64,000 nucleotides of DNA from positions 154,964 to 218,963 of the forward strand of contig JACPGE010000056.1 in assembly GCA_016182605.1 (NCBI GenBank). Reading direction: 5' to 3'. The stretch comes from Candidatus Hydrogenedentota bacterium. GTDB taxonomy: Bacteria; Hydrogenedentota; Hydrogenedentia; Hydrogenedentales; JAEUWI01. A program made the translations under genes and the position numbers. Below are positions 1 to 64,000 of the stretch, one piece after another (the stretch's first letter is position 1; every line of letters starts with the position of its first letter). The notes under the pieces were generated by a model. That model did no database searches, was not told the DNA's origin, and saw only the letters and a list, made by a program, of their open reading frames with translations.

Positions 1-1
1 C

Positions 2-385
2 CCGTGGTTAAAAGAAATTACGACCCGTACCGCGGCCAACTGGCTGCGGCGGAACAGCCTTCGCCTGCGCAATGAAACCCCGCTGCCGCACCGCAGAACA
101 ATCTCGATCGAAGATGCGCGGCGTGGGCCGGAGGGGGTGATGGAGCGCAATGAGCGCTATGAGCGGGTGCAGTTGGCGATAGACGCGTTGCCGGAACGTT
201 ACAGGCTTCCGGTGATGCTCCGGTATTTGCAGGAATTGTCGTATGACGAGATTAGCCGCTTTACAGGCGAGACCCGGGAGGAAATTCGGGGCTTGCTCTA
301 TAGGGCGGGGCGGCAGTTGCGAGAGTTGTTGACAGACATGGACGATCGGGAGGATGAATCGAAGTGGCCTCGTGCGCACAAATAG
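2..385 (+). CDS. ECF-type RNA polymerase sigma factor, 5' end cut by window
   Basis: The reading frame is open from the first bases of the window to the stop at 385 (127 residues visible), so the gene begins upstream. The visible N-terminal part (WLKEITTRTAANWLRRN) resembles the end of sigma region 2 with its DNA-melting helix. The C-terminal part (LPERYRLPVMLRYLQELSY and the following DEISRFTGETREEIRGLLYRAG) is a typical sigma-70 region 4 helix-turn-helix that reads the -35 element. The stop lies 22 bp inside the downstream anti-sigma gene, the usual translationally coupled sigma/anti-sigma pair. It presumably directs RNA polymerase to a small regulon when released by that partner. The trigger and the regulon are not visible here. 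Confidence 0.9.
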   Translation, partial: PWLKEITTRTAANWLRRNSLRLRNETPLPHRRTISIEDARRGPEGVMERNERYERVQLAIDALPERYRLPVMLRYLQELSYDEISRFTGETREEIRGLLYRAGRQLRELLTDMDDREDESKWPRAHK

Positions 386-1653
386 AGCTCTTGTTACAGG
401 GCTACATCGACGGTGAGCTGGACAAGCGCGAGCGTGCGGCGCTTGAGCATCATTTGAATCACTGTGCCTCCTGTTCCCAGGTTCTGGCGCAGCAAGAGCA
501 CTGCGTGCAGACTGTGCGTTCGGTGCTGCATGCCTCCCGCCTTCAGGGCGATTTGACCCCAGCCGTGCTGGCCCACCTCCCCGAGATGGATTCTCACATA
601 CGCCGGCGCAGACGGACTTGGATCCGGCAGACGGAGCATTGGCTTCTACCCATTTTGCGAACGGCCGCGCCCGCAGTGGCGGTTTCGGTGCTGGTGATTG
701 TGGCGATAGGGCTGTTGATTTCCTGGCCGCCCAGTTCGGGAAGCTCGGGCGAAGTGATCGGGATGATTACACAGCAACTTGGCCGCGCCCAGCAAAGCCA
801 CGTGACCAGCACGGAAACACGCAGCACGGAATTGGCCGGACGCGTTCACGGCAATGAGCGTTTTGAGACTTTCGACGGCGGTCAGTTGATGATTTCGCTT
901 GCGGGAGACACCCGGGTGAAACTCGACGCGAACACCCGCGTGGTGGTGCAGAATACCCGGAAGGTGGCGGTGGAGAAGGGGCGCGTGTGGTTGAATGTGG
1001 GCAAAGACGGCCGGCATTTCCGGGTCTTGACGCCGGAAGGCGCGGTGATGGTCTTTGGCACGACCTTTGATGTGAATGTGGTTTATGGCAGCACCGTTGT
1101 GACGGTGAAGGAGGGCGAGGTGCAGGTGGAGAACCTGAACGACTTCACCTCCATGACTTCTGGCGATCAGGTGCGGCTGGCCGACGACGTGGCGCAGTTG
1201 ACGCCTTTCAAGGTGGAGCCCGAAACCGTGATGGCATGGGCGGATCGCATTCAGGCCGATCCTGCTGCCGAGCAGATCTACAGCAAGGAGATCAAATCGC
1301 TGGGCACGCGCGTGGTTCAGGCGGAGAAGGTCTTCATCATCAATGGCGTGGATGCGCAGCAGGTTGAATCGATCTCGTTCCACTGGAAGCCGGACACCCG
1401 TGTGGATGGCCACAGTGGTTATGACGTGTATATTTCGGACGATCGCGGCGAAGCGTTGATCAAGGGCCGCTTGGAGGCGGATCTGTTCGCGGACAAATCG
1501 CACAGCAGTTTCGAAATGGCGGTTCCCGGGAACGTTTCCCTCAGTGGCGTGCGCATGTTGCAGATTAAGATTGTGCCCGATTCGTCAACGGGCAGCGTGG
1601 AAACGGCGTTTGATGTTAGTGCGACACGCATCCGCAGCGAGGCGGGCCTGTGA
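364..1653 (+). CDS. Membrane anti-sigma factor with zinc-finger (zf-HC2) and FecR domains
   Basis: 429 residues from a GTG start overlapping the sigma gene. Residues 1-40 carry the ZAS zinc-finger signature: C4, then H30-x3-C34-x2-C37, which normally clamps the cognate ECF sigma factor. A single membrane segment spans about 101-121. About 165-275 is a FecR-type beta domain (the GRVWLNVG and GTTFDVNVV stretches), which should face the periplasm. The last 150 residues are an unassigned beta-rich region. The combination suggests a cell-surface or periplasmic signal relayed to the overlapping sigma factor. No TonB receptor follows, unlike classical FecIR-FecA systems; a structured repeat array follows instead (1682-2179). 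Confidence 0.9.
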   Translation: MASCAQIELLLQGYIDGELDKRERAALEHHLNHCASCSQVLAQQEHCVQTVRSVLHASRLQGDLTPAVLAHLPEMDSHIRRRRRTWIRQTEHWLLPILRTAAPAVAVSVLVIVAIGLLISWPPSSGSSGEVIGMITQQLGRAQQSHVTSTETRSTELAGRVHGNERFETFDGGQLMISLAGDTRVKLDANTRVVVQNTRKVAVEKGRVWLNVGKDGRHFRVLTPEGAVMVFGTTFDVNVVYGSTVVTVKEGEVQVENLNDFTSMTSGDQVRLADDVAQLTPFKVEPETVMAWADRIQADPAAEQIYSKEIKSLGTRVVQAEKVFIINGVDAQQVESISFHWKPDTRVDGHSGYDVYISDDRGEALIKGRLEADLFADKSHSSFEMAVPGNVSLSGVRMLQIKIVPDSSTGSVETAFDVSATRIRSEAGL

Positions 1654-1681
1654 TGTGGTCTTGGTATCCCTATCGTTCTTT

Positions 1682-1778
1682 AGCAGCCGGGCTTGTGGAG
1701 TGTACGGGTAACTTTCTGCCTCACGTCACTCCTTCCCCAAGAGTACCTGCAGCCAGTAAGCTCCACTGGTCCGCTGCT
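1682..1778 (+). ncRNA. Candidate structured RNA unit 1
   Basis: Arm 1682-1700 pairs with 1761-1778: 17 pairs with one bulged C (1688) and one U-U mismatch (1694/1767). G-U pairs occur at 1691/1770 and 1693/1768. Inside the core, 1707-1715 pairs with 1739-1747 (8 pairs, A1711 bulged). Function is unknown and I do not recognise an Rfam family. Confidence 0.6.
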
Positions 1779-1814
1779 TGCACTTATAATTAAATCGTTT
1801 TTCTGCTCTCCAAA

Positions 1815-1913
1815 AAGCAGCCGGACTTGTGAAGCATACGGGTAACTTTCTGCCTCACGTCACTCCTTCCCCAAGAGTACCTGCAGCCAGTAGGTTTCGC
1901 GGGTCCGCTGCTT
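1815..1913 (+). ncRNA. Candidate structured RNA unit 2
   Basis: Arm 1816-1835 pairs with 1894-1912 through 19 pairs, with only C1822 bulged. Relative to unit 1 a G-C pair (1698/1763) has become A-U (1832/1897), a two-sided compensatory change. Four pairs are G-U in + strand RNA, and these would be A-C mismatches in a minus-strand transcript. Confidence 0.6.
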
Positions 1914-1950
1914 GCACTCATTCGAGGAGATTTTTTATTTGCTCTCCTAG

Positions 1951-2050
1951 AAGCAGCCGGGCTTGTGGAGCGTACGGGTAACTTTCTGCCTCACGTCACT
2001 CCTTCCCCAAGAGTTCCTGCAGCCAGTAGACTTTGCAGGCCCGGCTTCTT
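1951..2050 (+). ncRNA. Candidate structured RNA unit 3
   Basis: Arm 1955-1970 pairs with 2031-2046: 16 consecutive pairs, four of them G-U. The core carries T instead of A at 2015. That change is compatible with the inner helix if the bulge moves from an A to the neighbouring U. Confidence 0.6.
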
Positions 2051-2086
2051 CAATGCCTCATCCGTACCTAGACGTTTTTCGAAGAA

Positions 2087-2179
2087 GAGCCGGGCTTGTG
2101 GAATCTACGGGTAACTTTCTGCCTCACGTCACTCCTTCCCCAAGAGTTCCTGCAGCCAGTTGTTCCACAAGTCCGGCTC
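2087..2179 (+). ncRNA. Candidate structured RNA unit 4
   Basis: Arm 2087-2103 pairs with 2163-2179 through 17 uninterrupted pairs, one of them G-U (2094/2172). This is the most regular outer helix of the four. Its core at 2106-2160 is identical to that of unit 3. Confidence 0.6.
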
Positions 2180-2258
2180 AATTCCTTTGGCCATTCCGGC
2201 CACCCCCTCACGCTATGCCTTTTCTCTTCCCCAAAGCAACCGCCCGTTTTTTGTTTCG

Positions 2259-2287
2259 GCCTAAAAATTAGTATTGCCTAAAAATTA
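2259..2287. promoter_or_regulatory. Putative DtxR/MntR-family operator
   Basis: GCCTAAAAATTA occurs twice as a direct repeat (2259-2270 and 2276-2287). Between and across the copies lies TTAG-N6-CTAA (2268-2281), the same spacing as the core of the DtxR box. It sits immediately upstream of the -35 element of the metal transporter promoter. The metal-dependent regulator itself is inferred, not seen as a separate gene here. Confidence 0.5.
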
Positions 2288-2288
2288 C

Positions 2289-2317
2289 TTGCAGTCATAT
2301 AAAATTTATGTTATGCT
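2289..2317 (+). promoter_or_regulatory. Promoter of the metal ABC transporter operon
   Basis: TTGCAG (2289-2294), a 17-bp spacer and TATGCT (2312-2317) form a sigma-70-like promoter about 70 bp upstream of the first gene. It is in an AT-rich island directly after the putative operator. Confidence 0.55.
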
Positions 2318-2389
2318 TTGTATAAATCAGGCGCGGGCCCTTAGACCCCCATACCGGCCCCGCAAAACTGTAAACCGGAGTTCCAAGCC

Positions 2390-3316
2390 ATGTCCAAACC
2401 TTTCTTCCAGGGCTTCGCCCTGCGCCCAATATTCCTCGCCCTGTGCCTCGCCGCCGCTTCCCCCTGGGCTGTGGCGGCTCCGCTTCAGGTTACCGTCACG
2501 ATCGGTCAGATTGGCGATGTGGCCAAGGCGGTGGGGGGAGAGCAGGTGCAGGTAACGGCTCTTATGGGGCCCGGGGTGGACCCGCATCTTTACAAGGCAA
2601 CGCAGGGCGATCTGAAAAAGCTTTCGGAAGCCGGTATCGTGCTCTACAACGGATTGCATCTGGAAGGGCGCATGGCGGATGTGCTGGTTAAGTTTGCGCG
2701 GCAGGTGCCCACCGTGCAGGTCACGGAGAGCATTCCCCAGGACTTGCTTCGGGAACCGCCCGAATTCAATGGCAACTATGATCCCCACGTATGGTTTGAC
2801 GTCTCCCTTTGGGCCTATACGGCAGATCGCGTGCGGGATGCCTTGACGGAACTGCGGCCGGAACAGGGCGCCTACTTCGCCGATCGCGCCAAGGCCTACC
2901 GCGCGGAGTTGGCCACGTTGGAGACCTATGTAAAGCAGCGGGCCACGGAACTGCCGGAATCGGCGCGGGTCCTGGTGACGGCGCACGACGCCTTCGGCTA
3001 TTTTGGGCGTGCATATGGATTTGAAGTTCTTGGCCTGCAAGGCATCAGCACCGCGTCCGAGTATGGCTTGCAGGATGTAAGCAAGCTGGTCGACGTGCTG
3101 GTGGCACGCAAGATCAAGGCGGTCTTTGTGGAATCCTCCGTCTCGCCGCGCTCCATCGAAGCCCTCTTGGAGGGGGCGCGCGCAAAGGGTCATGATGTGA
3201 AGATTGGCGGTCAGCTTTTCAGTGACGCCATGGGCGAGCCGGGCACGCCGGAAGGAACCTACATCGGGATGGTGCGGCACAACATCGACACCATCGTGGA
3301 GGCCTTGAAGCCATGA
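2390..3316 (+). CDS. Metal ABC transporter, periplasmic binding protein (TroA/ZnuA family)
   Basis: 308 residues with a signal peptide ending near residue 30 (cleavage after AVAA). The four metal ligands of the cluster 9 binding proteins are visible: H66 (DPHLYKA), H133 (DPHVW), H199 (TAHDAFGYF) and D279 (FSDAMG). The positions almost coincide with H68/H133/H199/D279 of Treponema TroA. A His third ligand, rather than the Glu of PsaA/MntC-type proteins, fits Zn or mixed Zn/Mn binding. The His-rich loop of classical ZnuA is absent. It starts an operon and overlaps the ATPase gene by 4 bp. The exact metal (Zn, Mn or Fe) cannot be decided from sequence. Confidence 0.93.
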   Translation: MSKPFFQGFALRPIFLALCLAAASPWAVAAPLQVTVTIGQIGDVAKAVGGEQVQVTALMGPGVDPHLYKATQGDLKKLSEAGIVLYNGLHLEGRMADVLVKFARQVPTVQVTESIPQDLLREPPEFNGNYDPHVWFDVSLWAYTADRVRDALTELRPEQGAYFADRAKAYRAELATLETYVKQRATELPESARVLVTAHDAFGYFGRAYGFEVLGLQGISTASEYGLQDVSKLVDVLVARKIKAVFVESSVSPRSIEALLEGARAKGHDVKIGGQLFSDAMGEPGTPEGTYIGMVRHNIDTIVEALKP

Positions 3317-4095
3317 ATCCCCCTCCGATCGAAATTCACGACCTTACGGTCGCCTATCACCATCGTCCCGTACTGTGGGATATCGATGTGAGTTTTGCGG
3401 CGGGGGAACTCGTCGCGATTGTGGGCCCAAACGGCGCGGGCAAGAGCACCCTCATCAAGGCGATGATGGGTCTGGTGCCGCTGGCCTCGGGGCACGTGAA
3501 TTTTTTTGGCGAGCCCTCGGTGAAGCGGCGCTCGACGGTGGCGTATGTGCCGCAACGCGGCTCGGTGGACTGGGACTTTCCCACGACGGCGCTCGACGTG
3601 GTGCTGATGGGCCGTTACGGGCAGTTGCCGCTCTTTGGGCGTCCCCGCAGGAAGGACAAAGAGATTGCCGTGGAGTGCCTGAAGAAGGTGGGCATGCTGG
3701 AGTTCGCGAAGCGCCAGATTAGCCAGCTTTCCGGGGGGCAGCAGCAGCGGGTATTTCTTGCGCGCGCCCTGGCCCAGCAGACGAGCGTCTACTTGATGGA
3801 TGAGCCCTTCGCCGGAGTCGATGCCTCGACGGAGAAGGCGATCGTGGTCTTGTTGCGCGAATTGCGCGAGCAGGGGAGCACGGTGCTGGTCGTGCATCAC
3901 GACTTGCAGACGGTACCGGAGTATTTTGACTCGGTGATGCTGCTCAATTTGCGCTGTGTGGCTTTCGGTCCGGTAGAGACGACCTTTACCGCGGAGAACC
4001 TCCAGAAGACCTATGGGGGCCACCTCCATCTACTCACGGAAGTGGGCGAGAAGCTGCGTCAGCGGGAGTGGAGGCATCGCAATGCCACTCATTGA
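3313..4095 (+). CDS. Metal ABC transporter, ATP-binding protein
   Basis: 260 residues. Walker A GPNGAGKST lies near residue 37, the ABC signature is QLSGGQQQRVFLARAL, Walker B with the catalytic Glu is VYLMDEPF, and the switch His is in VVHHDLQT. Together they identify the nucleotide-binding subunit of a TroABCD/ZnuABC-type importer. It powers uptake of the divalent cation delivered by the preceding binding protein. The start overlaps the upstream stop (ATGA), and its 3' end overlaps the fused permease gene by 14 bp, so translation is coupled throughout the operon. Confidence 0.95.
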   Translation: MNPPPIEIHDLTVAYHHRPVLWDIDVSFAAGELVAIVGPNGAGKSTLIKAMMGLVPLASGHVNFFGEPSVKRRSTVAYVPQRGSVDWDFPTTALDVVLMGRYGQLPLFGRPRRKDKEIAVECLKKVGMLEFAKRQISQLSGGQQQRVFLARALAQQTSVYLMDEPFAGVDASTEKAIVVLLRELREQGSTVLVVHHDLQTVPEYFDSVMLLNLRCVAFGPVETTFTAENLQKTYGGHLHLLTEVGEKLRQREWRHRNATH

Positions 4096-5437
4096 GTCGC
4101 TATGGGCCATGTTGGGCGGCGCCACAGAGGGCCTGCCCCCGTGGATAGAATTCTTCACCTTCTCCAGCATCAACGTGATTCACGTGGTGCTCGGCTGCTC
4201 GCTGCTTGGCGCGAGCGCCGGCGCGATCGGGTGCTTTTCTTTTCTGCGCAAACGCTCGCTCATTGGCGATGCACTGGCCCATGCGGCCCTGCCGGGCGTC
4301 TGCGTGGCCTTTATGCTGACTGGCACGAAGAACCCGCTCTATTTTCTTCTCGGAGCGGGAGCCTCTTGCTGGCTGGGCGCCGTGTCGGTGGATGCGATCG
4401 TCCGCTACACGCGTTGCAAGGAAGACAGCGCGCTCGGCATGGTCTTGTCCGTCTTTTTCGGTGTGGGCATTCTGTTGCTGACCTATATTCAGAAGACCGG
4501 GGATGCGGCGCAGTCGGGGCTCGATCATTATCTCTTTGGCAAGGCGGCCTCGCTCGTGGAGAGCGATGTGAAGCTGATTGCGGTGGTGAGCCTGGGCGTG
4601 CTCGGTGCGCTTGTGCTCGCCTACAAGGAACTGAAGGTCATCTCTTTCGACCCCGATTTTGCCGGCGCGATTGGGTTGCCACGGCGCCTGGTGGAGTTGA
4701 TGCTGGCTACGATGATCGTGCTCTCGGTGGCCATCGGATTGCAGGCGGTGGGGGTCGTACTGATGGCGGCCCTTCTGGTAACGCCGGCCGCAGCAGCACG
4801 GTATTGGACCGACCGCTTGAACATCATGCTGATGCTGGCGGCAGGCATAGGGGCTTTCAGCGGCTTTTTCGGCGCCTATGTGAGTTACCTGAGCCCGAAG
4901 ATGCCGACCGGGCCCTGGATCGTTGTCGCCGTGACGAGTCTCTTTCTGGCCTCGCTCATGTTCGCGCCGCGCCGCGGGGTGCTATCGCGCCTGATGCGTC
5001 ATTACCGCTTCCGGAAGAAAACCGCGCGGGAAAACGTGTTGCGGACCCTCTATCTTTTCGGCGAGCGAGCAGACAATTGGGAGCAGGGCTATCTCCTCAA
5101 CGAGATCCTGCATCACCGGCTCATGTCCACGCTGGAATTGCGCCGTGCGCTGTACCGGCTTGAACGGAACGGTCTCATCGTGGAGACGCCGGATCACCGT
5201 TTCGCCTTGACTGCCGCGGGGGTTCACGCGGCGGCCCGGATCACGCGCCTGCACCGGCTCTGGGAACTCTACCTCACGCGGAAGCTGGAGATTGCCCCCG
5301 ATCACGTGCACGACGATGCGGAAGAGATCGAACACATTATTACGCCGGAGCTGGAAAAGCGTCTCATCGCGGATTTGGGCGGTCCCCAGTGGGATCCCCA
5401 CGAAAAACACATTCCCCCTGTGGGCGGGGTGGCATAA
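4082..5437 (+). CDS. Metal ABC transporter permease fused to a DtxR/MntR-like domain
   Basis: 451 residues from ATG 4082, chosen because a GGAGTGGAGG ribosome site precedes it. Residues 1 to about 300 are an ABC-3 family permease with many hydrophobic helices. Residues about 316-451 look like the iron-dependent repressor family: a winged-helix-like stretch (STLELRRALYRLERNGLIVE), then HRLWELYLTRKLEIAPDHVH and DDAEEIEHIITPEL. The latter matches the metal-binding dimerisation domain, with E-x2-E-H in the MntR style, and a DPHEKHIP ending. The fusion may let a cytoplasmic metal sensor act on the transporter, or bind DNA from the membrane. Both roles are inference. The neighbouring permease lacks this tail. 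Confidence 0.9.
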   Translation: MPLIESLWAMLGGATEGLPPWIEFFTFSSINVIHVVLGCSLLGASAGAIGCFSFLRKRSLIGDALAHAALPGVCVAFMLTGTKNPLYFLLGAGASCWLGAVSVDAIVRYTRCKEDSALGMVLSVFFGVGILLLTYIQKTGDAAQSGLDHYLFGKAASLVESDVKLIAVVSLGVLGALVLAYKELKVISFDPDFAGAIGLPRRLVELMLATMIVLSVAIGLQAVGVVLMAALLVTPAAAARYWTDRLNIMLMLAAGIGAFSGFFGAYVSYLSPKMPTGPWIVVAVTSLFLASLMFAPRRGVLSRLMRHYRFRKKTARENVLRTLYLFGERADNWEQGYLLNEILHHRLMSTLELRRALYRLERNGLIVETPDHRFALTAAGVHAAARITRLHRLWELYLTRKLEIAPDHVHDDAEEIEHIITPELEKRLIADLGGPQWDPHEKHIPPVGGVA

Positions 5438-5448
5438 AGGTGCCGATT

Positions 5449-6414
5449 ATGAATGGCCAATACCTGAGCGGCCTGGCCGAGTTTCTCTGGGGCATTCCCA
5501 TGGCGGTGCTGCATGCGGATGCGTCCGGGTGGTGGATCATGCTCATCGGAGCGCTGGTGTCGAGCGCGTGTTCCCTGATCGGCTGTTTCCTGGTCCTGCG
5601 CCGTCTCTCTATGCTGGGCGATGCGATCAGCCACGCGGTTTTGCCCGGTATCGTGATTGCCTTCCTCTGGTCGGGCTCGCGGGACATTCTGCCCATGCTC
5701 CTCGGCGCGGGCGCGCTCGGGTTGTTGACGGCTTTCATGACCGACGTTTTGAACCGCCAGGGCAAGCTGCAGACTGACGCAGCGATCGGCGTGACCTTTA
5801 CGTGGCTCTTCGCGATCGGCGTCATCCTGCTGAGCAAGTTTGCCTCGAATGTCGACATCGACCTCGATTGCGTGCTTTACGGCGAAATCCTCTACGCCCC
5901 CTTCGACACCGTACTGTGGGGCGAATCGGATCTTGGGCCGCGGGCCGTTTGGGTGCTCGCCGGGGTGACCCTTGCCAACGCCATCTTCGTGGTGCTCGGC
6001 TGGAAGCAACTCAAGGTCTGTGCCTTTGACCCTGGCCTGGCCCAATCCATTGGCATCAATGTAGCCCTTTGGCACTATCTCCTCATGGGTTTCACCTCGA
6101 TCAGCACGGTCGCCTCATTCGAAAGCGTCGGGGCCATTCTGGTCGTGGCCATGCTGACTGTGCCCGCCAACACCGCCTACCTGCTCACCGAGCGCCTTTC
6201 TCACATGATCTTCATCGCGATCGGCGTCGGGATCGCCAGCAGCGTGGGCGGCTATGGCCTGGCCACGGTGCTGGATGGCTCCATTGCCGGGGCCATGGCC
6301 ACCGTCAGTGGGCTCTTTTTTGTGATGGCGGCCCTCTTCTCGCCCCGGCATGGCGTGGTGGCAGGATTTATCCGCCGCCGCCGTGAACTGACCCTGGAAG
6401 ACGCCCAATCCTGA
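5449..6414 (+). CDS. Metal ABC transporter permease (second subunit)
   Basis: 321 residues of an ABC-3 family permease with about eight hydrophobic segments. The conserved RRLSMLGDAISHAVLPG motif lies near the N-terminus, mirrored by KRSLIGDALAHAALPG in the upstream subunit. ATG 5449 is preferred because AAAGGTG (5436-5442) lies six bases upstream; an in-frame GTG at 5440 overlaps that site. With the fused permease it forms the membrane channel of the importer. It is the last gene of the four-gene operon. Confidence 0.92.
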   Translation: MNGQYLSGLAEFLWGIPMAVLHADASGWWIMLIGALVSSACSLIGCFLVLRRLSMLGDAISHAVLPGIVIAFLWSGSRDILPMLLGAGALGLLTAFMTDVLNRQGKLQTDAAIGVTFTWLFAIGVILLSKFASNVDIDLDCVLYGEILYAPFDTVLWGESDLGPRAVWVLAGVTLANAIFVVLGWKQLKVCAFDPGLAQSIGINVALWHYLLMGFTSISTVASFESVGAILVVAMLTVPANTAYLLTERLSHMIFIAIGVGIASSVGGYGLATVLDGSIAGAMATVSGLFFVMAALFSPRHGVVAGFIRRRRELTLEDAQS

Positions 6415-6558
6415 GCCGGCAATCGCCCCCGGCGCGCTCTTGCAGGCAGGCCATTTTACTGCGGGTGTTTTATATACCCGTTGGGGTGTGCTACCATTTG
6501 CGGGCGGATCCAGTACGGTTTTTCCACTTGTCCCAGAGCCCCACGAGGTACAATCCCC

Positions 6559-8574
6559 ATGCGTAAACGTCTCCTTTTCCTCTTCTTGGTGCTGCCCGGC
6601 GTGCTTCAGGCGCAAGAAGCCGCCGTCTCCCTCCAGTCCTCGGTCGCGGCGGCCGTGGACAAGGTCAAGCCGGCGCTTGTCCGCATCCACGTGGTGGAAA
6701 CCGATTACAGTGAAGGACGGGAGATCAAGTATGAAATCTCAGGGAGTGGGGCGGTGATCGACGCCTCAGGCTTTGTAATCACCAACCACCACGTTGCGGG
6801 CCACGCGAAGCAGTTGAAATGCGTCTTCTCCAACAAACAGGAAGTCCCGGCGGTACTGGTGGGCGGCGATCCCCTGACGGACATCGCGGTCATCAAGCTC
6901 CAACCCGAGAGCCCACAGACCTACCCCGTGGCCACCTTCGGCGATTCGGATGCGATGCAGGCCGGGGATCCGGTCATGGCGATGGGGAGCCCGCTTTCCA
7001 TTTCGCAGAGCGTGACTCTGGGCATCGTGAGCAATACCGAAATGATCCTGCCCTCATGGATGAACCGCTGGGGCGGCATGCAACAGGATGGCGAAGATGT
7101 GGGCGGGCTGGTGAAGTGGATTGCGCACGACGCGGAGATCCATGGCGGCAACTCGGGCGGCCCCTTGGTGAATATGCAGGGCGAGATAATCGGCATCAAC
7201 GAGATCAAGATGGGCCTGGCGGGGGCGATACCGGGCAATCTGGCGAAGCACGTGGCGCAGAAGCTGATCGAGTTTGGCCATGTGCCGCGGGCCTGGCTGG
7301 GGCTGGAGGTGCAATCCCGCTTGAAGCACCACGATATGGAGCGGGGTGTTTTGGTGAGCAGCATCCTCAAGGACTCGCCCGCGGCGAAGGCCGGATTGAA
7401 GTCCGGGGATATTGTCCTGAAGATCAATGATCTGGAAGTGGATTTGCAGTTTCAGGAACAACTTCCCGCGCTGAACTTCGTGCTTTCCGAGTTGCCCGTG
7501 GGACAGCCCGCGCGTTTTCTGGTCTTGCGCGGCGCGCAGGAGCAAACGATGGAGGTGACGCCGGAGGAGCGGGAGAAGCGCGAGTCGAAGCAGCACGAAG
7601 TGAAGGAATGGGGATTGACCGTGCGCGACATCTCCATGCTGCAGGCGAAGGAATTGAAGCGGGATTCGACCGACGGCGTGCTGGTGACCACTGTGCGGCC
7701 AGGTGGCGCTGCGGGTGCGGCGAAGCCGGAAATCCGGGAGAAAGACATTCTCGTGGAAGTAGGCGGCACCCGGGTGAAGAATGTGGAAGAGCTTCGCGCG
7801 GCCACGGCCACAATTACCGCGAACGCGACGGAGCCGGTGGCCACACTGGCGGTATTTGAGCGCAAGACCGAACACTATCTCACGGTGGTGAAGGTCGGCG
7901 TTTCCGACCTGAAAGATCCCGGTCTTGAAGTGAAGAAGGCCTGGCTGCCCGTGGAGACCCAGGTCATTACGCGCGACATCGCCGGGCTGCTCAAAGACGA
8001 CGCGCTGACCGGATTCCGCATCACGCAGATCTACGAAGGCAGCACCGCGGAGAAGGCGGGCCTGAAAGTGGGCGACCTGATTACGGCGGTGGATGGAGAG
8101 GCCTTGACCGCCTCGGCCCCGGAGCACTACGAAGAGCTTCAGACTTTCGTGCGCCAGTATCGCGTGGGGGACTCCGCCGAACTGGTGGTGCTGCGTGGAG
8201 CGGAAACGCTGAAGGTGCCGGTGGCCTTGGAGCGCGCCCCCATGCTGGAGCGCGAAATGAAGAAATACCGCAACGACGACTTTGAGTTCACCGTGCGCGA
8301 CATTACCTTCTTCGATCGGGCGAAGGAACGCTGGCAGGAAGAACAGACCGGCGTGCTGGTGGATGAGGTGAAGCCGGGAAGCTGGGCCTCGCTGGGCGAA
8401 CTGAGCGTGGGGGACCTGCTCTTGCAGATTAACGACCAGGACATGACCACGGTGGAGGAGGTGCGCGCGGCGATGGAACGCATTGCCGCGGAGAAGTCCT
8501 CTTTTGTGATCTTGAAGGTGATGCGCGGCATTCACCAGCGCTTTATTGAACTTGAACCCAAGTGGGAATCCTGA
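6559..8574 (+). CDS. HtrA/DegP-like serine protease with four PDZ domains
   Basis: 671 residues with a signal peptide ending at about LQAQ (19). The trypsin-like domain retains the triad H78 (TNHHVAG), D108 (PLTDIAVIK) and S199 (GGNSGGPLV). Four PDZ domains follow, beginning near AWLGLEVQSRL, WGLTVRDISML, about GFRITQIYEGS and EFTVRDITFFD. Classical DegP/DegS proteins have one or two, so this is an expanded form. It should act in the periplasm in protein quality control or regulated proteolysis. ATG 6559 is chosen for GAGGT nine bases upstream and the clean signal peptide. A degenerate paralogue follows 19 bp downstream, probably in one transcript. Confidence 0.93.
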   Translation: MRKRLLFLFLVLPGVLQAQEAAVSLQSSVAAAVDKVKPALVRIHVVETDYSEGREIKYEISGSGAVIDASGFVITNHHVAGHAKQLKCVFSNKQEVPAVLVGGDPLTDIAVIKLQPESPQTYPVATFGDSDAMQAGDPVMAMGSPLSISQSVTLGIVSNTEMILPSWMNRWGGMQQDGEDVGGLVKWIAHDAEIHGGNSGGPLVNMQGEIIGINEIKMGLAGAIPGNLAKHVAQKLIEFGHVPRAWLGLEVQSRLKHHDMERGVLVSSILKDSPAAKAGLKSGDIVLKINDLEVDLQFQEQLPALNFVLSELPVGQPARFLVLRGAQEQTMEVTPEEREKRESKQHEVKEWGLTVRDISMLQAKELKRDSTDGVLVTTVRPGGAAGAAKPEIREKDILVEVGGTRVKNVEELRAATATITANATEPVATLAVFERKTEHYLTVVKVGVSDLKDPGLEVKKAWLPVETQVITRDIAGLLKDDALTGFRITQIYEGSTAEKAGLKVGDLITAVDGEALTASAPEHYEELQTFVRQYRVGDSAELVVLRGAETLKVPVALERAPMLEREMKKYRNDDFEFTVRDITFFDRAKERWQEEQTGVLVDEVKPGSWASLGELSVGDLLLQINDQDMTTVEEVRAAMERIAAEKSSFVILKVMRGIHQRFIELEPKWES

Positions 8575-8593
8575 GCAGGAAAGGAAGAGTTGC

Positions 8594-9388
8594 ATGCGCC
8601 GTTTATTTGTCTACAGCACCGCTGCCACGTTGATGGCGGTGTGTGGCGGCCTCTGGGCCGGCGAAGTCGAAGACAAGGCCCTGGCCATTCTGGAGAAGAG
8701 CAAGGACACCGTGGTTACGGTGGAACTGGTCTTGAAACAGAAATTCTCGATGGAGGGGATGGACACCCAGGAGAACGAGGAAAAACTCGAAGCCACCGGC
8801 ACCGTGATCGATGCGCAGGGGCTCACCGTGCTCGCACTTTCCTCAACCGACCCTTCCAGCCTCTACGCGTCCATGATGGACATGGAGCCCGGCTTCAAGG
8901 TGGACAGTGAAGTGAGCGACGCAAAGATCCTCCTGGGTAACGGCAAGGAAGTGCCGGCCCAGATCGTGCTGCGGGATGTGGATCTCGATTTGGCCTTTCT
9001 GCGCCCCCTGACCAAGCCCGAAGCGCCCTTCGCCTTTGTCGATCTGAATGCCGCGGTTCAGGCGAAGCTCCTGGATCAACTGGTCACCTTGAACCGCCTG
9101 GGCAAAGTGGCCAATCGCGTTTACTCCGTTTCCCTCGAACGCATCGAAGCCATCGTGGACAAGCCCCGGATGTTCTACATCCCCGGCAACGATCCCACCC
9201 ACACCGCTCAGGGATCCCCGGCATTCGCGCTGGATGGCAACATCGTGGGCATCTTCGTGATTCGCGTCATTAAGTCGACAGGGGGCGGCGGCATGATGGG
9301 CGGCGATTCCAACATGGCCTCCATTCTCCTTCCCGCGGCGGACATCGCCGAAGGCGCGAAACAGGCCCCGGGCTTTGATGGCAAGTAG
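8594..9388 (+). CDS. Exported trypsin-fold protein, probable pseudoprotease
   Basis: 264 residues with a signal peptide (cleavage near LWAG, residue 23). The fold resembles the HtrA protease domain: TGTVIDAQGLTVLALSS matches the beta-strand region before the catalytic His, RDVDLDLAFLRP the Asp strand, and GSPAFALDGNIVGI the Ser strand. The catalytic His position is occupied by Ser (residue 83 or 84), and the GNSGG Ser motif has become QGSPA. It therefore likely lacks protease activity. There is no PDZ domain. Its position right after the multi-PDZ protease suggests a binding partner, decoy or regulator of it, which is inference. Confidence 0.75.
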   Translation: MRRLFVYSTAATLMAVCGGLWAGEVEDKALAILEKSKDTVVTVELVLKQKFSMEGMDTQENEEKLEATGTVIDAQGLTVLALSSTDPSSLYASMMDMEPGFKVDSEVSDAKILLGNGKEVPAQIVLRDVDLDLAFLRPLTKPEAPFAFVDLNAAVQAKLLDQLVTLNRLGKVANRVYSVSLERIEAIVDKPRMFYIPGNDPTHTAQGSPAFALDGNIVGIFVIRVIKSTGGGGMMGGDSNMASILLPAADIAEGAKQAPGFDGK

Positions 9389-9427
9389 GACGGCGCAGTA
9401 CACTTCGCGCTCGAACCCAAGCACCAT

Positions 9428-9460
9428 CGGGGCGCTAGTTGAGCCGCCCCGTTCATTTTT
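9428..9460 (+). terminator. Rho-independent terminator after the protease pair
   Basis: CGGGGCG (9428-9434), a 10-nt loop and CGCCCCG (9445-9451) are followed by TTCATTTTT. It separates the protease genes from the folate operon. Confidence 0.7.
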
Positions 9461-9472
9461 CCGGATGAGATC

Positions 9473-10222
9473 ATGAGCGATTTGGAATCCCTCACAGGCA
9501 AGCGGGCTTTGGTTACCGGCGCGGCAAAGCGCCTGGGCCGGGCCGTGGCGGAGCGTCTGGCGCGGGAAGGCGCGCATCTCGTGCTGCACCATCGCAGTTC
9601 CCCCATGGAGGTGGAGGATCTGCGCAAGGCTCTGGAATGCCAAGGTGTGGAGGCTGCCGTGGTGCAGGCGGACTTGAGCAATTTGGATTCTCTCGCGGCG
9701 TTCCTGCGCGGCTGTATCGCGTCCCACGGGCCGCTAGACTATCTCGTGAATTGCGCGAGTATTTTTGAGGAGGCGGGCTTCGCGGAACTGGATGCGGAGT
9801 CCCTGCGCCGCAATGTGGACATCAATGCGCTTTCGCCCACGCTGCTCGCCCGGGAGTTCGCGTCCCAGGGGCGGCCTGGCGCCATCGTGAATTTTTTGGA
9901 TACCATGATCATGGACTATGATCGCAAGCACGTGCCGTATCACCTGAGCAAGCGCATGTTTGCCACGCTAAACCGCATTATGGCGGTGGAGTTCGCGCCG
10001 GCGATCCGCGTGAACGCCGTGGCGCCCGGGCTCGTGCTTCCCCCCGAGGGCAAGGGCGTGGACTATCTCGAAGCGTTGCACGGTTCCAATCTCTTGCAGC
10101 GTCATGGAAGCGCGGAGGGGATCGGGGAAGCGGTGGTGTTTCTGTTGCGGAGTGGTTTTATTACAGGACAAACCATTTATCTCGACGGCGGACGCCATAT
10201 GCGCGGCGCCATGTATGAATAG
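9473..10222 (+). CDS. Pteridine reductase-like SDR (PTR1/FolM type)
   Basis: 249 residues of a short-chain dehydrogenase. The cofactor motif is TGAAKRLG (15-22), the NADPH-type variant typical of PTR1/FolM, not TGxxxGxG. The catalytic Ser of ordinary SDRs is replaced by D143 (NFLDTM), with Y156 and K160 in YHLSK. The D-to-Y spacing of 13 is that of Leishmania PTR1 (D181, Y194, K198). This predicts reduction of dihydropterins or dihydrofolate. Heading an overlapping folB-folK-folE operon supports a dihydromonapterin/dihydrofolate reductase role. No folA is visible in the window. Confidence 0.88.
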   Translation: MSDLESLTGKRALVTGAAKRLGRAVAERLAREGAHLVLHHRSSPMEVEDLRKALECQGVEAAVVQADLSNLDSLAAFLRGCIASHGPLDYLVNCASIFEEAGFAELDAESLRRNVDINALSPTLLAREFASQGRPGAIVNFLDTMIMDYDRKHVPYHLSKRMFATLNRIMAVEFAPAIRVNAVAPGLVLPPEGKGVDYLEALHGSNLLQRHGSAEGIGEAVVFLLRSGFITGQTIYLDGGRHMRGAMYE

Positions 10223-10229
10223 CGCCGCA

Positions 10230-10592
10230 ATGGACAAGATTTACATTCGGGACCTGCAGGTCTCTTGTATTGTGGGGATCTATCCCGAGGAGCGCACGGC
10301 GAAACAGGAGGTGCTGATCAATGTGGTGTTGGAGACCGATCTCGCCCGTGCCTGCCGGAGCGATGATATTGCAGACACGGTGAACTACAAGGAAGTGAAG
10401 AAAACGATTTTGAGAATGGTGGAAGCGTCGGAGTTTTATCTGATCGAGCGCATGGCCGATGCCATTGCGGCGATTTGCCTGGACACTCCGGGCGTACAGC
10501 GGACCACCGTCACCGTGGACAAACCCGGCGCATTGCGCTTTGCGCGCAGTGTGGCCGTGGAGATTGCGCGTTCCCATGTGTCCAATCCATGA
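10230..10592 (+). CDS. folB: Dihydroneopterin aldolase
   Basis: 120 residues. It converts 7,8-dihydroneopterin to 6-hydroxymethyl-dihydropterin and glycolaldehyde in folate synthesis. GIYPEER carries the active-site Glu, and VDKPGALRFA carries the conserved Lys-Pro-x-Ala near the C-terminus. ATG 10230 gives the family's usual N-terminus (MDKIYIRDLQV). An in-frame ATG at 10215 would overlap the upstream reductase by 8 bp and add five residues; neither has a strong ribosome site, so coupled translation is likely. The gene overlaps folK by 17 bp. Confidence 0.92.
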   Translation: MDKIYIRDLQVSCIVGIYPEERTAKQEVLINVVLETDLARACRSDDIADTVNYKEVKKTILRMVEASEFYLIERMADAIAAICLDTPGVQRTTVTVDKPGALRFARSVAVEIARSHVSNP

Positions 10593-11118
10593 AGCCCGGG
10601 ATACAACCGCCTACATCGGCGTGGGTTCCAACATTGACGCGCAGCAGCATGTGGAATCCGGGCTCCTCCGTTTGCGCGATCGCGTGCGCATCATGGCCCT
10701 TTCCACCTTCTATTGGTCACCCGCATTGGGGCATCCCGAGCAGCCGCCCTATTTGAACGGCGTGGTCCGTGTGGAGACCCTGCTGCCTGCGCGCGCACTG
10801 AAGTTCGATGTGCTGCGTTCGATCGAAGAGGCGGAGGAGAGGGTGCGATCGGATGACCGCTACGCGCCGCGCACGCTGGATATGGATATTGTGATCCATG
10901 GAACGGCCTGTGTGGAGGAGCCGGGGCTTAAGCTGCCCGATCCCGCCGTGCTGGAACGGGGATTCCTGTTCCTGCCCCTGCTCGAAGTGGCCGCGGCGGA
11001 ATTGTGCTGGCCGCCGACGGGCCAGCCCCTGAATGAATTGAGCGCTCCGCGCGACGTGGAATCTCTGGAGGCGGATCGGGTGTTTACTAGACGCCTTCAA
11101 GAAAGGATACTGGGATGA
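10576..11118 (+). CDS. folK: 6-hydroxymethyl-7,8-dihydropterin pyrophosphokinase (copy 1)
   Basis: 180 residues. It transfers pyrophosphate from ATP to hydroxymethyl-dihydropterin, the step before dihydropteroate synthase. YIGVGSNIDAQQ is the N-terminal substrate strand, and PRTLDMDIVIHG is the HPPK signature with its metal-binding Asp pair. The start at 10576 lies inside the end of folB, and the stop overlaps folE by 4 bp (ATGA). A second folK lies at 55636, next to the pantothenate genes, so the two copies may serve differently regulated pathways. Confidence 0.92.
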   Translation: MCPIHEARDTTAYIGVGSNIDAQQHVESGLLRLRDRVRIMALSTFYWSPALGHPEQPPYLNGVVRVETLLPARALKFDVLRSIEEAEERVRSDDRYAPRTLDMDIVIHGTACVEEPGLKLPDPAVLERGFLFLPLLEVAAAELCWPPTGQPLNELSAPRDVESLEADRVFTRRLQERILG

Positions 11119-11684
11119 ATCAAGAGCGTGTTGCCGGCCTGATACGGGAACTGTTGATCGAACTGGGGGAGGACCCCGATCGCGAAGGGCTCGCCAAGAC
11201 CCCCATGCGCGTGGCCAAGGCCTACGAATTTCTGACCTCCGGCTATCGGAAGAATATCGACGACATCATCAACAATGCGATCTTCGAGTCTCAGTCGAAC
11301 AACATGATCATTTCGAGGGATATCGAAGTCTATAGCCTCTGCGAGCACCACATGCTGCCCTTCTTTGGGCGCTGCCACATCGGGTACGTGGCGAAAGACA
11401 AGGTCATCGGCCTTTCCAAGCTCGCGCGCATCGTCGACTTCTATGCGCGCCGTCTCCAGGTACAAGAGCGGCTCACCTCTGAAATCGCGCACGAGGTGCG
11501 GCGTCACACCAAGGCCGTCGGTGTGGGTGTGGTCATCGAGTGCCGGCACCTATGCAGTATGATGCGCGGCGTAGAGAAGCAGAACTCGGTTATGACCACC
11601 TCGACGGTGCTCGGTAGCTTCCGGGAAGAGGCGGTCACGCGGGAAGAATTCCTCTCGCTTATCAACCGCGACGTGCGCCACTGA
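11115..11684 (+). CDS. folE: GTP cyclohydrolase I
   Basis: 189 residues. It opens the GTP imidazole ring to give dihydroneopterin triphosphate, the first step of folate synthesis. Zinc ligands C76, H79 and C147 reproduce the spacing of C110, H113 and C181 in the E. coli enzyme. The motifs [12 protein letters not shown] and [11 protein letters not shown] are plain. The length is normal for the family, which in E. coli is about 30 residues longer at the N-terminus. It is the last gene of the overlapping folate operon, so the operon holds pathway steps 1, 3 and 4 plus a reductase, without folP. Confidence 0.96.
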
Positions 11685-11713
11685 GTCCGGCGTGAATGGT
11701 GCGGTGAAATTCA

Positions 11714-11743
11714 TTGAATTGGGGGGCCATAATTTAGTACGAT
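11714..11743 (+). promoter_or_regulatory. Promoter of tRNA-Ala
   Basis: TTGAAT (11714-11719), an 18-bp spacer and TACGAT (11738-11743) end 13 bp before the tRNA. Confidence 0.5.
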
Positions 11744-11756
11744 ACCCGCCGCTCAT

Positions 11757-11832
11757 GGGGCTGTAGCTCAGTTGGGAGAGCGCTGCGTTCGCAATGCAGA
11801 GGTCAGGGGTTCGATCCCCCTCAGCTCCACCA
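11757..11832 (+). tRNA. tRNA-Ala (CGC anticodon)
   Basis: A 76-nt cloverleaf. The acceptor stem GGGGCTG/CAGCTCC has one G-T pair. The anticodon stem is CTGCG/TGCAG (one G-T pair) with loop TTCGCAA, anticodon CGC reading GCG. The T-arm is GGGGGTTCGATCCCCC-like, and the CCA end is encoded. Confidence 0.97.
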
Positions 11833-11847
11833 TTTTTACCCCATCCA

Positions 11848-11883
11848 CCGCCCAATATCATGCTCCCGCATGGTATTGGGCGG
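11848..11883 (+). terminator. Long perfect hairpin downstream of tRNA-Ala
   Basis: CCGCCCAATA (11848-11857) pairs with TATTGGGCGG (11874-11883), enclosing an inner CATGC-TCCC-GCATG hairpin. The T-tract behind it is poor (TATTTCATTGTTTT), so it may be a terminator or a processing/stability element. Confidence 0.55.
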
Positions 11884-12058
11884 TATTTCATTGTTTTGGG
11901 ATGTTTCGATGGCCCCTCCCTGGCCTTCTCGTCCCAGATGCGCGCTGCAACTTGAAGCCAAGTGTGCCATAGAAGCACGTCGCGGATCTTGCGCCGTCTC
12001 GCTACCATGCTCCTCCTTGAGGCAGACTCACCCACTCTGGGTAGAAATCCGAATCTGC

Positions 12059-12087
12059 TTTACAGGAATCTTGATGCCTGTTAAAAT
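12059..12087 (+). promoter_or_regulatory. Promoter upstream of the TetR-family gene
   Basis: TTTACA (12059-12064), a 17-bp spacer and TAAAAT (12082-12087). Confidence 0.5.
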
Positions 12088-12150
12088 GCCGACAGATGTT
12101 AATCTCTTGGAGGTCTGAAGTTTATTTGACTTTTGTCTGGATGGCGCACC

Positions 12151-12897
12151 GTGAACACCCTGGAAGTATCCACGATCTCAGAGGGCAAGCGCAGCGAATT
12201 GCAGCGCCGGGACGCGTTGCATCTCGAGATTGCGCGGGGTATTTTCCTCCACGAGGGCTATCACAGTCTCACCATTTCCCGCTTGGCGAAAGCCACTGGC
12301 TTCTCGCGACCCACGCTCTACGAGCGCTTCAATTCCAAGGAGCAGCTCATCGTCGAACTGGGGTTGCGCTGTCAGGAAGAGTTGATTGCGTTCATGGAGG
12401 GGGCACGGAGTTTCCCAGGGCGTCCCCGGGAACGGATGGTGGCGATTGGAGAGGTGATCCGGCATTACGCGGATCGCTACACCGACGATTTGCGCATTTC
12501 CAATTTCAGTGGCACGGATTTCGTTCTGGAGAAGGTGCCGCCGGGGCTGCGGGATCGCTACACCAATCTGGACATGCAATTGCTCGCACTGATCCAGGGG
12601 ACTGTCGAGGAGGCAGTGGAAAGCGGGGATCTCCTTTGTCCCCCCGGAACATCGGCGCGAAGCTTGACCCTCACGCTGATTGCCCTCTTCGAGGGCTTGG
12701 CATCGGTTCAGCGCGGTTTGGCGATGTTGGAGCATTTGGCGATCGCCGATCCGGTTGCAGAGATCATTCGAAGCGCACATATGCTTCTGGATGGCTATGG
12801 GTGGCGTCCGCTCTCTTCGGAGTGGGACTACGCGGAAACGGAGCGCCGCATACGTGCGGAGGTGATTGCGGGGATGAAAGGAGGCGCGCTGGACTAA
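12151..12897 (+). CDS. TetR/AcrR-family transcriptional regulator
   Basis: 248 residues from GTG 12151. The N-terminal DNA-binding domain is a clear TetR helix-turn-helix: LTISRLAKATGFSRPTLYER, then FNSKEQLIVELG. The C-terminal ligand-binding part is helical and belongs to no subfamily I can name. An alternative TTG at 12133 would add six residues. Neither start has a good ribosome site, although a GGAGG lies unexpectedly far upstream (12110-12114). No obvious target operon adjoins it; the following prepilin and esterase genes have their own spacing and signals. Confidence 0.88.
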   Translation: MNTLEVSTISEGKRSELQRRDALHLEIARGIFLHEGYHSLTISRLAKATGFSRPTLYERFNSKEQLIVELGLRCQEELIAFMEGARSFPGRPRERMVAIGEVIRHYADRYTDDLRISNFSGTDFVLEKVPPGLRDRYTNLDMQLLALIQGTVEEAVESGDLLCPPGTSARSLTLTLIALFEGLASVQRGLAMLEHLAIADPVAEIIRSAHMLLDGYGWRPLSSEWDYAETERRIRAEVIAGMKGGALD

Positions 12898-13075
12898 GAC
12901 AACGAGATAACGGCTACGTGTAATGGCGAGGCGGTTCGCAGGCAGGAGCAAGCCAGTTAGGCGAATACATTGCGTCTTCACCGTCACCGTGGATTGTGTG
13001 GCGCGGAGCGTCGCGGATAATTCTGCGAAGGCCCCATCGTGTGCGCGCGCAATAAACGTTATAAGGAGTCATTAC

Positions 13076-13972
<897 letters not shown>

Positions 13973-13986
13973 GTATCTGCAGCACC

Positions 13987-14016
13987 GGGGCCGGGAAGCA
14001 GCCACTTCCCGGCCCC
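13987..14016 (+). terminator. Hairpin after the DUF1559 gene
   Basis: A perfect 12-bp stem GGGGCCGGGAAG/CTTCCCGGCCCC with loop CAGCCA. The following bases (CCGTGTTTC) are only weakly T-rich. Confidence 0.6.
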
Positions 14017-14073
14017 CCGTGTTTCTACGCGATCCGCCGCCACACAGCCCCAGGCGTTTGCCGGAAATCCTGC

Positions 14074-14103
14074 TTGACTGCCGGCAGAATCCGTTACTAT
14101 AGT
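14074..14103 (+). promoter_or_regulatory. Promoter of the esterase gene
   Basis: TTGACT (14074-14079) and TATAGT (14098-14103) with an 18-bp spacer, about 55 bp before the start codon. Confidence 0.5.
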
Positions 14104-14163
14104 TGTTCTCGTGTGCGATTCTGCTTGGCTGTACACTTCTAAAATGATTCCGGGAGTTGCGTC

Positions 14164-15738
14164 ATGGGCAAACTATTGCGGATAGTGTTTCTTGCCGTGT
14201 GTCTTCTGGGGGCGCTTCAGCCGCTCGCCGGTGCGTTGTCCGTTACTGGCGGCGCGATCCAGGGTAGCGAATCGGAGGGTATTCAGGTCTTCAAGGGCAT
14301 TCCCTTCGCAGCACCGCCCGTGGGCGAACTGCGCTGGAAAGCGCCGCAACCCGTGGTCCCTTGGGAAGGCACGCGGGACTGCACGGCTTACGGCAATTCC
14401 TGTGCGCAGACCAATTATCCCGAAGGCACGCTCTGGGCGCGTATGGCAAACATCCCCGAGGATCAGATGGCCGAGGATTGCCTCTATCTGAATGTATGGT
14501 CGCCGGCCATGACCCCGAAAGAACCCGCGGCGGTCATGGTGTGGATACATGGGGGAGGGCTCACGCGCGGCAGCAGCAGCAACATCGCGTATGGCGGCGC
14601 GGCCCTGGCCAAACAGGGGGTCGTGGTGGTAACGATCAACTATCGTCTCGGTCCCTTCGGATTCCTGGCCCTCAAGGAACTCTCGGCAGAATCGCCGCAG
14701 GGTGTGTCCGGCAACTATGGCGTGCTCGATCAGATCGTCGCGTTGCAGTGGGTACGGGACAATATTGCACAATTCGGCGGGGACCCAGGCCGCGTGACGA
14801 TCTTCGGAGAATCCGCGGGCTCGTGGAGTGTCTGTTCACTGGTTGCCTCGCCGCTCGCGAAGGGCCTCTTTCACGGGGCCATCGGCCAGAGTGGGGGTCA
14901 GTTTGAGCCCATGCCGCACCTCAAGACGGCCAACGGAAAAATCCCCGCGTGGGAAAGCGCCGGTGTCGCGTTTGCGGAAGCGCTGGCCGGGAAAAAGGAC
15001 TATACGATCGCCGATCTTCGCGGCGCTTCAACGGAGGCTGTTTTGACCGCCTTTGAAAGTCATGGAGGCGGACTGGCGAAGGGCAACGTGGACGGCTGGG
15101 TCTTCCCCGAAGATATCTACCAGATCTTCGCGAAGGGTCAACACAACCCGGTGCCCGTTATTGTGGGCTTCAATCAGGACGAGGGCACGGCCCTCTATCC
15201 GCACCTGACCCCGCCCACACGGGAGGCCTACCTCGCCTACGCGGAGAAAACCTATGGCCCGCTCAAGGACGCCTTTCTTGAAGTCTATCCCGCGGCGACG
15301 GACAAAGACGTGCGCAGCGCCTTCATGGCCTCCATGCGGGGCGCCGCATTCGGCTGGGAGATGAACACGTGGGCGAAACTGACGCGGGACAAGGGCGGCC
15401 AGGCTTACCTCTACTACTTCAGCCGCATCCCGGACACACCGCTCAAGGCGATGTTTGGTTCCCACCACGCCGCAGAGATTCTCTACGTCTTTCGGAATCT
15501 GGATAAGAGCCCCGAGCGCACCCTTCACCCGGAAGACCTGGCGTTGCAGGATGCCATGTCCGCCTATTGGGTGAACTTCGCGAAGACGGGGACGCCCGCT
15601 GGTGAAGGCCTGCCAGAGTGGAGTGCGTATGATGCTACCAAGTCCTACATGGCCTTTGGCGACTCCGTGGAATTGAAGCACGATGTCTTGCCGAAAGAGA
15701 TGGCCTTCTTTGATCAGGCAAAGAAACGCAAGCCATAG
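14164..15738 (+). CDS. Exported type B carboxylesterase
   Basis: 524 residues with a signal peptide ending near residue 24. It is an alpha/beta hydrolase of the carboxylesterase type B family. EDCLYLNVWSP and the oxyanion HGGG are conserved, the nucleophile is S217 in GESAGS, an acidic residue lies in GFNQDEGTAL, and the likely catalytic His is in GSHHAAEI. It should hydrolyse carboxylic esters in the periplasm or outside the cell; the substrate is unknown. It is transcribed alone and converges with the FG-GAP gene. Confidence 0.92.
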   Translation: MGKLLRIVFLAVCLLGALQPLAGALSVTGGAIQGSESEGIQVFKGIPFAAPPVGELRWKAPQPVVPWEGTRDCTAYGNSCAQTNYPEGTLWARMANIPEDQMAEDCLYLNVWSPAMTPKEPAAVMVWIHGGGLTRGSSSNIAYGGAALAKQGVVVVTINYRLGPFGFLALKELSAESPQGVSGNYGVLDQIVALQWVRDNIAQFGGDPGRVTIFGESAGSWSVCSLVASPLAKGLFHGAIGQSGGQFEPMPHLKTANGKIPAWESAGVAFAEALAGKKDYTIADLRGASTEAVLTAFESHGGGLAKGNVDGWVFPEDIYQIFAKGQHNPVPVIVGFNQDEGTALYPHLTPPTREAYLAYAEKTYGPLKDAFLEVYPAATDKDVRSAFMASMRGAAFGWEMNTWAKLTRDKGGQAYLYYFSRIPDTPLKAMFGSHHAAEILYVFRNLDKSPERTLHPEDLALQDAMSAYWVNFAKTGTPAGEGLPEWSAYDATKSYMAFGDSVELKHDVLPKEMAFFDQAKKRKP

Positions 15739-15766
15739 CCGAGGCACGAAGGACGAGGGAGTGCTG

Positions 15767-17908
15767 CTACGCCTTGCGGCGTTTGCGGCGGGTCAGGACG
15801 GCGCCCAGCACCGCGAGAATCAGCGCCGCGGGCCACGCGGCCACAGGCAGTTCGGTCGGATTCAGGAAGTCGCCGGCGCTCACTGCGAAGTAGCCCAGGC
15901 TGCTCACGCTCGCGTTTACTTCATTCTTCGCCGTGTCGAAGGTTGCTCCGGTTACTTCGGTCCAGGGCCCCGTGGGAGACGTGGACTGCCAGAGCGCGAG
16001 GTCGCCCTCGATCAGACCGGCGATCTCACTGTCCAAGTACTGAAGGGTGATCGCCGCGCTGGTGTAGTCCGTGCGCGTGGTGCTCAGTTGCCAGACCATA
16101 TCCGCCAGTTGCGCCGGTGCGCCAATGCCCGCGATGGCGCTATTGCTCCGCGTCAGTGTGGCCGTGACCGTGCCGGCCGTGCCCCCGGTGAAGCCTAACT
16201 GCGCACGCAGCACGGGGCTCAGGCGGCCGCCCAGACCGCGCACACCGGTATTCCCCGCCGCGTAGCCCTCAATGGCCGTGGCCTCCGTGGCTATGCCGCC
16301 GCCAAAGATGTTGACCACACAGCCGCTGTTGTTGTCGCCCCCGATGGTGGGGTTGTCACTATTTTGCCCGCTGGCGGCACACTCGGCAAAGCTGTCCCGG
16401 TTCACGTCGCCCCCGGCCTCTCCCCCAAAACCAAAAGAGTCCGATGCGTTGTCTCCCAGAATGCGCACGTCGCCCGAGACGCTGTTGAGGTCCACGCTGC
16501 TTCCGGGCAGCGCGGCGCTGCCGTAGAGCACGAAGACCTCGCCCGCGTTCGCGCCCCCGGCGGGGTCACCCCCATAGGCCCCGAGGATCACATCATCAAA
16601 GCCGTCGCCATTCACATCTCCGCTCGCCACGGAAAAACCCGCACGATCCCCAGTTTCCTCGCCGAGTATGCGGGTTTCCCCGTTGCTTCCAATCGTGCTG
16701 TTAAGGTCCGCCGTAGTGCCGGGCAACGAAGCGCTGCCGTAGACCACGTAGACCTCACCCGCGTTCGTCCCCCCGGCGGGGTCGCCCCAATGGGCTCCGA
16801 TGATCACGTCGTCGAAGCCGTCTCCGTTCACATCCCCGCTCGCCACGGAAAAGCCCGCCTGATCGCCCGCGTCATCGCCGAGTATACGGGTTTCCCCGTT
16901 GCTGCCGATCGTGCTATTAAGGTTTACGGTAATTCCAGGCAGCGATGCGCTACCATAGACCACGTAAACTTCACCCGCGTCCGTACCCCCTGCGGGGGCG
17001 CCCTGAAAGGCTCCGATAAGCACGTCGTCGAAGCCATCCCCGTTCACGTCCCCACTTGCCACGGAGAAACCCGCCTTATCGTTTCCGTCATCGCCGAGTA
17101 TACGGGTTTCCCCGTTGCTGCCAATGGTGCTATTGAGGTCCACCGTGCTGCCTGGCAAAGCTGTGCTGCCGTAAACCACGTAAACCTCGCCTGCTGTTGA
17201 GCCCCCGGCGGGGTCGCCCTGATTGGCCCCGAGGATCATGTCGTCGAAGCCGTCTCCGTTCACATCCCCGCTCGCCACGGCCCCGCCCGTCCGATCAAAT
17301 GCGTCATCACCGAGGACGCGGGTTTCCCCGTTGCCGCCGATGGTGCTGTTGAGGTCCACAGTACTTCCCGGTAGCGACGCGCTGCCGTAGACCACGTAGA
17401 CTTCACCAGCGCTCGTACCGCCGGCGGGGTCGCCCTCCGTGGCTCCGCTAATCACGTCGTCGAAGCCGTCGCCGTTCACATCCCCGCTTGCCACGGAATA
17501 TCCCGCCCGATCATCTGCGTCGTCGCCCAAGATGCGGGTTTCCCCGTTGCTGCCAATGGTGCTATTGAGGTCCACCGTGCTGCCTGGCAAAGCTGTGCTG
17601 CCGTAAACCACGTAAACCTCGCCTGCTGTTGAGCCCCCGGCGGGGTCGCCCAGATTGGCCCCGAGGATCACGTCGTCGAAGCCGTCGCCGTTCACATCGC
17701 CATAGGCCACGCCCTTCGATAAGTCTGAGCCGAGACTATCCCCCCCATCGTCCCCATAGACCCGCAATACGGGTGAGGCTTCGCTTCCCGGCGTCACATT
17801 CAGGTCGATTGTGCCCGGCAAGGCCGCTCCGTGGGCGCCCGAGCCCGCCAGCATCACGCAAAGAAAGGTACATACAATTCGCCACCAATAAGGGCACATA
17901 CATTTCAC
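15767..17908 (-). CDS. FG-GAP repeat surface protein with exosortase-like C-terminal tail
   Basis: 713 residues with an N-terminal signal (hydrophobic, ending near GAHGA). Seven near-identical repeats of about 70 residues follow, each with an FG-GAP strand and the calcium-binding DVNGDGFDDVI motif, as in alpha-integrin beta-propellers. A domain of about 150 residues follows. The tail has LPVAAW, then a hydrophobic helix, then RRKRRKA, the tripartite plan of VPLPA/PEP-CTERM sorting signals. It is expected to be exported, folded with calcium and processed at the C-terminus by an exosortase-type enzyme. The repeats are nearly identical at DNA level (about 210 bp each), so copy number may vary. 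Confidence 0.9.
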   Translation of the reverse strand: MKCMCPYWWRIVCTFLCVMLAGSGAHGAALPGTIDLNVTPGSEASPVLRVYGDDGGDSLGSDLSKGVAYGDVNGDGFDDVILGANLGDPAGGSTAGEVYVVYGSTALPGSTVDLNSTIGSNGETRILGDDADDRAGYSVASGDVNGDGFDDVISGATEGDPAGGTSAGEVYVVYGSASLPGSTVDLNSTIGGNGETRVLGDDAFDRTGGAVASGDVNGDGFDDMILGANQGDPAGGSTAGEVYVVYGSTALPGSTVDLNSTIGSNGETRILGDDGNDKAGFSVASGDVNGDGFDDVLIGAFQGAPAGGTDAGEVYVVYGSASLPGITVNLNSTIGSNGETRILGDDAGDQAGFSVASGDVNGDGFDDVIIGAHWGDPAGGTNAGEVYVVYGSASLPGTTADLNSTIGSNGETRILGEETGDRAGFSVASGDVNGDGFDDVILGAYGGDPAGGANAGEVFVLYGSAALPGSSVDLNSVSGDVRILGDNASDSFGFGGEAGGDVNRDSFAECAASGQNSDNPTIGGDNNSGCVVNIFGGGIATEATAIEGYAAGNTGVRGLGGRLSPVLRAQLGFTGGTAGTVTATLTRSNSAIAGIGAPAQLADMVWQLSTTRTDYTSAAITLQYLDSEIAGLIEGDLALWQSTSPTGPWTEVTGATFDTAKNEVNASVSSLGYFAVSAGDFLNPTELPVAAWPAALILAVLGAVLTRRKRRKA

Positions 17909-17976
17909 CCCATACTACAATTCATCTCATTACAGAATGGTAATGAGATAAATGTAATCCCCCCCTCCCGCTGGAG

Positions 17977-19554
17977 TCAAGGAAGACTACTGCCGGGTTC
18001 GTCCGTCCCTCCAAACACCCGGCTAAAGTATCCCCGGGATTCTGGCGCGTCTTCGGTTTCGATACCGGCCAGTTTCTTCGCCAGGGTCTTCTTGTATTCT
18101 AGTTCCATTGCCCGCAGGATCTGGATGCGCTGGGCCTGCGGCGAACCCGCGCCGTGCATGGATTCCGTCAGGTACCCCACTGCGTTGCGCCCCATGGTCA
18201 TGTTCTCAATCAGGCGCAGCATCTTCCAGCGGTCTTCGATGTCCACTCCGTCGCGGCCCTTGAGATACTTGCGCAGCATGCCTCCCGTTTCCTCTGCATG
18301 GAGATCGCCTTCCGAGGGCAGGGTCACCATGAGTCCCCCCGCGAGATCCTGGGCGAGGCGCCCCATTTCATAGGGAAGTTTCGTGACGTGGTGCTTGCAG
18401 ACATTGGCGAGCATGTCGTCACAGAGGTAGCAGCCCGACTTGGTCGGCTTGGACTGATAGGAAGAAGCAATTCCCGTTGCGTAGATCGTCTCGTTGAGGT
18501 GGGTCATCTCCACGAGTTTGTCTTTGATGTGCGAGGCCTGGGCCGCGCCGTTGTAATCCGCGATGGCTCCGGCAGCACCCGTGAGCACATCACCCACGCC
18601 GCTCTTACAGACGTAGCTACGACGGTGGTAACAGGTGAAGCGTTCCACCAGCATGGCGGCGAAGTCATATTCGCCATTCATGAAGATGCGCTCGTGGGGG
18701 ATGAAGACATCGTCGAAGACCACCAACGCTTCCTGCCCTGCGTACTGTGCGTTGCCGCGATCCATCGTACCCTCTTCGAGAAAGCGCGTGTCGCAAGACT
18801 GGCGCCCGTAAATATAGGTAATGCCCGGTGCGTCGACCGGCACCGCGCCAACGATCGCGTAGTCTTTGTCGTGTTCGCCCAGGCGCGCGGTCGGCATGAC
18901 GATGAGCCAATGCGAATTGATGCAACCGGTCTGATGGGCCTTGGCCCCGCGGATCACCACGCCGTCGGGCCGGCGCTCCACCACGTGCAGGTAGAGATCG
19001 GGATCGCTCTGTTCATGTGGCGCCTTGCTGCGATCGCCCTTGGGATCGGTCATCGCGCCACCGATCACCAGGTTGCCGTGCTGCACATGGGCGATGAAAG
19101 CCTTGAGGTTCTCGTGGTAGTGCGTCTCGTACTTCTCGTCGATCTCATACGTGACCGAATAGAGGGAGTTCAGCGCATCCATGCCCACGCAGCGCTGAAA
19201 GCAGGTACCGGTGTTCTGCCCCAGCTTGCGCTGCATCTTGTTCTGCATCACCAGGTCTTCCGCACTTCCGGCGATATGCAAAAAGCGGTTGACCCGTTCG
19301 CCCGTCATCGGCGAAAGGGTGCTGGCGAGTTCGGGCTCGCGCACCGCCAGATCATAGGTCTCCGCAACCGCGTTGATGGACGGCCGGATGATGGGGTGGT
19401 CCACCGGTTCGTCCACGCGTTCCCCCAGGAGGAAAACGCGCAAGTTCCGGCCCCGAAGGCTCTCGATATATTCGGGCCCGGTGCGGATGGGAGCGATTTC
19501 GGGATAGCCTGGATGGGCCTGCCCAGTGGGCGTGTGAAGGGAAGCCGGATTCAT
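17977..19554 (-). CDS. 4-hydroxybutyryl-CoA dehydratase / 4-HPA hydroxylase superfamily protein
   Basis: 525 residues, start chosen at ATG 19554 behind AGGAAA. The closest match I can argue is the FAD/[4Fe-4S] enzyme 4-hydroxybutyryl-CoA dehydratase (vinylacetyl-CoA isomerase). Candidate cluster ligands are C118 and C122 (CFQRC), H310 and C316 (HRRSYVC). T209 (AHQTG) matches the known active-site Thr, at the same 87-residue distance from the second Cys. The His-to-Cys spacing is six, one shorter than the reference enzyme (H292, C299), which might alter the cluster. ESMHGAGSPQAQR is a conserved late motif. No CoA-transferase or other 4-hydroxybutyrate gene is nearby, so the substrate is open. 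Confidence 0.82.
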   Translation of the reverse strand: MNPASLHTPTGQAHPGYPEIAPIRTGPEYIESLRGRNLRVFLLGERVDEPVDHPIIRPSINAVAETYDLAVREPELASTLSPMTGERVNRFLHIAGSAEDLVMQNKMQRKLGQNTGTCFQRCVGMDALNSLYSVTYEIDEKYETHYHENLKAFIAHVQHGNLVIGGAMTDPKGDRSKAPHEQSDPDLYLHVVERRPDGVVIRGAKAHQTGCINSHWLIVMPTARLGEHDKDYAIVGAVPVDAPGITYIYGRQSCDTRFLEEGTMDRGNAQYAGQEALVVFDDVFIPHERIFMNGEYDFAAMLVERFTCYHRRSYVCKSGVGDVLTGAAGAIADYNGAAQASHIKDKLVEMTHLNETIYATGIASSYQSKPTKSGCYLCDDMLANVCKHHVTKLPYEMGRLAQDLAGGLMVTLPSEGDLHAEETGGMLRKYLKGRDGVDIEDRWKMLRLIENMTMGRNAVGYLTESMHGAGSPQAQRIQILRAMELEYKKTLAKKLAGIETEDAPESRGYFSRVFGGTDEPGSSLP

Positions 19555-19647
19555 AACGCTGTTTCCTGCAAGACGGTGTGGAGATGAAGGGTGCACGCCC
19601 TCGATTATAGACGAGTGCAACGCGGCAGGAAACAGAAGAATTTAGAC

Positions 19648-20004
19648 TCAGGCGGAGTTGCGCTGGGGTATATAGCAGATAAGGGGCGCGCGCCGGGCTT
19701 CACCGCAATTGGGACACTCCACGTATTCGGGAGAATTGCTCAGGTTGCAGTGGGTGCAGACCCACGTATTGCTCTTGGGGTCGAGCTTCATCACCGTTTT
19801 GGGAGAGGCGGGGAACAGGGGACGCGCGGGTTGGGGAAAGCGCTCCGGTTCAATCGTCTGGATGAGCATCCGTTCGGTGATGAACCAGCGGGTACCGAGT
19901 TGCTTTCCGGGCAGCTCGCCCGCTTCAAAGAGCCTGCGTACTTCAGGCAGTTCCAGATCCAGTAGGGCCGCCACCCTCTCTTCACTGAGCAGTCTTGCAT
20001 TCAA
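19648..20004 (-). CDS. Small HTH (excisionase-like) plus zinc-ribbon protein
   Basis: 118 residues from TTG 20004, chosen because a strong GGAGAGGAGG site precedes it; an ATG at 20055 extends the frame by 17 residues but has no such site. Residues 1-50 look like a MerR/excisionase-type helix-turn-helix (EERVAALLDLELPEVRRLFE, then GTRWFITERML). The C-terminus holds a CxxC-x10-CxxC zinc ribbon (CTHCNLSNSPEYVECPNC). It may be a DNA-binding regulator; no target is indicated. It is divergent from the secreted protein at 20232. Confidence 0.75.
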   Translation of the reverse strand: MNARLLSEERVAALLDLELPEVRRLFEAGELPGKQLGTRWFITERMLIQTIEPERFPQPARPLFPASPKTVMKLDPKSNTWVCTHCNLSNSPEYVECPNCGEARRAPLICYIPQRNSA

Positions 20005-20231
20005 TAATCGATCCTCCTCTCCTTCCTGCCCAAACTCCGCTAAAAATTGTACCATATGGTCTGAAAATCCGCGTCAAATCCAGAGGAATAATTGAAATGT
20101 TAAATATATATTGCTTCTGTGGGTATGAAGGTGGTGGGAAATACCCGCCGAAAAGGTAGTATTTGTTTACGGAGCCACCCCAGATTGTGTACCCTGAGAT
20201 CGGGAGTCCATGACCCCAAAAGGAATGTAGT

Positions 20232-20840
20232 ATGAACGCCGTTTTCCGTATTGCCGGGGTGCTCGTGGCCCTCAGTTGGACGAGCACACTTGCCGCGCAG
20301 CAGTGTTTTCTGGACGCGGACGGGATCATGTATTGTGAAACCGGTGACTTTGAGTGTGTCGAAGACGAATTTGGAGACCTCTTCTGCCCGGAAACCCCGG
20401 AGGAGTCCCTCCTGGTCGTTCAGGACGATTTGGGCAATATTGTCGTCTATGATCCGCTCGATGAACCCGATGAGGATCGCCGCTGCTTTGAAAACGCGAC
20501 CGGCCGCATCCTCTGTCCCGTTGGTTATCTGCGCTGCTACGAAGATGATCGGGGAAACGTTTTTTGTCCCTTCGATACCCAGCGCACCTTTTTGGTGGAA
20601 GGGGTAAACGGCCCGGTCACGCCATTGGGGACACTGAATTGTGTGGACGACAATTGCTCCAATTTCCCCCGTATTCCGGTGCCGCCCGAGCTGACACCCA
20701 TCGACAACCCCGATGATCCCGGTGGTGGGGTGACCCTCAATTGCGGACTGGGATCCGCCGCGGTTCCTGGGGATGGGCTGGCATTCCTGGGGTGCCTTCT
20801 CGTGCTCTTGGCTTTCGGACACCGCAGGAAAGTGCAGTAA
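20232..20840 (+). CDS. Exported Cys-rich protein with an internal duplication and C-terminal anchor
   Basis: 202 residues; the signal peptide ends near LAAQ (23). Two copies of a motif sit exactly 60 residues apart, with Cys at 25/35/42/52 and 85/95/102/112 (spacing 10-7-10 in both), each containing C-x-E-D-[ED]-x-G and FCP. Disulfide pairing within each copy is likely. A Pro-rich linker leads to a tail with a Cys (NCGLGS), a hydrophobic segment and HRRK, resembling MYXO-CTERM-like anchors. I do not recognise the family. The receiver gene starts five bases downstream, suggesting co-transcription. Confidence 0.8.
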   Translation: MNAVFRIAGVLVALSWTSTLAAQQCFLDADGIMYCETGDFECVEDEFGDLFCPETPEESLLVVQDDLGNIVVYDPLDEPDEDRRCFENATGRILCPVGYLRCYEDDRGNVFCPFDTQRTFLVEGVNGPVTPLGTLNCVDDNCSNFPRIPVPPELTPIDNPDDPGGGVTLNCGLGSAAVPGDGLAFLGCLLVLLAFGHRRKVQ

Positions 20841-20845
20841 ATACC

Positions 20846-21226
20846 ATGGCGAACATCTTGATTGTGGATGATTCCGCAGCTCTGCGGGAGGTTTTGCGGG
20901 AAGTCTTGTCGGACGCGGGCCACGACGTGGGGGAGGCGGGCAATGGCCTGGTGGCGGAGCGGATGTGCAAACAGAAGGGCTATGATCTGGTCATCACGGA
21001 CATTTTCATGCCGGAAAAGGAAGGGATGGCGACCATTCGCGACCTCCGGAAGAGCCATCCAAAACTGAAGATCCTGGCGATTTCCGGGGGGGATTCCGTG
21101 ACGGAGCCCGATACCTTCATGAATCTGGCCCTTCGTTACGGAGCCGATGGCATCCTCTCGAAGCCTTTCGAGCATGCGGTGTTGCTGAAGGAAGTGGGGA
21201 GACTCCTGCGGAGCCCCCGGGTCTGA
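20846..21226 (+). CDS. Stand-alone response regulator receiver (CheY-like)
   Basis: 126 residues, a single REC domain with acidic pocket D8/D9, phospho-acceptor D52 (VITDIFMP), switch Ser80 and Lys106 (SKPF). No output domain is present, so it acts by protein contact or as a phosphate relay. The start at ATG 20846 is five bases after the secreted Cys-rich gene. A Ser/Thr kinase-WD40 gene lies 185 bp downstream. No histidine kinase is adjacent, so the phosphodonor is unknown. Confidence 0.92.
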   Translation: MANILIVDDSAALREVLREVLSDAGHDVGEAGNGLVAERMCKQKGYDLVITDIFMPEKEGMATIRDLRKSHPKLKILAISGGDSVTEPDTFMNLALRYGADGILSKPFEHAVLLKEVGRLLRSPRV

Positions 21227-21411
21227 GCCGGAAAGTACATTGGGGTTCACTTTTTGGCACTGATATCCTTTTACGGGCTAATCGCTTTTTTTATACCTTT
21301 AGGGTATACTCCAGAACAGAGGATTGAAAATTGACGGTGGGGGCGCTGGGCAAATAGTTGACGGGACAGAAATGATGAGGCTGTCCTGGTGTGTCCAAAA
21401 GGGGGCAACCA

Positions 21412-23847
21412 ATGGCGCACAGTTCCGAAAGTTCTCGAAAATACAGGGTGCTTTGTTCCAATTGCGGGAACCGGATGCGGGTGAAACGCCGCCATTTCGG
21501 CCGCATGTGCCGTTGTACCCAGTGCGAATTCCCCATCTATGTGACCTACGCCAATGTAGAACCCTCCGTGCCGGCTTCGGAACGCCAGGCCACGCGTTTC
21601 TATACCGCCGAGGCTGTTCCCCTGATTTGGAAAAAGGGCGATCGCCTCATGGAGGTCTACGAGGTCCGTGAACTGCTCGGCGAGGGCGGCATGGGCACGG
21701 TCCACAAGGTCTACCACCGAGGCTGGGGGATGGACCTCGCCGTGAAGACTCCCAAGTACGCCGCCAGTAAAGACGAGTTCTGGCTGGAACTCTTCGAACA
21801 CGAATGTGAAACATGGATCAATCTCCCGCCCTTCGAACATGTGGTGAACTGTCACTATGTTCGCCGGCTTGGGGGAGTCCCCCGGGTTTTCGTGGAGTTT
21901 GTTCCGGGGGATGACCTGAGTTCCCTGTGCAAGCGGAAAGTCTTCTACAATGACGGAAAGCAGGAAACACAACGCCGCATCCTCGATGTGCTCATCCAGT
22001 TCGCATGGGGTTTGCATCATGCCCACGAACGGGGGGTAATGCATCAGGACGTCAAGCCCTCCAATGTGCTCGTTACCCGCGACAATCTGGCCAAGGTCAC
22101 CGACTTTGGTCTTGCACGCTTCCTGTACCCGGATGCGGACCCCGTGCCGTCGCGCCACACACCACTCGGCATCGGTGGCCCCAGTGGCGGCACCCCCGTG
22201 TACATGGCGCCAGACGGGGAGAATGGATACGGGAAGGGTCTTCAGGCCGATGTGTGGAGTTGGGCGCTTTCGGTGATGCAGATTTATGCGGGGAAAGTCT
22301 TCTGGCAAGAGGGGAAAGCGGCTGCGCAGGCCCTTGAGCTGCTCGTGAATCGCGGCGGTTATTACACCGAGATTCCCGCGATGCCCCATGATCTGCAAGC
22401 CCTGCTGTGGCGCTGTCTCACGCTCGATCCGGAGAAGCGCCCGCTGACCATGCTGGAAATCGCTGGTGAGTTGGAATCGATCTACGAGAGCGAAATGGGA
22501 AACGCCTACTTCCGGAAACGCCCGGACTATCAGGAAGCCGGCCTGAACCAACAAAACAACCGTGCTGTTTCGCTGGTGGATTTGGGCCGCCGCGAGGAAG
22601 CGCTGACCCTCTGGGATTCCATCATTGAAAGCGACGGCACCCACCCGGAGGCGGTCTACAACCGGGAGCTGTATCTCTGGCGGTCGGGCCAGGTGAGCGA
22701 AAAAAATATTGTGAAGACCCTGTACGATCTGAGCGAATCGCGAACGGGAAACTGGACGCCACGCTACCTGCTTGCGCGGGTCTTGATGGAACAGGGCGAC
22801 TTTGGGCATGCCTTGGGGATTCTGAACACCTTGCAGGTTTCACGGCCGGGCGACCGGGAAATTGCCCATGCGCGGGCCGTGGCCAAGGAGCAGGAGAAGC
22901 GCGAACTCGGGCTGCGCTGGGAGCGGGTGGCCCACTCCTCCCCGATCACGGTGCTCGCCATGCACCCGGCAGGCGCCTATGTGGCGACCGCCTGCGAAGA
23001 GGGAAAGATCCGGATCTGGTCTGCTGCCGGTGGGGAAAAGGTGGAGACCCTGGAGGGGCACAGCGACGCCGTGCTGGGTCTGTGTTTCAGCAGCAGCGGG
23101 ATCTTGCTGGCCAGTTGCGGCCAGGACCAGGCCATCCGAATCTGGAATGCAAAGGACAAGACCTGCATCGCGGCACTGGTGGGGCACGTGCGCACCGTGA
23201 ATGGAGTAATCTTCCTCAACAAGGACCGGGATCTGTTGTCCTTTGCCGCGGATGGCTCGATCAAGCTCTGGGATGTGGCCTCGGGACGCTGCATCGAAAC
23301 CTTCCGGGGCCATCTGAACGCCGTCCTGAATGCCGCCCTCAGTTCGAACCACCGCTATGCCCTGAGCGGCGGCCGGGATGCCGCCGTAAAGTTGTGGGAC
23401 CTGCAAGAAAAGACCCTGATCCGATCCTACTCCGGGAATGGCGGGCCCGTGACGGCGCTTGCCGCTGGACAGCACCGCCCCACGGTAGTCACGGCGAACG
23501 GGAATGTGATCAATGTCTGGAACATGCGCGATGGCGCTGTCGCGCGGGAGTTGCACGGTCACACCTCCACGGTGGATCAACTGCATCTCTTCGAACCGTC
23601 GCCCTTGCTTCTTTCCGCCAGTTCAGGGACGGTGCGCCTGTGGAATCTGGAAACCGGGCAATGTATTCGAAGCTACAAGGCGGCCAGCCCGATTGCCATT
23701 TCTCCCACCGGAGAACACCTGTATTCGGGAACGGGCAACGGGCATTTGTGCTGCCATTCCGCGGGCCTCTGCGAAGAAGTGGTGCTCGCGCCCTTCGCCC
23801 TGTCCGCCTGCTGCAAGCCCCCTCCGGAGATGGCGGCGCTTTCGTAG
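21412..23847 (+). CDS. Zinc-ribbon / Ser-Thr protein kinase / WD40 repeat protein
   Basis: 811 residues from ATG 21412, preferred over GTG 21391 because AAAAGGGGG lies just upstream. Order: zinc ribbon (C15-x2-C18 and C35-x2-C38); Hanks-type kinase about 80-370, with ELLGEGGMGTV, Lys112 (AVK), catalytic loop MHQDVKPSN and DFG at 231-233; a TPR-like helical part; then about seven WD40 repeats from residue 500 on (KIRIWS, AIRIWN, SIKLWD, AVKLWD and similar). The catalytic loop reads HQD instead of HRD, a non-RD kinase. There is no obvious transmembrane segment, so it is probably a cytosolic signalling scaffold; substrates are unknown. Confidence 0.9.
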   Translation: MAHSSESSRKYRVLCSNCGNRMRVKRRHFGRMCRCTQCEFPIYVTYANVEPSVPASERQATRFYTAEAVPLIWKKGDRLMEVYEVRELLGEGGMGTVHKVYHRGWGMDLAVKTPKYAASKDEFWLELFEHECETWINLPPFEHVVNCHYVRRLGGVPRVFVEFVPGDDLSSLCKRKVFYNDGKQETQRRILDVLIQFAWGLHHAHERGVMHQDVKPSNVLVTRDNLAKVTDFGLARFLYPDADPVPSRHTPLGIGGPSGGTPVYMAPDGENGYGKGLQADVWSWALSVMQIYAGKVFWQEGKAAAQALELLVNRGGYYTEIPAMPHDLQALLWRCLTLDPEKRPLTMLEIAGELESIYESEMGNAYFRKRPDYQEAGLNQQNNRAVSLVDLGRREEALTLWDSIIESDGTHPEAVYNRELYLWRSGQVSEKNIVKTLYDLSESRTGNWTPRYLLARVLMEQGDFGHALGILNTLQVSRPGDREIAHARAVAKEQEKRELGLRWERVAHSSPITVLAMHPAGAYVATACEEGKIRIWSAAGGEKVETLEGHSDAVLGLCFSSSGILLASCGQDQAIRIWNAKDKTCIAALVGHVRTVNGVIFLNKDRDLLSFAADGSIKLWDVASGRCIETFRGHLNAVLNAALSSNHRYALSGGRDAAVKLWDLQEKTLIRSYSGNGGPVTALAAGQHRPTVVTANGNVINVWNMRDGAVARELHGHTSTVDQLHLFEPSPLLLSASSGTVRLWNLETGQCIRSYKAASPIAISPTGEHLYSGTGNGHLCCHSAGLCEEVVLAPFALSACCKPPPEMAALS

Positions 23848-23853
23848 GCAGTT

Positions 23854-24816
23854 TCAGGCGGGCGGCTTCGAGAAGCGCTTGAGAAATTCCCACGCGTGGC
23901 GCGCGCCTTCGATGTCCCGGTTCTGACTGCCGAATATCCCCAGCGGGAAATTGGATCGGCGCAGCGAAGGTATGTTGTGTCCGCCGCCTTGAACCGTGTA
24001 GAAGAGCACCTCGACGCCCGAGCCGCTCGCATAACGATCGCCGTGCACCGTTGCGTCGTCCTCGGGGTAGAGGTCGGGCAAATCAAAAGACTCCACCGGC
24101 ACGGGATCGCAGCCATTGGCTTCGATCCAGAAGTCGCGCGTGGCTGGCGCGGAAATTACGGTGCCGGAGCGCCCATAGATCACGCCGCCGCCCTCCCAGG
24201 GCACGAGGGGGTCTTCCGTGCCGTTGCAGATGAACACGGGTACGGGGGTGGAAGGCGCGCTGCAATCGCTCACCGCGGCCACATTTGCGATAAAGGCCGC
24301 GATCGCGGCAATGCGATCGCTGAGTTCGATGGCTAGACGGAACGACATCATCCCGCCGTTCGAAGCCCCAGTGGCGTAGACCCGGTTTTCGTCGATGGCG
24401 TGGTTGAGCACCGCCCAGTCAATCAGTGCACGCACAAATTCCACGTCGTCCGCCATGGAGCTGGAGGTGGAATCTCCCCGGCAGTCATTCCATTCCTGAT
24501 TGGTTCCGCTCCCTTCGCCCGTGTCGCGGTTGATGCCGTTCGGCACGAGCAGGAGCAGCCTCTCCTCATCCGCGATGGCCGTCCACTCCCGGGATCCTGC
24601 ATGGCGGTTGTCCACCACCGAATACATGTCGCCCGTGCCGCCGTGGAGAAGGATAACCAGCGGCGCGCCATCCGCGAGCCCGGCGGGCGTGTAGATGCGG
24701 AAGAGGCGCTCCAGGCCATCGATGGTGATTCGGGCCTCGCTCCAGTTCTGCGATGAATCGACACAGCCCGTAAAGAGAAAAAGCATTGCAATGGCAATCG
24801 GGAATAGTGCTTTCAT
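23854..24816 (-). CDS. Lipoprotein alpha/beta hydrolase (PHB depolymerase / feruloyl esterase-like)
   Basis: 320 residues with a lipobox LFTGC (Cys at 18). It is an alpha/beta hydrolase of the LpqC/PHB-depolymerase esterase family. The oxyanion stretch is VILLHGGTGD, the nucleophile is in YATGASNGGMMS, the acid is in CNGTEDPLVPW and the His is in QGGGHNIPS. It should be anchored to the envelope by a lipid and hydrolyse exogenous esters; the substrate is unknown. It converges with the kinase gene, with stops seven bases apart. Confidence 0.88.
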   Translation of the reverse strand: MKALFPIAIAMLFLFTGCVDSSQNWSEARITIDGLERLFRIYTPAGLADGAPLVILLHGGTGDMYSVVDNRHAGSREWTAIADEERLLLLVPNGINRDTGEGSGTNQEWNDCRGDSTSSSMADDVEFVRALIDWAVLNHAIDENRVYATGASNGGMMSFRLAIELSDRIAAIAAFIANVAAVSDCSAPSTPVPVFICNGTEDPLVPWEGGGVIYGRSGTVISAPATRDFWIEANGCDPVPVESFDLPDLYPEDDATVHGDRYASGSGVEVLFYTVQGGGHNIPSLRRSNFPLGIFGSQNRDIEGARHAWEFLKRFSKPPA

Positions 24817-24950
24817 GCATCAGGACCTTCCATTGAACTTCTGGAAGCGGCAAAGGATAAGGCGACGGCGCTTCGTACTTGATATACCGCTTGAAGCTGC
24901 AAAGGTTACCCGTCGGTTGCGGCAGGGGAGAGGGGGCGTTGCCGGCCGTT

Positions 24951-27509
24951 TCAATCCCCAACCTGCTTGCGGTTGAGTTGATCGATCTTTTTGCGGATGC
25001 GGGAGACCTTGGGATGATTCTTGCCCAAGAGCCGTTCATAGGCATCCAGGGACTGCATCAGATTGGCAATGGCCTTCACCGAATCGCCCAGGTGGGCCTG
25101 GGCGGAACCGATATAGTAGATGTCGCGCGCCACGTTTCCGTGATACTCGCCATAGCGGTTGCGATCGATGATGAGGGCGCGCTGGTAGTAGACCAGGGCG
25201 TCTTCATGCCGGTCGAGCGCCTGCAGGCACCGTCCCAGCCGGTTGAGCACCGTGGCCAGAAGATCCTGGGTGAGGGCCTTGTACTTGGCGTCGAGATAGA
25301 GGGCCCGCTCGAAATTGTCGATCGCATCCGGGAAACGCGCCGTGTCGGCATGGAGCCGCCCCAGATTAATGTAGTCGGTCACCAGTTCATCGCAATCCGG
25401 CCCCTTCAACTCCATCGTGATATCGCGCGCCATTTCAAAATGGGTCAGGGCCTCGTCGAATTCCTCACACAATTGGCACGCGCGGCCCAGAAAGCTGCGC
25501 ACCCGCCCCGTTTGATACCCGCGCGGCCCCTCCAGGCCGATACTCAGTTGCAACGCCTCTTCAAAGGACTCCTTCGCCTCCATATTGCGTTCTTGCGCGC
25601 GGTAGACGCGGCCCAGCGTCATGAGTTCGCGCAGCAGGTCGCAGTGCGGCTCGTTATAGAGTTCCCGGGTGAGCCCCAGGGCGCGCTCCACCTGGGTCTG
25701 GGCTTCGAGGGGCTTCTCCATATCCATCAAGACCATGGCGGCGTTGTTCAGATAGTGGGTTATCCGTGCCGTGTTCGGGTGCTCGGTGTTTTCCTCGGAG
25801 AGGATCGCACTTTCAAAGCACTTGAGCGCCTTGGGGAGCCGGCCCTCCCTGTGCCAGATCTTGCCCACGCTGTTCAGGCTTTCCGCGACCAGCGGGTGAT
25901 TCCAGGAATAGACATTCTGAAAGATCGGTATGGCCCGCGAGTAGGCCGTGCGCGCCCCGGACAGGTCCTCCATCTCCATCAGCACATTGCACAGATTGTA
26001 GACCGGGAGGGTGAGCATTGACTCGTCGGAGGGGTTGTAGAAGTCCTCGCGGGTCTGGCCAAAGAGCGACTCTATGATGGAGAAGGCTTTTTCGTAGCAG
26101 CGCCGTGCTTCTTTCAGGCGCTTTTGCCCCTGATGGACCACGCCCAGGTTGTTGATGCGCGCGGCGACGACCGGATGCAGATCGCCATGAAGCCGGCGCG
26201 CCAGGGCAATCGAACGTTCATAACAGACCTGGGCCTCCACGGGCTCATTGCAGCCGTAGAGATACAGGCCCACCTGGTTGAGGAGGGCGCCGGTAAGTTC
26301 CGGTTCTATCTCATAAGAGCCGGCATGATAGGCCGCCGTGAGCGAATGCCCCAGGAGACGGGTGCACCCGGGTATGGCGTGGGTGTAGGCCTGCTCCACG
26401 GGAAAGGCGGACTCTGTGGCGCGCAGGGCCGCCGCCGCCCAGGTGTGGCGCTGCTCCTGGTTCATGAGTTCGCGCGTTATCACCTGGATCAGCGGATGGG
26501 TCTCCAGGGAATGCTCATGCAGAGAGACCAGCCCCAGGCTCTTCAGCGCGCCGATCAATTTGTTGGTGCTCTCCGGGTTGGAGAGGTGTTTGCCCAGCCG
26601 CGGCGGCAGGGACTCCGCAGCCCCCTTGAGAAAGGGCAGGGAAATGTCCTCCGGGGAGAGATAGGCGCAAAAGGCCGCAAGATCGAGGCAGGCCAGGTTC
26701 GTCTTGGCCAGGTGGTCGAAGTGGGTGAGGAGGATGGCCGCAAGCAGGGCGCGCGCGTCGCGCTGCCGGGGTTTGAGCTTTTCCAACTGGGCCTGCAATT
26801 GCCGCCCGTAGTCCAGAAAGGTCATGCCGGCGCCCCGGCAGTAGGCGCCCGCCAGCGAGAGCGCCAGCGGCATGCCGCCCATGCCCTTGGCCACGGCCTC
26901 CATGGCCGCGTCCGGCGGCCGCCCTGTCATGGTGTGGAGGTAGTGCAGGGCCTCCTGCGCGGTGAAGTAGGTCACCGGGATGACCGTAAACGGCAGGGAG
27001 GGCTGCTCGTGCCGGGAGGTGATCAGCAGTTTCCCCGTGTCACTGTCCGGGAGGAATCGCTTGAAGTCATAGGGCTGTTCCACCCCGTCCAGAACGATCA
27101 GCCAGTTCCCGTTTGCCGAGAGCCACTGGCGCACCGCCTCAATCTCTTCCGATTGTGTCGGGGTCTTTCCCGGCAGGAGGCGCAGCTTTTCGGAAATCTG
27201 GGCGAAGGCCGCGGCAATCTGGGAGACGCGCTCGCCGTAGATCCACCAAACGAGGCCGTAGTGCCCCCCGAAGCGGTAGCTGTATTCCAGGGCAAGCTGG
27301 GTTTTGCCCGCGCCGCCGATACCGCCGAAGGGTTCATTCAACTGCACCCAAGAGCTGATCCGGAGGGTGTTGTGGAGGGCGGAGAGCATGGCATCGCGCC
27401 CGGTGAAATGGGCATTCCGCATGAACGGAATGTTATGCACCGTATCCCGGGACAATGCCGCCCCGGTCGATCGTGACTGCTGCCCGGTCTGCACCGCAAT
27501 ACGTTCCAC
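24951..27509 (-). CDS. STAND-type NB-ARC ATPase with tetratricopeptide repeats
   Basis: 852 residues from GTG 27509 (AAAGG seven bases upstream). Residues 36-39 have the FTGRD-like lead-in, the P-loop is GGIGGAGKTQ (62-71), Walker B is WLIVLDGVE (136-144), and a sensor-like LLITSRH follows. After a winged-helix-like region, about 400-830 is a run of roughly ten TPRs. This is the layout of signal-transducing STAND ATPases, in which the repeats sense a ligand and ATP-driven oligomerisation activates an effector. No N-terminal effector domain is present, so the output may be a partner or the repeats themselves. It could be regulatory or defensive; neighbours do not decide. Confidence 0.88.
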   Translation of the reverse strand: MERIAVQTGQQSRSTGAALSRDTVHNIPFMRNAHFTGRDAMLSALHNTLRISSWVQLNEPFGGIGGAGKTQLALEYSYRFGGHYGLVWWIYGERVSQIAAAFAQISEKLRLLPGKTPTQSEEIEAVRQWLSANGNWLIVLDGVEQPYDFKRFLPDSDTGKLLITSRHEQPSLPFTVIPVTYFTAQEALHYLHTMTGRPPDAAMEAVAKGMGGMPLALSLAGAYCRGAGMTFLDYGRQLQAQLEKLKPRQRDARALLAAILLTHFDHLAKTNLACLDLAAFCAYLSPEDISLPFLKGAAESLPPRLGKHLSNPESTNKLIGALKSLGLVSLHEHSLETHPLIQVITRELMNQEQRHTWAAAALRATESAFPVEQAYTHAIPGCTRLLGHSLTAAYHAGSYEIEPELTGALLNQVGLYLYGCNEPVEAQVCYERSIALARRLHGDLHPVVAARINNLGVVHQGQKRLKEARRCYEKAFSIIESLFGQTREDFYNPSDESMLTLPVYNLCNVLMEMEDLSGARTAYSRAIPIFQNVYSWNHPLVAESLNSVGKIWHREGRLPKALKCFESAILSEENTEHPNTARITHYLNNAAMVLMDMEKPLEAQTQVERALGLTRELYNEPHCDLLRELMTLGRVYRAQERNMEAKESFEEALQLSIGLEGPRGYQTGRVRSFLGRACQLCEEFDEALTHFEMARDITMELKGPDCDELVTDYINLGRLHADTARFPDAIDNFERALYLDAKYKALTQDLLATVLNRLGRCLQALDRHEDALVYYQRALIIDRNRYGEYHGNVARDIYYIGSAQAHLGDSVKAIANLMQSLDAYERLLGKNHPKVSRIRKKIDQLNRKQVGD

Positions 27510-27600
27510 AGTAGCCTTTCATGGCCAGCCCCCGGCCTTGGAACTCATCTCCATCACGCCCCTGCGGGATGCGTGCGCTAGAACTCGCCAACGTGAAACC

Positions 27601-27629
27601 ATTATAGCTGGGAATAGGGCGTATGGCTA
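27601..27629 (-). promoter_or_regulatory. Promoter of the STAND gene
   Basis: On the minus strand: TAGCCA (27629-27624), a 17-bp spacer and a consensus TATAAT (27606-27601). It lies about 90 bp upstream of the start codon. Confidence 0.55.
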
Positions 27630-28330
27630 CCCTCCTCTTATTCCCGCGCCGTCTTCTTTTCATCGACTGTAACGCTTGGCGCAAACAGTGGTATAAATAA
27701 TGACTGCGGAAGAGGAAAGTGGCAGCCGCTCTGCATTGCGTGCCGTTGCCGGGAAACCGCTTCGCCGTTGTTGAGCGGCACTCCGCTTCCCACGCCACCA
27801 ATCGTTACGCGCAGTATTGAGGGGGGCGTTGTTCTGCCTTCGCTCCCGGTGCAAATAGCCCGTGAACTCCGTTGAATCGACGGTGGACAACGGGACGGAG
27901 AACAGGGTATGCTACGTGTTTTTTCTTGATCGGGCCCCGTGTTTTAGTGGCTTTTTCGAGGATTTCGGGAGGCAGGAGGAAAGATTTAGTTTTTATCGCG
28001 GTTTTGTGATACAATTCCGCCGGTTCATCCCCCGGTTGCGGAAGTGCCGGAACCTGTTTCTTTACATTCCCTTAGGCTCTCCAGCCCGACGTGTACTTTG
28101 CGGCTCATGGCGACCGGAGGGTGGGAACTTTAAGGCTATGAATGAGATCAAGGGGTAGTGAGCGTTATCCGCGCAAATCGTAAAATTTGCAGTATTGTCC
28201 GTCCACCACCTGTAGTGGCCAGGTTAAAAAACGCCACAGCGAAACCTGCCTGTCGCCCGGTTTCGGCTTGAAGCGTCTCGTGTTGTTTGGTACCATGAAA
28301 TTCCGCAAAGGGTGCGGTAAAACGAACCAG
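27630..28330. other. Long intergenic region without a convincing gene
   Basis: About 700 bp between the divergent STAND and pal promoters. Short frames on both strands show no family signature or ribosome site. Moderately AT-rich patches (for example around 27940-28020 with GATACAAT) may hold promoters for pal. I see no tRNA, CRISPR or clear repeat. Confidence 0.5.
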
Positions 28331-28345
28331 TAAAGGTTATGTCGT

Positions 28346-28873
28346 ATGCAGAAGGGAAATCTCCTTGTGGCTCTTCGGAGCTTGGCCGTTATTTGTATGT
28401 TGGCCCTCGTTCTTGCAGGTTGCAAGAGCAAGAAGCCAACCGATTTGGACACCGGCGCGGGTGACTCCACCGGCGCAGAACAGACCACCGGTACAGGTCA
28501 GCCTGAACTCGATCTGGATTCTCTGCTCTTCTCGAAGGACAGCGGTCTTCAGGTTGTCTACTTTGATTTTGACAGCTTCACGTTGCGCCCGGATGCCCTG
28601 AGCACCCTGAGCGCCAACGCGGAACTGATCAAGAAGTATCCCGGCGCCATTATCCAGGTGGCGGGGCACTGCGACGAGCGCGGCACCCAGGAATACAACC
28701 TGGCGCTGGGCGAAAAGCGTGCCTTGGCCGTTCGCGAACACCTGATCCAATTGGGCGTTTCGGGCGACCGTCTGATCACGCTGAGCTTCGGTGAAGAAGC
28801 ACCGGCAGTTCCTGGCTCGAGCGAATCCGCTTGGGCGAAGAACCGCCGCTGCGAATTCAACCGCGCCCAGTAA
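28346..28873 (+). CDS. pal: Peptidoglycan-associated outer-membrane lipoprotein
   Basis: 175 residues. The lipobox LAGC puts the lipidated Cys at residue 26. After a low-complexity linker, residues about 65-175 form an OmpA-like domain: VVYFDFDSFTLRPDA, then the peptidoglycan-binding GHCDERGTQEYNLALGEKRA, then a C-terminal NRRCEF. It ties the outer membrane to peptidoglycan as part of Tol-Pal. A cpoB/ybgF-like gene follows 27 bp downstream, as in many Tol-Pal operons, but tolQ, tolR, tolA and tolB are not in the window. AAAGG nine bases upstream supports the start. Confidence 0.94.
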   Translation: MQKGNLLVALRSLAVICMLALVLAGCKSKKPTDLDTGAGDSTGAEQTTGTGQPELDLDSLLFSKDSGLQVVYFDFDSFTLRPDALSTLSANAELIKKYPGAIIQVAGHCDERGTQEYNLALGEKRALAVREHLIQLGVSGDRLITLSFGEEAPAVPGSSESAWAKNRRCEFNRAQ

Positions 28874-28900
28874 GGGGCTCACGTGAAGGAACTGTACCGC

Positions 28901-29800
28901 ATGATGATTCGAATCAGCCGTCCGGTTGTCTTGTCTGTTGTGATGCTGTCTGTCGTGGGGTGCACCACCTTGGGCAGTGCCGGTCAAATGGAACAGACGG
29001 TCTATGATATTCACCGCCGTGTCACCCGCCTGGATGAGAATCTTGGCGCGTCCATTACGAAGTTGAGCGAAACCACTGCGGAGCTGGTCAATCGCGTCAA
29101 TGAAAGCGATGAGCAGACGCGCCGGTTGAAGTCCCTGGTGGAAGAAAACCAGGTGAAGATCGACAATCTGGATCGGTCGATGAACGAATTGAAAGCGGTG
29201 CTCTATCAGCACTTCAATCTCACCCCCCCGAGCGCCGGGGGGGTGATTGCTCCGCTTTCCGGCGTGGAGACGGACGTAAACACGGTCATTGAACCTCCCC
29301 AGCCCGTGACCGTGCCGCAAAGTACATTGCCATTGGAAACGGAAACCCTCACGCCCGCCCCGGATCCGGAAGCGATGGAGCCGGTGGCTCCTGTCGCCCA
29401 GCAGACCCCGGCAGGCGGAGGCAGTCCGAAGGTGGCGTATGAGAGTGCGCAGCGCGCTTTCGGGGAAAACAAATTTGAGCAGGCGTTGACGGACTTCGAT
29501 CGGTTCCTGGCGACCTATCCGGCGGCGGAAGACGCGCATAACGCGCAGTTCTGGAAGGCCAAATGCCATTTCAAACTGGGCCAGTTCCAGGAGAGCGCGT
29601 CCGAGTTTCAAAAACTCCGGAACAGTTATCCCAACAGCACCAAAGTGCCTTTTGCCATGCATAATCAGGCCATGGCCTACTCCAGGCTCAACCAGAAGGC
29701 GGAAGCAGAGGCATTGCTCAATGAATTGATCAAGAACTATCCGCTCACACCGGCCGCGGAGCAGGCGAAGGTGGATTTGCAGACGCTTCAAGGACGGTAG
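28901..29800 (+). CDS. cpoB: Tol-Pal coordinator-like protein (YbgF/CpoB)
   Basis: 299 residues. An N-terminal hydrophobic segment ends in SVVGC, a lipobox-like Cys, whereas classical CpoB has a cleavable signal. Residues about 25-110 are predicted coiled coil with heptads, followed by a Pro-rich linker and C-terminal TPRs (AYESAQRAFGENKFEQALTD; AEALLNELIKNYPLTPAAEQ). The protein links cell-wall synthesis and outer-membrane constriction in enterobacteria. Start ATG 28901 gives a short signal. GTG 28883 with AAGGGG upstream would add six residues and is nearly as plausible. A strong terminator follows. Confidence 0.88.
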   Translation: MMIRISRPVVLSVVMLSVVGCTTLGSAGQMEQTVYDIHRRVTRLDENLGASITKLSETTAELVNRVNESDEQTRRLKSLVEENQVKIDNLDRSMNELKAVLYQHFNLTPPSAGGVIAPLSGVETDVNTVIEPPQPVTVPQSTLPLETETLTPAPDPEAMEPVAPVAQQTPAGGGSPKVAYESAQRAFGENKFEQALTDFDRFLATYPAAEDAHNAQFWKAKCHFKLGQFQESASEFQKLRNSYPNSTKVPFAMHNQAMAYSRLNQKAEAEALLNELIKNYPLTPAAEQAKVDLQTLQGR

Positions 29801-29826
29801 ATTTCAGACCATGTTTCAATGAACGA

Positions 29827-29857
29827 GGCGCGGGCGCACAGTCCCGCGCCTTTTCTT
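29827..29857 (+). terminator. Rho-independent terminator after pal-cpoB
   Basis: GGCGCGGG (29827-29834), an 8-nt loop and CCCGCGCC (29843-29850), followed by TTTTCTTT. Confidence 0.85.
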
Positions 29858-29890
29858 TCAGGGGCGCCCACAAGCACGAAGAGGGAAGCG

Positions 29891-30904
29891 ATGAGTTACT
29901 ATCTGGGACTGGATGCGGGTGGCACGAAGACCTACTGCCTCGTGGGCAACGAGCGCGGGGAGATTCTCGGCTTCGGGCAGGGGGGCACCGGCAACTACGA
30001 AGATCGCGGCGCCGAAGCGGCTGCCGCGGAGATCGGAAAGGCCGTTCACGGAGCGCTCTCCGAGGCGAAAATTTCCCTCTCCGATCTCGGCGGTATCGGC
30101 ATGGGCATTGCCGGGGCGGATATTCCGGAGGACTACGTCATGCTGGAGCGGGAGCTATTCACCCCGCTCTTTGGCACGACCCCGCGCGTCTTCCGCAATG
30201 ACTCCATGGGAGGCCTGCGGGGCGGCACCAAGGCGCCCTACGGCATCGTGATTGCCTGCGGCACCGGCTGCGTCTGCGCGGGCGTGAATCCCGAGGGAGA
30301 AGAAACCAGGGTGGGGGGGATCAACCATCACTTCGGGGATCGGGTGAGCGGCTCCTCTATCGGCGAAGAAGGGCTTCAGGCCGTCTGGCGCTACCGAGAC
30401 GGCATCACGGCACACACCATGCTGGCCGATCTTTTTCTGGAGAAGAGCGGCTGCAAGGATCTGGACGAATTTTTCTACGAGATGTATTGCCAGCGTATTG
30501 GCTTTGGGGATCTCCAGCCCATGGCCAAGATCGTCTTTCAGGCCGCCCTGCACGGGGACACCATCGCTTGCGATATTCTGGAGGCCAGTGGCCGCTATCT
30601 CGGGCAGATGGTGATCGCGGCGGCACGGAAACTCGCCATGTGTCGGATGCCCTTTGAGGTGGTGATGGCCGGCAGCGTTTTCAAAGGGGTGAGCCCTGTA
30701 TTGAAAGACGCGATGACCACGATGATTCACAGGGAATGTCCTTATGCCACCCCTGTGATGCCCATCTTCGAACCCGTGGTGGGCTGTCTCTTGCTCGGCA
30801 TGGAACTGGACGTTACAATGACGGACGATGCCTACAAAACCCTGACGCACTCCTTGGATGCGGCAGAATCCAGGTATGGGGTTTCCTTCAAGACGGAGCT
30901 GTGA
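29891..30904 (+). CDS. BadF/BadG/BcrA/BcrD-type ATPase, probable N-acetylglucosamine kinase
   Basis: 337 residues from ATG 29891 behind GAGGGAAG. The actin-like ATPase fold shows the phosphate-1 loop GLDAGGTKTYCLVGN, FRNDSMGGLRGG (catalytic Asp region), phosphate-2 ACGTGCVCAG and a late adenosine motif VVMAGSVFKG. The length and motifs fit the sugar-kinase branch (GlcNAc/glucosamine kinase) better than the benzoyl-CoA reductase activators, which carry Cys ligands for an iron-sulfur cluster. It may recycle cell-wall amino sugars, in line with the UDP-sugar pyrophosphorylase three genes on. The substrate is inferred. Confidence 0.82.
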   Translation: MSYYLGLDAGGTKTYCLVGNERGEILGFGQGGTGNYEDRGAEAAAAEIGKAVHGALSEAKISLSDLGGIGMGIAGADIPEDYVMLERELFTPLFGTTPRVFRNDSMGGLRGGTKAPYGIVIACGTGCVCAGVNPEGEETRVGGINHHFGDRVSGSSIGEEGLQAVWRYRDGITAHTMLADLFLEKSGCKDLDEFFYEMYCQRIGFGDLQPMAKIVFQAALHGDTIACDILEASGRYLGQMVIAAARKLAMCRMPFEVVMAGSVFKGVSPVLKDAMTTMIHRECPYATPVMPIFEPVVGCLLLGMELDVTMTDDAYKTLTHSLDAAESRYGVSFKTEL

Positions 30905-30910
30905 CTTTCC

Positions 30911-32098
30911 ATGAATCTCTCCATTTCCCGGGCCCGTTCGTGTGGACTGCTCTTGCTTGCGGTGGCGTGCTTCCTCGCCGGGTGCTCGGGTACCCCGGTT
31001 TCCGACGAGGAATTCCTGAAGAAGGTCCACGAACGCCAACAGACGGCCCCCAGCGATTCCTCCGCGGCGCTGGCGCCCCCAATCACGGAAGGCAACGCCG
31101 CCCTGCCCAAAATTGAGGTCGGCGCCGATTCCCTGGACCTGGGCATCATACCCAACAATGACTTCGGCCGCGGTGAATTGCGCATCGCAAACGTGGGCAA
31201 AGGCCCCCTGGTGGTGCGCGATATTCAGACCAGTTGCGCCTGCACCCAGGGGCACCTGGACGAGGCCCAGAAGACCATCGCCCCGGGCGCGGAAGTGATG
31301 ATGAAAGTCACCGTGGATCCGAACCGGGTCCATGGCTTTCATTCCAGGAAGACCTTGTCCATCATTTCCAACGACCCCAACCGCGGCGCGGTTGAGGTGA
31401 AGGTGCTCGCCTCGGTCGATCCGGAATTCGCCGTCATACCGGACACCTACGACTTCGGCGCCATCAACCGCGAGAACGTCAACGAATTCAAGGTGATCGT
31501 GCGCCAAATTATCGACACCCCGCTGGTTATAGAGAAAGTATTGCCCTTCGATCCCGCGAATCCCGAGATTCCGCCCGGCGACTTGATCGTCACGCACACG
31601 CGCCTCCCCGAAGATCAATGGACCACGCCCGGCAAGGCCGAGTATGAGGTGCACGTGAAACTCGCGCCGGACGCGCCCATCGGAAAGTTCGTGCACCAGT
31701 TCAACATTTTCACCAATGTGCCGCGCGTGCGCGTTTTGCGCTTTACCACCGAGGGCACCCTCAGCACGTTCTACGCCATCGATCCCGACCCCGCGAAGCC
31801 CCTCTTGGTACGCGATATGGGCGGCGCACCCAACCAGCCTCCATCGGTCTTGAAGATTAGATCCGATCGGGCTTTCACCCTGGAAAACATGAACTTCGAT
31901 GCCGCGTTGCTGCAAGTTGCGCCTCAATTCAACCCAGAGAACACCGTTGCGGAATTGACCGTGTCCCTTCTGCCCGAAGCGCCCCCGGGACGTTCCACAG
32001 CCACGCTGGATTTCGATATCGTTGCGGGCGATCTGCGCCAAACCCAGCATATTTCCATTACGACATTGAAGGTGGAGCCGAAGCCGGCCGCGAATTAA
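30911..32098 (+). CDS. DUF1573-family lipoprotein
   Basis: 395 residues with a lipobox FLAGC (Cys at 25). The repeated Ig-like DUF1573 unit is visible: DLGIIPNNDFGRGELRIANV, then the conserved TSCACTQG Cys pair, then PGAEVMMKVTVDP. Later modules start near FGAINRENVNEFKV. The molecular role of this family is not established; it is frequent in Bacteroidetes and PVC bacteria as an envelope protein. The gene begins six bases after the sugar kinase gene, so the two are probably co-transcribed. Confidence 0.85.
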   Translation: MNLSISRARSCGLLLLAVACFLAGCSGTPVSDEEFLKKVHERQQTAPSDSSAALAPPITEGNAALPKIEVGADSLDLGIIPNNDFGRGELRIANVGKGPLVVRDIQTSCACTQGHLDEAQKTIAPGAEVMMKVTVDPNRVHGFHSRKTLSIISNDPNRGAVEVKVLASVDPEFAVIPDTYDFGAINRENVNEFKVIVRQIIDTPLVIEKVLPFDPANPEIPPGDLIVTHTRLPEDQWTTPGKAEYEVHVKLAPDAPIGKFVHQFNIFTNVPRVRVLRFTTEGTLSTFYAIDPDPAKPLLVRDMGGAPNQPPSVLKIRSDRAFTLENMNFDAALLQVAPQFNPENTVAELTVSLLPEAPPGRSTATLDFDIVAGDLRQTQHISITTLKVEPKPAAN

Positions 32099-32161
32099 CC
32101 TGCGTTTGCGCACATCAGGTTTTCAGCGTGGCGGCCCCGGAAAGCACCTTGGGAGTACACC

Positions 32162-32542
32162 ATGGCCCTGTTCAGTCGCGGGGGTAACAAAGAAGAGAAG
32201 CAACCCAAGGGGGAGAGCATTCACCCCCTGGTCGGCAAAGAGCATCTTTGCCAGGTCTGCGGGGGCCGGCGCATGTTTACGCGTTCCTGGAGGCGCGTCC
32301 ACCCCTTGGCGCAATGCCCCTTGTGCGGCGTGCCGTTCGAATCCGTCCAGAAGGTCTACAGCCAGTTTCAGCCGCAGTGCCCGCGCTGCGAAGAGCCTCT
32401 CGAACAGCCGGGTTTTGATTACGGTTTTTGCGACGGATGCGGATCGAAATTTGAAATCGTTGCGGGGACCAAACCGGGATTGCTTCCCAACCGGCAGCAA
32501 CGTGAAGCGATGAAGAAGTTCGGAACCACTCGGAGATCTTGA
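32162..32542 (+). CDS. Small protein with two zinc-ribbon-like CxxC pairs
   Basis: 126 residues with four CxxC motifs: C30/C33, C52/C55, C73/C76 and C90/C93, enough for two zinc sites. The ends are Lys/Arg-rich. No enzyme motif is seen. The pyrophosphorylase gene begins three bases after the stop, so it is likely co-translated with it. It may bind nucleic acid or a protein partner. The family is not recognised. Confidence 0.8.
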   Translation: MALFSRGGNKEEKQPKGESIHPLVGKEHLCQVCGGRRMFTRSWRRVHPLAQCPLCGVPFESVQKVYSQFQPQCPRCEEPLEQPGFDYGFCDGCGSKFEIVAGTKPGLLPNRQQREAMKKFGTTRRS

Positions 32543-32544
32543 GC

Positions 32545-33996
32545 ATGGCGGAAAACGAGCAGGAGTTGCGCGCGGCAGCGCGGGAATTTGGCCAGGAACA
32601 CGTGTTCCACTTCTGGGACTCCCTGGATGAGGCGGGGCGGGCATCGCTTCTGCACGATCTGGGCCAGGTCGATTTCAAACTCATGGCCCGGCTCGCGAAG
32701 GAATGGATCCTCAACAAGCCGGAACCCGAACACTTCAAGGAAATCAGCCCGGTACCCGTGATACCGAAGACGGATCCGTCCCGGCCCGATGCACAAGAAG
32801 CCTGGGAGGCGGGAGAAGCCGCATTGCGCGCCGGGCGCGTGGGCCTCTTTCTCGTCGCCGGGGGCCAGGGCACGCGTCTCGGCTTCGACGGTCCGAAAGG
32901 CTCTTATCCCATCGGTGGCATTACAGGCAAGACCCTCTTTGAATACCACGCGGACAAAGTCGTCGCCCTGCAGCGCACCTACGGCTGCGTGCTGCCCTGG
33001 TACATCATGGTCAGCGAGGCAAACGGGCCCGCGACCGAGGCCTTCTTCAGAGACAACGACTGTTTCGGATTGAATGCCAAAGACATTGCCTTCCTCACGC
33101 AACGCATGGTGCCCTGCATGGATGAGAACGGCAAGTTCCTCCTGGAGCGTTCCGATCATCTGGCCATGAACCCGAATGGCCATGGGGGCTGCCTCACCGC
33201 CATGGTGGAATGCGGTGTCCTCGACGATGCGCGGAGCCGCGGCGTGGATTTTCTCAGCTATTTCCAGGTGGACAATTGGGCCGTGAAAGTTGCCGATCCC
33301 TACTTCATCGGCTACCACGTGCTGCGCGGCAGTTCCATGTCCTCGAAGAATCACCGCAAGCATTTCCCGCGCGAAGCCGTGGGGGTGCACTGTCTCTGCG
33401 ACGGCGAGTACCGCGTCATCGAATACAGCGAGCTGGACATCTATCCCCAACTGCTGGAAACCGATTCCGAAGGCAAAGTCGTGTACTACGCCGGCAATCC
33501 CGCCATCCATATCCTCAGCGTGGATTTCGTGCAGCAAGTCTACGAGAAGTTCGACGAATTCCCCTGGCATCTCGCCCACAAGAAGATCGCCTATATTGAC
33601 GACAGCGGCGCGCTGGTGCTGCCCGAAAAGCCGAATGGCTACAAGTTCGAAACCTTCGTGTTTGACGCCTTGCGCTTTGCCACCCATCCGCCCGTCGCCC
33701 TGGAGATCGATCCTCCCGGAGAGTACACCCCCACCAAGCAATTCGACGGGGAAAACAGCGTGGTCGAGGCGCGCGCAAGCATGAGCCGCTACTGGTCCCA
33801 CTGGCTGGACGCCGCAGGCACCACCGTGCCGCGCGATTCCGCGGGCAATCCCACGATCGCCATCGAGATCAGCCCGCGCTTCGCCCTGACCCAGGAGCAA
33901 TTTGTAACCAAGAGCAAGGCAAAACCCTGGCCAGTAACCCAGGACCTCTATATCGACGGATCGGGCGTGGTGCGCGCGTCGATCAACCGGAATTAA
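32545..33996 (+). CDS. UDP-N-acetylglucosamine / UDP-sugar pyrophosphorylase (UDPGP family)
   Basis: 483 residues from ATG 32545 (GGAG nine bases upstream; a TTG at 32539 is an alternative). The nucleotide-binding signature LVAGGQGTRLGFDGPKGSYP is that of the eukaryotic-type UAP/UDPGP family, unlike bacterial GlmU. LAMNPNGHGG and FSYFQVDNW-like elements and a late NGYKFETFVFDAL follow. It should make UDP-GlcNAc or another UDP-sugar from sugar-1-phosphate and UTP. With the BadF-type sugar kinase upstream it suggests amino-sugar salvage. The exact sugar is uncertain. Confidence 0.9.
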   Translation: MAENEQELRAAAREFGQEHVFHFWDSLDEAGRASLLHDLGQVDFKLMARLAKEWILNKPEPEHFKEISPVPVIPKTDPSRPDAQEAWEAGEAALRAGRVGLFLVAGGQGTRLGFDGPKGSYPIGGITGKTLFEYHADKVVALQRTYGCVLPWYIMVSEANGPATEAFFRDNDCFGLNAKDIAFLTQRMVPCMDENGKFLLERSDHLAMNPNGHGGCLTAMVECGVLDDARSRGVDFLSYFQVDNWAVKVADPYFIGYHVLRGSSMSSKNHRKHFPREAVGVHCLCDGEYRVIEYSELDIYPQLLETDSEGKVVYYAGNPAIHILSVDFVQQVYEKFDEFPWHLAHKKIAYIDDSGALVLPEKPNGYKFETFVFDALRFATHPPVALEIDPPGEYTPTKQFDGENSVVEARASMSRYWSHWLDAAGTTVPRDSAGNPTIAIEISPRFALTQEQFVTKSKAKPWPVTQDLYIDGSGVVRASINRN

Positions 33997-34032
33997 GGCC
34001 CTGCCGCACCGGAAAAAAAGTTGACGCCGCAC

Positions 34033-34062
34033 TTGAATTGCCCCGCAAACGGGTGCTACCAT
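34033..34062 (+). promoter_or_regulatory. Promoter of tRNA-Asp (extended -10)
   Basis: TTGAAT (34033-34038), an 18-bp spacer and TACCAT (34057-34062) preceded by TGC, an extended -10. Confidence 0.55.
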
Positions 34063-34098
34063 ATGCATCCCTTACGGGGAAGCGGAAACGCTTCATGC

Positions 34099-34175
<77 letters not shown>

Positions 34176-34190
34176 TTAAGAAGAAAAAGT

Positions 34191-34224
34191 GCCCCAAGGC
34201 AACCCGCCTTGGGGCTTTTTCTTT
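34191..34224 (+). terminator. Rho-independent terminator after tRNA-Asp
   Basis: GCCCCAAGGC (34191-34200), loop AACCC, GCCTTGGGGC (34206-34215), then TTTTTCTTT. This is a textbook terminator. Confidence 0.93.
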
Positions 34225-34411
34225 AGCTTGCCGCCAAGTTTGCCGCGCGGATAGCCCGGCCCCAAACCCACCCGCAATAAGTGTGATCCTGACAATGCTT
34301 TTTGACCTCGTTTAGTGAGTTGCATGCCGGGGCGGGCCGTGGCAAACTGAGTTGCTCAATGAAATGATATCTTGCGGGACGCTTGACGCGTGATGTGTGG
34401 GTGGAAGCGCT

Positions 34412-35368
34412 GTGAATGAAAGACAACACGATTCTTACACAAGATGGAGACGGGGTCTTTCGTATGTCTGGTGGCCATTGCTGGTAAGCGGCGCGCTTGC
34501 GCTCACGGCCTATGCGTTCACCTTCGGCTATGACAAGGTCATCACCCTGGCAGTAATCTATGTAGGCTTCGCGCTTCTCGTGGGGGTGATCGAGCAAGTC
34601 ATGCCGCACAACCCTGCCTGGAACCTGCGCGACGGCCAGGTAATGCAGGATCTCGGCCACACCTTCGTGGGCTCGGTGCTGGCTCCGCGCCTCGCCGATG
34701 GCATGGTCCTCGCCCTCATGGCGGCCCCGCAGGTCTGGCTTGCCGAATATTACGGGGGCACCCTCTGGCCCGGCGGCTGGCCCATCGCGGCTCAAGCGGC
34801 ACTGGCCATCGTACTGGGGGATTTCGGTGGCTATTGGTCCCACCGCCTCGCGCACGAGATTCCCTTCCTCTGGCGCTTTCACGCCTTGCACCACAGCCCG
34901 CTCCGGCTCTACTTTGTAAACACGGGCCGCTTCCATCCCATCGACAGCATGAAGAGCACCCTCATGATCGCGCCGCTCCTCATTCTCCTCGGGGCGCCGG
35001 AAGAAGTGATGTTGTGGCAGATTGCCTTCACGAACTACGTGGGCATTCTTTCGCACTGCAATATCGAGATGCGGTGTGGCTGTCTCAACTTTCTCTTCAA
35101 CACCCCCGGGGTGCATCGCTGGCACCATTCGCGTCTGCCCCGCGAGGCCGACAACAACTACGGCGAGAATGTCATGATCTATGACCTTCTCTTCCGGACC
35201 CACCTGAACCCGGACCGCCCCCCGCCCGTCGATCTCGGAATCAAGGCGGCCATCCCTTCCGGATTCACCGCACAATTGCTCTCTCCACTCCACTTCGACG
35301 CCCTGGAAGCCGAAGGTGCCCGCCTGCGCGCGCTCGCCTCCCTCGAAACGGACACTGCGAACGATTGA
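34412..35368 (+). CDS. Sterol desaturase / fatty acid hydroxylase family membrane protein
   Basis: 318 residues from GTG 34412 (GGTGGAAG just upstream; GTG 34397 would add five residues). Hydrophobic segments flank the di-iron His boxes HRLAH, HALHH and HRWHH, diagnostic of the FA_hydroxylase superfamily. It should insert or use oxygen on a lipid, sterol, hopanoid or carotenoid-like substrate in the membrane. The substrate is unknown and there is no lipid operon alongside. The gene appears monocistronic. Confidence 0.9.
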   Translation: MNERQHDSYTRWRRGLSYVWWPLLVSGALALTAYAFTFGYDKVITLAVIYVGFALLVGVIEQVMPHNPAWNLRDGQVMQDLGHTFVGSVLAPRLADGMVLALMAAPQVWLAEYYGGTLWPGGWPIAAQAALAIVLGDFGGYWSHRLAHEIPFLWRFHALHHSPLRLYFVNTGRFHPIDSMKSTLMIAPLLILLGAPEEVMLWQIAFTNYVGILSHCNIEMRCGCLNFLFNTPGVHRWHHSRLPREADNNYGENVMIYDLLFRTHLNPDRPPPVDLGIKAAIPSGFTAQLLSPLHFDALEAEGARLRALASLETDTAND

Positions 35369-35390
35369 TTTCGCACCGTCCAATTCCCAT

Positions 35391-35419
35391 TTGACACCCC
35401 GCCTTTGCAGTGCTAGCAT
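35391..35419 (+). promoter_or_regulatory. Strong promoter of the propeller surface protein
   Basis: A consensus TTGACA (35391-35396), a 17-bp spacer and TAGCAT (35414-35419) preceded by TGC (extended -10). Confidence 0.75.
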
Positions 35420-35506
35420 GACAGGAGCTTCACAGCACACACGGGGGGGATCCCGCGGGGCAATTTCGGGACGCATCGCAGCACCTGCTGCACGGAGAGT
35501 ACACTT

Positions 35507-37255
35507 ATGCAAGCACGTCACAGCCGTATCTTCTTGTTTCTAATTTCCATCGTGTTGGGTATCGCGCCAGCTATAGGCGCGCAAACGTACTCGCTAAGCG
35601 ATCCGGTGGCATTGGTCGCGGACAGCTTTTACGACGGCGCGGCCGGGCCAGGTGCGTCCGAGTCCGCATCCGGGCGGCTCATCTTTGCCGGTGAGCCCTC
35701 CAAGGCCGGCGACCGCATTGCCTTTGTGGGGATAGACAGAAGCCTCACGGGCTACGGCTACTATGTGGTGGATATAGGCGCGCCCGAAAGCTGGCGGCGC
35801 ATCGCGGGGCCGGTCGGGGGGGATATTGCCACCCCGCTTGGCTGGTCGTCCGATGACAGCCATGTCTTTGCCAATCGCGCCCGCATCAATGTCACAACGG
35901 GAGAGGTGACCCCGGTCAACTATGTTGTGGATGGCAATTCCTATGCGCTCAATGATGGCAACGCCACGGCCAAGTCTTCGGGCAACTGGGTCATCGGCGT
36001 GCGGCTTCACCAAATCATTGCCATGCCCGTGCTTATGGATGGCAGCCTGGATCCCGGCAGAGAATCCACTACCTTGACGAACTTCCCCGATACATCCTCG
36101 GGTGTGGAATGGCCCACGGTGAGTCCAAGCGGGAATCAGATCGGTTTTGCCTGGATGACCTACCTGCCCCTCGTAAACCCCGGAGATCCGGATCTGAGTG
36201 ATGTCTACGTGTTGAAAAACGTGGACGCGATCCTCGCTGCGCCGAAAGAACCGGGAACCTCCATCTCCACGCTCGCGCCCACTTCCCTCAACGATCCCAA
36301 TATCGTGACCATTCGGACCACCGAAGACAGTGTGGACAACTTTGCCCACGTCCCCACATTCTCGCAGGATGAGTCGCTCGTCATCTATGGGGAAGACTGG
36401 TACAACGTCTTCAACGACGACGAGATACTGGAAACCATGGCCGTTGGCAACTGGGATGTGATGATCTCCAGTGCCGATGGCAGTGGTGCGGACTACCGCA
36501 TTGTAGACGAAGATCCCATGAACGTGGAGAACGCCCTCGTCCATGCGGTTACCCCGGGCGGCATCCGCATCATCTATGTGGGAGGCGGTGGCTTTGACAT
36601 GCGGCTCTACGCCGTCAGCCTGGAGTCCAACAACGCAGTGGAAGGCGACGACGTCTCCAACACCACCGTGGAGGTGGACTTGGGCGGTGGCGAAATTCTC
36701 GAAGTAAACCTCAACGACAACGCAGTGCAGATACCTGAATCCGCCACGGAGCCGGTGGTCATCGGCGATGCGAGCGAGACCACCGTGGTGCTTCCGCCGG
36801 CACAGATCGTGGAGTTCCCCTCGGGCGTGCCGCAGGCCATCAGCATCACTACGCCGGTGAATCCCGTGGAAGAAATACAACTTCCTCCGAATGTGGACGC
36901 CATTCCCGTATTGCGTGAATTCGGCCCCTCGGGCACAAACTTCTATCCGCCGGTTCTGATCACCCTTTCCTACACCGACGCCGAAGTTATGGGCCTTATC
37001 GAGGCCAATCTCCAGCCCTTCCTATTCAACAGCACATCCATGCTCTTCGAGCCGCTCAATCCCGCAGACATCGTGGCGCGGGACACAGTCAACAACACCA
37101 TTACGTTCAAGGTGAGCCACTTCTCGGTCTATGGTTTGGGCGGGGGAGAGGTGCCGATGCCGCTTTCGGCTTGGGCTTGGGCCGGTGCCTTCATCGGGCT
37201 GCTCCTCGCGGCGCTCTACCGCTTGCGCCGCGGCGAAAAGGCGCTGACTGCCTGA
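35507..37255 (+). CDS. Exported TolB-like beta-propeller protein with VPLPA-type C-terminal tail
   Basis: 582 residues; signal peptide ending near AIGAQ (26). The middle resembles WD40-like/PD40 propeller blades: TVSPSGNQIGFAWMTY and PTFSQDESLVIYGEDW carry the blade phrase of a residue pattern followed by a hydrophobic strand. The tail VPMPLSAW, then a hydrophobic helix, then RLRRGEK matches the tripartite VPLPA/PEP-CTERM plan and parallels the tail of the FG-GAP protein. It is therefore a probable exosortase substrate displayed at the surface or released. The function is unknown. A strong promoter and a terminator bracket it. Confidence 0.82.
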   Translation: MQARHSRIFLFLISIVLGIAPAIGAQTYSLSDPVALVADSFYDGAAGPGASESASGRLIFAGEPSKAGDRIAFVGIDRSLTGYGYYVVDIGAPESWRRIAGPVGGDIATPLGWSSDDSHVFANRARINVTTGEVTPVNYVVDGNSYALNDGNATAKSSGNWVIGVRLHQIIAMPVLMDGSLDPGRESTTLTNFPDTSSGVEWPTVSPSGNQIGFAWMTYLPLVNPGDPDLSDVYVLKNVDAILAAPKEPGTSISTLAPTSLNDPNIVTIRTTEDSVDNFAHVPTFSQDESLVIYGEDWYNVFNDDEILETMAVGNWDVMISSADGSGADYRIVDEDPMNVENALVHAVTPGGIRIIYVGGGGFDMRLYAVSLESNNAVEGDDVSNTTVEVDLGGGEILEVNLNDNAVQIPESATEPVVIGDASETTVVLPPAQIVEFPSGVPQAISITTPVNPVEEIQLPPNVDAIPVLREFGPSGTNFYPPVLITLSYTDAEVMGLIEANLQPFLFNSTSMLFEPLNPADIVARDTVNNTITFKVSHFSVYGLGGGEVPMPLSAWAWAGAFIGLLLAALYRLRRGEKALTA

Positions 37256-37288
37256 GCCGTCAACCGTAGATATGCATCGTCCGGCTTG

Positions 37289-37319
37289 CGCCCCGGGGTG
37301 GCACACCTTGGGGCGTTTT
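37289..37319 (+). terminator. Rho-independent terminator
   Basis: CGCCCCGGGGTG (37289-37300), loop GCA, CACCTTGGGGCG (37304-37315) with two G-T pairs, then TTTT. Confidence 0.8.
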
Positions 37320-37460
37320 CTATATGCTTGCCGCGCCGGGAGCCGTGGCAGTAGCGGCTCTGGCTATCCGCTATGCCGCGCTGGCTGGACGCCCATGTTT
37401 TTTGTGGCGGCATTCGGTGCAATCCTGTGCCCCATCACGGCCCCAAGGAGTACTTGACCG

Positions 37461-40400
37461 ATGTTACGTCAATTCTCGATCAGTGCAATTCTGATTCTGG
37501 CCCCGTCCACCCTGGCGCTCGACCCCGTGGTGGAAGCGCCGAAGAGCGGCTATGATCCGGGGCTGGCGCCGGCTTCCCCCGAAGGTCAGGACGCCATTGC
37601 GCGGTTCACCATGGAAGCGGGGCTCCGCGTCTCGCTCGTCGCGGCGGAACCCATGCTGGCGAACCCGGTTTGCCTTTACATCGACTACAACAACAAACTC
37701 TATGTCGCCGAGACCTACCGCCACCATCATGGCGTGACGGACATGCGCGGCCATACGGAGTGGCTGATCGATGATCTCGCCGCGCGCACGGTGGAAGACC
37801 GTCTCGTGGCCATGAAGGACAATCTGGGCGACGGCTTTGCCTCCTATTCCAAAGAACAGGATCGCGTGCGCTACCTGGAGGATCGGGACAACGATGGCGT
37901 CTTCGATCGCTCCACGGTCTTTGCGGACGGGTTTAACGACGCCCTGGCGGGTATCGGCGCCGGGCTCCTCTCGGATCGCGGGGACATTTATTACACCTGT
38001 ATTCCAGAACTGTGGCGATTGAAGGACGTGGACGGCGACGGTGTGGCCGATGAGCGCAAGGTGATGAGTTCCGGCTATGGCGTGCACATTAATTTTCTGG
38101 GCCACGATCTGCACGGACTGCGGAAAGGCCCGGACGGCCGCATCTACTTCTCCATCGGCGATCGCGGGGTCCACATCAAAACCCTGGAAGGCACGATCAT
38201 CGACGATCCGGATACCGGCCTGGTGCTGCGTTGCGAGCCGGACGGCAGCGGCCTGGAAGTGGTGCATCGTGGTTTGCGCAATCCCCAGGAACTCGTCTTT
38301 GACGATTACGGCAATCTCTTCACCGGCGACAACAACAGCGATGGCGGCGATCAGGCCCGCTGGGTCTGGCTCGTGGAGCAGGGCGACAGCGGCTGGCGCA
38401 TTGGTTACCAGTGGATGAAGACCCCGGTGCTGCGCGGGCCATGGAACGACGAGAAGATGTGGGAGCCGTACCATGAGGGCCAGCCCGCCCACATCCTGCC
38501 GCCCATCGCCAATATCGGCGCCGGGCCCTCGGGCCTGACCTACTACCCGGGCACAGGACTGAGCGATGCCTACCGGGGGCACTTCTTCCTGTGCGATTTT
38601 CGTGGGGATGCCGACCGCAGTCTGATTCACACGTTCAGCCTGGAGCCCGATGGCGCGTCGTTCAAGGTGGCCAAGCAGCGCCCCTTCATCGAGCACGTGC
38701 TCGCCACCGATGCCGATTTCGGTGTGGCCGGCGGACTCTATGTTTCAGACTGGACCCAGGGCTGGGATCAGCCGAAGAAGGGCCGCATCTACCGTGTGCA
38801 ATCTTTGGGTGAGAATGCGGAAGAGACCGCGGCGGCCCGTGCCCTGCTCGAAGCGGGGATGACGCAGCGCAGCGTGGCGGAATTGGCCGAACTGTTGTCA
38901 CACGCGGATCAGCGTGTGCGTCTTGAGTCCCAGTGGGCCCTGGCGGAGCGTGGGGAAGAGGGTCTGCACGCCCTGTTGAACACCGCGAGCAATTGCGAAG
39001 TCCTCCTGGCCCGTCTTCATGGCATCTGGGGCGCGGGGCAGTTCCTGCGCCGTGGTCAATGCGCACCCGATCCGCTCCTGGCGCTCCTCGGCGATGCGGA
39101 AGCAGAGGTCCGAACCCAGGCCGCGCGCGTGCTCGCGGAATCCCACTGCGCCGCCGCCGTGCCCGGTTTCGGCGCCTTGCTCTCCGACGCATCGGCCCGA
39201 GTACGTTTTTTCGGCGCGCAGGGACTGGGGCTCGTTCCGCGTTCCGGCGACCCCGCGATTCAACAGGCGATCATAGCGCTGCTTGCGGAAAACGACAACC
39301 TCGATGCCTACCTGCGCTATGCCGGTGTCATGGCTCTCAAGGCGCAGTTCAGCGTGGACGAACTTGCAGGGTTGCGCGTGCATCCCGCGCCTGCGGTGCG
39401 CCTGGCCGCTGTCCTTGCCCTCCGCCGTCTCGCCGATCCCGCTGTGGCCGGTTTTCTCGGCGACCCCGTGCCGGGCATCATCGTGGAAGCGGCACGCGCC
39501 ATCAATGACGCTCCCATTCCGGGTGCTTACGGCGATCTTGCGGCCCTCAGCATGCGGAGGGACCTGGAGGCATTGGGCGGTGGCGCTCTGGTGCGCCGTG
39601 TCTTGAACGCCCACTACCACGTGGCAGGCAGGCAAAACGTGGACGCCGTGGCACAACTGGCAGAAGGCCCGTCCCAGACCGAGAGCACGCGCGTGATGGC
39701 CCTGAACATGCTCGGCCAGTGGGGCAAGCCCTCGCCCCTCGATCCCGTTACGGGCGCCTACCAGCCTTTCGAAACCGGTAGCGTGGACGATGCGCGCGGC
39801 GCCGCGGAACGGATCGTTCGTGCGGCGCTGGAGGAAGCTTCGGGCGATGTGCTCGTGGCCATGATTGAGGTGGTGGGCACACTCGGGCTGGAGGACTTTG
39901 CCCCGAAGCTCACGGCGTTACTTGATGAGCGTGGCATCATGATCAAGACCAAGCTGGCCGCGCTCGATGCGCTTGCGAAGCTCAACGCCCCCGACTGGGA
40001 GGCCACGCTCCTGCGGACGCTGGAGGCGCGGCAAGGCAAGGTACGCGCATCGGCCCTGACCTATCTGGCCAAGATTGCGCCAGAGAAGGCGGTCGCCCGA
40101 CTGGAGTCCACCCTCGTGCAGGGGGAACTGGAGGAGAAGCGGGCCTCGCTGGAACTGATGGGCTACTTCGAAGATCCCGCGATTGGCGCGCTCCTCGCGC
40201 AGTGGGTGGGCAAGCTGGCCGATGGCAGTGCGCCGCCGGAGCTGGCGCTGGACGTCTATCGCGCCGCGGAACGCTCGGAATTTCCCGCGGTTGTGGATGC
40301 ATTCAAGGCCTTGACGCTGGCCTACGAAGCGGCGCCCGGCACGAAGTACCAGCTTGCCCTCGTTGGGGGCAATGCTGAGAGCGGGAAGAATGTGTTCCTC

Positions 40401-40940
40401 ACCAAGATCGAGACCTCCTGTCTGCGCTGTCACGCCTACACCGATGCGGGCAGCAGTGTGGTGGGGCCCGACCTGAGTCATGTCGGATCGCGTCTGAAGC
40501 GCGAGGAGCTACTGGAGTCGATCGTGAAACCCAATGCGAAGATCGCCGTGGGTTTCGAGACGGTCATGATCCGCACGAGTGACGGCAAACGCAAGATCGG
40601 GCGCGTCCTGGAAGAGTCCGGAGCGGAGGTGAAGCTGGTGCTCACACAGAACGACGAAGACGAATACGATCCCTTCGCCGATGAATCGGAGAATCCACAC
40701 AGCACGGTGGACGTTGTGGCCGAACATGGCGACGGCGGACCGCACCCCGAGTTCAAGACCATCACCATTCCCAAGGATACCATCGCGCACCGGCAGGGAA
40801 CCCTGTCCTCCATGCCCGAGGATCTGGTGAAGTACCTGACCCTATCCGAACTCCGGGACCTGGTGGCGTTTCTTGCGGGTAGTGTGGAAGCAGTCCCTGT
40901 GGCGCCGGTGGCCGCCGCACCGGCCGGAGACGGGGCTTGA
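37461..40940 (+). CDS. PVC-type membrane-bound dehydrogenase-like protein with HEAT repeats and cytochrome c domain
   Basis: 1159 residues with a signal peptide. Residues about 40-460 form a beta-propeller of the sugar/sorbosone dehydrogenase-like type common in Planctomycetes and Verrucomicrobia (DRDNDGVFDRSTVF, GLRNPQELVFDDYGNLFTGD). About 460-960 are HEAT-like alpha repeats. A C-terminal cytochrome c domain carries the heme site C987-x2-C990-H991 (CLRCH), followed by GPDLSHVGSRL, the distal region with the likely Met/His. This is the typical three-part Pirellula/Verrucomicrobium heme protein. It probably oxidises a carbohydrate or other organic substrate in the periplasm, passing electrons to the heme. 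The substrate is unknown. Confidence 0.92.
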   Translation: MLRQFSISAILILAPSTLALDPVVEAPKSGYDPGLAPASPEGQDAIARFTMEAGLRVSLVAAEPMLANPVCLYIDYNNKLYVAETYRHHHGVTDMRGHTEWLIDDLAARTVEDRLVAMKDNLGDGFASYSKEQDRVRYLEDRDNDGVFDRSTVFADGFNDALAGIGAGLLSDRGDIYYTCIPELWRLKDVDGDGVADERKVMSSGYGVHINFLGHDLHGLRKGPDGRIYFSIGDRGVHIKTLEGTIIDDPDTGLVLRCEPDGSGLEVVHRGLRNPQELVFDDYGNLFTGDNNSDGGDQARWVWLVEQGDSGWRIGYQWMKTPVLRGPWNDEKMWEPYHEGQPAHILPPIANIGAGPSGLTYYPGTGLSDAYRGHFFLCDFRGDADRSLIHTFSLEPDGASFKVAKQRPFIEHVLATDADFGVAGGLYVSDWTQGWDQPKKGRIYRVQSLGENAEETAAARALLEAGMTQRSVAELAELLSHADQRVRLESQWALAERGEEGLHALLNTASNCEVLLARLHGIWGAGQFLRRGQCAPDPLLALLGDAEAEVRTQAARVLAESHCAAAVPGFGALLSDASARVRFFGAQGLGLVPRSGDPAIQQAIIALLAENDNLDAYLRYAGVMALKAQFSVDELAGLRVHPAPAVRLAAVLALRRLADPAVAGFLGDPVPGIIVEAARAINDAPIPGAYGDLAALSMRRDLEALGGGALVRRVLNAHYHVAGRQNVDAVAQLAEGPSQTESTRVMALNMLGQWGKPSPLDPVTGAYQPFETGSVDDARGAAERIVRAALEEASGDVLVAMIEVVGTLGLEDFAPKLTALLDERGIMIKTKLAALDALAKLNAPDWEATLLRTLEARQGKVRASALTYLAKIAPEKAVARLESTLVQGELEEKRASLELMGYFEDPAIGALLAQWVGKLADGSAPPELALDVYRAAERSEFPAVVDAFKALTLAYEAAPGTKYQLALVGGNAESGKNVFLTKIETSCLRCHAYTDAGSSVVGPDLSHVGSRLKREELLESIVKPNAKIAVGFETVMIRTSDGKRKIGRVLEESGAEVKLVLTQNDEDEYDPFADESENPHSTVDVVAEHGDGGPHPEFKTITIPKDTIAHRQGTLSSMPEDLVKYLTLSELRDLVAFLAGSVEAVPVAPVAAAPAGDGA

Positions 40941-40998
40941 CGTTCTGGCGCGGTGCAAGTAGCATTAGTCCGTGCAAAAAACATGAAGGGATTGGGCC

Positions 40999-41466
40999 AT
41001 GCGCGCATTGGATGCAACTTTTGTCGGGTTGATTACGGAGCGTTTCAACGGGTTGCCCGTGGATGCCCGGCCGAAGTGGGGCAAGATGAACCGCAATCAG
41101 GCCATTGGCCATTTGAACATGACGGCACTCTACGTTCTGGGCAACGGGCCCTCCTTTAACTTTCGCGGAAACCTCCTCACACGCCATGTATTCCGTCCGC
41201 TGCTGGTGAACGGTTGGATGAATTTTCCCCACAACATCAAGCTCCCCGCCCCCAAGGGATTGACGGAGATGCCGCCCCCTCCGGAAGGCACCGTGCCGGA
41301 GTTTCGCGCAAACCTGCTGGATTTCATCCAAAAGCGGGACCAGGGCCTGATTGAGTCGCGGATACACCCCTTCTTTGGCCCGCTCACGCTGAAGGAATGG
41401 TCCAAGTTTCAGGTGGGACACATCCGCCATCACATGCTCCAATTCGGCATCGCGGACGGGATCTAA
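40999..41466 (+). CDS. DUF1569 family protein (DinB-like fold)
   Basis: 155 residues. The pattern of this family is visible: PKWGKMNRNQAIGHLNMTAL near the N-terminus and KEWSKFQVGHIRHHMLQFG at the C-terminus. The latter contains spaced His residues that in DinB-like four-helix bundles often bind a metal. The function is unknown. It sits 58 bp after the cytochrome gene and before serB, which has its own promoter, so it may share a transcript with the cytochrome gene. Confidence 0.8.
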   Translation: MRALDATFVGLITERFNGLPVDARPKWGKMNRNQAIGHLNMTALYVLGNGPSFNFRGNLLTRHVFRPLLVNGWMNFPHNIKLPAPKGLTEMPPPPEGTVPEFRANLLDFIQKRDQGLIESRIHPFFGPLTLKEWSKFQVGHIRHHMLQFGIADGI

Positions 41467-41479
41467 GCGCGGAGCCCGC

Positions 41480-41508
41480 TTGATTACGCGCCACGGATAC
41501 CGTAGCAT
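41480..41508 (+). promoter_or_regulatory. Promoter of serB
   Basis: TTGATT (41480-41485), a 17-bp spacer and TAGCAT (41503-41508), about 45 bp before the start. Confidence 0.6.
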
Positions 41509-41553
41509 ACGCTCCTTTCCAGCCCCATTTGTTGCAGTATCCAGGGTTGATCC

Positions 41554-42774
41554 ATGCGCGAAATTCTCCTTATCTCTGTCCGTGGCGAAGACCGTCCCGG
41601 CGTGACCTCATCGCTCACCCGCATTCTCGCGGAGCACGACGCCACCGTGCTGGATATCGGCCAGGCCGTCATCCACGAGGGGCTGAACCTCGGCATGATG
41701 GTGGAGGTGCCGGCCACGGACCATTCGTCCGCGCTGCTGAAGGAACTGCTCTTCTGCGCCCACGAGCTGGACATGAAGATCAAGTTCACACCGATCTCGG
41801 AGCAACAATACGCCCACTGGGTCGAACAGCAGGGGAAGGAGCGCTATATCATCACGATACTCGGCCTGCGCCTCACTGCGCGGCACATTGCCGGGGTGTC
41901 GAGTGTGCTCGCGGCGCATGGGCTCAACATCGACATCATCCACCGGCTCTCCGGGCGCATCCCGCTGGAGCCGGGGAAGAAGGTGCCCTACGCCTGCGTG
42001 GAAATGTCGGTGCGCGGCACGCCGCCCGACGGCACGGCCCTGCGCCAGGCCTTCCTGCTGCTTTCGCATGAGCAGGGCATCGACATCGCGTTTCAGAAGG
42101 ACGACCTCTACCGGCGCAACCGCCGCGTCATCGCTTTTGACATGGACTCCACGCTGATTCAGACCGAGGTCATCGACGAACTCGCGGAGGCGGCGGGCAA
42201 GCGTGCCGCCGTGAGCGCCATCACGGAGGCGGCCATGCGCGGCGAACTCGATTTTCAGCAAAGCTTGCGCAAGCGTCTCTCCCTTTTGAAGGGGCTGGAT
42301 GCCGGCACCCTCGCCGGCATCGCGGAGCGCCTCCCGCTTACCGATGGGGTGGAACACCTCTTCCAGACGCTGAAGACCCTCGGCTACAAGACTGCCATCA
42401 TTAGCGGCGGCTTCACCTACTTCGGCGAATTCCTCCAGAAGAAGCTTGGGGTCGACTATGTTTTCGCGAACGAACTGGAGATCGTGGACGGCAAACTCAC
42501 CGGCAACGTCGTGGGCGAGATCGTCGACGGCCCGAAAAAGGCCGCGTGCCTCCGCGCCATCGCGGAGCAGGAACACATCAGCCTGCAGCAGGTCATCGCC
42601 GTGGGCGACGGCGCCAACGACCTGCCCATGCTCAGAGAGGCCGGCCTGGGCATTGCCTTCCAGGCGAAGCCGCTGGTGAAGCAAAGCGCGGAACAGAGCC
42701 TCAGTTCGGTGGGGCTGGACGGCATTTTGTACCTGCTGGGGCTCCGCGATCGGGACACCGGCCGGGCGATGTAG
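41554..42774 (+). CDS. serB: Phosphoserine phosphatase with two ACT domains
   Basis: 406 residues. It dephosphorylates O-phosphoserine to serine. The HAD catalytic motif is FDMDSTLIQTE, with nucleophile D196 and general acid D198. GDGANDLPMLREAGLGIA is motif IV, and ISGGFTYF and KPLVKQ-like elements match SerB. Residues about 1-85 and 95-180 are two ACT domains, the MtSerB2-type layout, which bind serine and regulate activity. Length and motifs agree. The gene is followed by a 2-kb gene-poor stretch. Confidence 0.93.
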   Translation: MREILLISVRGEDRPGVTSSLTRILAEHDATVLDIGQAVIHEGLNLGMMVEVPATDHSSALLKELLFCAHELDMKIKFTPISEQQYAHWVEQQGKERYIITILGLRLTARHIAGVSSVLAAHGLNIDIIHRLSGRIPLEPGKKVPYACVEMSVRGTPPDGTALRQAFLLLSHEQGIDIAFQKDDLYRRNRRVIAFDMDSTLIQTEVIDELAEAAGKRAAVSAITEAAMRGELDFQQSLRKRLSLLKGLDAGTLAGIAERLPLTDGVEHLFQTLKTLGYKTAIISGGFTYFGEFLQKKLGVDYVFANELEIVDGKLTGNVVGEIVDGPKKAACLRAIAEQEHISLQQVIAVGDGANDLPMLREAGLGIAFQAKPLVKQSAEQSLSSVGLDGILYLLGLRDRDTGRAM

Positions 42775-42991
42775 GGCCGGGGGCTTTCATGCTCTATGGC
42801 AGGAACTTGCACCGGGCTGTGGACGCGATGGACGGTATGGACGTGCGTGAACGAGGGGGGGGAAAGGACTGGGGGAAGAATCAAACCACGAATGAACACC
42901 GATGCACTCGAATGGGGAGGGGGGAGGTGTTGCGAAACGAGGGGTCGGGGAATGCGGGCGGGACGCCCCACCACACAAGTGGCCGAGTCTG

Positions 42992-43740
42992 GCTGCTCCT
43001 CGCACAACGAACGCAGGGGATTGCAGGGCAGCGTTCCGGGGACAGCCCCGCGCCGGTGCAGGGCGGCGCTGTGGGGGTAGGGAGATCCGCACCCGGCGGG
43101 GGACAGCCCCTCGAACAAACAGCCCATGCCTCCGGCAAGTCCACGGGCTTCACCGAGCGCTTACCTTTAGATCCCAAGGGGGCTGTCCCTGCCGGCGCTA
43201 CAAACGCCGATTCCGCAGCAGCATCCCCCACCGGCGAGGGGCTGTCCCCGGGAACCACGCCGGACAACGCCTGATCTCAATCACTGTCGTCATCGCGACG
43301 CATCTGTCTTCTCGAACGCAGTGAGCGATCTCCTCCTCCAAGAGCCCGGGTGCAAGTAGTCCTTCAGCTCAATCGAACCCGCACACGCCGCTCCGAAGTA
43401 GCCCTTCGCCCGACGAGCGCAGGGATTACTGGGTAAATCACGCTGACTGCGCACCAACTGACCCCTGTCGGTGCAGGTTGCCGGGCGTAAGCGGGAGCGT
43501 CTGCATTCCAGGGGGCGTGGTTGCATGCGCAAGCCGTGCACTTCGACGCGCCAATCACGACGCTCATCGAGCGACGTGCTACTCTGGAGGCGCTGAAGCG
43601 GACTTCAATCGAGGCTGCGCTAAAGTAGCTCCTTGCACGACGAACGCGGGGATTGCAGGGCAGCGTTCGGGGACAGCCCCCTCGAACAAACAGCCCATGC
43701 CTCCGGCAAGTCCACGGGCTTCACCGGGCGCTTACTTCAG
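42992..43740. repeat. Interspersed direct repeats with GGGGACAGCCCC motif
   Basis: The dodecamer GGGGACAGCCCC or its inverse occurs at 43038-43049, 43099-43110, 43238-43249 (inverse), 43669-43680, and with one mismatch at 43179-43190 (inverse). A longer repeat occurs twice. Copy 1 is 42992-43049 and 43099-43164, split by 49 bp; copy 2 is the nearly contiguous 43625-43735. The identical stretch includes tcgaacaaacagcccatgcc. The surrounding frames show no protein family. It looks like remnants of an intergenic repeat family or deletion scars. Confidence 0.7.
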
Positions 43741-43894
43741 TTCCACATTTGCCAGCATGCACGGCGGTATCGCCAGTCAGCCCGTGCTATCCCCTGCCTG
43801 GTGAAGACCGGCGCCATTGTCTCGCGGAGCACAGCTCAGCGCGTTCCAGGAGGAGCGTGTTGCCAGAAAAGGTTGAAGTGGTGAGACATGCGGG

Positions 43895-44430
43895 TTATCC
43901 GGATTGTTGCGCGATGAAATCGGCCCAGATCGCGGCGCCGACAGCGACGATTTCTTCGGGGTCGAACAGGGTCTCCGGCGTCAGACCGAAAAGCTCTTCG
44001 ACATGTTGCACCGTCCTTCGATCTTGCGTGCGTTCACCGGCCAGATCTATTGCGTCGAGTTGGGTGGATTGAATTTGGGCGTCCCGAAGCGCCTGCAAAC
44101 AGGGCTTCCTGGTCAATTGGAGCACTTCATCCAGGTCGTGGAGATCGCCCGTATCGGACTGTCCGTTGCAGGAGAGGACCTCTTGCCGTCCTTCGTTGAA
44201 TGCGATAATGCTCACGTCGAAGCATTTCGCCGGCAGATCAAAGACGAGGATCTTCCTGTCGCTGCCACGCAACTGTGCGGCTGCAAGTGCGGGTTGGGGG
44301 TTCGTTCCATCGGTGTGCTTCGATGCTGATAACCGTCAACACGCGCCAAGACCACCGGGTTCCAGTCGTGAACCTCGGCCAAGAGCCCCATGGCAGGGCG
44401 CAGGCTAATCCCGGCAACGTCATCCATAGC
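43895..44430 (-). pseudogene. Decayed Hsp70 (DnaK) gene with internal deletions
   Basis: Reading the minus strand, the first segment (44427 down to about 44280) contains AGISLRPAMGLLAEVHDWNP and VVLARVDG, aligning with the start of the Hsp70 nucleotide-binding domain (GIDLGTTNS, then PVVIANAEG). After a frame change, 44272-43895 reads RKILVFDLPAKCFDVSII (Hsp70: VFDLGGGTFDVSI), then LQALRDAQIQSTQLDAIDLA, then LFDPEEIVAVGAAIWADFIA (Hsp70: NPDEAVALGAA). The order is right, but about 130 residues are missing before VFDL and more after it, and both ATP-binding loops are corrupted. It is therefore non-functional as a chaperone. No intact hsp70 is seen in this window. Confidence 0.75.
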
Positions 44431-44927
44431 ATCACCTCATAGGACGAACGCATCGCTTGTGATGAGGATGGCCGAATGCCATTCTCGACGAAAGCGGTGC
44501 TCTACTGAGGTTAACAGAGCCGGTGGGAATTGTCATCCGCGTAGTACGTTATAGGTTCAATTCGCGTTCGAGGGCATCGATGCCCGGGAGAGGCACGCAT
44601 TGAAGCGGGAAGCGGGGGGCGGCATGGCGACGCGAAGCGGGGGAACGGGGCCAAGAGGGGTCTTCCTCTGCTCATTTATATGGCGGAACGGCAGGGCCTT
44701 ATGAATGTGTACCGGCAGAGCGGGTGAATTAGCTTGGATTTGGCACAAATTACCGGTACTATTATTCTGGCTGGCATTCCGGCAGGCTTCGAACGTGCTG
44801 CGAAGCCGAGTCGTATGCAGTAGCCGGAGATTCGATGAATCTGTGGGGATTCAATCAGGACAGGGCCTCGCCGCGGATTTGTTGGGCTCAATCAGGCAAG
44901 CGTCCAAACCACAAATGGAGACCGGTC
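44431..44927. other. Intergenic region upstream of the beta-helix protein
   Basis: About 500 bp. No gene with a family signature, tRNA or CRISPR is visible. GC-rich stretches around 44590-44660 precede an AT-rich patch near 44730-44780 (for example ACTATTATTC) that may host the promoter of the next gene. I can place no clear -35/-10 pair. Confidence 0.45.
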
Positions 44928-46487
44928 ATGAACACAAAGTTCCTCTTCTGCCTTGCATTCCTGCCGTTCGTTCTCGCTTCGGCAGCCCACGGGCAAGTCT
45001 GGTTTGTCGATAGCGGCAGCATTGCCAATCCCCAGAATGGCACGTCCTGGTCTGCCGCGTTCTCGGGGATACAAGCGGCGATTGACGCAGCCTTTGCGGC
45101 AGGCGGTGGCGAGGTCTGGGTCAAGTCGGGCGTTTACAACGAAGCCCGGGACAGCGCGACTGGAGCATTGATGCTTCGCCCCGATGTTGACGTGTACGGT
45201 GGATTCCAGGGTACAGAAGTGCTTCGCGAGGCGGATCGCGTTCGGCTGCCCACGACGATAAACGCCCTGTCGTCACGGGATGGCTTACCCGCTTACCACG
45301 CTGTCATCGGCGCAGACAATCTCATTCTTGAAGGGTTTGTGGTGCTTGGTGCTTCCGCCAATGGCGCAGACCTTCTCGGCTATGGGGGAGGCATGCTGAT
45401 AGTCGATGCGTCTCCGGCGGTGCGCTACTGCACGTTTCTCAACAATATGGCGTTGCGGGGCGGGGGCGGAATGTATATTTTGGACGGGTCGCCTGCGTTA
45501 TCGCATTGTACCTTCACAGGCAATATGACGACGCTTGTGACCGATGGATTGAACGGGGGCGGCGGGCTCTTGATCGAACGGGGGTCTCCGGAAGTAGACG
45601 ATTGCAGGTTCATCGGGAACTCGACGAACGTGCGCGGCGGTGGTCTTCGCGTCAATTTTGCCGAATCGCAGCCACTTGTCACCGCTTGCCTTTTCGATGG
45701 CAATGTGGCGACACGGGTTGGCGGGGGAGCATTCAATTCGAACGGCGCACGGCCGGTCTACGAGCGGACGATGTTCAGGAACAATAGTGCCGGGAATGAT
45801 GGCGGTGGCATGTCCAACGGCGCCGGCGCTTCGATCCGGCTGGAGAATTGCCTTTACTACCGGAACTATGCGGGACAGCGCGGTGGCGGGCTTTGCAATG
45901 GAGGCGATTCCAGCGCGGCCATTGTCAACTCTACCTTTGCCGGCAATAATTCGAATTTCATCGCCGGCGCCATATTTCGAGGGTCCAATTCCACGACTTC
46001 GATCGTCAATTCCATCGTCTGGGCGAATGTGCCGGATGCGACGGCTGCCGGGGCGGGTGATTCGAGTACTGTGATAGAGGCGTCCTTTTCGATCATACAG
46101 GGGGGAATGGAAGGCAACGCCATTCTCGACACCGATCCCAGGTTCGCAGGTGCTGCGCAGGGCGACTACCGGCCTGGATATGGCTCGCCTGCTTTGGATG
46201 CCGGGACTGCCATCGATGCGCCCGATGTCGACTTGGAGGGAAGGGTGCGGCCGATGGATGGCGGAATCGATCTCGGTGCATATGAAGTATCGCTGGAGGA
46301 TATCGTGCGTGGAGTGGGTTGTTCCGTTCCGGGTTCCGGAGCTTCGATGAGCAGCAGCGCTGCCGGGGATTTTCTTGCAATTGCGAGCGTAGTGCTTCTT
46401 CTTGCCGTGTCTCATTTCACGTCTTTGCGTCATGGGAGTCCGGTCCGTTCCGGCAATCGTTCCGGAGGCGGCACAAACGGGTATTGA
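44928..46487 (+). CDS. Exported beta-helix protein (choice-of-anchor Q domain)
   Basis: 519 residues from ATG 44928 (GGAGAC upstream); signal peptide ending near AAHGQ (21). Repeated GGGG/GG-rich strands such as DGSPALSHCTFTGN and GSPEVDDCRFIGNS form a right-handed parallel beta-helix. The closing SPALDAGTAIDAPDVDLEGR plus DLGAYE is the choice-of-anchor Q signature. The tail carries GCSVPGSG, a hydrophobic segment and a basic stretch, a second tail type besides VPLPA. It is likely a surface adhesin, lyase-like or structural protein; the function is unknown. Confidence 0.85.
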   Translation: MNTKFLFCLAFLPFVLASAAHGQVWFVDSGSIANPQNGTSWSAAFSGIQAAIDAAFAAGGGEVWVKSGVYNEARDSATGALMLRPDVDVYGGFQGTEVLREADRVRLPTTINALSSRDGLPAYHAVIGADNLILEGFVVLGASANGADLLGYGGGMLIVDASPAVRYCTFLNNMALRGGGGMYILDGSPALSHCTFTGNMTTLVTDGLNGGGGLLIERGSPEVDDCRFIGNSTNVRGGGLRVNFAESQPLVTACLFDGNVATRVGGGAFNSNGARPVYERTMFRNNSAGNDGGGMSNGAGASIRLENCLYYRNYAGQRGGGLCNGGDSSAAIVNSTFAGNNSNFIAGAIFRGSNSTTSIVNSIVWANVPDATAAGAGDSSTVIEASFSIIQGGMEGNAILDTDPRFAGAAQGDYRPGYGSPALDAGTAIDAPDVDLEGRVRPMDGGIDLGAYEVSLEDIVRGVGCSVPGSGASMSSSAAGDFLAIASVVLLLAVSHFTSLRHGSPVRSGNRSGGGTNGY

Positions 46488-46684
46488 GCGGGTGGCGCCT
46501 GCGTCTGCGATCCGGCGCTGCGTACGGGATTGCGTCCCGTTGTGTTCGAGGAGTGTCCGGGATCGGAACATTATTTGGTTTATGAATCCGCGCCGTTATC
46601 CAGATTGCGCGTCTGGGCGGGCGAGTGCTATGATCGCGGTTCATTTTGGGCCGTATTGTCATTTTGCAGGCAGGAGTTCCCCGT

Positions 46685-47929
46685 TTGAAGATCATCACCG
46701 TGCAAGTCCGCGAGGATCACCTCGAAAACCTGGCCCGCACCAAGCCGATGAACGCGCTGGCGGAGCTGATCTGGAATGCGTTGGACGCGGAGGCGACGGA
46801 GGTGCGGGTGGAGTTTGAGGAGAACGAGTTGCAGGGCACAAAACTGATCCGCATTGTGGACAATGGCAATGGCCTGCATTACGACGACGCGTTTATCGTG
46901 TTTCAGAATCTGGGCGGTTCCTGGAAGCGGTCGGGGACGCGCACGCACGACATGAAGCGCACGCTGCACGGCAAGTATGGCAAGGGGCGCTTCCGCGCAT
47001 TTTCGCTGGGCAACCAAGTGGAATGGCGCAGCACCTATATCGAAGCGGGGGATGCGCTGACCTTCAGCATTCAGGGCGGGGCAGCGAAGCTGGGCGAGTT
47101 TACGGTGAGCGGCGCGAAACGGGTGAATGGCGCGCCTTCGGGCATGGTGGTGGAGATTCATGATCCGCCGGTGGCCGCGGACGTGCTGCGTGGCGTGAAA
47201 GCGATGCAGGAAGTGACGGATATCTTTGCGCTGTACCTGCGCCAGTATCCGGGGGTGAAGATTGTCTATGATCATGTGCCGCTCGATCCCGCGAATTCGG
47301 AAGTGGGTTACACGGACTACACGCTCGATGAGATCATCACGGAGAACGGGGATCGCGTGGCCGCGGAGATGACGGTGGTGGAGTGGAATATCCCGGGGAA
47401 GCGCGGCGTGTACTTCTGCGATGGCAAGGGCTTCATGCTGCAAAACATGATCCCGCGTCTGCACTTCCGGGGATTCAGTTACACGGCGTATGTGAAGGCG
47501 GATCATATCGCGCAGTTGGAGCGCGAAGGCCTCTTGCAGGCAGGCGAGCTAACGCCGGACGTGCGCCAGTTGCTCGATGTGGCGCGCTCCAAGCTGCGCG
47601 AGCATTTCACCCTGCGCGAGGCCGAACAGGCGCAGCAGACGCTGGAGCAATGGAAGGAGGAGGGGCTCTACCCGTTCCTGAGCGCGCCCGCGACGGAAAG
47701 CGAGAGCAACAGCCGCCGCATCTTCGATATTTACGCGACGCACCTGAACCAGATGTTTCCGGAGTTTTCGAATGCGGGTCCGCGCACGCGCCGGCTTGTG
47801 CTGCATTTCCTCAAGGAACTGGTGAATACGGAGCCGACCCGCGTGGCGCGCATTCTGGACGAGTTGATCGACTTTCCGGACGACAAGGAAGAGGCGATCC
47901 TGGAATTGTCGCAGGCGGAAGCGGGCTGA
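46685..47929 (+). CDS. Stand-alone GHKL-family ATPase (Hsp90/MutL/MORC-like ATP-binding fold)
   Basis: 414 residues from TTG 46685, set by AGGAG (46672-46676); no ATG starts in the right place. The GHKL motifs are clear: N-box AELIWNALDAEA (E27, N31, D34), G1 box DNGNG (59-63) and G2 lid GKYGKGRFRAF (96-106). The remaining 300 residues include an alpha/beta transducer-like part and a C-terminal helical part. No histidine kinase phosphorylation site or HATPase partner domain is present. This is a solitary ATPase seen in mobile and defence contexts elsewhere as far as I recall; here no partner gene is adjacent except a convergent GNAT-like gene. Confidence 0.85.
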   Translation: MKIITVQVREDHLENLARTKPMNALAELIWNALDAEATEVRVEFEENELQGTKLIRIVDNGNGLHYDDAFIVFQNLGGSWKRSGTRTHDMKRTLHGKYGKGRFRAFSLGNQVEWRSTYIEAGDALTFSIQGGAAKLGEFTVSGAKRVNGAPSGMVVEIHDPPVAADVLRGVKAMQEVTDIFALYLRQYPGVKIVYDHVPLDPANSEVGYTDYTLDEIITENGDRVAAEMTVVEWNIPGKRGVYFCDGKGFMLQNMIPRLHFRGFSYTAYVKADHIAQLEREGLLQAGELTPDVRQLLDVARSKLREHFTLREAEQAQQTLEQWKEEGLYPFLSAPATESESNSRRIFDIYATHLNQMFPEFSNAGPRTRRLVLHFLKELVNTEPTRVARILDELIDFPDDKEEAILELSQAEAG

Positions 47930-47965
47930 AGGCCGGAGCATCTCTTGGGGGGCGAATTCAGAAGG

Positions 47966-49252
47966 CTATTCGCCCATGAAAACCCGCGTGGTGTTTGCCG
48001 GGACGCCGGTGTCGTGGTTGACCACGCGGAAGAGCGGGGCCAGGTCGAGGGGTTCTTCCGCATTGCGATGAAGCACCCAGGCCTCGCGCAGCTTCGGCTG
48101 CGCCCCCAGGCGAAGCTTTTCCGCCGCGCCGGTGCGTCCCAGCGATAGGCTGCGGCAACTCAGTTGTATCGCGTCCTCCACCACGCCATGGAGCATGGCT
48201 TCGGCGAGACAGCCGGGCAGGGCCGGCTTGCCACTCAGGCCCCAGAAGTGGTTGTAAGCGACACTTTCTTCCCGCACCACTTGGGTGAAGGCGACGGGCA
48301 CGCCGTTCACGCTGTGCACCCGGAACGCGGCGTGTTCGTGGAAGCAGTTCCGCTGGGCAGCGGCCACAAAATCACCGAAGTTCCACGTGTTGGGGAAAAT
48401 GCCGTGCGCCGAGGGCGGACGGAAATCGGCATGATCCAGGAGGGAGAGATCCTCCGCAGTGCGCACTACCCGGCTCCTCAATCCCGCGTCTTCCTTGTCC
48501 CGTTCGAGCTTGTTCAGTCCCTTGCGCTGGATGGGTTTCATCTGATCCACGTAATCGGTGTAGCACTCCCATTTGGAGGAGAGGGGGAGCATAAAATCGG
48601 GCTCGACCCGAATCCGCTGAAAGCCGCGCTCGCGCAAGGGGCCAAAGACGGCCAGCTCTTCCGGGGCCGTGTCTTTCACCACAACGAAGTCACGTGTCAG
48701 GGTAAGTTTCTCCTGATCGATGATGCGCTGAATGAGTTCGGCAACGCCCTGCCATACCAAAACCGCATCCCCATCCGCCGCGGCATGAACCGGCTGGCGG
48801 CATACGAAGAGGTCTCCGCAAATCAGGGCGCGGCGGGGCGGGGTGGGGCTCAGGGAGGGCCGGGTCCGTTGGCGTAACGCGCGCGAAAAACGCCGCGTCG
48901 AATCCGCCTGCAGTTCGTCCGTTCTCCCGGTTTGACGGGAAAGCTCCACCAACTGGAAGGTGATGGCCGCCAGGGGCTGCGGGCCTTCGTAAATAAGGCC
49001 ATAGCGCAGATCCACATTGCCCGGCGCCTCTTGCTCCAGCATGTGGAAGTAGTCTGCCCGGGACCAGGGCGAGGCGCTGCCTGCGGCGACCGTCCAATGA
49101 AGGGGATTCAGGAGATCGATCCGGTCGGAGAGGGCGTAGCTGAGCCCCGTCCTGCGGGAGCTATTCCGGCGGCGCGCGTGGGTCCGGCGGGAGGGAGAGC
49201 TAATGGAAGTGAACGCGTCTGGTGTCACGATGGTATTAATCCGTCTAATCAT
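47966..49252 (-). CDS. GNAT/FemAB-like acyltransferase family protein
   Basis: 428 residues. The C-terminal half shows the phrases of an acyl-CoA- or aminoacyl-dependent transferase: VRVEPDFMLPL-like strands, FWGLSGKPALPGCLAEAMLH and SLSLGRTGAAEKLRLGAQP, which resemble peptidoglycan-related GNAT proteins. The N-terminal 100 residues are unassigned and partly Arg-rich. It may modify an amino sugar or peptide, though the substrate is unknown. A good minus-strand promoter lies upstream. It converges with the GHKL gene. Confidence 0.68.
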   Translation of the reverse strand: MIRRINTIVTPDAFTSISSPSRRTHARRRNSSRRTGLSYALSDRIDLLNPLHWTVAAGSASPWSRADYFHMLEQEAPGNVDLRYGLIYEGPQPLAAITFQLVELSRQTGRTDELQADSTRRFSRALRQRTRPSLSPTPPRRALICGDLFVCRQPVHAAADGDAVLVWQGVAELIQRIIDQEKLTLTRDFVVVKDTAPEELAVFGPLRERGFQRIRVEPDFMLPLSSKWECYTDYVDQMKPIQRKGLNKLERDKEDAGLRSRVVRTAEDLSLLDHADFRPPSAHGIFPNTWNFGDFVAAAQRNCFHEHAAFRVHSVNGVPVAFTQVVREESVAYNHFWGLSGKPALPGCLAEAMLHGVVEDAIQLSCRSLSLGRTGAAEKLRLGAQPKLREAWVLHRNAEEPLDLAPLFRVVNHDTGVPANTTRVFMGE

Positions 49253-49301
49253 GGCCTGCGCCCCCTGACCTAAATGTCACGTTTTAATTCCATCCATGAG
49301 G

Positions 49302-49330
49302 AGAATACGGCAAAAGCATCCCATTGTCAA
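49302..49330 (-). promoter_or_regulatory. Promoter of the GNAT-like gene
   Basis: Minus strand: TTGACA (49330-49325), a 17-bp spacer and TATTCT (49307-49302), about 50 bp upstream of the start. Confidence 0.7.
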
Positions 49331-49551
49331 CAGCGCAATCTGTGCGCAATATGAATTTTGACTCACATAATGAAACGGGGAGGACTAAAGCTATTCCACC
49401 GTGAGTAGATGCGCCGCCAAATAGTTTTCAAGGCCTGATCCAGATGGGTTCAAGTCGATCCAATCATGAAGCCTTGCGCTGGCGTATGCTATGATTTCGC
49501 CTTCCAAACTGCAACCAATCTTTCTTCTTAGCTGGGGAGTCCTTTTTGACC

Positions 49552-52071
49552 ATGTCGCACGGAATCTATGATCACCAGGCCATTGAGACGAAGTGGCAGG
49601 CCTATTGGCTTGAAAACAAGACATTTAAGACGCTTCTGGACACCTCAAAGCCGAAATATTACGTGCTGGACATGTTCCCCTACCCCAGCGGCGACGGGCT
49701 GCATGTGGGGCATCCGGAGGGCTACACGGCCACGGATATCGTGGCGCGCTATAAGCGGATGCGCGGCTTTAACGTGTTGCACCCCATGGGGTGGGACGCT
49801 TTTGGCCTGCCTGCGGAACGCCATGCCGTGCGCACGGGGGAACACCCGGCGATTATCACCAACAAGAACTGCGACACCTTCCGAAGCCAAATCCAGCGGC
49901 TCGGTCTCTCCTACGACTGGGACCGGGAGATCAACACGACCGACCCCGGCTACTACCAGTGGACCCAGTGGATTTTCAGCGTGCTCTACGAGCGCGGCCT
50001 CGCCTACGAGGTGGAAGCGCCCGTGAACTGGTGCCCCGCGTTGAACACGGTGCTGGCGAATGAGGAGGTGAAGGACGGGAAGTACGTCGAGACCGGCGAT
50101 CCCGTGGAAAAGCGCATGATGCGCCAGTGGATGCTCAAGATCACGGCGTATGCCGAACGGCTGCTGGAAGATCTTGAGGGGCTCGACTGGCCCGAGGGCA
50201 TCAAGGCGATGCAGCGCGAGTGGATAGGCCGGAGTGAAGGCGCCGACGTGGAATTCATGGTGCACCGCACGGCGGAGACCTTCAAGGTGTTCACGACGCG
50301 CCCCGACACGCTTTTCGGGGCGACCTATTGCGTGCTGGCGCCGGACCATCCGCTGACGCTTCAGATTACCAAAGACGCGCAACGGGCGGCCGTGGAAGCC
50401 TACGTGGACGCTGCGCGGAAGAAGAGCGCCCAGGAGCGCATGCAGGACGAGAAAGACAAGACCGGCATCTTCACCGGGGCCTATGCGATCAATCCGGTGA
50501 CGGGGAAAGACATTCCCATTTGGACGGCGGACTACGTGCTTGCGGAATACGGCTATGGCGCGATCATGGCGGTGCCCGGGCACGACGTGCGCGACTACGA
50601 GTTCGCAAAGAAGTTCGATATTCCGATTGTGGAGGTGATTCAGGGAGGCGACATCACGAAGGAAGCGTTTACCGGCGATGGCGTGCTGGTGAATTCCAGC
50701 TTCCTCGACGGCCTGCGCGTGCCCGAAGCGAAGAAGCGCATGAACCAGTGGCTCGAAGAGCAGGGGATAGGCCGCGGTACGGTGAACTACAAGCTCCGCG
50801 ACTGGCTTTTTTCGCGCCAGCGTTATTGGGGCGAGCCCTTCCCGCTGCTGCGCAAGCCCGACGGCTCCCTCGAACTGGTGCCGATGAAGGATCTGCCGGT
50901 GCTCTTGCCGGAACTGGACGACTATAGGCCCACGGACGATGGTCAGCCCCCGCTGGCGCGCGCGGAGACCTGGAATACGGTCACCATGCCCGACGGCACA
51001 GTCCGCACGCGCGAAACGAACACCATGCCGCAGTGGGCCGGATCGTGCTGGTACTTCCTGCGCTTCTGCGATGCGCAGAACAGCGCGGCGGCGTGGTCCA
51101 AGGAAGCTGAACAATACTGGATGCCTGTGGACCTCTACATTGGCGGCGCGGAGCATGCCGTGCTGCACCTGCTCTATTCGCGATTCTGGCACAAGGTGCT
51201 TTACGACGCGGGCGTGGTCTCCACTAAAGAACCCTTCCAAAAACTCTTCAATCAGGGCATGATCCTCGCCTATTCCTACAAAGACGAGAACGGCAAGTAT
51301 TACTACCCCCACCAGGTGGAGAAGCGCGGCGAGAGCTGGGTCGTTAAAGAGACCGGCACACCTGTGAGCACCCAGGTGGAGAAGATGTCCAAGTCGCGCT
51401 ACAACGTGGTGAATCCGGATGACGTGGTGCGCGCGTACGGCGCCGATTCCATGCGGCTCTACGAAATGTTCATGGGGCCGCTGGACCGCGAGAAGCCCTG
51501 GAGCGACGAGGGCGTGCAGGGCGTGTACCGCTTCATGAAGCGGGCCTGGAGCCTCTTCATCAACGAAGACGGGGGTCTGCACGAGCGCATTGCGGAGAGT
51601 GGCGGCGAGAGCCTGGTGAAGCTGCTGCACAAGACCATCAAGGCGGTGACCCACGACATCGAAAATCTCGGCTTCAACACGGCGATATCCCGCATGATGG
51701 AGTTTGTGAATGCCGGTCTAAAGTGCGATCGGATTGAGCGCAACGTGGCGGAACGTTTCCTGCTCTTGCTTGCGCCGTTCGCCCCGCACCTTGCGGAAGA
51801 AATCTGGCAGCGCCTCGGGCATGCGAGCACCCTCGCATACGAGCCCTGGCCAGTTTTCGATGAGAAGTACCTCGTGGAGGACACTATCGACGTGCCCGTA
51901 CAGATCAACGGGAAACTGCGCGCCGTGGTCACCGTCGCCACGGGCGCCACGAAAGAAGAAATCCTGGCCTTGGCCAAGGGAGACGATAAGGTAAAGGGCT
52001 ATCTGGAGGGGTTGCAGTTGGTGAAGGAGATCTACGTGCCGAACAAGCTCGTGAATCTGGTGGTGAAGTAG
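49552..52071 (+). CDS. leuS: Leucyl-tRNA synthetase
   Basis: 839 residues. It attaches leucine to tRNA-Leu and edits mischarged tRNA. The class I signatures are HVGH (51-54, the HIGH motif) and KMSKS (611-615). A CP1 editing insertion occupies the region after residue 220. ATG 49552 lies 11 bases after GGGGAGT; a TTG at 49546 is six bases closer and could be used. The family length is typical. No T-box leader or other riboswitch is visible upstream. Confidence 0.96.
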
Positions 52072-52118
52072 GGGCGGTTAGCAACGGAGGCTCGCGAATT
52101 CACAATGGAACGCGAAAT

Positions 52119-52517
52119 TCAACATGCTCCATGATTGCGGCGTCTACGTGCATCAAGAACACATTTTTCAGCGATGGATAAACATTGCATGGCGATTTCC
52201 AGGTTGGGATCATAGTTTGGAAGAACCGAACCCAGCGGATACTTGGAAGGCAGGTAGATGGAATCGAGTAGTGCGCATTCCCCATCTGTCAGCATAGGTT
52301 CAACGCCCGTAATTTCAAGTTCACGAACGAGGTCTTGAATACTGTGGGTCTTCCTTGGAGGGAGCCCGAAAAGGAGTGCCGTCGCCTTCAGCGCCTTCTC
52401 AGTTGCTTGCTGTGCGTTCTGAAGACTGGCGTTGTATAAACCGTCCTCCAGACAGAGTTGGCAAGTGCGCAGGTTCTCTGCCGCGTAGCAAAGCCATTCG
52501 TCGGCTTCACCGTTCAT
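52119..52517 (-). CDS. HEPN-domain protein, putative toxin of a MNT/HEPN pair
   Basis: 132 residues of a helical HEPN domain: ASLQNAQQATEKALKATALL and the conserved RKTHSIQDLVREL (R55, H58) are typical of HEPN proteins paired with nucleotidyltransferases. Such proteins can be RNases (R-x4-6-H active site); here the R-x2-H spacing is short, so nuclease activity is uncertain. The start overlaps the end of the MNT gene by 11 bp, so the two are translated together. Confidence 0.85.
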   Translation of the reverse strand: MNGEADEWLCYAAENLRTCQLCLEDGLYNASLQNAQQATEKALKATALLFGLPPRKTHSIQDLVRELEITGVEPMLTDGECALLDSIYLPSKYPLGSVLPNYDPNLEIAMQCLSIAEKCVLDARRRRNHGAC

Positions 52518-52806
52518 AGATCACTTCGCCCCGGTTTATTTCCTCCAGGAAGGTCCCGGAGGCGTCTGGACGCACTGGGATGATGTCGAGCGGGATGCTC
52601 TTGGCCAGTTCTTGGGTCATCTCCCGGTACTTGAGGGCCAAGGGCAAGTATTCTCCCGCGCGATCGAGAAACACGGCAACATCCATGTCGTTTGGCTTCT
52701 CGGCAGAGAGAAACGAACCGAACACGACCACTTTGCGCACTTCTACGGCGGGAGCTAGGCATGCAGCCAAGCGCCGTTTCAAGGCTGATTTTGTGTCGTT
52801 GGTCAT
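52507..52806 (-). CDS. MNT-type minimal nucleotidyltransferase, putative antitoxin
   Basis: 99 residues. The nucleotidyltransferase core reads VVVFGSF with G30-S31, and D40-x-D42 (DMDVAVFLD) marks the metal-binding Asp pair. MNT partners neutralise HEPN toxins by AMPylating them or by complex formation. It lies upstream in the operon on the minus strand, the MNT-first order. The two genes form a bicistronic module. A partner function outside toxin-antitoxin biology is possible. Confidence 0.85.
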   Translation of the reverse strand: MTNDTKSALKRRLAACLAPAVEVRKVVVFGSFLSAEKPNDMDVAVFLDRAGEYLPLALKYREMTQELAKSIPLDIIPVRPDASGTFLEEINRGEVIYER

Positions 52807-53237
52807 GATCGATATTCCGTGCCACGGGTCCGGTGAGACTGGTGCCTTTCCGTATTGTACACCGGATCCACAAAATAAACCGAGTGCCGGATGGCCACAT
52901 CACGACGGAAGTTCCCGGTGTGAGGACGCACAGTGATACTTCCTGGACCCTGCCCTTGCCCGGATTGAGTTGCCGCGGAGTTGCCGCGGAGGTTGACCGT
53001 CTCCACCAAATGCGTTATGGTGCTGACGGGAGGATCGCGGGAGGTGTGTGGTTCCCGCGGCCGAAGCTGGTGTGAGGAAGGGCCGCGGCCGGCCGTTTTC
53101 TCCGCAACCGCGCGTGTATTGGCGGCGCGAAGATGACCGAAAGGGCTGCATACTTATGGCACATTTTTTTTCGATTTCATTGTGGTGCGCCGGTGTTTCA
53201 AGCTGCGTTTCAGTTTCAATAGCAATGGAGGGACAGG
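52807..53237. other. Intergenic region between the MNT/HEPN pair and the next gene
   Basis: About 430 bp. It contains a tandem GAGTTGCCGCG repeat near 52970-52990 and, on the minus strand, TACAAT (52859-52854) as a possible -10 of the MNT/HEPN operon without a convincing -35. Frames here have no family signature. Confidence 0.4.
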
Positions 53238-54164
53238 ATGAACACGATCCCATTGAAAGCGTTCTGTATCGCGATGATCCTGTTGACACACGGGTATTGC
53301 CCCACTGTGCAGGCGTCGACCCATTTCGAGTACGGCAATGAGGCCATCCCCGCAGCCAGTTTACCCACGGCAATGGCCGGGCTTCTGCCGCTTATCAATG
53401 ATTCGCAAGGCGTCTTCCACCTTGAAACAAATGGGCAGGAAACGTGGTATTTCGCCGGGGATACCTCAAGGCTCAACGCCGTATTGGCCAAAATTCCGGA
53501 TGCCTGCTCCGCCATACGGGAAGTTCATCTTCTGGCCGGACCGGGCACCGTGGGTCCGATTGTGGAGAATGGGCGCGATCAGGCAGTTGCCTTCGATTGG
53601 CGCCTCGATTACCTCGGAGGTACTGCTGCGTCAATAGAGGCAAGGCAGCCCAGTCACCGCCTCTACGCGGATGGGGCAGTTCTCAGTATCTACGTGGGCA
53701 GGGGTGGGATAGATCTCGATACGCTTCAAATCCCGGCGCCGGCGATCTGCAAGGATGTGGAATCCTTGAAAGAACGCTATGCTCCAGAGTTGTCTTCAGA
53801 AAGCCCGGAAATGCGCGCCAACGCCATGCTCATCTTGACGCAATTGGACAGCGACAGCGAACCCACGTTCCGGGCGCTTGTAAACTTGCGGAATGATCCC
53901 GACCCCTTTGTCCGCAAGTGCGCCTTGAGTTATATAACACGCTTCCCCCGATTCCGGGAAGAAGCGCTTACGGTTCTGCGCCAGGAACAAGTCACCGCTG
54001 ATGCCCAGCTTGAAGCCTATCCCGGGGCGCGCAGCGATCTCCAGAGCCACCTGGACAAACCGGAGCGCACCGAATATGACGCCCAGGAAGCAGAGCGCGT
54101 GCGAGGCGTGCGGCGGCACATTCACGAGTTTCAGGTCTTCTTCAATGCGCTTGCAGGCCGCTGA
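53238..54164 (+). CDS. Exported protein with HEAT-like C-terminal part, function unknown
   Basis: 308 residues with a signal peptide ending near VQAS (27). GGACAGG precedes the ATG. Residues about 30-160 are beta-rich with no motif I recognise. From about 170 a run of helices including SPEMRANAMLILTQL and DPFVRKCALSYITRF looks like HEAT repeats. No catalytic motif was found. It could be an envelope scaffold or inhibitor. It stands alone between the MNT/HEPN pair and an acetyltransferase. Confidence 0.75.
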   Translation: MNTIPLKAFCIAMILLTHGYCPTVQASTHFEYGNEAIPAASLPTAMAGLLPLINDSQGVFHLETNGQETWYFAGDTSRLNAVLAKIPDACSAIREVHLLAGPGTVGPIVENGRDQAVAFDWRLDYLGGTAASIEARQPSHRLYADGAVLSIYVGRGGIDLDTLQIPAPAICKDVESLKERYAPELSSESPEMRANAMLILTQLDSDSEPTFRALVNLRNDPDPFVRKCALSYITRFPRFREEALTVLRQEQVTADAQLEAYPGARSDLQSHLDKPERTEYDAQEAERVRGVRRHIHEFQVFFNALAGR

Positions 54165-54258
54165 ACGGCGCCACGGATCGAGGCGGCGAAAAACTCGCAT
54201 GATCATATTCTCCTGATGCATGCTATGCGGGGAACGGGCACAACCTAGGGGAATATTC

Positions 54259-54765
54259 ATGACGTTTGCGCCGCAGATCAAGACGGAACGCCTTATCCTG
54301 CGCCACATGACCGAGCACGATCTGGACGACTACGCCCGGATCTGCGCGGATCCCGAAACGGTACGTTTCATTGGGGACGGCCAGCCGCTCGACCGGGCGG
54401 CCGCCTGGCGCAGCATGGCCTTCCTTCTGGGCCACTGGACCATTCGAGGCTACGGCATGTGGGCGGTTGTCCAGCGCGATTTGGGGCGCTTCATCGGCCG
54501 CATAGGTCTCCACAATCCCGAGGGGTGGCCCGGACTCGAGGTGGGGTGGATGATCGATCGGGCCTTCCGTGGTCAGGGTTATGCCACGGAGGGCGGCCGT
54601 GTGGCGCTGGGTTTTGCCTTCCAGAATCTGGGGGTACCCCGGGTGATCAGTCTCATCCATCCTGATAATCAGCCTTCGATACGTGTGGCGGAGAAGTTGG
54701 AAGGTGTGCTTGCCGGAGAAGAGACCGTGGGTGGCCAGGGCGCCTTGGTCTATGAATACCGGTGA
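54259..54765 (+). CDS. GNAT N-acetyltransferase of the RimJ/RimL type
   Basis: 168 residues from ATG 54259 (AGGGGAAT seven bases upstream). TERLILRHMTEHDLDDYARI at the N-terminus and the acetyl-CoA-binding RGQGYATEGGRVALGFAF with a C-terminal VIHPDN-like strand (SLIHPDNQPSIRVAEKL) define the family. It likely acetylates an N-terminus of a protein or an amine using acetyl-CoA. The substrate is unknown. The pilin gene lies downstream with its own promoter. Confidence 0.9.
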   Translation: MTFAPQIKTERLILRHMTEHDLDDYARICADPETVRFIGDGQPLDRAAAWRSMAFLLGHWTIRGYGMWAVVQRDLGRFIGRIGLHNPEGWPGLEVGWMIDRAFRGQGYATEGGRVALGFAFQNLGVPRVISLIHPDNQPSIRVAEKLEGVLAGEETVGGQGALVYEYR

Positions 54766-54940
54766 TGCCATTCTGGTGCCAGCAGCGACTGCGTAACCGG
54801 TGCAGATGACAAAAATTGTAACTTCGGGTCCTGACGGGGAGCCCCATTGGGTCGATTTTTCCCGGATGTCGCGGGATTCGCGGGTGCAATAATGCCGTAA
54901 GTTATTATGCGGCCATGGATTACGCGCCAATGGCCGCTTT

Positions 54941-54957
54941 TGGGCATGCCGCTTGCA
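54941..54957 (+). promoter_or_regulatory. Sigma-54-like -24/-12 promoter upstream of the pilin gene
   Basis: GG (54943-54944) and GC (54955-54956) lie 12 bp apart in GGGCATG-N4-TTGCA. The match to the consensus TGGCACG-N4-TTGCA is good at the -12 end and imperfect at -24 and at the C of CAC. The start codon is about 85 bp downstream, typical of sigma-54-dependent pilin genes. Confidence 0.45.
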
Positions 54958-55041
54958 CTACTCCTTCCAACAGTTGAAGCAACGAAACAGGCTGTGTGGC
55001 CTGAAGATTTTGAAGTTAACCCTAACTCGGAGGATCCGCCC

Positions 55042-55473
55042 ATGAAAAAGAACACCCAAGGTTTTACGCTTATCGAACTGATGATTGTGGTCGCCATTAT
55101 CGCGATTATCGCGGCCATCGCCATTCCGAACTTGCTGCGCTCGCGCATGCAGTCCAATGAATCGGCGGCTGTCGGTAACCTGCGCACGATCGTGGGATCG
55201 CAAACGGCCTATCATGCCGCGAATTACGCCTACACGGCGGACTTTGCCGACTTGACCGGCGCGACCCCGCCCTTCCTCGATGGTGACTGGGCTGTGGCCA
55301 AGAGCGGCTACAACTTCGTGCTTGGCGGCGACACGGAAAATTTCTCGGCCAATGCGAACGCGGTGACCTATGGCACCACGGGCAGCAAGGGCTTCTTCAC
55401 CGACTCCTCTGGCGTGATCCGGTATGCCGCGGGCGCTGACGCTGCGGCGACCGACACCCCGATAGGCCAGTAA
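55042..55473 (+). CDS. Type IV pilin-like major prepilin / type II secretion pseudopilin
   Basis: 143 residues. The prepilin leader MKKNTQGFTLIELMIVVAII is followed by a long hydrophobic helix, with cleavage before the Phe and Glu5 conserved. The rest is a small globular domain typical of major pilins (YAYTADFADL, GSKGFFTDSSGVIRY). GGAGGA upstream fixes the start. Its 0.4-kb size and strong terminator suggest an abundant product. It differs from the larger DUF1559 protein at 13076. Confidence 0.93.
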   Translation: MKKNTQGFTLIELMIVVAIIAIIAAIAIPNLLRSRMQSNESAAVGNLRTIVGSQTAYHAANYAYTADFADLTGATPPFLDGDWAVAKSGYNFVLGGDTENFSANANAVTYGTTGSKGFFTDSSGVIRYAAGADAAATDTPIGQ

Positions 55474-55504
55474 CACTGGCGCGGCGATGAACTGAGTAGT
55501 GAGC

Positions 55505-55543
55505 GCCCCGGGGCTTCCTGATGCGGAAGCCCCGGGGCTTTTT
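55505..55543 (+). terminator. Strong rho-independent terminator after the pilin gene
   Basis: GCCCCGGGGCTTCC (55505-55518), loop TGATGC, GGAAGCCCCGGGGC (55525-55538), then TTTTT. A 14-bp perfect stem. Confidence 0.95.
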
Positions 55544-55560
55544 CCATGTATATAGAGTGC

Positions 55561-55591
55561 TTGCCTGAATGGTAAAGGCGTGTGGTATACT
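55561..55591 (+). promoter_or_regulatory. Promoter of folK2-panBCD
   Basis: TTGCCT (55561-55566), a 19-bp spacer and TATACT (55586-55591) preceded by TGG (extended -10). The long spacer lowers confidence. Confidence 0.4.
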
Positions 55592-55635
55592 CTGTGCGCT
55601 GGACCAACATTGGGCGTGACCTTTCGGGATTGTGG

Positions 55636-56130
55636 ATGGCGATTTTACTCAGCCTGGGCACCAATCAAGGGAACAGGCAGGCGAATCTCCACGCTGCTCT
55701 GGAAGGGCTCCGGGCCTTGCCCGGTGTAAGCGTAACCCGATGTTCGCCCACCTACGAGACGGAACCGGTCGGTCTGACGGACCAGCCGATGTTTCTGAAC
55801 CTGGCCGCAGAGATTGAGACGGCGCTCGCGCCGCTTGAACTCCTGAATGCGGTGAAACAGCTCGAAGGCCGGCTGGGCCGGAAGCCCGGCCCGCGGTGGG
55901 GACCCCGGACCATCGACATCGACCTGATCTTGTGGAACGATCTCGTCCTGGAAACCGGGACGCTGACGCTGCCCCACAAGGAATTTCGAAACCGCGCCTT
56001 CGTTCTCCAACCGATGATGGACATAGCTCCCAACGCTGTCGACCCCTTGACCGGACGGACCGTGGCCGAATTGGCCGTAGCGCCCGGTGTCTTGGGGGTG
56101 GTTAGGCTGTTGGAGCAGCGCACTCCCTGA
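55636..56130 (+). CDS. folK: 6-hydroxymethyl-7,8-dihydropterin pyrophosphokinase (copy 2)
   Basis: 164 residues from ATG 55636. ILLSLGTNQGNRQANL and PRTIDIDLILWND are the HPPK signatures, with the metal-binding Asp residues kept. It is clearly diverged from the copy at 10576, so this is an old duplication or separate acquisition. It heads a pantothenate operon; the panB start lies 65 bp after its stop. Two functional folK genes are unusual; one could be specialised for another pterin. Confidence 0.92.
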   Translation: MAILLSLGTNQGNRQANLHAALEGLRALPGVSVTRCSPTYETEPVGLTDQPMFLNLAAEIETALAPLELLNAVKQLEGRLGRKPGPRWGPRTIDIDLILWNDLVLETGTLTLPHKEFRNRAFVLQPMMDIAPNAVDPLTGRTVAELAVAPGVLGVVRLLEQRTP

Positions 56131-56195
56131 ACCGCTCCGCTTGGAGCCCACAAGGGACCGGGACGGTCACGTTTCGGTTCAAGGAGGCCGTGATT

Positions 56196-56990
56196 TTGCC
56201 CAAGGTAACGACACGCACATTTTTGGAGCGGAAGCGGGCGGGCGAGAAGATCGCCATGCTCACCGCGTACGATTATCCCACGGCGCGCCTGATCGACGAG
56301 GCGGGGGTGGATGCCATACTCGTGGGCGACAGCCTCGGCATGGCCGTGATGGGCCATGACGACACGCTTTCGGTGACGATGGACGACATGGTACACCACA
56401 CGCGCATGGTCAGCCGCGCGGCGCAAAACGCCATGGTGGTGGCCGACCTGCCCTTTCTTTCCTATCAGGTCAACGCGGAGGAAGCGCTGCGCAATGCGGG
56501 ACGGCTCGTATCCGAGGCGGGCGCCAAGGCCGTGAAGCTAGAAGGCGGCGCGGCCCAATGGGGCACGGCCATCCGCAGCATATTGAATGCGGGGATACCG
56601 GTCATGGGGCACATCGGCCTGACTCCCCAATCCGTGCATCGGCTGGGTGGCTACCGGGTTCAGGGGAAGACACCGGAAGATCGCGCCCGCCTGTTGGGCG
56701 AGGCGCAGAGCCTGCAGGACGCCGGGTGTTTTGCGCTGGTGCTGGAATGCATGCCGCCCGATCTCGGGGCCGCTATCACGCAAGATCTGGAGATTCCCAC
56801 CATAGGCATCGGCGCGGGCGCGGGCTGCGACGGTCAAATCCTCGTCATGCATGACATGCTGGGCTGGGGCCGCACGCGGTTTACCAAGACCTTCGTCGAC
56901 GTGCGCGCGGCGATGGCGGAAGCCTTTGGCGCCTATGTGAACGAAGTGCGGACGGGCGGCTTTCCCGATGGGGAGCACGAATACCAATGA
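56196..56990 (+). CDS. panB: Ketopantoate hydroxymethyltransferase
   Basis: 264 residues. It makes ketopantoate from alpha-ketoisovalerate and methylene-tetrahydrofolate. GDSLGM, MDDMVHHTRMV, MGHIGLTPQSVHRLGGY and ECMPPDL are family signatures. TTG 56196 is preferred because AAGGAGG ends eight bases before it; GTG 56190 would leave only two bases. The stop overlaps panC by 4 bp (ATGA). The need for a folate cofactor gives a rationale for a folK in the same operon. Confidence 0.95.
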   Translation: MPKVTTRTFLERKRAGEKIAMLTAYDYPTARLIDEAGVDAILVGDSLGMAVMGHDDTLSVTMDDMVHHTRMVSRAAQNAMVVADLPFLSYQVNAEEALRNAGRLVSEAGAKAVKLEGGAAQWGTAIRSILNAGIPVMGHIGLTPQSVHRLGGYRVQGKTPEDRARLLGEAQSLQDAGCFALVLECMPPDLGAAITQDLEIPTIGIGAGAGCDGQILVMHDMLGWGRTRFTKTFVDVRAAMAEAFGAYVNEVRTGGFPDGEHEYQ

Positions 56991-57856
56991 TCCTCATCCG
57001 CACGAAAGAAGCGATGCGGCGCTGGTCGCTGGCACAGAAGGGCGCCGGGAAGTCCATTGGCTTCGTGCCCACGATGGGCGCGCTCCATGAGGGCCATGCG
57101 AGCCTCATGCGGGCCTCCGCCGCGGAGAACGACGTGTCGGTGGTCAGTATTTTCGTCAACCCGGCGCAGTTTGCGCCCCACGAAGATTTCGACGCCTATC
57201 CGCGCACCTTCGAGGACGACGCCGTACTGTCGGAAGCCTGTGGCATGACCGTGATCTATGCGCCGGAGATGGCCTCCATGTATCCCGCGGGCTATGCCAC
57301 CTACGTGACGGTGGAGGGTCTTTCAGAAGGGCTTTGCAGCCGGACGCGCCCCCATTTCTTCCGGGGCGTGGCGACGGTAGTCGCCAAGCTTTTCAATACG
57401 GTCCTGCCCGACCGCGCGTACTTCGGCCAGAAAGACGCGCAGCAATGCGCCATCATCACGCGCATGGCGGCAGATCTGGACATGGGCGTGAGCATTGTTG
57501 AAATGCCGATTGTGCGGGAAGCGGACGGACTGGCCATGAGTTCACGCAACAAGTACCTGAGCGCGGAGGAGCGCGGGCCCGCCTTGAGCCTGAGCCGGGC
57601 GCTGCGTGAGGCCGAAGCGTTGCTCCTGTCCGGCGAACGCCGCGTGGAGGCGATCGACGCCTGCATTCGCGGGCATATGGCCCCGGTGAAGATCGATTAT
57701 GTGGAGATTGTCCATGCGGAGACCATGAAGCCGTTGCAGGTCATAGACGGCCCGGTGCTGATTGCCGTGGCCGCGAACATGGGCCGTGCGCGGCTCATCG
57801 ACAACCTCAAGTTTGACACGGCCCGGCACCCGCAAGCTGCCGTGGCGCGCCCATAG
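56987..57856 (+). CDS. panC: Pantothenate synthetase
   Basis: 289 residues. It ligates pantoate and beta-alanine with [16 protein letters not shown] carries the HIGH motif of this nucleotidyltransferase family, and [11 protein letters not shown] is the KMSKS-like loop. The motifs FGQKDAQQ and IFVNPAQF are also conserved. Its start overlaps the panB stop (ATGA), so translation is coupled. Length matches the family. panD follows 11 bp downstream. Confidence 0.96.
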
Positions 57857-57867
57857 AGGAAGAACCC

Positions 57868-58236
57868 ATGCTGTTGACCATGTTTAAGAGCAAGATTCAT
57901 CGTGCGACCGTGACCCAGGCGGAGCTGCATTACAAAGGCAGCCTGACCCTCGATCCCGATCTGATTGAAGCCGCGGAAATGCTGCTGCATGAAGAGGTCC
58001 ATGTGCTCAACATCAACACCGGCGCGCGTTTCACCACCTACATCATCGAGGGAGAGCGGGGGAGCGGGGTGGTCTGTCTCAACGGCGCTGCCGCCCGGCT
58101 GGGCCAGCCCGGCGACCTGATCATCGCGTTGACCTATGCGCAGATGGATCGGGAAGAAGCAAAGGCCTGGAAGCCGATCGTGGTGCACGTGGACGGGAAG
58201 AACAAGATCACGAGCGTGGAATTTGGGGAAGCCTGA
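57868..58236 (+). CDS. panD: Aspartate 1-decarboxylase
   Basis: 122 residues. It makes beta-alanine for panC. The pyruvoyl precursor site G24-S25 (YKGSLTLD) is intact, so the proenzyme can self-cleave. [13 protein letters not shown] and the C-terminal NKITSVE are typical. The panBCD order completes the pantothenate-specific route in one operon. The following glycosyltransferase gene starts 40 bp later without a clear break. Confidence 0.96.
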
Positions 58237-58276
58237 TCGGGTGTAATCTCCGGGGCTGTTGCGCTACCATGCCGTC

Positions 58277-59485
58277 ATGACCGCACCACGATTGCAGATC
58301 AGCCCCGGCATGCGCCGCTACTTGGACTATCCCAAGTTTCAGGGGCCGGTGCGCATGCTGGTCCTCGAGACGGAATACTTCTTCGATGCGAGTTGGGCGC
58401 GCGCCGCGGCGCACTTGGGCTGGCAGCACGCATCGGTGCCCTCCGCCATGACCGGCGGCCTCTCGGCAGACGACGTCAAGTCGCTGTTTACCGCCATCGC
58501 CGAGTTCAAGCCCGATTTCATTCTTACGTCGAACTACGCCGGCATGGATGCGCTTGGGCTCTTCGCGCGTTTTTTTGAGGATGCGCGGATACCCTATGTG
58601 AGCTGGTTCACCGACACGCCGCGCATGATCCTGTTTGGGCGGCAGATGCATATTTCGCCCTGGTCCGTGGCTGCGACGTGGGAGCGATCCTACACCCCTT
58701 ATTTCGAGCGGCTGGGTTTCGAACACATCCACTTCATGCCGCTGGCCACCGATCCGGAGATTTTCAATGGCGCGCCCCTGGACACCCATGCGCGCGCTAT
58801 CGCATTCGTGGGTACCTCCATGCTGGAGCAGACCCACGAAGCGGTGGAGAAACACGCGCACTTGCCTGGGGTAAAGGCGGCTGTGATTGCCGCGTTTGAG
58901 GCGGGCCAGGTCACGCGGGAGAACTACGCGTTGGGCATGGAGGCCATCGTGACGCCTTCACTGCTCGACAGTCTGAACGAATCGGAACGACGGAACGTGG
59001 AACTGCTCGTCAATTATCAGGCCACCTTCGAGCAGCGCCTGGCGCTCGTGCAGGCCGTGCAGCCCCTGGGGCTGGAGGTGCGCGGCGACCTCTATTGGAA
59101 GAAGTTCCTTCCCGAAGCGGGTGGCGCGGTCGGTTACTTCGACGATCTGGCGCCCTACTACCGGAACACGGCCATCAACCTGAACACGACCAGCCTGCAA
59201 ATGCGCTATGCGGTGAATCAGCGGGTTTTCGATTGTCCGGCCGCGGGCGGCTTTCTGCTCACGGACGATCAGGCCGATCTGCACGCGTTCTTTGATGTGG
59301 GGCGCGAGGCCGTGGCCTATGGGAGTCTGGAGGATCTGGTGGAGAAGGTGGCCTACTACCAGAAGCATCCCGATGAACGCCGGCGGATCGTCGAGGCCGC
59401 ACAACGGCGCATCGCCGCGGAACACACCCACGCACACCGCCTGGCTGCACTCGCGGCGTTTCTCCGGGAGCGCTTTGCCTCATGA
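58277..59485 (+). CDS. CgeB-like family glycosyltransferase (GT1 fold)
   Basis: 402 residues from ATG 58277. A Rossmann-like N-terminal half is followed by the CgeB-type C-terminal half, with YYRNTAINLNTTSLQMRYAV and NQRVFDCPAAGGFLLTDDQA, then an R/H-rich end. It resembles spore-coat/maturation glycosyltransferases and the partial gene at 63222 (same HFMPLATD and FNxxPLD phrases). It probably transfers a sugar to a surface glycan or protein. Its stop overlaps the next gene by 4 bp. Confidence 0.85.
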   Translation: MTAPRLQISPGMRRYLDYPKFQGPVRMLVLETEYFFDASWARAAAHLGWQHASVPSAMTGGLSADDVKSLFTAIAEFKPDFILTSNYAGMDALGLFARFFEDARIPYVSWFTDTPRMILFGRQMHISPWSVAATWERSYTPYFERLGFEHIHFMPLATDPEIFNGAPLDTHARAIAFVGTSMLEQTHEAVEKHAHLPGVKAAVIAAFEAGQVTRENYALGMEAIVTPSLLDSLNESERRNVELLVNYQATFEQRLALVQAVQPLGLEVRGDLYWKKFLPEAGGAVGYFDDLAPYYRNTAINLNTTSLQMRYAVNQRVFDCPAAGGFLLTDDQADLHAFFDVGREAVAYGSLEDLVEKVAYYQKHPDERRRIVEAAQRRIAAEHTHAHRLAALAAFLRERFAS

Positions 59486-60813
59486 ATGCGCGCAGGGCCA
59501 CGGATACGCACCGGTGGAAGGCATTCATACTGGTGCTGACGCTGCCTCCGCCGCTGGCGCTGCTGTTTTTCTACCTGCGCTTTTCCGTAGATTTCCCCTA
59601 CCTGGATCAGTGGGAGTTCGTGCTTTTCCTTCAGCGTTATCACGAGACCGGGCTCTCCTTCGCGGATTTCTGGGCGCAACACAATGAGCACCGCCTCATT
59701 TTTCCGCGCCTGATCATGCTGGGGCTCGCACTCCTCAGCGGCTGGGACATCCGTTGCGAGCTTGCCATGAACTACGCATTGGGCTGTGCGGTTTTTCTCT
59801 GCCTGGCCCAATACATTCGTGTGATGCAAATCGAAGCCATCACGAGGGCCCCGGCGATCATTTGGCCCACGCTCAGCCTCTTCTGTTTCTCCATGAGCCA
59901 GTGGCAGAACTGGTTCTTGGGTTGGCAGTTGCAGGAATATCTGAACGTGCTCGCGGTGCTCGTGGCCCTCTATGCGGTGACGGTATATCCCTTGGGGGCC
60001 CGTGGACAGATCGCGGGGATCCTGGCCGCCATAGTGGCCACCTATTCCTTTGGCAATGGAATATTCGTGTGGCCGATCTCGATGATCCTGCTGGGCATCC
60101 GCACACGGGATCGGGAGCCGGGTGCGCGGGTCTGGCTCGTGACATGGAGCGTGGCGGGCCTGGGCGCGCTCGCCTCCTATCTCTATGGCTTCGAAGTCCC
60201 ACCACATCACCCCGGGATGGAGGCGTCGATAGGGTCCGTCTTTGCATATCCCGGTTATTTTTTTGCCTTTGTGGGGCAGCCGGTGTGGAACTTCAACGTC
60301 AGCGGCGCCATCCTTGCGGGAATACTGGGGACGGCGCTTTGGTTTGTCTTGGTGTTTGAACTGCTGCGGCGTGATCACCGTGCGCTCCGGACCCGGCTCT
60401 TGCTCTTGGGGCTCGGGCTCTACAGTCTGGGCAGTGCCCTCATAACCGCCTATGCAAGAGCGGGTTATGGTCTGGAGCAGGCCATGAGTCCGCGGTATGT
60501 TACCATGGCGCAGTTGCTCTGGGTGGCGTGTTTGATCGGCATCGCTATGCGCTCAGCCGCGCCCGGGCAAAAACTTCTTCGTGCCGCCTCGGGTCTGATA
60601 CTCGTTGCGGGCAGCTTAAGTTATCTGTATGGCGCCTACCGGTGGACCGAACGCTACCATGCCTACGCGCCTGTGCGGGACGTGTTACTGACGGGTGACG
60701 ACGAAACCATGATCCGGCGAATATATCCGGAGCCCGGGGTGGTGTTGGAACGGCGCGAAATACTGCGCAATTTGAGGTACTCAATTTTCCGAGATGAAGA
60801 AGTATCCCAATAG
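59482..60813 (+). CDS. Polytopic membrane protein, probable GT-C-like glycan assembly protein
   Basis: 443 residues with about ten to eleven hydrophobic segments. The first loop has DFPYLDQWEF and FWAQHNEHRLIFPR, an acidic and His/Arg-rich periplasmic loop like those of GT-C or PMT-type glycosyltransferases. No substrate motif is decisive. Coupled to the preceding glycosyltransferase (4-bp overlap), and its 3' end overlaps the first amidohydrolase by 20 bp, so it belongs to one transcript. Confidence 0.75.
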   Translation: MNARRATDTHRWKAFILVLTLPPPLALLFFYLRFSVDFPYLDQWEFVLFLQRYHETGLSFADFWAQHNEHRLIFPRLIMLGLALLSGWDIRCELAMNYALGCAVFLCLAQYIRVMQIEAITRAPAIIWPTLSLFCFSMSQWQNWFLGWQLQEYLNVLAVLVALYAVTVYPLGARGQIAGILAAIVATYSFGNGIFVWPISMILLGIRTRDREPGARVWLVTWSVAGLGALASYLYGFEVPPHHPGMEASIGSVFAYPGYFFAFVGQPVWNFNVSGAILAGILGTALWFVLVFELLRRDHRALRTRLLLLGLGLYSLGSALITAYARAGYGLEQAMSPRYVTMAQLLWVACLIGIAMRSAAPGQKLLRAASGLILVAGSLSYLYGAYRWTERYHAYAPVRDVLLTGDDETMIRRIYPEPGVVLERREILRNLRYSIFRDEEVSQ

Positions 60814-61936
60814 GCTCTTGCGATTGTGGTGTTTGGTGTCTCTGACGGTGTGTTGCGCCTTTGGCGCCGCGGCAGAGGTCCGGGCTTCCGGCATTCCGGT
60901 GCAATCCCCGGTGATTGCACGGCTCATGGAAGCGAAACAGATCGTCAATGTGCATGAGCACATCCAGGGCGCCGAAAACGCGGGCGAAATCCTTCAATAC
61001 ATGGACACCCATGGCATCGGGAAGACGATCCTGCTCGGGAGTTCCTGGTTCACCATTTCCCTCTATGAGCGTGCGGGTTTCACCCGCTACGACGACAACA
61101 ACGCGGCCCTGATGAAGCTGGTGGCGGACTATCCTGGCCGCTTCGAGGCCTGGCCGACGCTCAACCCAACCGACTCGGAAGCGCTGGCGAAAATAACGGC
61201 GCTGATCGAGCAAGGCGCAACCGGGATCAAGCTCTATCTGGGGCACGGCTACCGTTCGCGCTACCGCAACGAATATCTGCTGCATCCGATGTCGATGGAC
61301 GATCCGCGGATGGATCCCATTTACGCCTTTCTGGAAGAGCGCGGCGTGCCGGTGTGCTTTCATGTGAACCCGGCCATGCCTGGCTTCGCGGAAGAGTTTA
61401 TCGCCGTGTTGACGAAGTATCCCGATCTTAAGGTGAATGCGCCGCACTTCCTGCTGTCCGCGGGTGCGCCGCCGCGCCTGGAAGAGTTCTTGCGGGTCTT
61501 CCCGAATCTTTACGTGGACATCAGTTTCGGCCACGACGATTTCTTGAAGGATGGATTGCGCCGCATTTCACGCCGTGCGGACTGGGTGCGCGGCATTGTG
61601 AACGCCTACCCGGATCGCTTCATGTTTGGCACGGACTTTGTCGTGACCTCGTTCCGCCCCAAGCCCCCCGACTGGTACGACACCCGGATACAGGCGTATT
61701 ATGACTTGCTGTCGCAAACGGCGTTCAGCACCAGTCTGTTGCCGGGAGAGAATCTCACTGGCCTGCACTTGGACGATGACGTCATTGAAAGAATCATGCA
61801 TCGCAATTACGAGACCTTTGCCGCGTCGAAGCCGGAGAACACGGTTCTGAAGGCTCCGGTGGACTGGGACAAGATGTGGCTGAGGAGGACGGGGCGCAGC
61901 GACGGTCAGGTCTTGCCACCGCCGGCCCAGCGCTAA
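60794..61936 (+). CDS. Exported amidohydrolase-like protein (copy 1)
   Basis: 380 residues with a signal peptide. It is a TIM-barrel hydrolase of the amidohydrolase 2 type: NVHEHIQ (H54, H56) near the start, KLYLGHGY, CFHVNPA and GTDFVV (Asp near the end) are the expected metal-site elements. The barrel otherwise matches the next gene closely (GSSWFTI, GRFEAWPTL, DISFGHDDFLK). It may cleave a carboxylate or amide bond in an envelope glycan. The reaction is not known. Confidence 0.85.
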   Translation: MKKYPNRLLRLWCLVSLTVCCAFGAAAEVRASGIPVQSPVIARLMEAKQIVNVHEHIQGAENAGEILQYMDTHGIGKTILLGSSWFTISLYERAGFTRYDDNNAALMKLVADYPGRFEAWPTLNPTDSEALAKITALIEQGATGIKLYLGHGYRSRYRNEYLLHPMSMDDPRMDPIYAFLEERGVPVCFHVNPAMPGFAEEFIAVLTKYPDLKVNAPHFLLSAGAPPRLEEFLRVFPNLYVDISFGHDDFLKDGLRRISRRADWVRGIVNAYPDRFMFGTDFVVTSFRPKPPDWYDTRIQAYYDLLSQTAFSTSLLPGENLTGLHLDDDVIERIMHRNYETFAASKPENTVLKAPVDWDKMWLRRTGRSDGQVLPPPAQR

Positions 61937-61962
61937 GTTGTACACGAGGAGTCCGCGTTAAC

Positions 61963-63219
61963 GTGGCGAAGAAGAACTCTCTGAAACTGTTCCTGCTCGT
62001 TGCTATCGGACTGGTCGCTCTTTTAGCCGCTGGACGCGGTGCGCAATATTTCTCGGGCAATTTGGACACCCGATCCAAGCCCGCGGTTTCAGCCCCATCC
62101 CCAAACGCAGCGCGCAAAGCCGCGGACAAGCCTGCCTCACAGCGCCCGCCGGCTCCCGGCCCCTCGAAGACTTCCGCAGCCGATCTGCTTGCACTCCGTG
62201 TGGAGAAGAAGATCATCAACGTCCATGAGCACATGCAGGATATCGAAAACGTGCCGATGATGGTGGCGTCCATGGACACCATGGGGATCGCGGAAACGGT
62301 GCTTGTCGGTTCCTCCTGGTTCACCATCACGTTGAACGAAAAAGCCGGCTTTACCCGCTATGACGAAAACAACGACGAGCTGCTCAAGATTGTCGAAGCC
62401 TATCCCGGCCGCTTCGAAGCCTGGCCCACGCTGAGCCCCACGGACCCGGAGAAATTGGACAAACTCAAAGCGCTGGTCAGCCGGGGCGCCACGGGCCTGA
62501 AACTTTATATTGGACATGGCTACACGCGGCGTGACGATGGGCACTATATGTTTCACACGCTGGCCATCGACGATCCCCAGATGTATCCGATCTATCAATA
62601 CTGTCAGGAAAACTACATACCGATCTGCCTGCACGTGAATCCCTTTCAACCGGGATTCGCCCAGGAAATGGTGACCATGCTTTCCGATTTTCCGGATCTG
62701 AAGCTCATCGCCCCCCATTTCGTGATGTCGTCCATCAAGGATTCCCGCATGCGCGAGTTTATGGACACCTTCCCGAATCTGTATACGGATATCAGCTTTG
62801 GGCACGACGATTTCCTCAAGCCCGGGCTGATACGCATTTCCAAGAGTCCGAAAAAATTCCGGCAGATTTTTGCCGACTATGAAGACCGGATTATGTGGGG
62901 CAGCGATCTGGTGCTTACCCACATCGATCAGAAAGACGAGGCCTGGCTCAACGAGCGGATACAGGCGTACTACAATATGCTCAGTGCCGAGACCTACACC
63001 GCCTCGTTCATCCCCAACGAGACGCTGAGGGGGCTCTCGTTGCCGAAAGAGACCCTGGAAAAGGTCCTTTACAGGAACTATCAGGATTTCATCGCCGCAC
63101 GGCCGAAGGGCACGAAAATCACGCGGGAGATCATCTGGGAGAACATGGGTGTAGAGAAGCTCGACCGTACCCAAGGCCAAATGTTTCCGCCGCCGCCCAA
63201 GAAGAAAAAGACGGAGTAA
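61963..63219 (+). CDS. Exported amidohydrolase-like protein (copy 2, membrane-anchored)
   Basis: 418 residues from GTG 61963 (GAGGAG 11 bases upstream). An N-terminal membrane anchor and a Pro/Ala-rich linker of about 55 residues precede the same TIM-barrel as the upstream copy (NVHEHMQ, KLYIGHGY, CLHVNPF, GSDLVL), sharing roughly half of its residues by eye. The tandem pair looks like a recent duplication with altered anchoring. Its stop lies two bases from the convergent glycosyltransferase gene. Confidence 0.85.
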   Translation: MAKKNSLKLFLLVAIGLVALLAAGRGAQYFSGNLDTRSKPAVSAPSPNAARKAADKPASQRPPAPGPSKTSAADLLALRVEKKIINVHEHMQDIENVPMMVASMDTMGIAETVLVGSSWFTITLNEKAGFTRYDENNDELLKIVEAYPGRFEAWPTLSPTDPEKLDKLKALVSRGATGLKLYIGHGYTRRDDGHYMFHTLAIDDPQMYPIYQYCQENYIPICLHVNPFQPGFAQEMVTMLSDFPDLKLIAPHFVMSSIKDSRMREFMDTFPNLYTDISFGHDDFLKPGLIRISKSPKKFRQIFADYEDRIMWGSDLVLTHIDQKDEAWLNERIQAYYNMLSAETYTASFIPNETLRGLSLPKETLEKVLYRNYQDFIAARPKGTKITREIIWENMGVEKLDRTQGQMFPPPPKKKKTE

Positions 63220-63221
63220 TC

Positions 63222-64000
63222 TCAGGCGAAACGCGCGCGCAATACCGCGACGAGGGCCTGGAGCCGGTGGGCGTAGGTGTGCTCGCCAAGAATCCTCGTT
63301 CTTGCCCGTCCGGCGATTTCCCGGCGCAACAGGGGTTCCCGAAGATAGTATTGAAGCATCGCTGCGGCGCTTGCGGTATCGTCGTAGCAGGCCACTTCCC
63401 GATCGACGTCGAAAAGTTCGTCGAGATCGCCCTGCCGATCGGTCAGCAAGAACCCCCCCGCGGCCGGACAGTCGAAGTTCCGCTGGTTCAACGCGGTGGG
63501 CATCTGAATGCTGGTGATGTTCAGATTCACGGCGCAGTTCTGGTAGAGGTCTGGAAGTTCTTCCTCATAGTTGACCGGCAGCCCGGTGGGTAGGCCATAG
63601 GCCGCCCAATCGGCATCGCCGCGGAGGAGCAAGGGGCCCGATGCAGCAAGCGCGCGCACGAAATCTTCCCGCAATCGCCGGGTACCCTCGATGAAGGCGA
63701 TGAGTTCGACATGACGTGACACCTCTGCGTCCAACACCGTTGCCTCGTCCAATCCCAGGAGCACCGCGGGACCTCCGGCAAAATTCGCGCGCGTAATGCG
63801 GCCTGCGTCGAAGGCCGCCTCCAGGGCCACCTTCCATTCGGGATAACCCTCGAACCACTGCCACTCGCGGCCGGCATAACCGATCATGGAACTGCCCACG
63901 AAGGTGGGTGGTGCGGACGGGGAATCAAGCGGGGGACGATTAAAGACGGTGCCATCCACGGCGAGAGGGATAAAGTGAGCCTCGCAAAACCCGCACGCTT
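63222..64000 (-). CDS. CgeB-like glycosyltransferase, N-terminus beyond window
   Basis: The minus-strand frame is open to the window end; residues before the first in-window GTG (63959) continue the family pattern: CGFCEAHFIPLAVD, then FNRPPLDSP, aligning with HFMPLATDPEIFNGAPLD of the gene at 58277. So the true start is upstream of position 64000 on the minus strand. Visible: 258 residues including NLNITSIQMPTALNQRNFDC and AAGGFLLTD. It likely decorates the same glycan as its partner. It is the last gene of the window. Confidence 0.85.
   Translation of the reverse strand, partial: ACGFCEAHFIPLAVDGTVFNRPPLDSPSAPPTFVGSSMIGYAGREWQWFEGYPEWKVALEAAFDAGRITRANFAGGPAVLLGLDEATVLDAEVSRHVELIAFIEGTRRLREDFVRALAASGPLLLRGDADWAAYGLPTGLPVNYEEELPDLYQNCAVNLNITSIQMPTALNQRNFDCPAAGGFLLTDRQGDLDELFDVDREVACYDDTASAAAMLQYYLREPLLRREIAGRARTRILGEHTYAHRLQALVAVLRARFA

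Follow-up and report, generated by a model that had tools for sequence, protein, structure and literature searches.

A stretch of 64,000 nucleotides from the genome of a Candidatus Hydrogenedentota bacterium (hereafter, the window) carries at positions 1682-2181 four direct copies of a hairpin, ~97 nt each and spaced 133-136 nt from start to start, behind an ECF sigma factor gene and an anti-sigma factor gene. These are the only copies in the source genome (6.76 Mb in 130 contigs). They raise the question of whether the array is a DNA element or part of an RNA and, in the latter case, on what this RNA acts.

Four tandem hairpins in the window

The original prediction described four tandem hairpins with arms that vary yet still pair, and both the sequence and the folding bear this out: the outer arms are ~17-20% divergent between the compared unit pairs with pairing kept, and all four units fold better than their dinucleotide shuffles (z -2.6 to -5.9). 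The compensation claimed for one column can be read directly from the sequence as a two-sided change, G1698-C1763 in unit 1 versus A1832-U1897 in unit 2. A 55-nt core is the same in all units save for the one A/T site reported earlier, A1745 being replaced by T2015 in unit 3 and by T in unit 4 too. The description of this core as fixed holds within the array of the window; it does not hold phylum-wide, where the conserved part is ~36 nt and the remainder of the 55 nt reflects similarity within this one array. The features of the locus are listed in Table 1. A further stretch, CTCTTCCCCAAAG at ~2223-2237, ~45 nt past unit 4, nearly matches the anti-SD seed of the loop and has no hairpin; it was not recognized by our covariance model, and is possibly a remnant unit or a chance occurrence.

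Table 1. Coordinates of the host genes, hairpin units and conserved loops in the window
Feature	Position	Strand	Basis
ECF sigma factor gene, 3' part (full 198 aa; L100:6753-7349; start ~212 nt before window)	2..385	+	Sigma70_r2, Sigma70_r4_2, sigma70-ECF superfamily
Anti-sigma factor gene, 429 aa, N-terminal zf-HC2 + FecR domain	364..1653	+	PF13490, PF04773 above cut-off
Hairpin unit 1	1682..1778 (arms 1682-1701 / 1760-1778)	+	Repeat and fold, covariance model 99 bits
Unit 1 conserved loop	1715..1750	+	Kept across phylum; complementary to sigma leaders
Unit 1 seed A' UCUGCCUCACG	1715-1725	+	Part of conserved loop
Unit 1 anti-SD seed B' CUCCUUCCCCAAG	1729-1741	+	Part of conserved loop
Hairpin unit 2	1815..1913	+	Repeat and fold, covariance model 99 bits
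Unit 2 conserved loop	1849..1884 (A' 1849-1859, B' 1863-1875)	+	Phylum conservation
Hairpin unit 3	1951..2049	+	Repeat and fold, covariance model 98 bits
Unit 3 conserved loop	1985..2020 (A' 1985-1995, B' 1999-2011)	+	Phylum conservation
Hairpin unit 4	2084..2181	+	Repeat and fold, covariance model 94 bits
Unit 4 conserved loop	2118..2153 (A' 2118-2128, B' 2132-2144)	+	Phylum conservation

Covariation and strand bias point to a structured RNA

Since the four units of the window alone provide thin covariation, the case for it is carried by two larger alignments. In 15 gap-free units (two from the window and 13 from relatives), 12 of the 19 stem pairs show two-sided changes, and 89% of the cells are paired, compared with at most 44% when slid, a level reached by none of 500 shuffles. 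In 85 units from many families across the order, 88% of the cells were paired (sliding left at most 53%) and 389 were two-sided; the covariation score was 0.62, compared with 0.23 after shuffling. This larger alignment was fitted to the covariance model and is hence biased towards it. The covariation that had been proposed as a test is thus strong. With the loop held open, the + strand fold is more stable than the - strand fold in 50 of 66 units (Wilcoxon p = 1e-6), and there are 210 closing G-U pairs on the + strand versus 115 on the - strand (Wilcoxon p = 2e-5), in agreement with the claim that the wobble pairs suit the + strand only. This use of G-U pairs indicates that the RNA is on the + strand, the same as the operon, and together with the covariation it indicates that the array is a conserved structured RNA family, as had been supposed, and not a DNA palindrome.

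Tandem imperfect palindromes with variable arms could also belong to a DNA element, such as a transposon end, an attC site or a recombination hairpin. However, we consider this extremely unlikely: apart from the + strand G-U bias, the array occupies one fixed chromosomal site in many families, which is not the distribution of a mobile element, and a check against phage and plasmid records found no match to it. Moreover, individual units are positionally orthologous between genera. The arms of L047.1 and L049.1 are 93% identical versus 63% for L047.1 and L047.2, and those of L037.1 and L038.1 are 83% identical versus 61% for L037.1 and L037.2; since same-position units of related genomes are more alike than units within an array, the copies appear to be old there and not recent duplications. 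We also rejected the array as a coding sequence, since loops with one- and two-base insertions (CUUUCCCC and CCCCAAGAGAG) leave no conserved frame.

Each hairpin consists of a variable stem of up to ~20 bp around an invariant C-rich loop, UCUGCCUCACGUCACUCCUUCCCCAAG. The ~36 nt that are nearly invariant phylum-wide include stretches outside both seeds (UCAC and GAGUACCUG), and an inner fold is predicted in the core (CUGC/GCAG and GU-ACUC/GAGU-AC). Both features would suit a protein- or ligand-binding RNA, that is, an aptamer or a processing or stability element at the operon's 3' end, to which the leader match described below would be secondary. However, the inner pairs are broken in several lineages (GAAU, GAAAU, GCAG missing), which favours a single-stranded loop, and such an RNA would leave unexplained the leader complementarity and its absence in array-less genomes; we therefore regard this explanation as quite improbable.

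The family is new and appears confined to Hydrogenedentota

We built a covariance model from the 15 gap-free units and applied it with strict filters, by which weak matches were possibly lost. It detected the family in 53 of the 68 genomes of the order and in none of 271 other genomes, with 1 to 4 units each, so that the search of other genomes proposed earlier returned matches and the multi-copy character of the element, with four units in the window, is confirmed. A BLAST search of 100 related genomes recovered the element from most relatives within the order. Outside the order it gave no convincing match, only a single marginal one (E = 0.02). An exact-pattern scan of a named genome collection returned almost solely records of Candidatus Hydrogenedentota or Hydrogenedens; the few others are labelled uncultured bacterium or, in one case, Nitrospiraceae, and this last record (3,296 bases) bears the same sigma/anti-sigma pair and the units of L051. 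These results indicate that, among the genomes sampled, the family is confined to Hydrogenedentota.

In agreement with the novelty claimed for it, a scan of the array against Rfam 15 gave no family at the gathering threshold, and the sole match at E <= 5 was mir-1549, with 16.8 bits against a cut-off of 91. In the open-access literature searched, we came across no description of an RNA of this kind from Hydrogenedentota. Judged by these comparisons, this is a genuinely new RNA family that is absent from Rfam.

The array is linked to the sigma/anti-sigma operon

An orthologous anti-sigma gene lies upstream on the same strand in 36 of the 40 array loci that we read, as an autoregulatory 3'UTR RNA directly downstream of its operon would require, and the other four loci fall at contig edges or in gaps of the ORF calling. 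As a rule, an ECF sigma gene, of generic ECF type by its domain matches, precedes the anti-sigma gene, and the median distance from the anti-sigma stop to the first hairpin is 47 nt. Nearly all array-bearing genomes have a single array site. Of the 14 array-less genomes of the order, 10 also have no anti-sigma gene at E <= 1e-20; the four exceptions belong to a single genus, g2, which keeps the gene pair, and reading the region downstream of the pair revealed no array. The synteny thus upholds the claim that the array belongs with the sigma/anti-sigma operon. A simple scan of positions 1400-2450 gave no terminator-like site, and the only + strand promoter-like match in such a scan is at 1407-1434, inside the anti-sigma gene, with none after 1434. 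The simplest reading of these results, we infer, is that the array is co-transcribed with the operon as its 3'UTR.

The genes downstream of the array vary between lineages in both identity and strand, whereas the upstream pair is constant. A riboswitch-like cis-regulatory leader of a downstream gene, for instance one for metal uptake, might be suspected from the ZnuA-type transporter operon 3' of the array in the window (ZnuA-like gene at 2390), and a link to metal uptake had indeed been suggested. However, the ZnuA transporter adjoins the array in some lineages only, the downstream gene being otherwise unrelated, so that no downstream gene is conserved, and a repeat box of the transporter's own, GCCTAAAAATTA, occurs twice at 2259-2287, upstream of the ZnuA-like gene. 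The suggested link therefore fails, regulation of metal uptake by the hairpins is rejected by the synteny, and we hold a cis-acting leader to be most improbable. The GCCTAAAAATTA pair is likely a metal-regulator box separate from the hairpins; a protein that looks by eye like DtxR/MntR is encoded beside the same transporter in L028 and L042.

Several other elements were observed at these loci. A DegP/HtrA-type serine protease with several PDZ domains is encoded at 6481-8574 of the window, and its relatives are found near the array in 11 of the 40 loci, the window included, which hints at an envelope-stress role for the circuit. Upstream of the sigma gene (in L100 at ~6617-6645, outside the window) there is a recurrent palindrome, GTTCCANNNTGGAAC, with CGTG after it; it occurs about once per genome, mostly at the sigma operon, and is probably the operon's operator or promoter. 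In addition, an 11-mer, ACAGTTGAATC (with up to two mismatches), is found before the sigma start and again before the first hairpin in about one third of the loci, including L041, L046, L047, L049 and L064; it also follows some stop codons and, in three genomes (L273, L275 and L278), lies 110-140 nt before fusA. There are 34 exact copies of it in 9 genomes, versus 2 of the reversed pattern.

The conserved loop is complementary to the leader of its own sigma gene

The loop is complementary to the leader of the sigma gene of its own operon at two sites, A and B. Site A (CGUGAGGCAGA), found in the leaders as CGTGAGGCAGA, whole or in part, lies ~25-60 nt before the sigma start codon and matches A', the 5' part of the loop. 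Site B, at the sigma gene's Shine-Dalgarno region, matches B', the longest match being 12 nt (CUUGGGGAAGGA), a length reached in L047; this region, complementary to the loop, reads CTTGGGGAAGGA in L041 and L047, TTGGGGAAGGA in L029 and L051, and GGGGAAGGAG in L025, L026 and L028. Site B overlaps the Shine-Dalgarno sequence, which any C-rich loop would partly match, although other gene starts served as the control. Since the whole-loop duplex energy was a weak statistic (mean z -0.86 versus +0.10), we used the longest perfect complement.

A perfect loop match of at least 9 nt, as would be expected if the RNA acted on its own ribosome-binding region, occurs at 13 of 29 sigma starts, whereas the 139 starts of other genes at these loci show none (Mann-Whitney p = 2e-8); families f1, f2, f3, f4, f5, f8, f10 and f11 each have a genome with such a match. 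Likewise, site A is matched over at least 7 nt in 15 of 38 sigma leaders versus 3 of 159 control starts, and site B over at least 8 nt in 20 of 38 versus 3 of 159. When the loop was compared with the leader without complementing it, matches were at most 7 nt throughout, and the anti-sigma gene start showed no clear enrichment as a loop target. Predicted duplex energies reach -24 kcal/mol at B and -19 kcal/mol at A. In tests computed, like the other loop-leader tests here, without phylogenetic correction, loops fit their own leaders better than swapped ones (68 of 5000 permutations overall), chiefly at A (1 of 5000), while block B alone shows no significant loop-leader co-variation (364 of 5000). 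The loop of L059 and L060, which has the extra U of CUUUCCCC, faces GGGAAA(G) in the leader. In the leaders of the four genomes of the array-less genus g2, GGGGAAGG is absent and the loop match is at most 8 nt. Neither site is clear in 13 of the 39 array-bearing genomes tested, or about one third (much of f5, all of f7, and G011), which may have a different target or a misplaced start codon.

The leader of the source genome itself, ~210-240 nt upstream of window base 1 (contig C110), contains AGGCAGA (7 nt at A) and CUUGGGG-CC-AGGAG, the latter predicted to form at site B a 7+5 bp duplex with an internal loop (-20 kcal/mol). The joint chance of these matches in shuffled leaders is ~1.2% (p about 0.012). 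Since this match is only moderate, the argument is carried by the family and not by this genome alone.

The loop might instead belong to a family of trans-acting small RNAs of the sigma regulon, in which an anti-SD loop represses many mRNAs, that of sigma being just one of them. C-rich anti-SD loops are typical of multi-target small RNAs, the loop is conserved even in lineages without a clear match in the sigma leader, and a multi-copy arrangement would suit dosage. However, when we searched the 68 genomes with a strict motif (TTGGGGAAGG followed by a start codon), by which weaker targets were possibly missed, the sigma gene was the sole target recurring in more than two genomes, an NfeD-like gene recurring in two only, and array-less genomes gave similar motif counts. 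We thus consider a trans-acting family unlikely, though it deserves to be kept in mind.

A proposed autoregulatory 3'UTR RNA

We propose, with a probability of roughly two in three, that the array is the 3'UTR of the ECF sigma/anti-sigma operon and acts as a multi-copy antisense regulator of that same operon. Family, structure, strand, synteny, co-loss and complementarity are read from the sequences; from these we infer the transcription, processing, repressive action and physiological sense of the array. In the proposed mechanism, the strong variable stem would present the invariant C-rich loop, whose seed B' would pair with the Shine-Dalgarno region of the sigma gene in the same operon and whose seed A' would pair with the second site upstream, either within one long mRNA or through hairpins released as small RNAs. 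Such pairing would keep ribosomes from entering the sigma message and might expose this message to double-strand cleavage, so that sigma output would fall as full-length operon transcripts accumulate, resulting in negative feedback.

The two sites may reflect more than one pairing event. Site A precedes site B, read 5' to 3', in both the loop and the leader (L025-L064); given this shared order, no uninterrupted antiparallel helix can join one loop to both sites. Of 24 multi-copy genomes, 14 have both sites, versus 2 of 15 with a single copy (Fisher p = 0.008, uncorrected for kinship). The two observations would be accounted for by two hairpins acting on two sites, and we tentatively put forward, as a possibility to which we give well below even odds, that the RNA is a third component of the ECF sigma/anti-sigma switch, in which two loops of the same array clamp two leader sites and the numbers of hairpins and sites co-evolve.

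As a type of regulation, this is very probably an autoregulatory 3'UTR RNA, judging from its position and complementarity, in an unusual multi-copy form and host operon. Among the closest cases is the icaR mRNA of Staphylococcus aureus, in which the 3'UTR motif UCCCCUG pairs with the mRNA's own Shine-Dalgarno region, followed by RNase III cleavage (PMC3868564). Both have a C-rich 3'UTR motif of a regulator mRNA complementary to the Shine-Dalgarno region of the same mRNA. However, icaR has one motif in one gene, with no tandem array and in an unrelated sequence and organism, whereas here we find a covarying hairpin family, an ECF sigma/anti-sigma operon and a second site; furthermore, pairing and cleavage were demonstrated for icaR and are deduced here. 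The autoregulatory small RNAs OppZ and CarZ of Vibrio cholerae are derived from 3'UTRs, and there too RNA from an operon's 3' end pairs with the parental transcript and inhibits translation in negative feedback, as we suppose for the array; they differ in being single small RNAs released by RNase E, with OppZ relying on Hfq (PMC7398697, PMC9438474), whereas here the copies, predicted from genomic data, are tandem hairpins and the putative target is the first gene, a transcription regulator.

Several near-alike small RNAs with a shared conserved pairing region are also known from Listeria (LhrC1-5), Neisseria (sibling sRNAs) and Bacteroides (FopS) (PMC5880928, PMC9973317, PMC11697453). These are known to act on other genes, FopS on the translation initiation regions of susC-type mRNAs, whereas the copies described here lie behind the candidate target operon and match its own leader; we set them apart by their descriptions, the sequence comparison being the Rfam scan. 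Finally, StsR of Rhodobacter sphaeroides is likewise a small RNA in a sigma-factor circuit, with the mRNA of the ECF-type sigma factor rpoE as its target, but RpoHI/RpoHII control it, and neither a place in the rpoE operon nor a tandem arrangement is described for it (PMC8307010).

Implications

Accounts of sigma/anti-sigma pairs normally invoke only protein-protein switching and promoter autoregulation. Our results link a structured RNA family with a particular pair of this kind in most of the uncultured phylum Hydrogenedentota, and they yield a specific prediction, namely, that the loop pairs with the sigma ribosome-binding site, for which the covariance model and the target pair are now on hand. 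If this is true, the few experimentally described cases of autoregulation by 5'-3' UTR pairing or by 3'UTR-derived small RNAs would gain a broadly conserved, multi-copy form. Should the two-site arrangement also hold, the array would amount to a multivalent RNA device for feedback that most of the phylum has retained.

What the first reader, a model, noticed from the sequence alone, without database searches (positions are those of the whole stretch)
17977..19554. 4-hydroxybutyryl-CoA dehydratase-like enzyme with a one-residue shorter cluster motif
C118-x3-C122, T209 and H310 line up with the known enzyme (C99, C103, T190, H292). The fourth ligand is six residues after the His, not seven. The enzyme family normally couples radical dehydration to this unusual cluster, so the change may mean altered geometry or another substrate.
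Basis: partly seen in the sequence, partly recalled or inferred. Interest (0 to 1): 0.5.

Follow-up and report, generated by a model that had tools for sequence, protein, structure and literature searches.

The report
Oxygen-tolerant-type 4-hydroxybutyryl-CoA dehydratase gene
The gene encodes a 4-hydroxybutyryl-CoA dehydratase of the same subtype as the crystallised oxygen-tolerant enzyme of ammonia-oxidising archaea, and the 'missing' residue near its iron-sulfur cluster is the normal mark of that subtype, so it is a solid but fairly ordinary find.

Summary
In detail: the minus-strand gene 17977-19554 encodes 525 residues with C118-x3-C122, T209, H310 and C316, one residue closer to the His than in AbfD (HRRSYVCK against HRQSYGGCK). 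The reading 'another substrate' is not supported. The closest solved structure, 6vjr, the oxygen-tolerant Nitrosopumilus maritimus dehydratase, has the identical motif. H-x5-C occurs in 100 of 157 proteins examined and forms one side of a single branch (100/100) on a tree built without the motif columns, holding ammonia-oxidising archaea and seven named bacterial phyla. Haem-copper oxidase genes occur in 28 of 30 short-form genomes and 0 of 13 clostridial/dehalococcoid long-form genomes tested. AlphaFold predicts a continuous helix in the short form and a broken one in the long. Likely role: 4-hydroxybutyryl-CoA to crotonyl-CoA in an aerobic bacterium, probably acquired horizontally (one close copy among 68 genomes of the phylum). 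The activating enzyme is unidentified.

The parts
17977..19554 (-). 4-hydroxybutyryl-CoA dehydratase gene, 525 aa, H-x5-C (6vjr-like) subtype
   Evidence: translation; Pfam HpaB_N + HpaB; 6vjr 804 bits; model Z 57.6 to 6vjr
19189..19203 (-). codons of C118-x3-C122, the first two cluster cysteines
   Evidence: aligned to AbfD C99/C103; 100 of 100 short-form proteins
18928..18930 (-). codon of T209 (AbfD T190)
   Evidence: alignment; 100 of 100 short-form proteins
18730..18732 (-). codon of E275 (AbfD E257)
   Evidence: alignment; 100 of 100 short-form proteins
18604..18627 (-). codons of H310-R-R-S-Y314-V-C316-K317, the one-residue-shorter cluster segment
   Evidence: against AbfD HRQSYGGCK; tally; helix difference

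Best explanation
The gene encodes a genuine 4-hydroxybutyryl-CoA dehydratase/vinylacetyl-CoA isomerase of the H-x5-C subtype shared by ammonia-oxidising archaea and many aerobic bacteria. It should bind FAD and a [4Fe-4S] cluster through C118, C122, H310 and C316, and dehydrate 4-hydroxybutyryl-CoA to crotonyl-CoA by the AbfD radical route, with E275, Y314 and K317 in their usual places. Shown here: the sequence, the predicted fold, the conserved residues, the single branch of the short spacing, and the oxidase-bearing company it keeps. Inferred: cluster and FAD binding, activity, and the use in this bacterium, which is probably the entry of 4-hydroxybutyrate carbon into crotonyl-CoA and acetyl-CoA under air. 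The gene probably arrived by horizontal transfer.
For: phmmer: 6vjr 804 bits, 1u8v 598 bits, against 137 bits or less for the HpaB-type monooxygenases. Model against 6vjr: Z 57.6, rmsd 1.0 over 450 residues, 70% identity; entry title 'Oxygen tolerant Archeal 4hydroxybutyrylCoA dehydratase (4HBD) from N. maritimus'. Identical HRRSYVCK in 6vjr. C118, Q120, C122, T209, E275, H310, Y314, C316, K317 in 100 of 100 short-form proteins. Short form on one side of one branch, 100/100 support, in 100% of 200 bootstrap trees, motif columns left out. Haem-copper oxidase in 28 of 30 short-form genomes including the window's, 0 of 13 clostridial/dehalococcoid long-form genomes (given were the window genome and the genomes of 42 of the 80 loci). 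In 15 of 15 loci of Actinomarina and near kin the gene has thiolase, MaoC hydratase and acyl-CoA dehydrogenase relatives nearby, and a 3-hydroxyacyl-CoA dehydrogenase in 14 of 15 (Pfam names for L041 only). In 7 of 7 archaeal loci it lies beside the ADP-forming synthetase. The window genome has an iron-containing alcohol dehydrogenase on the same contig whose best NCBIfam model is 4-hydroxybutyrate dehydrogenase, 332 bits, under the cut-off of 500.
Against: No pathway genes lie beside it in the window: neighbours are TetR, carboxylesterase, FG-GAP, HTH/zinc-ribbon and response-regulator genes. The genome has no PF02550 (AbfT/Cat2-type CoA-transferase; the family link is recalled) match; other CoA-transferase families were not searched. 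Of its two PF13607 matches the better is an ADP-forming synthetase fused to a GNAT domain that scores below the NCBIfam cut-offs for 4-hydroxybutyrate and acetate ligases; the other (47.8 bits) was not identified. 20 AMP-binding matches, several in very long frames, leave the activating enzyme open. The archaeal synthetase has a relative in only 3 of 8 other short-form bacterial genomes tested. Only 16 of 44 remaining short-form bacterial loci have any of five beta-oxidation families nearby, with no background rate measured. No biochemistry exists for this protein.
Confidence: 0.9

Rival explanations
1. The shortened motif changes the cluster geometry enough that the enzyme dehydrates another 4-hydroxyacyl-CoA.
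For: One residue is missing in a segment carrying two ligands, and predicted helix continuity differs between the forms.
Against: The N. maritimus dehydratase 6vjr has the same motif; nine positions checked are invariant in 100 of 100 short-form proteins; in 7 of 7 archaeal loci the gene sits beside an ADP-forming synthetase, which in N. maritimus is the 4-hydroxybutyryl-CoA synthetase Nmar_0206 (passages of PMC11494057; that these are its orthologues is inferred).
Confidence: 0.05
2. It is a flavin monooxygenase of the HpaB type that only looks like a dehydratase.
For: Pfam and NCBIfam name the domains HpaB_N/HpaB and HpaB-1.
Against: HpaB-1 scores 173.7 against a cut-off of 480.2. All cluster ligands are present, whereas the family rows without the third cysteine form their own branch. 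6vjr and 1u8v lead by a wide margin.
Confidence: 0.02
3. [quoted passage not shown]
For: Such a cycle has been proposed for Luminiphilus and other bacteria (passages of PMC9802188), and a Luminiphilus bin has the short form (L064; its row was dropped as a near-copy before the tree).
Against: The only methylmalonyl-CoA-mutase-family match is the fused isobutyryl-CoA mutase IcmF, 1692 bits over its cut-off of 1500. A close relative of the thaumarchaeal 4-hydroxybutyrate-CoA synthetase is absent (best match 40%, GNAT-fused). Other cycle genes were not searched.
Confidence: 0.06

Closest known systems
4-hydroxybutyryl-CoA dehydratase of Nitrosopumilus maritimus (PDB 6vjr)
   Same: 70% identity over 450 aligned residues, Z 57.6, identical HRRSYVCK and the same ligand residues
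   Different: Bacterial host; no synthetase gene beside it; about 20 extra N-terminal residues, the first 13 with pLDDT under 50
AbfD of Clostridium aminobutyricum (PDB 1u8v)
   Same: 55% identity, Z 52.9, same ligand and catalytic residues
   Different: H-x6-C (HRQSYGGCK) instead of H-x5-C; from an anaerobe (recalled)
Crenarchaeal-type 4-hydroxybutyryl-CoA dehydratase relatives (e.g. L155 from G166)
   Same: Same ligand residues; 41.7% identity for L155
HpaB flavin monooxygenases (e.g. 2yyi)
   Same: Fold, Z 38.1, 23% identity
   Different: The window protein is below the HpaB-1 cut-off; HpaB enzymes lack the cluster (recalled)

Membership tests
4-hydroxybutyryl-CoA dehydratase | Fold closest to 1u8v and 6vjr | tested here: met
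   Ranks 1 and 2, Z 57.6 and 52.9, of the 1000 Foldseek-ranked chains aligned
4-hydroxybutyryl-CoA dehydratase | Three Cys and one His as [4Fe-4S] ligands | tested here: met
   C118, C122, H310, C316 aligned with C99, C103, H292, C299; presence in sequence only
4-hydroxybutyryl-CoA dehydratase | Other catalytic residues (AbfD T190, E257, Y296, K300) | tested here: met
   T209, E275, Y314, K317; their catalytic roles are recalled
4-hydroxybutyryl-CoA dehydratase | Cluster and FAD bound, dehydratase activity | not testable with these tools
   Needs biochemistry
AbfD (clostridial) subtype | H-x6-C spacing | tested here: not met
   H-x5-C
6vjr-like (oxygen-tolerant archaeal/bacterial) subtype | H-x5-C spacing and place in that group on the tree | tested here: met
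   HRRSYVCK; inside the 55-row short-form group, 100/100
6vjr-like (oxygen-tolerant archaeal/bacterial) subtype | Activity kept in air | not testable with these tools
   Inferred from relatives and from two COX1 matches in the genome
HpaB 4-hydroxyphenylacetate 3-monooxygenase (TIGR02309) | Score above the equivalog cut-off | tested here: not met
   173.7 against 480.2 bits

The most novel reading that the evidence does not exclude
The loss of one residue between the His and Cys ligands happened once. It made the broken helix at the cluster continuous and is part of what lets this lineage work in air; the oxygen-tolerant form then spread by horizontal transfer among ammonia-oxidising archaea and many bacterial phyla. 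The shortening would then be a diagnostic, and perhaps causal, mark of the aerobic dehydratase.
Probability: 0.3. Interest if true: 0.55.

Novelty: new member of a known kind. Interest (0 to 1): 0.3.

Why it matters
4-Hydroxybutyryl-CoA dehydratase is considered the key enzyme of two archaeal CO2 fixation cycles (passages of PMC12794621). Finding the same subtype in many aerobic bacteria, here in a phylum where 1 of 68 genomes has a close copy, warns against calling autotrophy from this gene alone. The motif ending -SYVCK or -SYGGCK tells the short-form group from its clostridial and dehalococcoid relatives in the set read here, and it offers a one-residue experiment on how an Fe-S radical dehydratase tolerates oxygen.

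Tried and rejected
Other ligand with standard spacing: none seen in alignment A1 or in the 157-row alignment. Sequencing error or frameshift: rejected, as the same eight letters occur in 90 of 157 proteins. HpaB monooxygenase: rejected on score and ligands. AbfT/Cat2 CoA-transferase partner: PF02550 found nothing in the genome. Dedicated thaumarchaeal-type 4-hydroxybutyrate-CoA synthetase: best match is a 918-aa GNAT-fused protein below cut-offs. Aerobic life alone as the cause of the shortening: not sufficient, since L155 (G166, contig of 2,688,317 bases, the length given for Sulfolobus sp. [quoted passage not shown] Because the short form sits on one branch, no independent contrasts exist to test a causal link with oxygen. 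Literature: the listings (titles, starts of abstracts) show no paper about the one-residue difference, which asked for the ligand names and the two PDB codes, found 0 papers. The 6vjr preprint and the 2014 N. maritimus cycle paper are not held, so whether the deletion is described there is unknown. PMC7845616 and PMC8287830 were seen in passages only and are not relied on.

Full report
What is there. The minus-strand ORF 19554-17977 encodes 525 residues with HpaB_N and HpaB domains over nearly their full profiles. Aligned with AbfD (1u8v) they fall on C99, C103, T190, H292 and C299, and one residue is missing between the tyrosine and the last cysteine.

Not unique. The best solved relative, 6vjr (804 bits), carries the identical HRRSYVCK. 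Its entry is titled 'Oxygen tolerant Archeal 4hydroxybutyrylCoA dehydratase (4HBD) from N. maritimus'. The AlphaFold model of the window protein (mean pLDDT 84.0, pTM 0.82) matches 6vjr with Z 57.6, rmsd 1.0 over 450 residues and 70% identity, and 1u8v with Z 52.9, rmsd 1.2 over 452; the next rows, HpaB-type monooxygenases, start at Z 38.4. Residues 465-482 of the model have pLDDT under 50.

Survey. Relatives came from one scan of genome contigs (83 relatives, 80 loci kept), 68 genomes of the window's phylum (2 matches at E 1e-60 or better) and 398 genomes drawn from the archaeal phylum of L034 (127 with a match at that threshold). From the 30 best matches were read, plus 40 stretches that I picked from lower in the list; the rest were not read for the motif. 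Of 157 proteins, 100 have H-x5-C, 43 H-x6-C, 1 H-x7-C (L136) and 13 no cysteine there; one of those 13 is L082, cut off by its contig end at query residue 315 and otherwise a short form. The short-form strings are HRRSYVCK 90, HRASYVCK 8, HRCSYVCK 1, HRCSYICK 1. C118, Q120, C122, T209, E275, H310, Y314, C316 and K317 are present in 100 of 100 short forms; E464 in 99 and A469 in 98, the rest gaps. Against the 14 clostridial and dehalococcoid proteins, all HRQSYGGCK, the short forms differ at six positions by my 90% rule: G116, T307, R312, V315, Q402 and Q478.

Tree. After removal of near-copies (90% identity or more) and three fragments, 101 rows were left. With the motif columns left out, the 55 H-x5-C rows are one side of one branch, SH-aLRT 100 (quick tree, which warned of long branches meeting among outlying rows). 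A careful tree of 85 of these rows (16 dropped: the 9 without the cysteine and 7 divergent ones) gives 100/100 and one change in 100% of 200 bootstrap trees. The window row pairs with Enhygromyxa salina (L007, Myxococcota, 78% identity, 100/97). The other short forms come from ammonia-oxidising archaea and from records named Bacteroidota, Pseudomonadota, Actinomycetota, Planctomycetota, Verrucomicrobiota and Acidobacteriota; most are metagenome bins, so single names may be wrong. Of the 12 untruncated rows without the cysteine 11 read HRFTAxSYR or HRFTAxSYK, the longer spacing, so the short form is probably derived; this is inference, as the tree is not rooted.

Oxygen. I gave 43 genomes (the window's and those of 42 of the 80 loci) to a search for haem-copper oxidase PF00115: found in 28 of 30 short-form genomes, including the window's (2 matches), and in 0 of 13 long-form clostridial/dehalococcoid genomes; the two misses are G477 (L005) and G491 (L039). 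This is one evolutionary contrast, not 43 independent ones.

Structure. In the window model one helix runs 296-334 through H310 and C316. In the model of the Anaerofustis long form (L067, mean pLDDT 88.9) the helix ends at 294 and restarts at 298, across the YGG of HRQSYGGCK. These models contain no cluster, and no coordinates were laid in the Python box, so ligand distances were not measured.

Function. In 7 of 7 archaeal loci an ADP-forming synthetase lies beside the gene. In 15 of 15 loci that I grouped as Actinomarina and near kin, thiolase, MaoC, acyl-CoA dehydrogenase and zinc-dehydrogenase relatives lie nearby, and in 14 of 15 a 3-hydroxyacyl-CoA dehydrogenase (Pfam for L041). These fit crotonyl-CoA to acetyl-CoA, but the 15 are close kin and count as about one case. 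In the other short-form bacteria 16 of 44 loci have at least one of five such families; the queries were taken from some of these loci and no background was measured. The window gene has no such neighbours. A relative of the archaeal synthetase was found in 5 of 12 genomes: the window's, the archaeal one, and 3 of 8 other short-form bacteria; in 0 of 2 clostridia. In the window genome: PF02550 none; two PF13607 matches, the better one a GNAT-fused synthetase below NCBIfam cut-offs, the other not identified; four Fe-ADH matches, the best on the same contig as the window and best matched by 4-hydroxybutyrate dehydrogenase, below cut-off; IcmF; and 20 AMP-binding matches. The use of 4-hydroxybutyrate is therefore plausible, with the activating enzyme unknown.

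Origin. Of 68 genomes of the phylum only the window's has a close copy; the other match, G024, is 37% identical and lacks the cysteine. The G+C over the gene (0.60-0.61) lies within the range of its surroundings (0.56-0.65). The pattern points to horizontal acquisition, not recent by composition.

Verdict. It is a new member of a known subtype. The open and testable point is whether the single-residue contraction contributes to oxygen tolerance.

Noticed in passing
L138-L141 (G351, G424, G335, G275): In four archaeal genomes a short-form dehydratase has a second family copy beside it that lacks the cluster cysteines (HRFTAISYK), about 36% identical to the window protein.
   Followed up: partly
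L136 (G187): An archaeal relative with H-x7-C (HRMSCGGACK), one residue longer than AbfD, on a long branch.
   Followed up: no
L035 (Bacteroidetes bacterium Jr-11dec17-86): Its dehydratase falls among Nitrosopumilaceae in the tree; possibly an archaeal contig binned wrongly.
   Followed up: no
window 24951-27509 (-): 852-aa protein with an NB-ARC domain and many TPR repeats.
   Followed up: no
window 21391-23847 (+): 818-aa protein kinase fused to WD40 repeats.
   Followed up: no
window 15767-17908 (-): 713-aa protein of FG-GAP repeats next to the finding; it ends in a hydrophobic stretch and RRKRRKA, perhaps an exosortase-type sorting signal (recalled).
   Followed up: no
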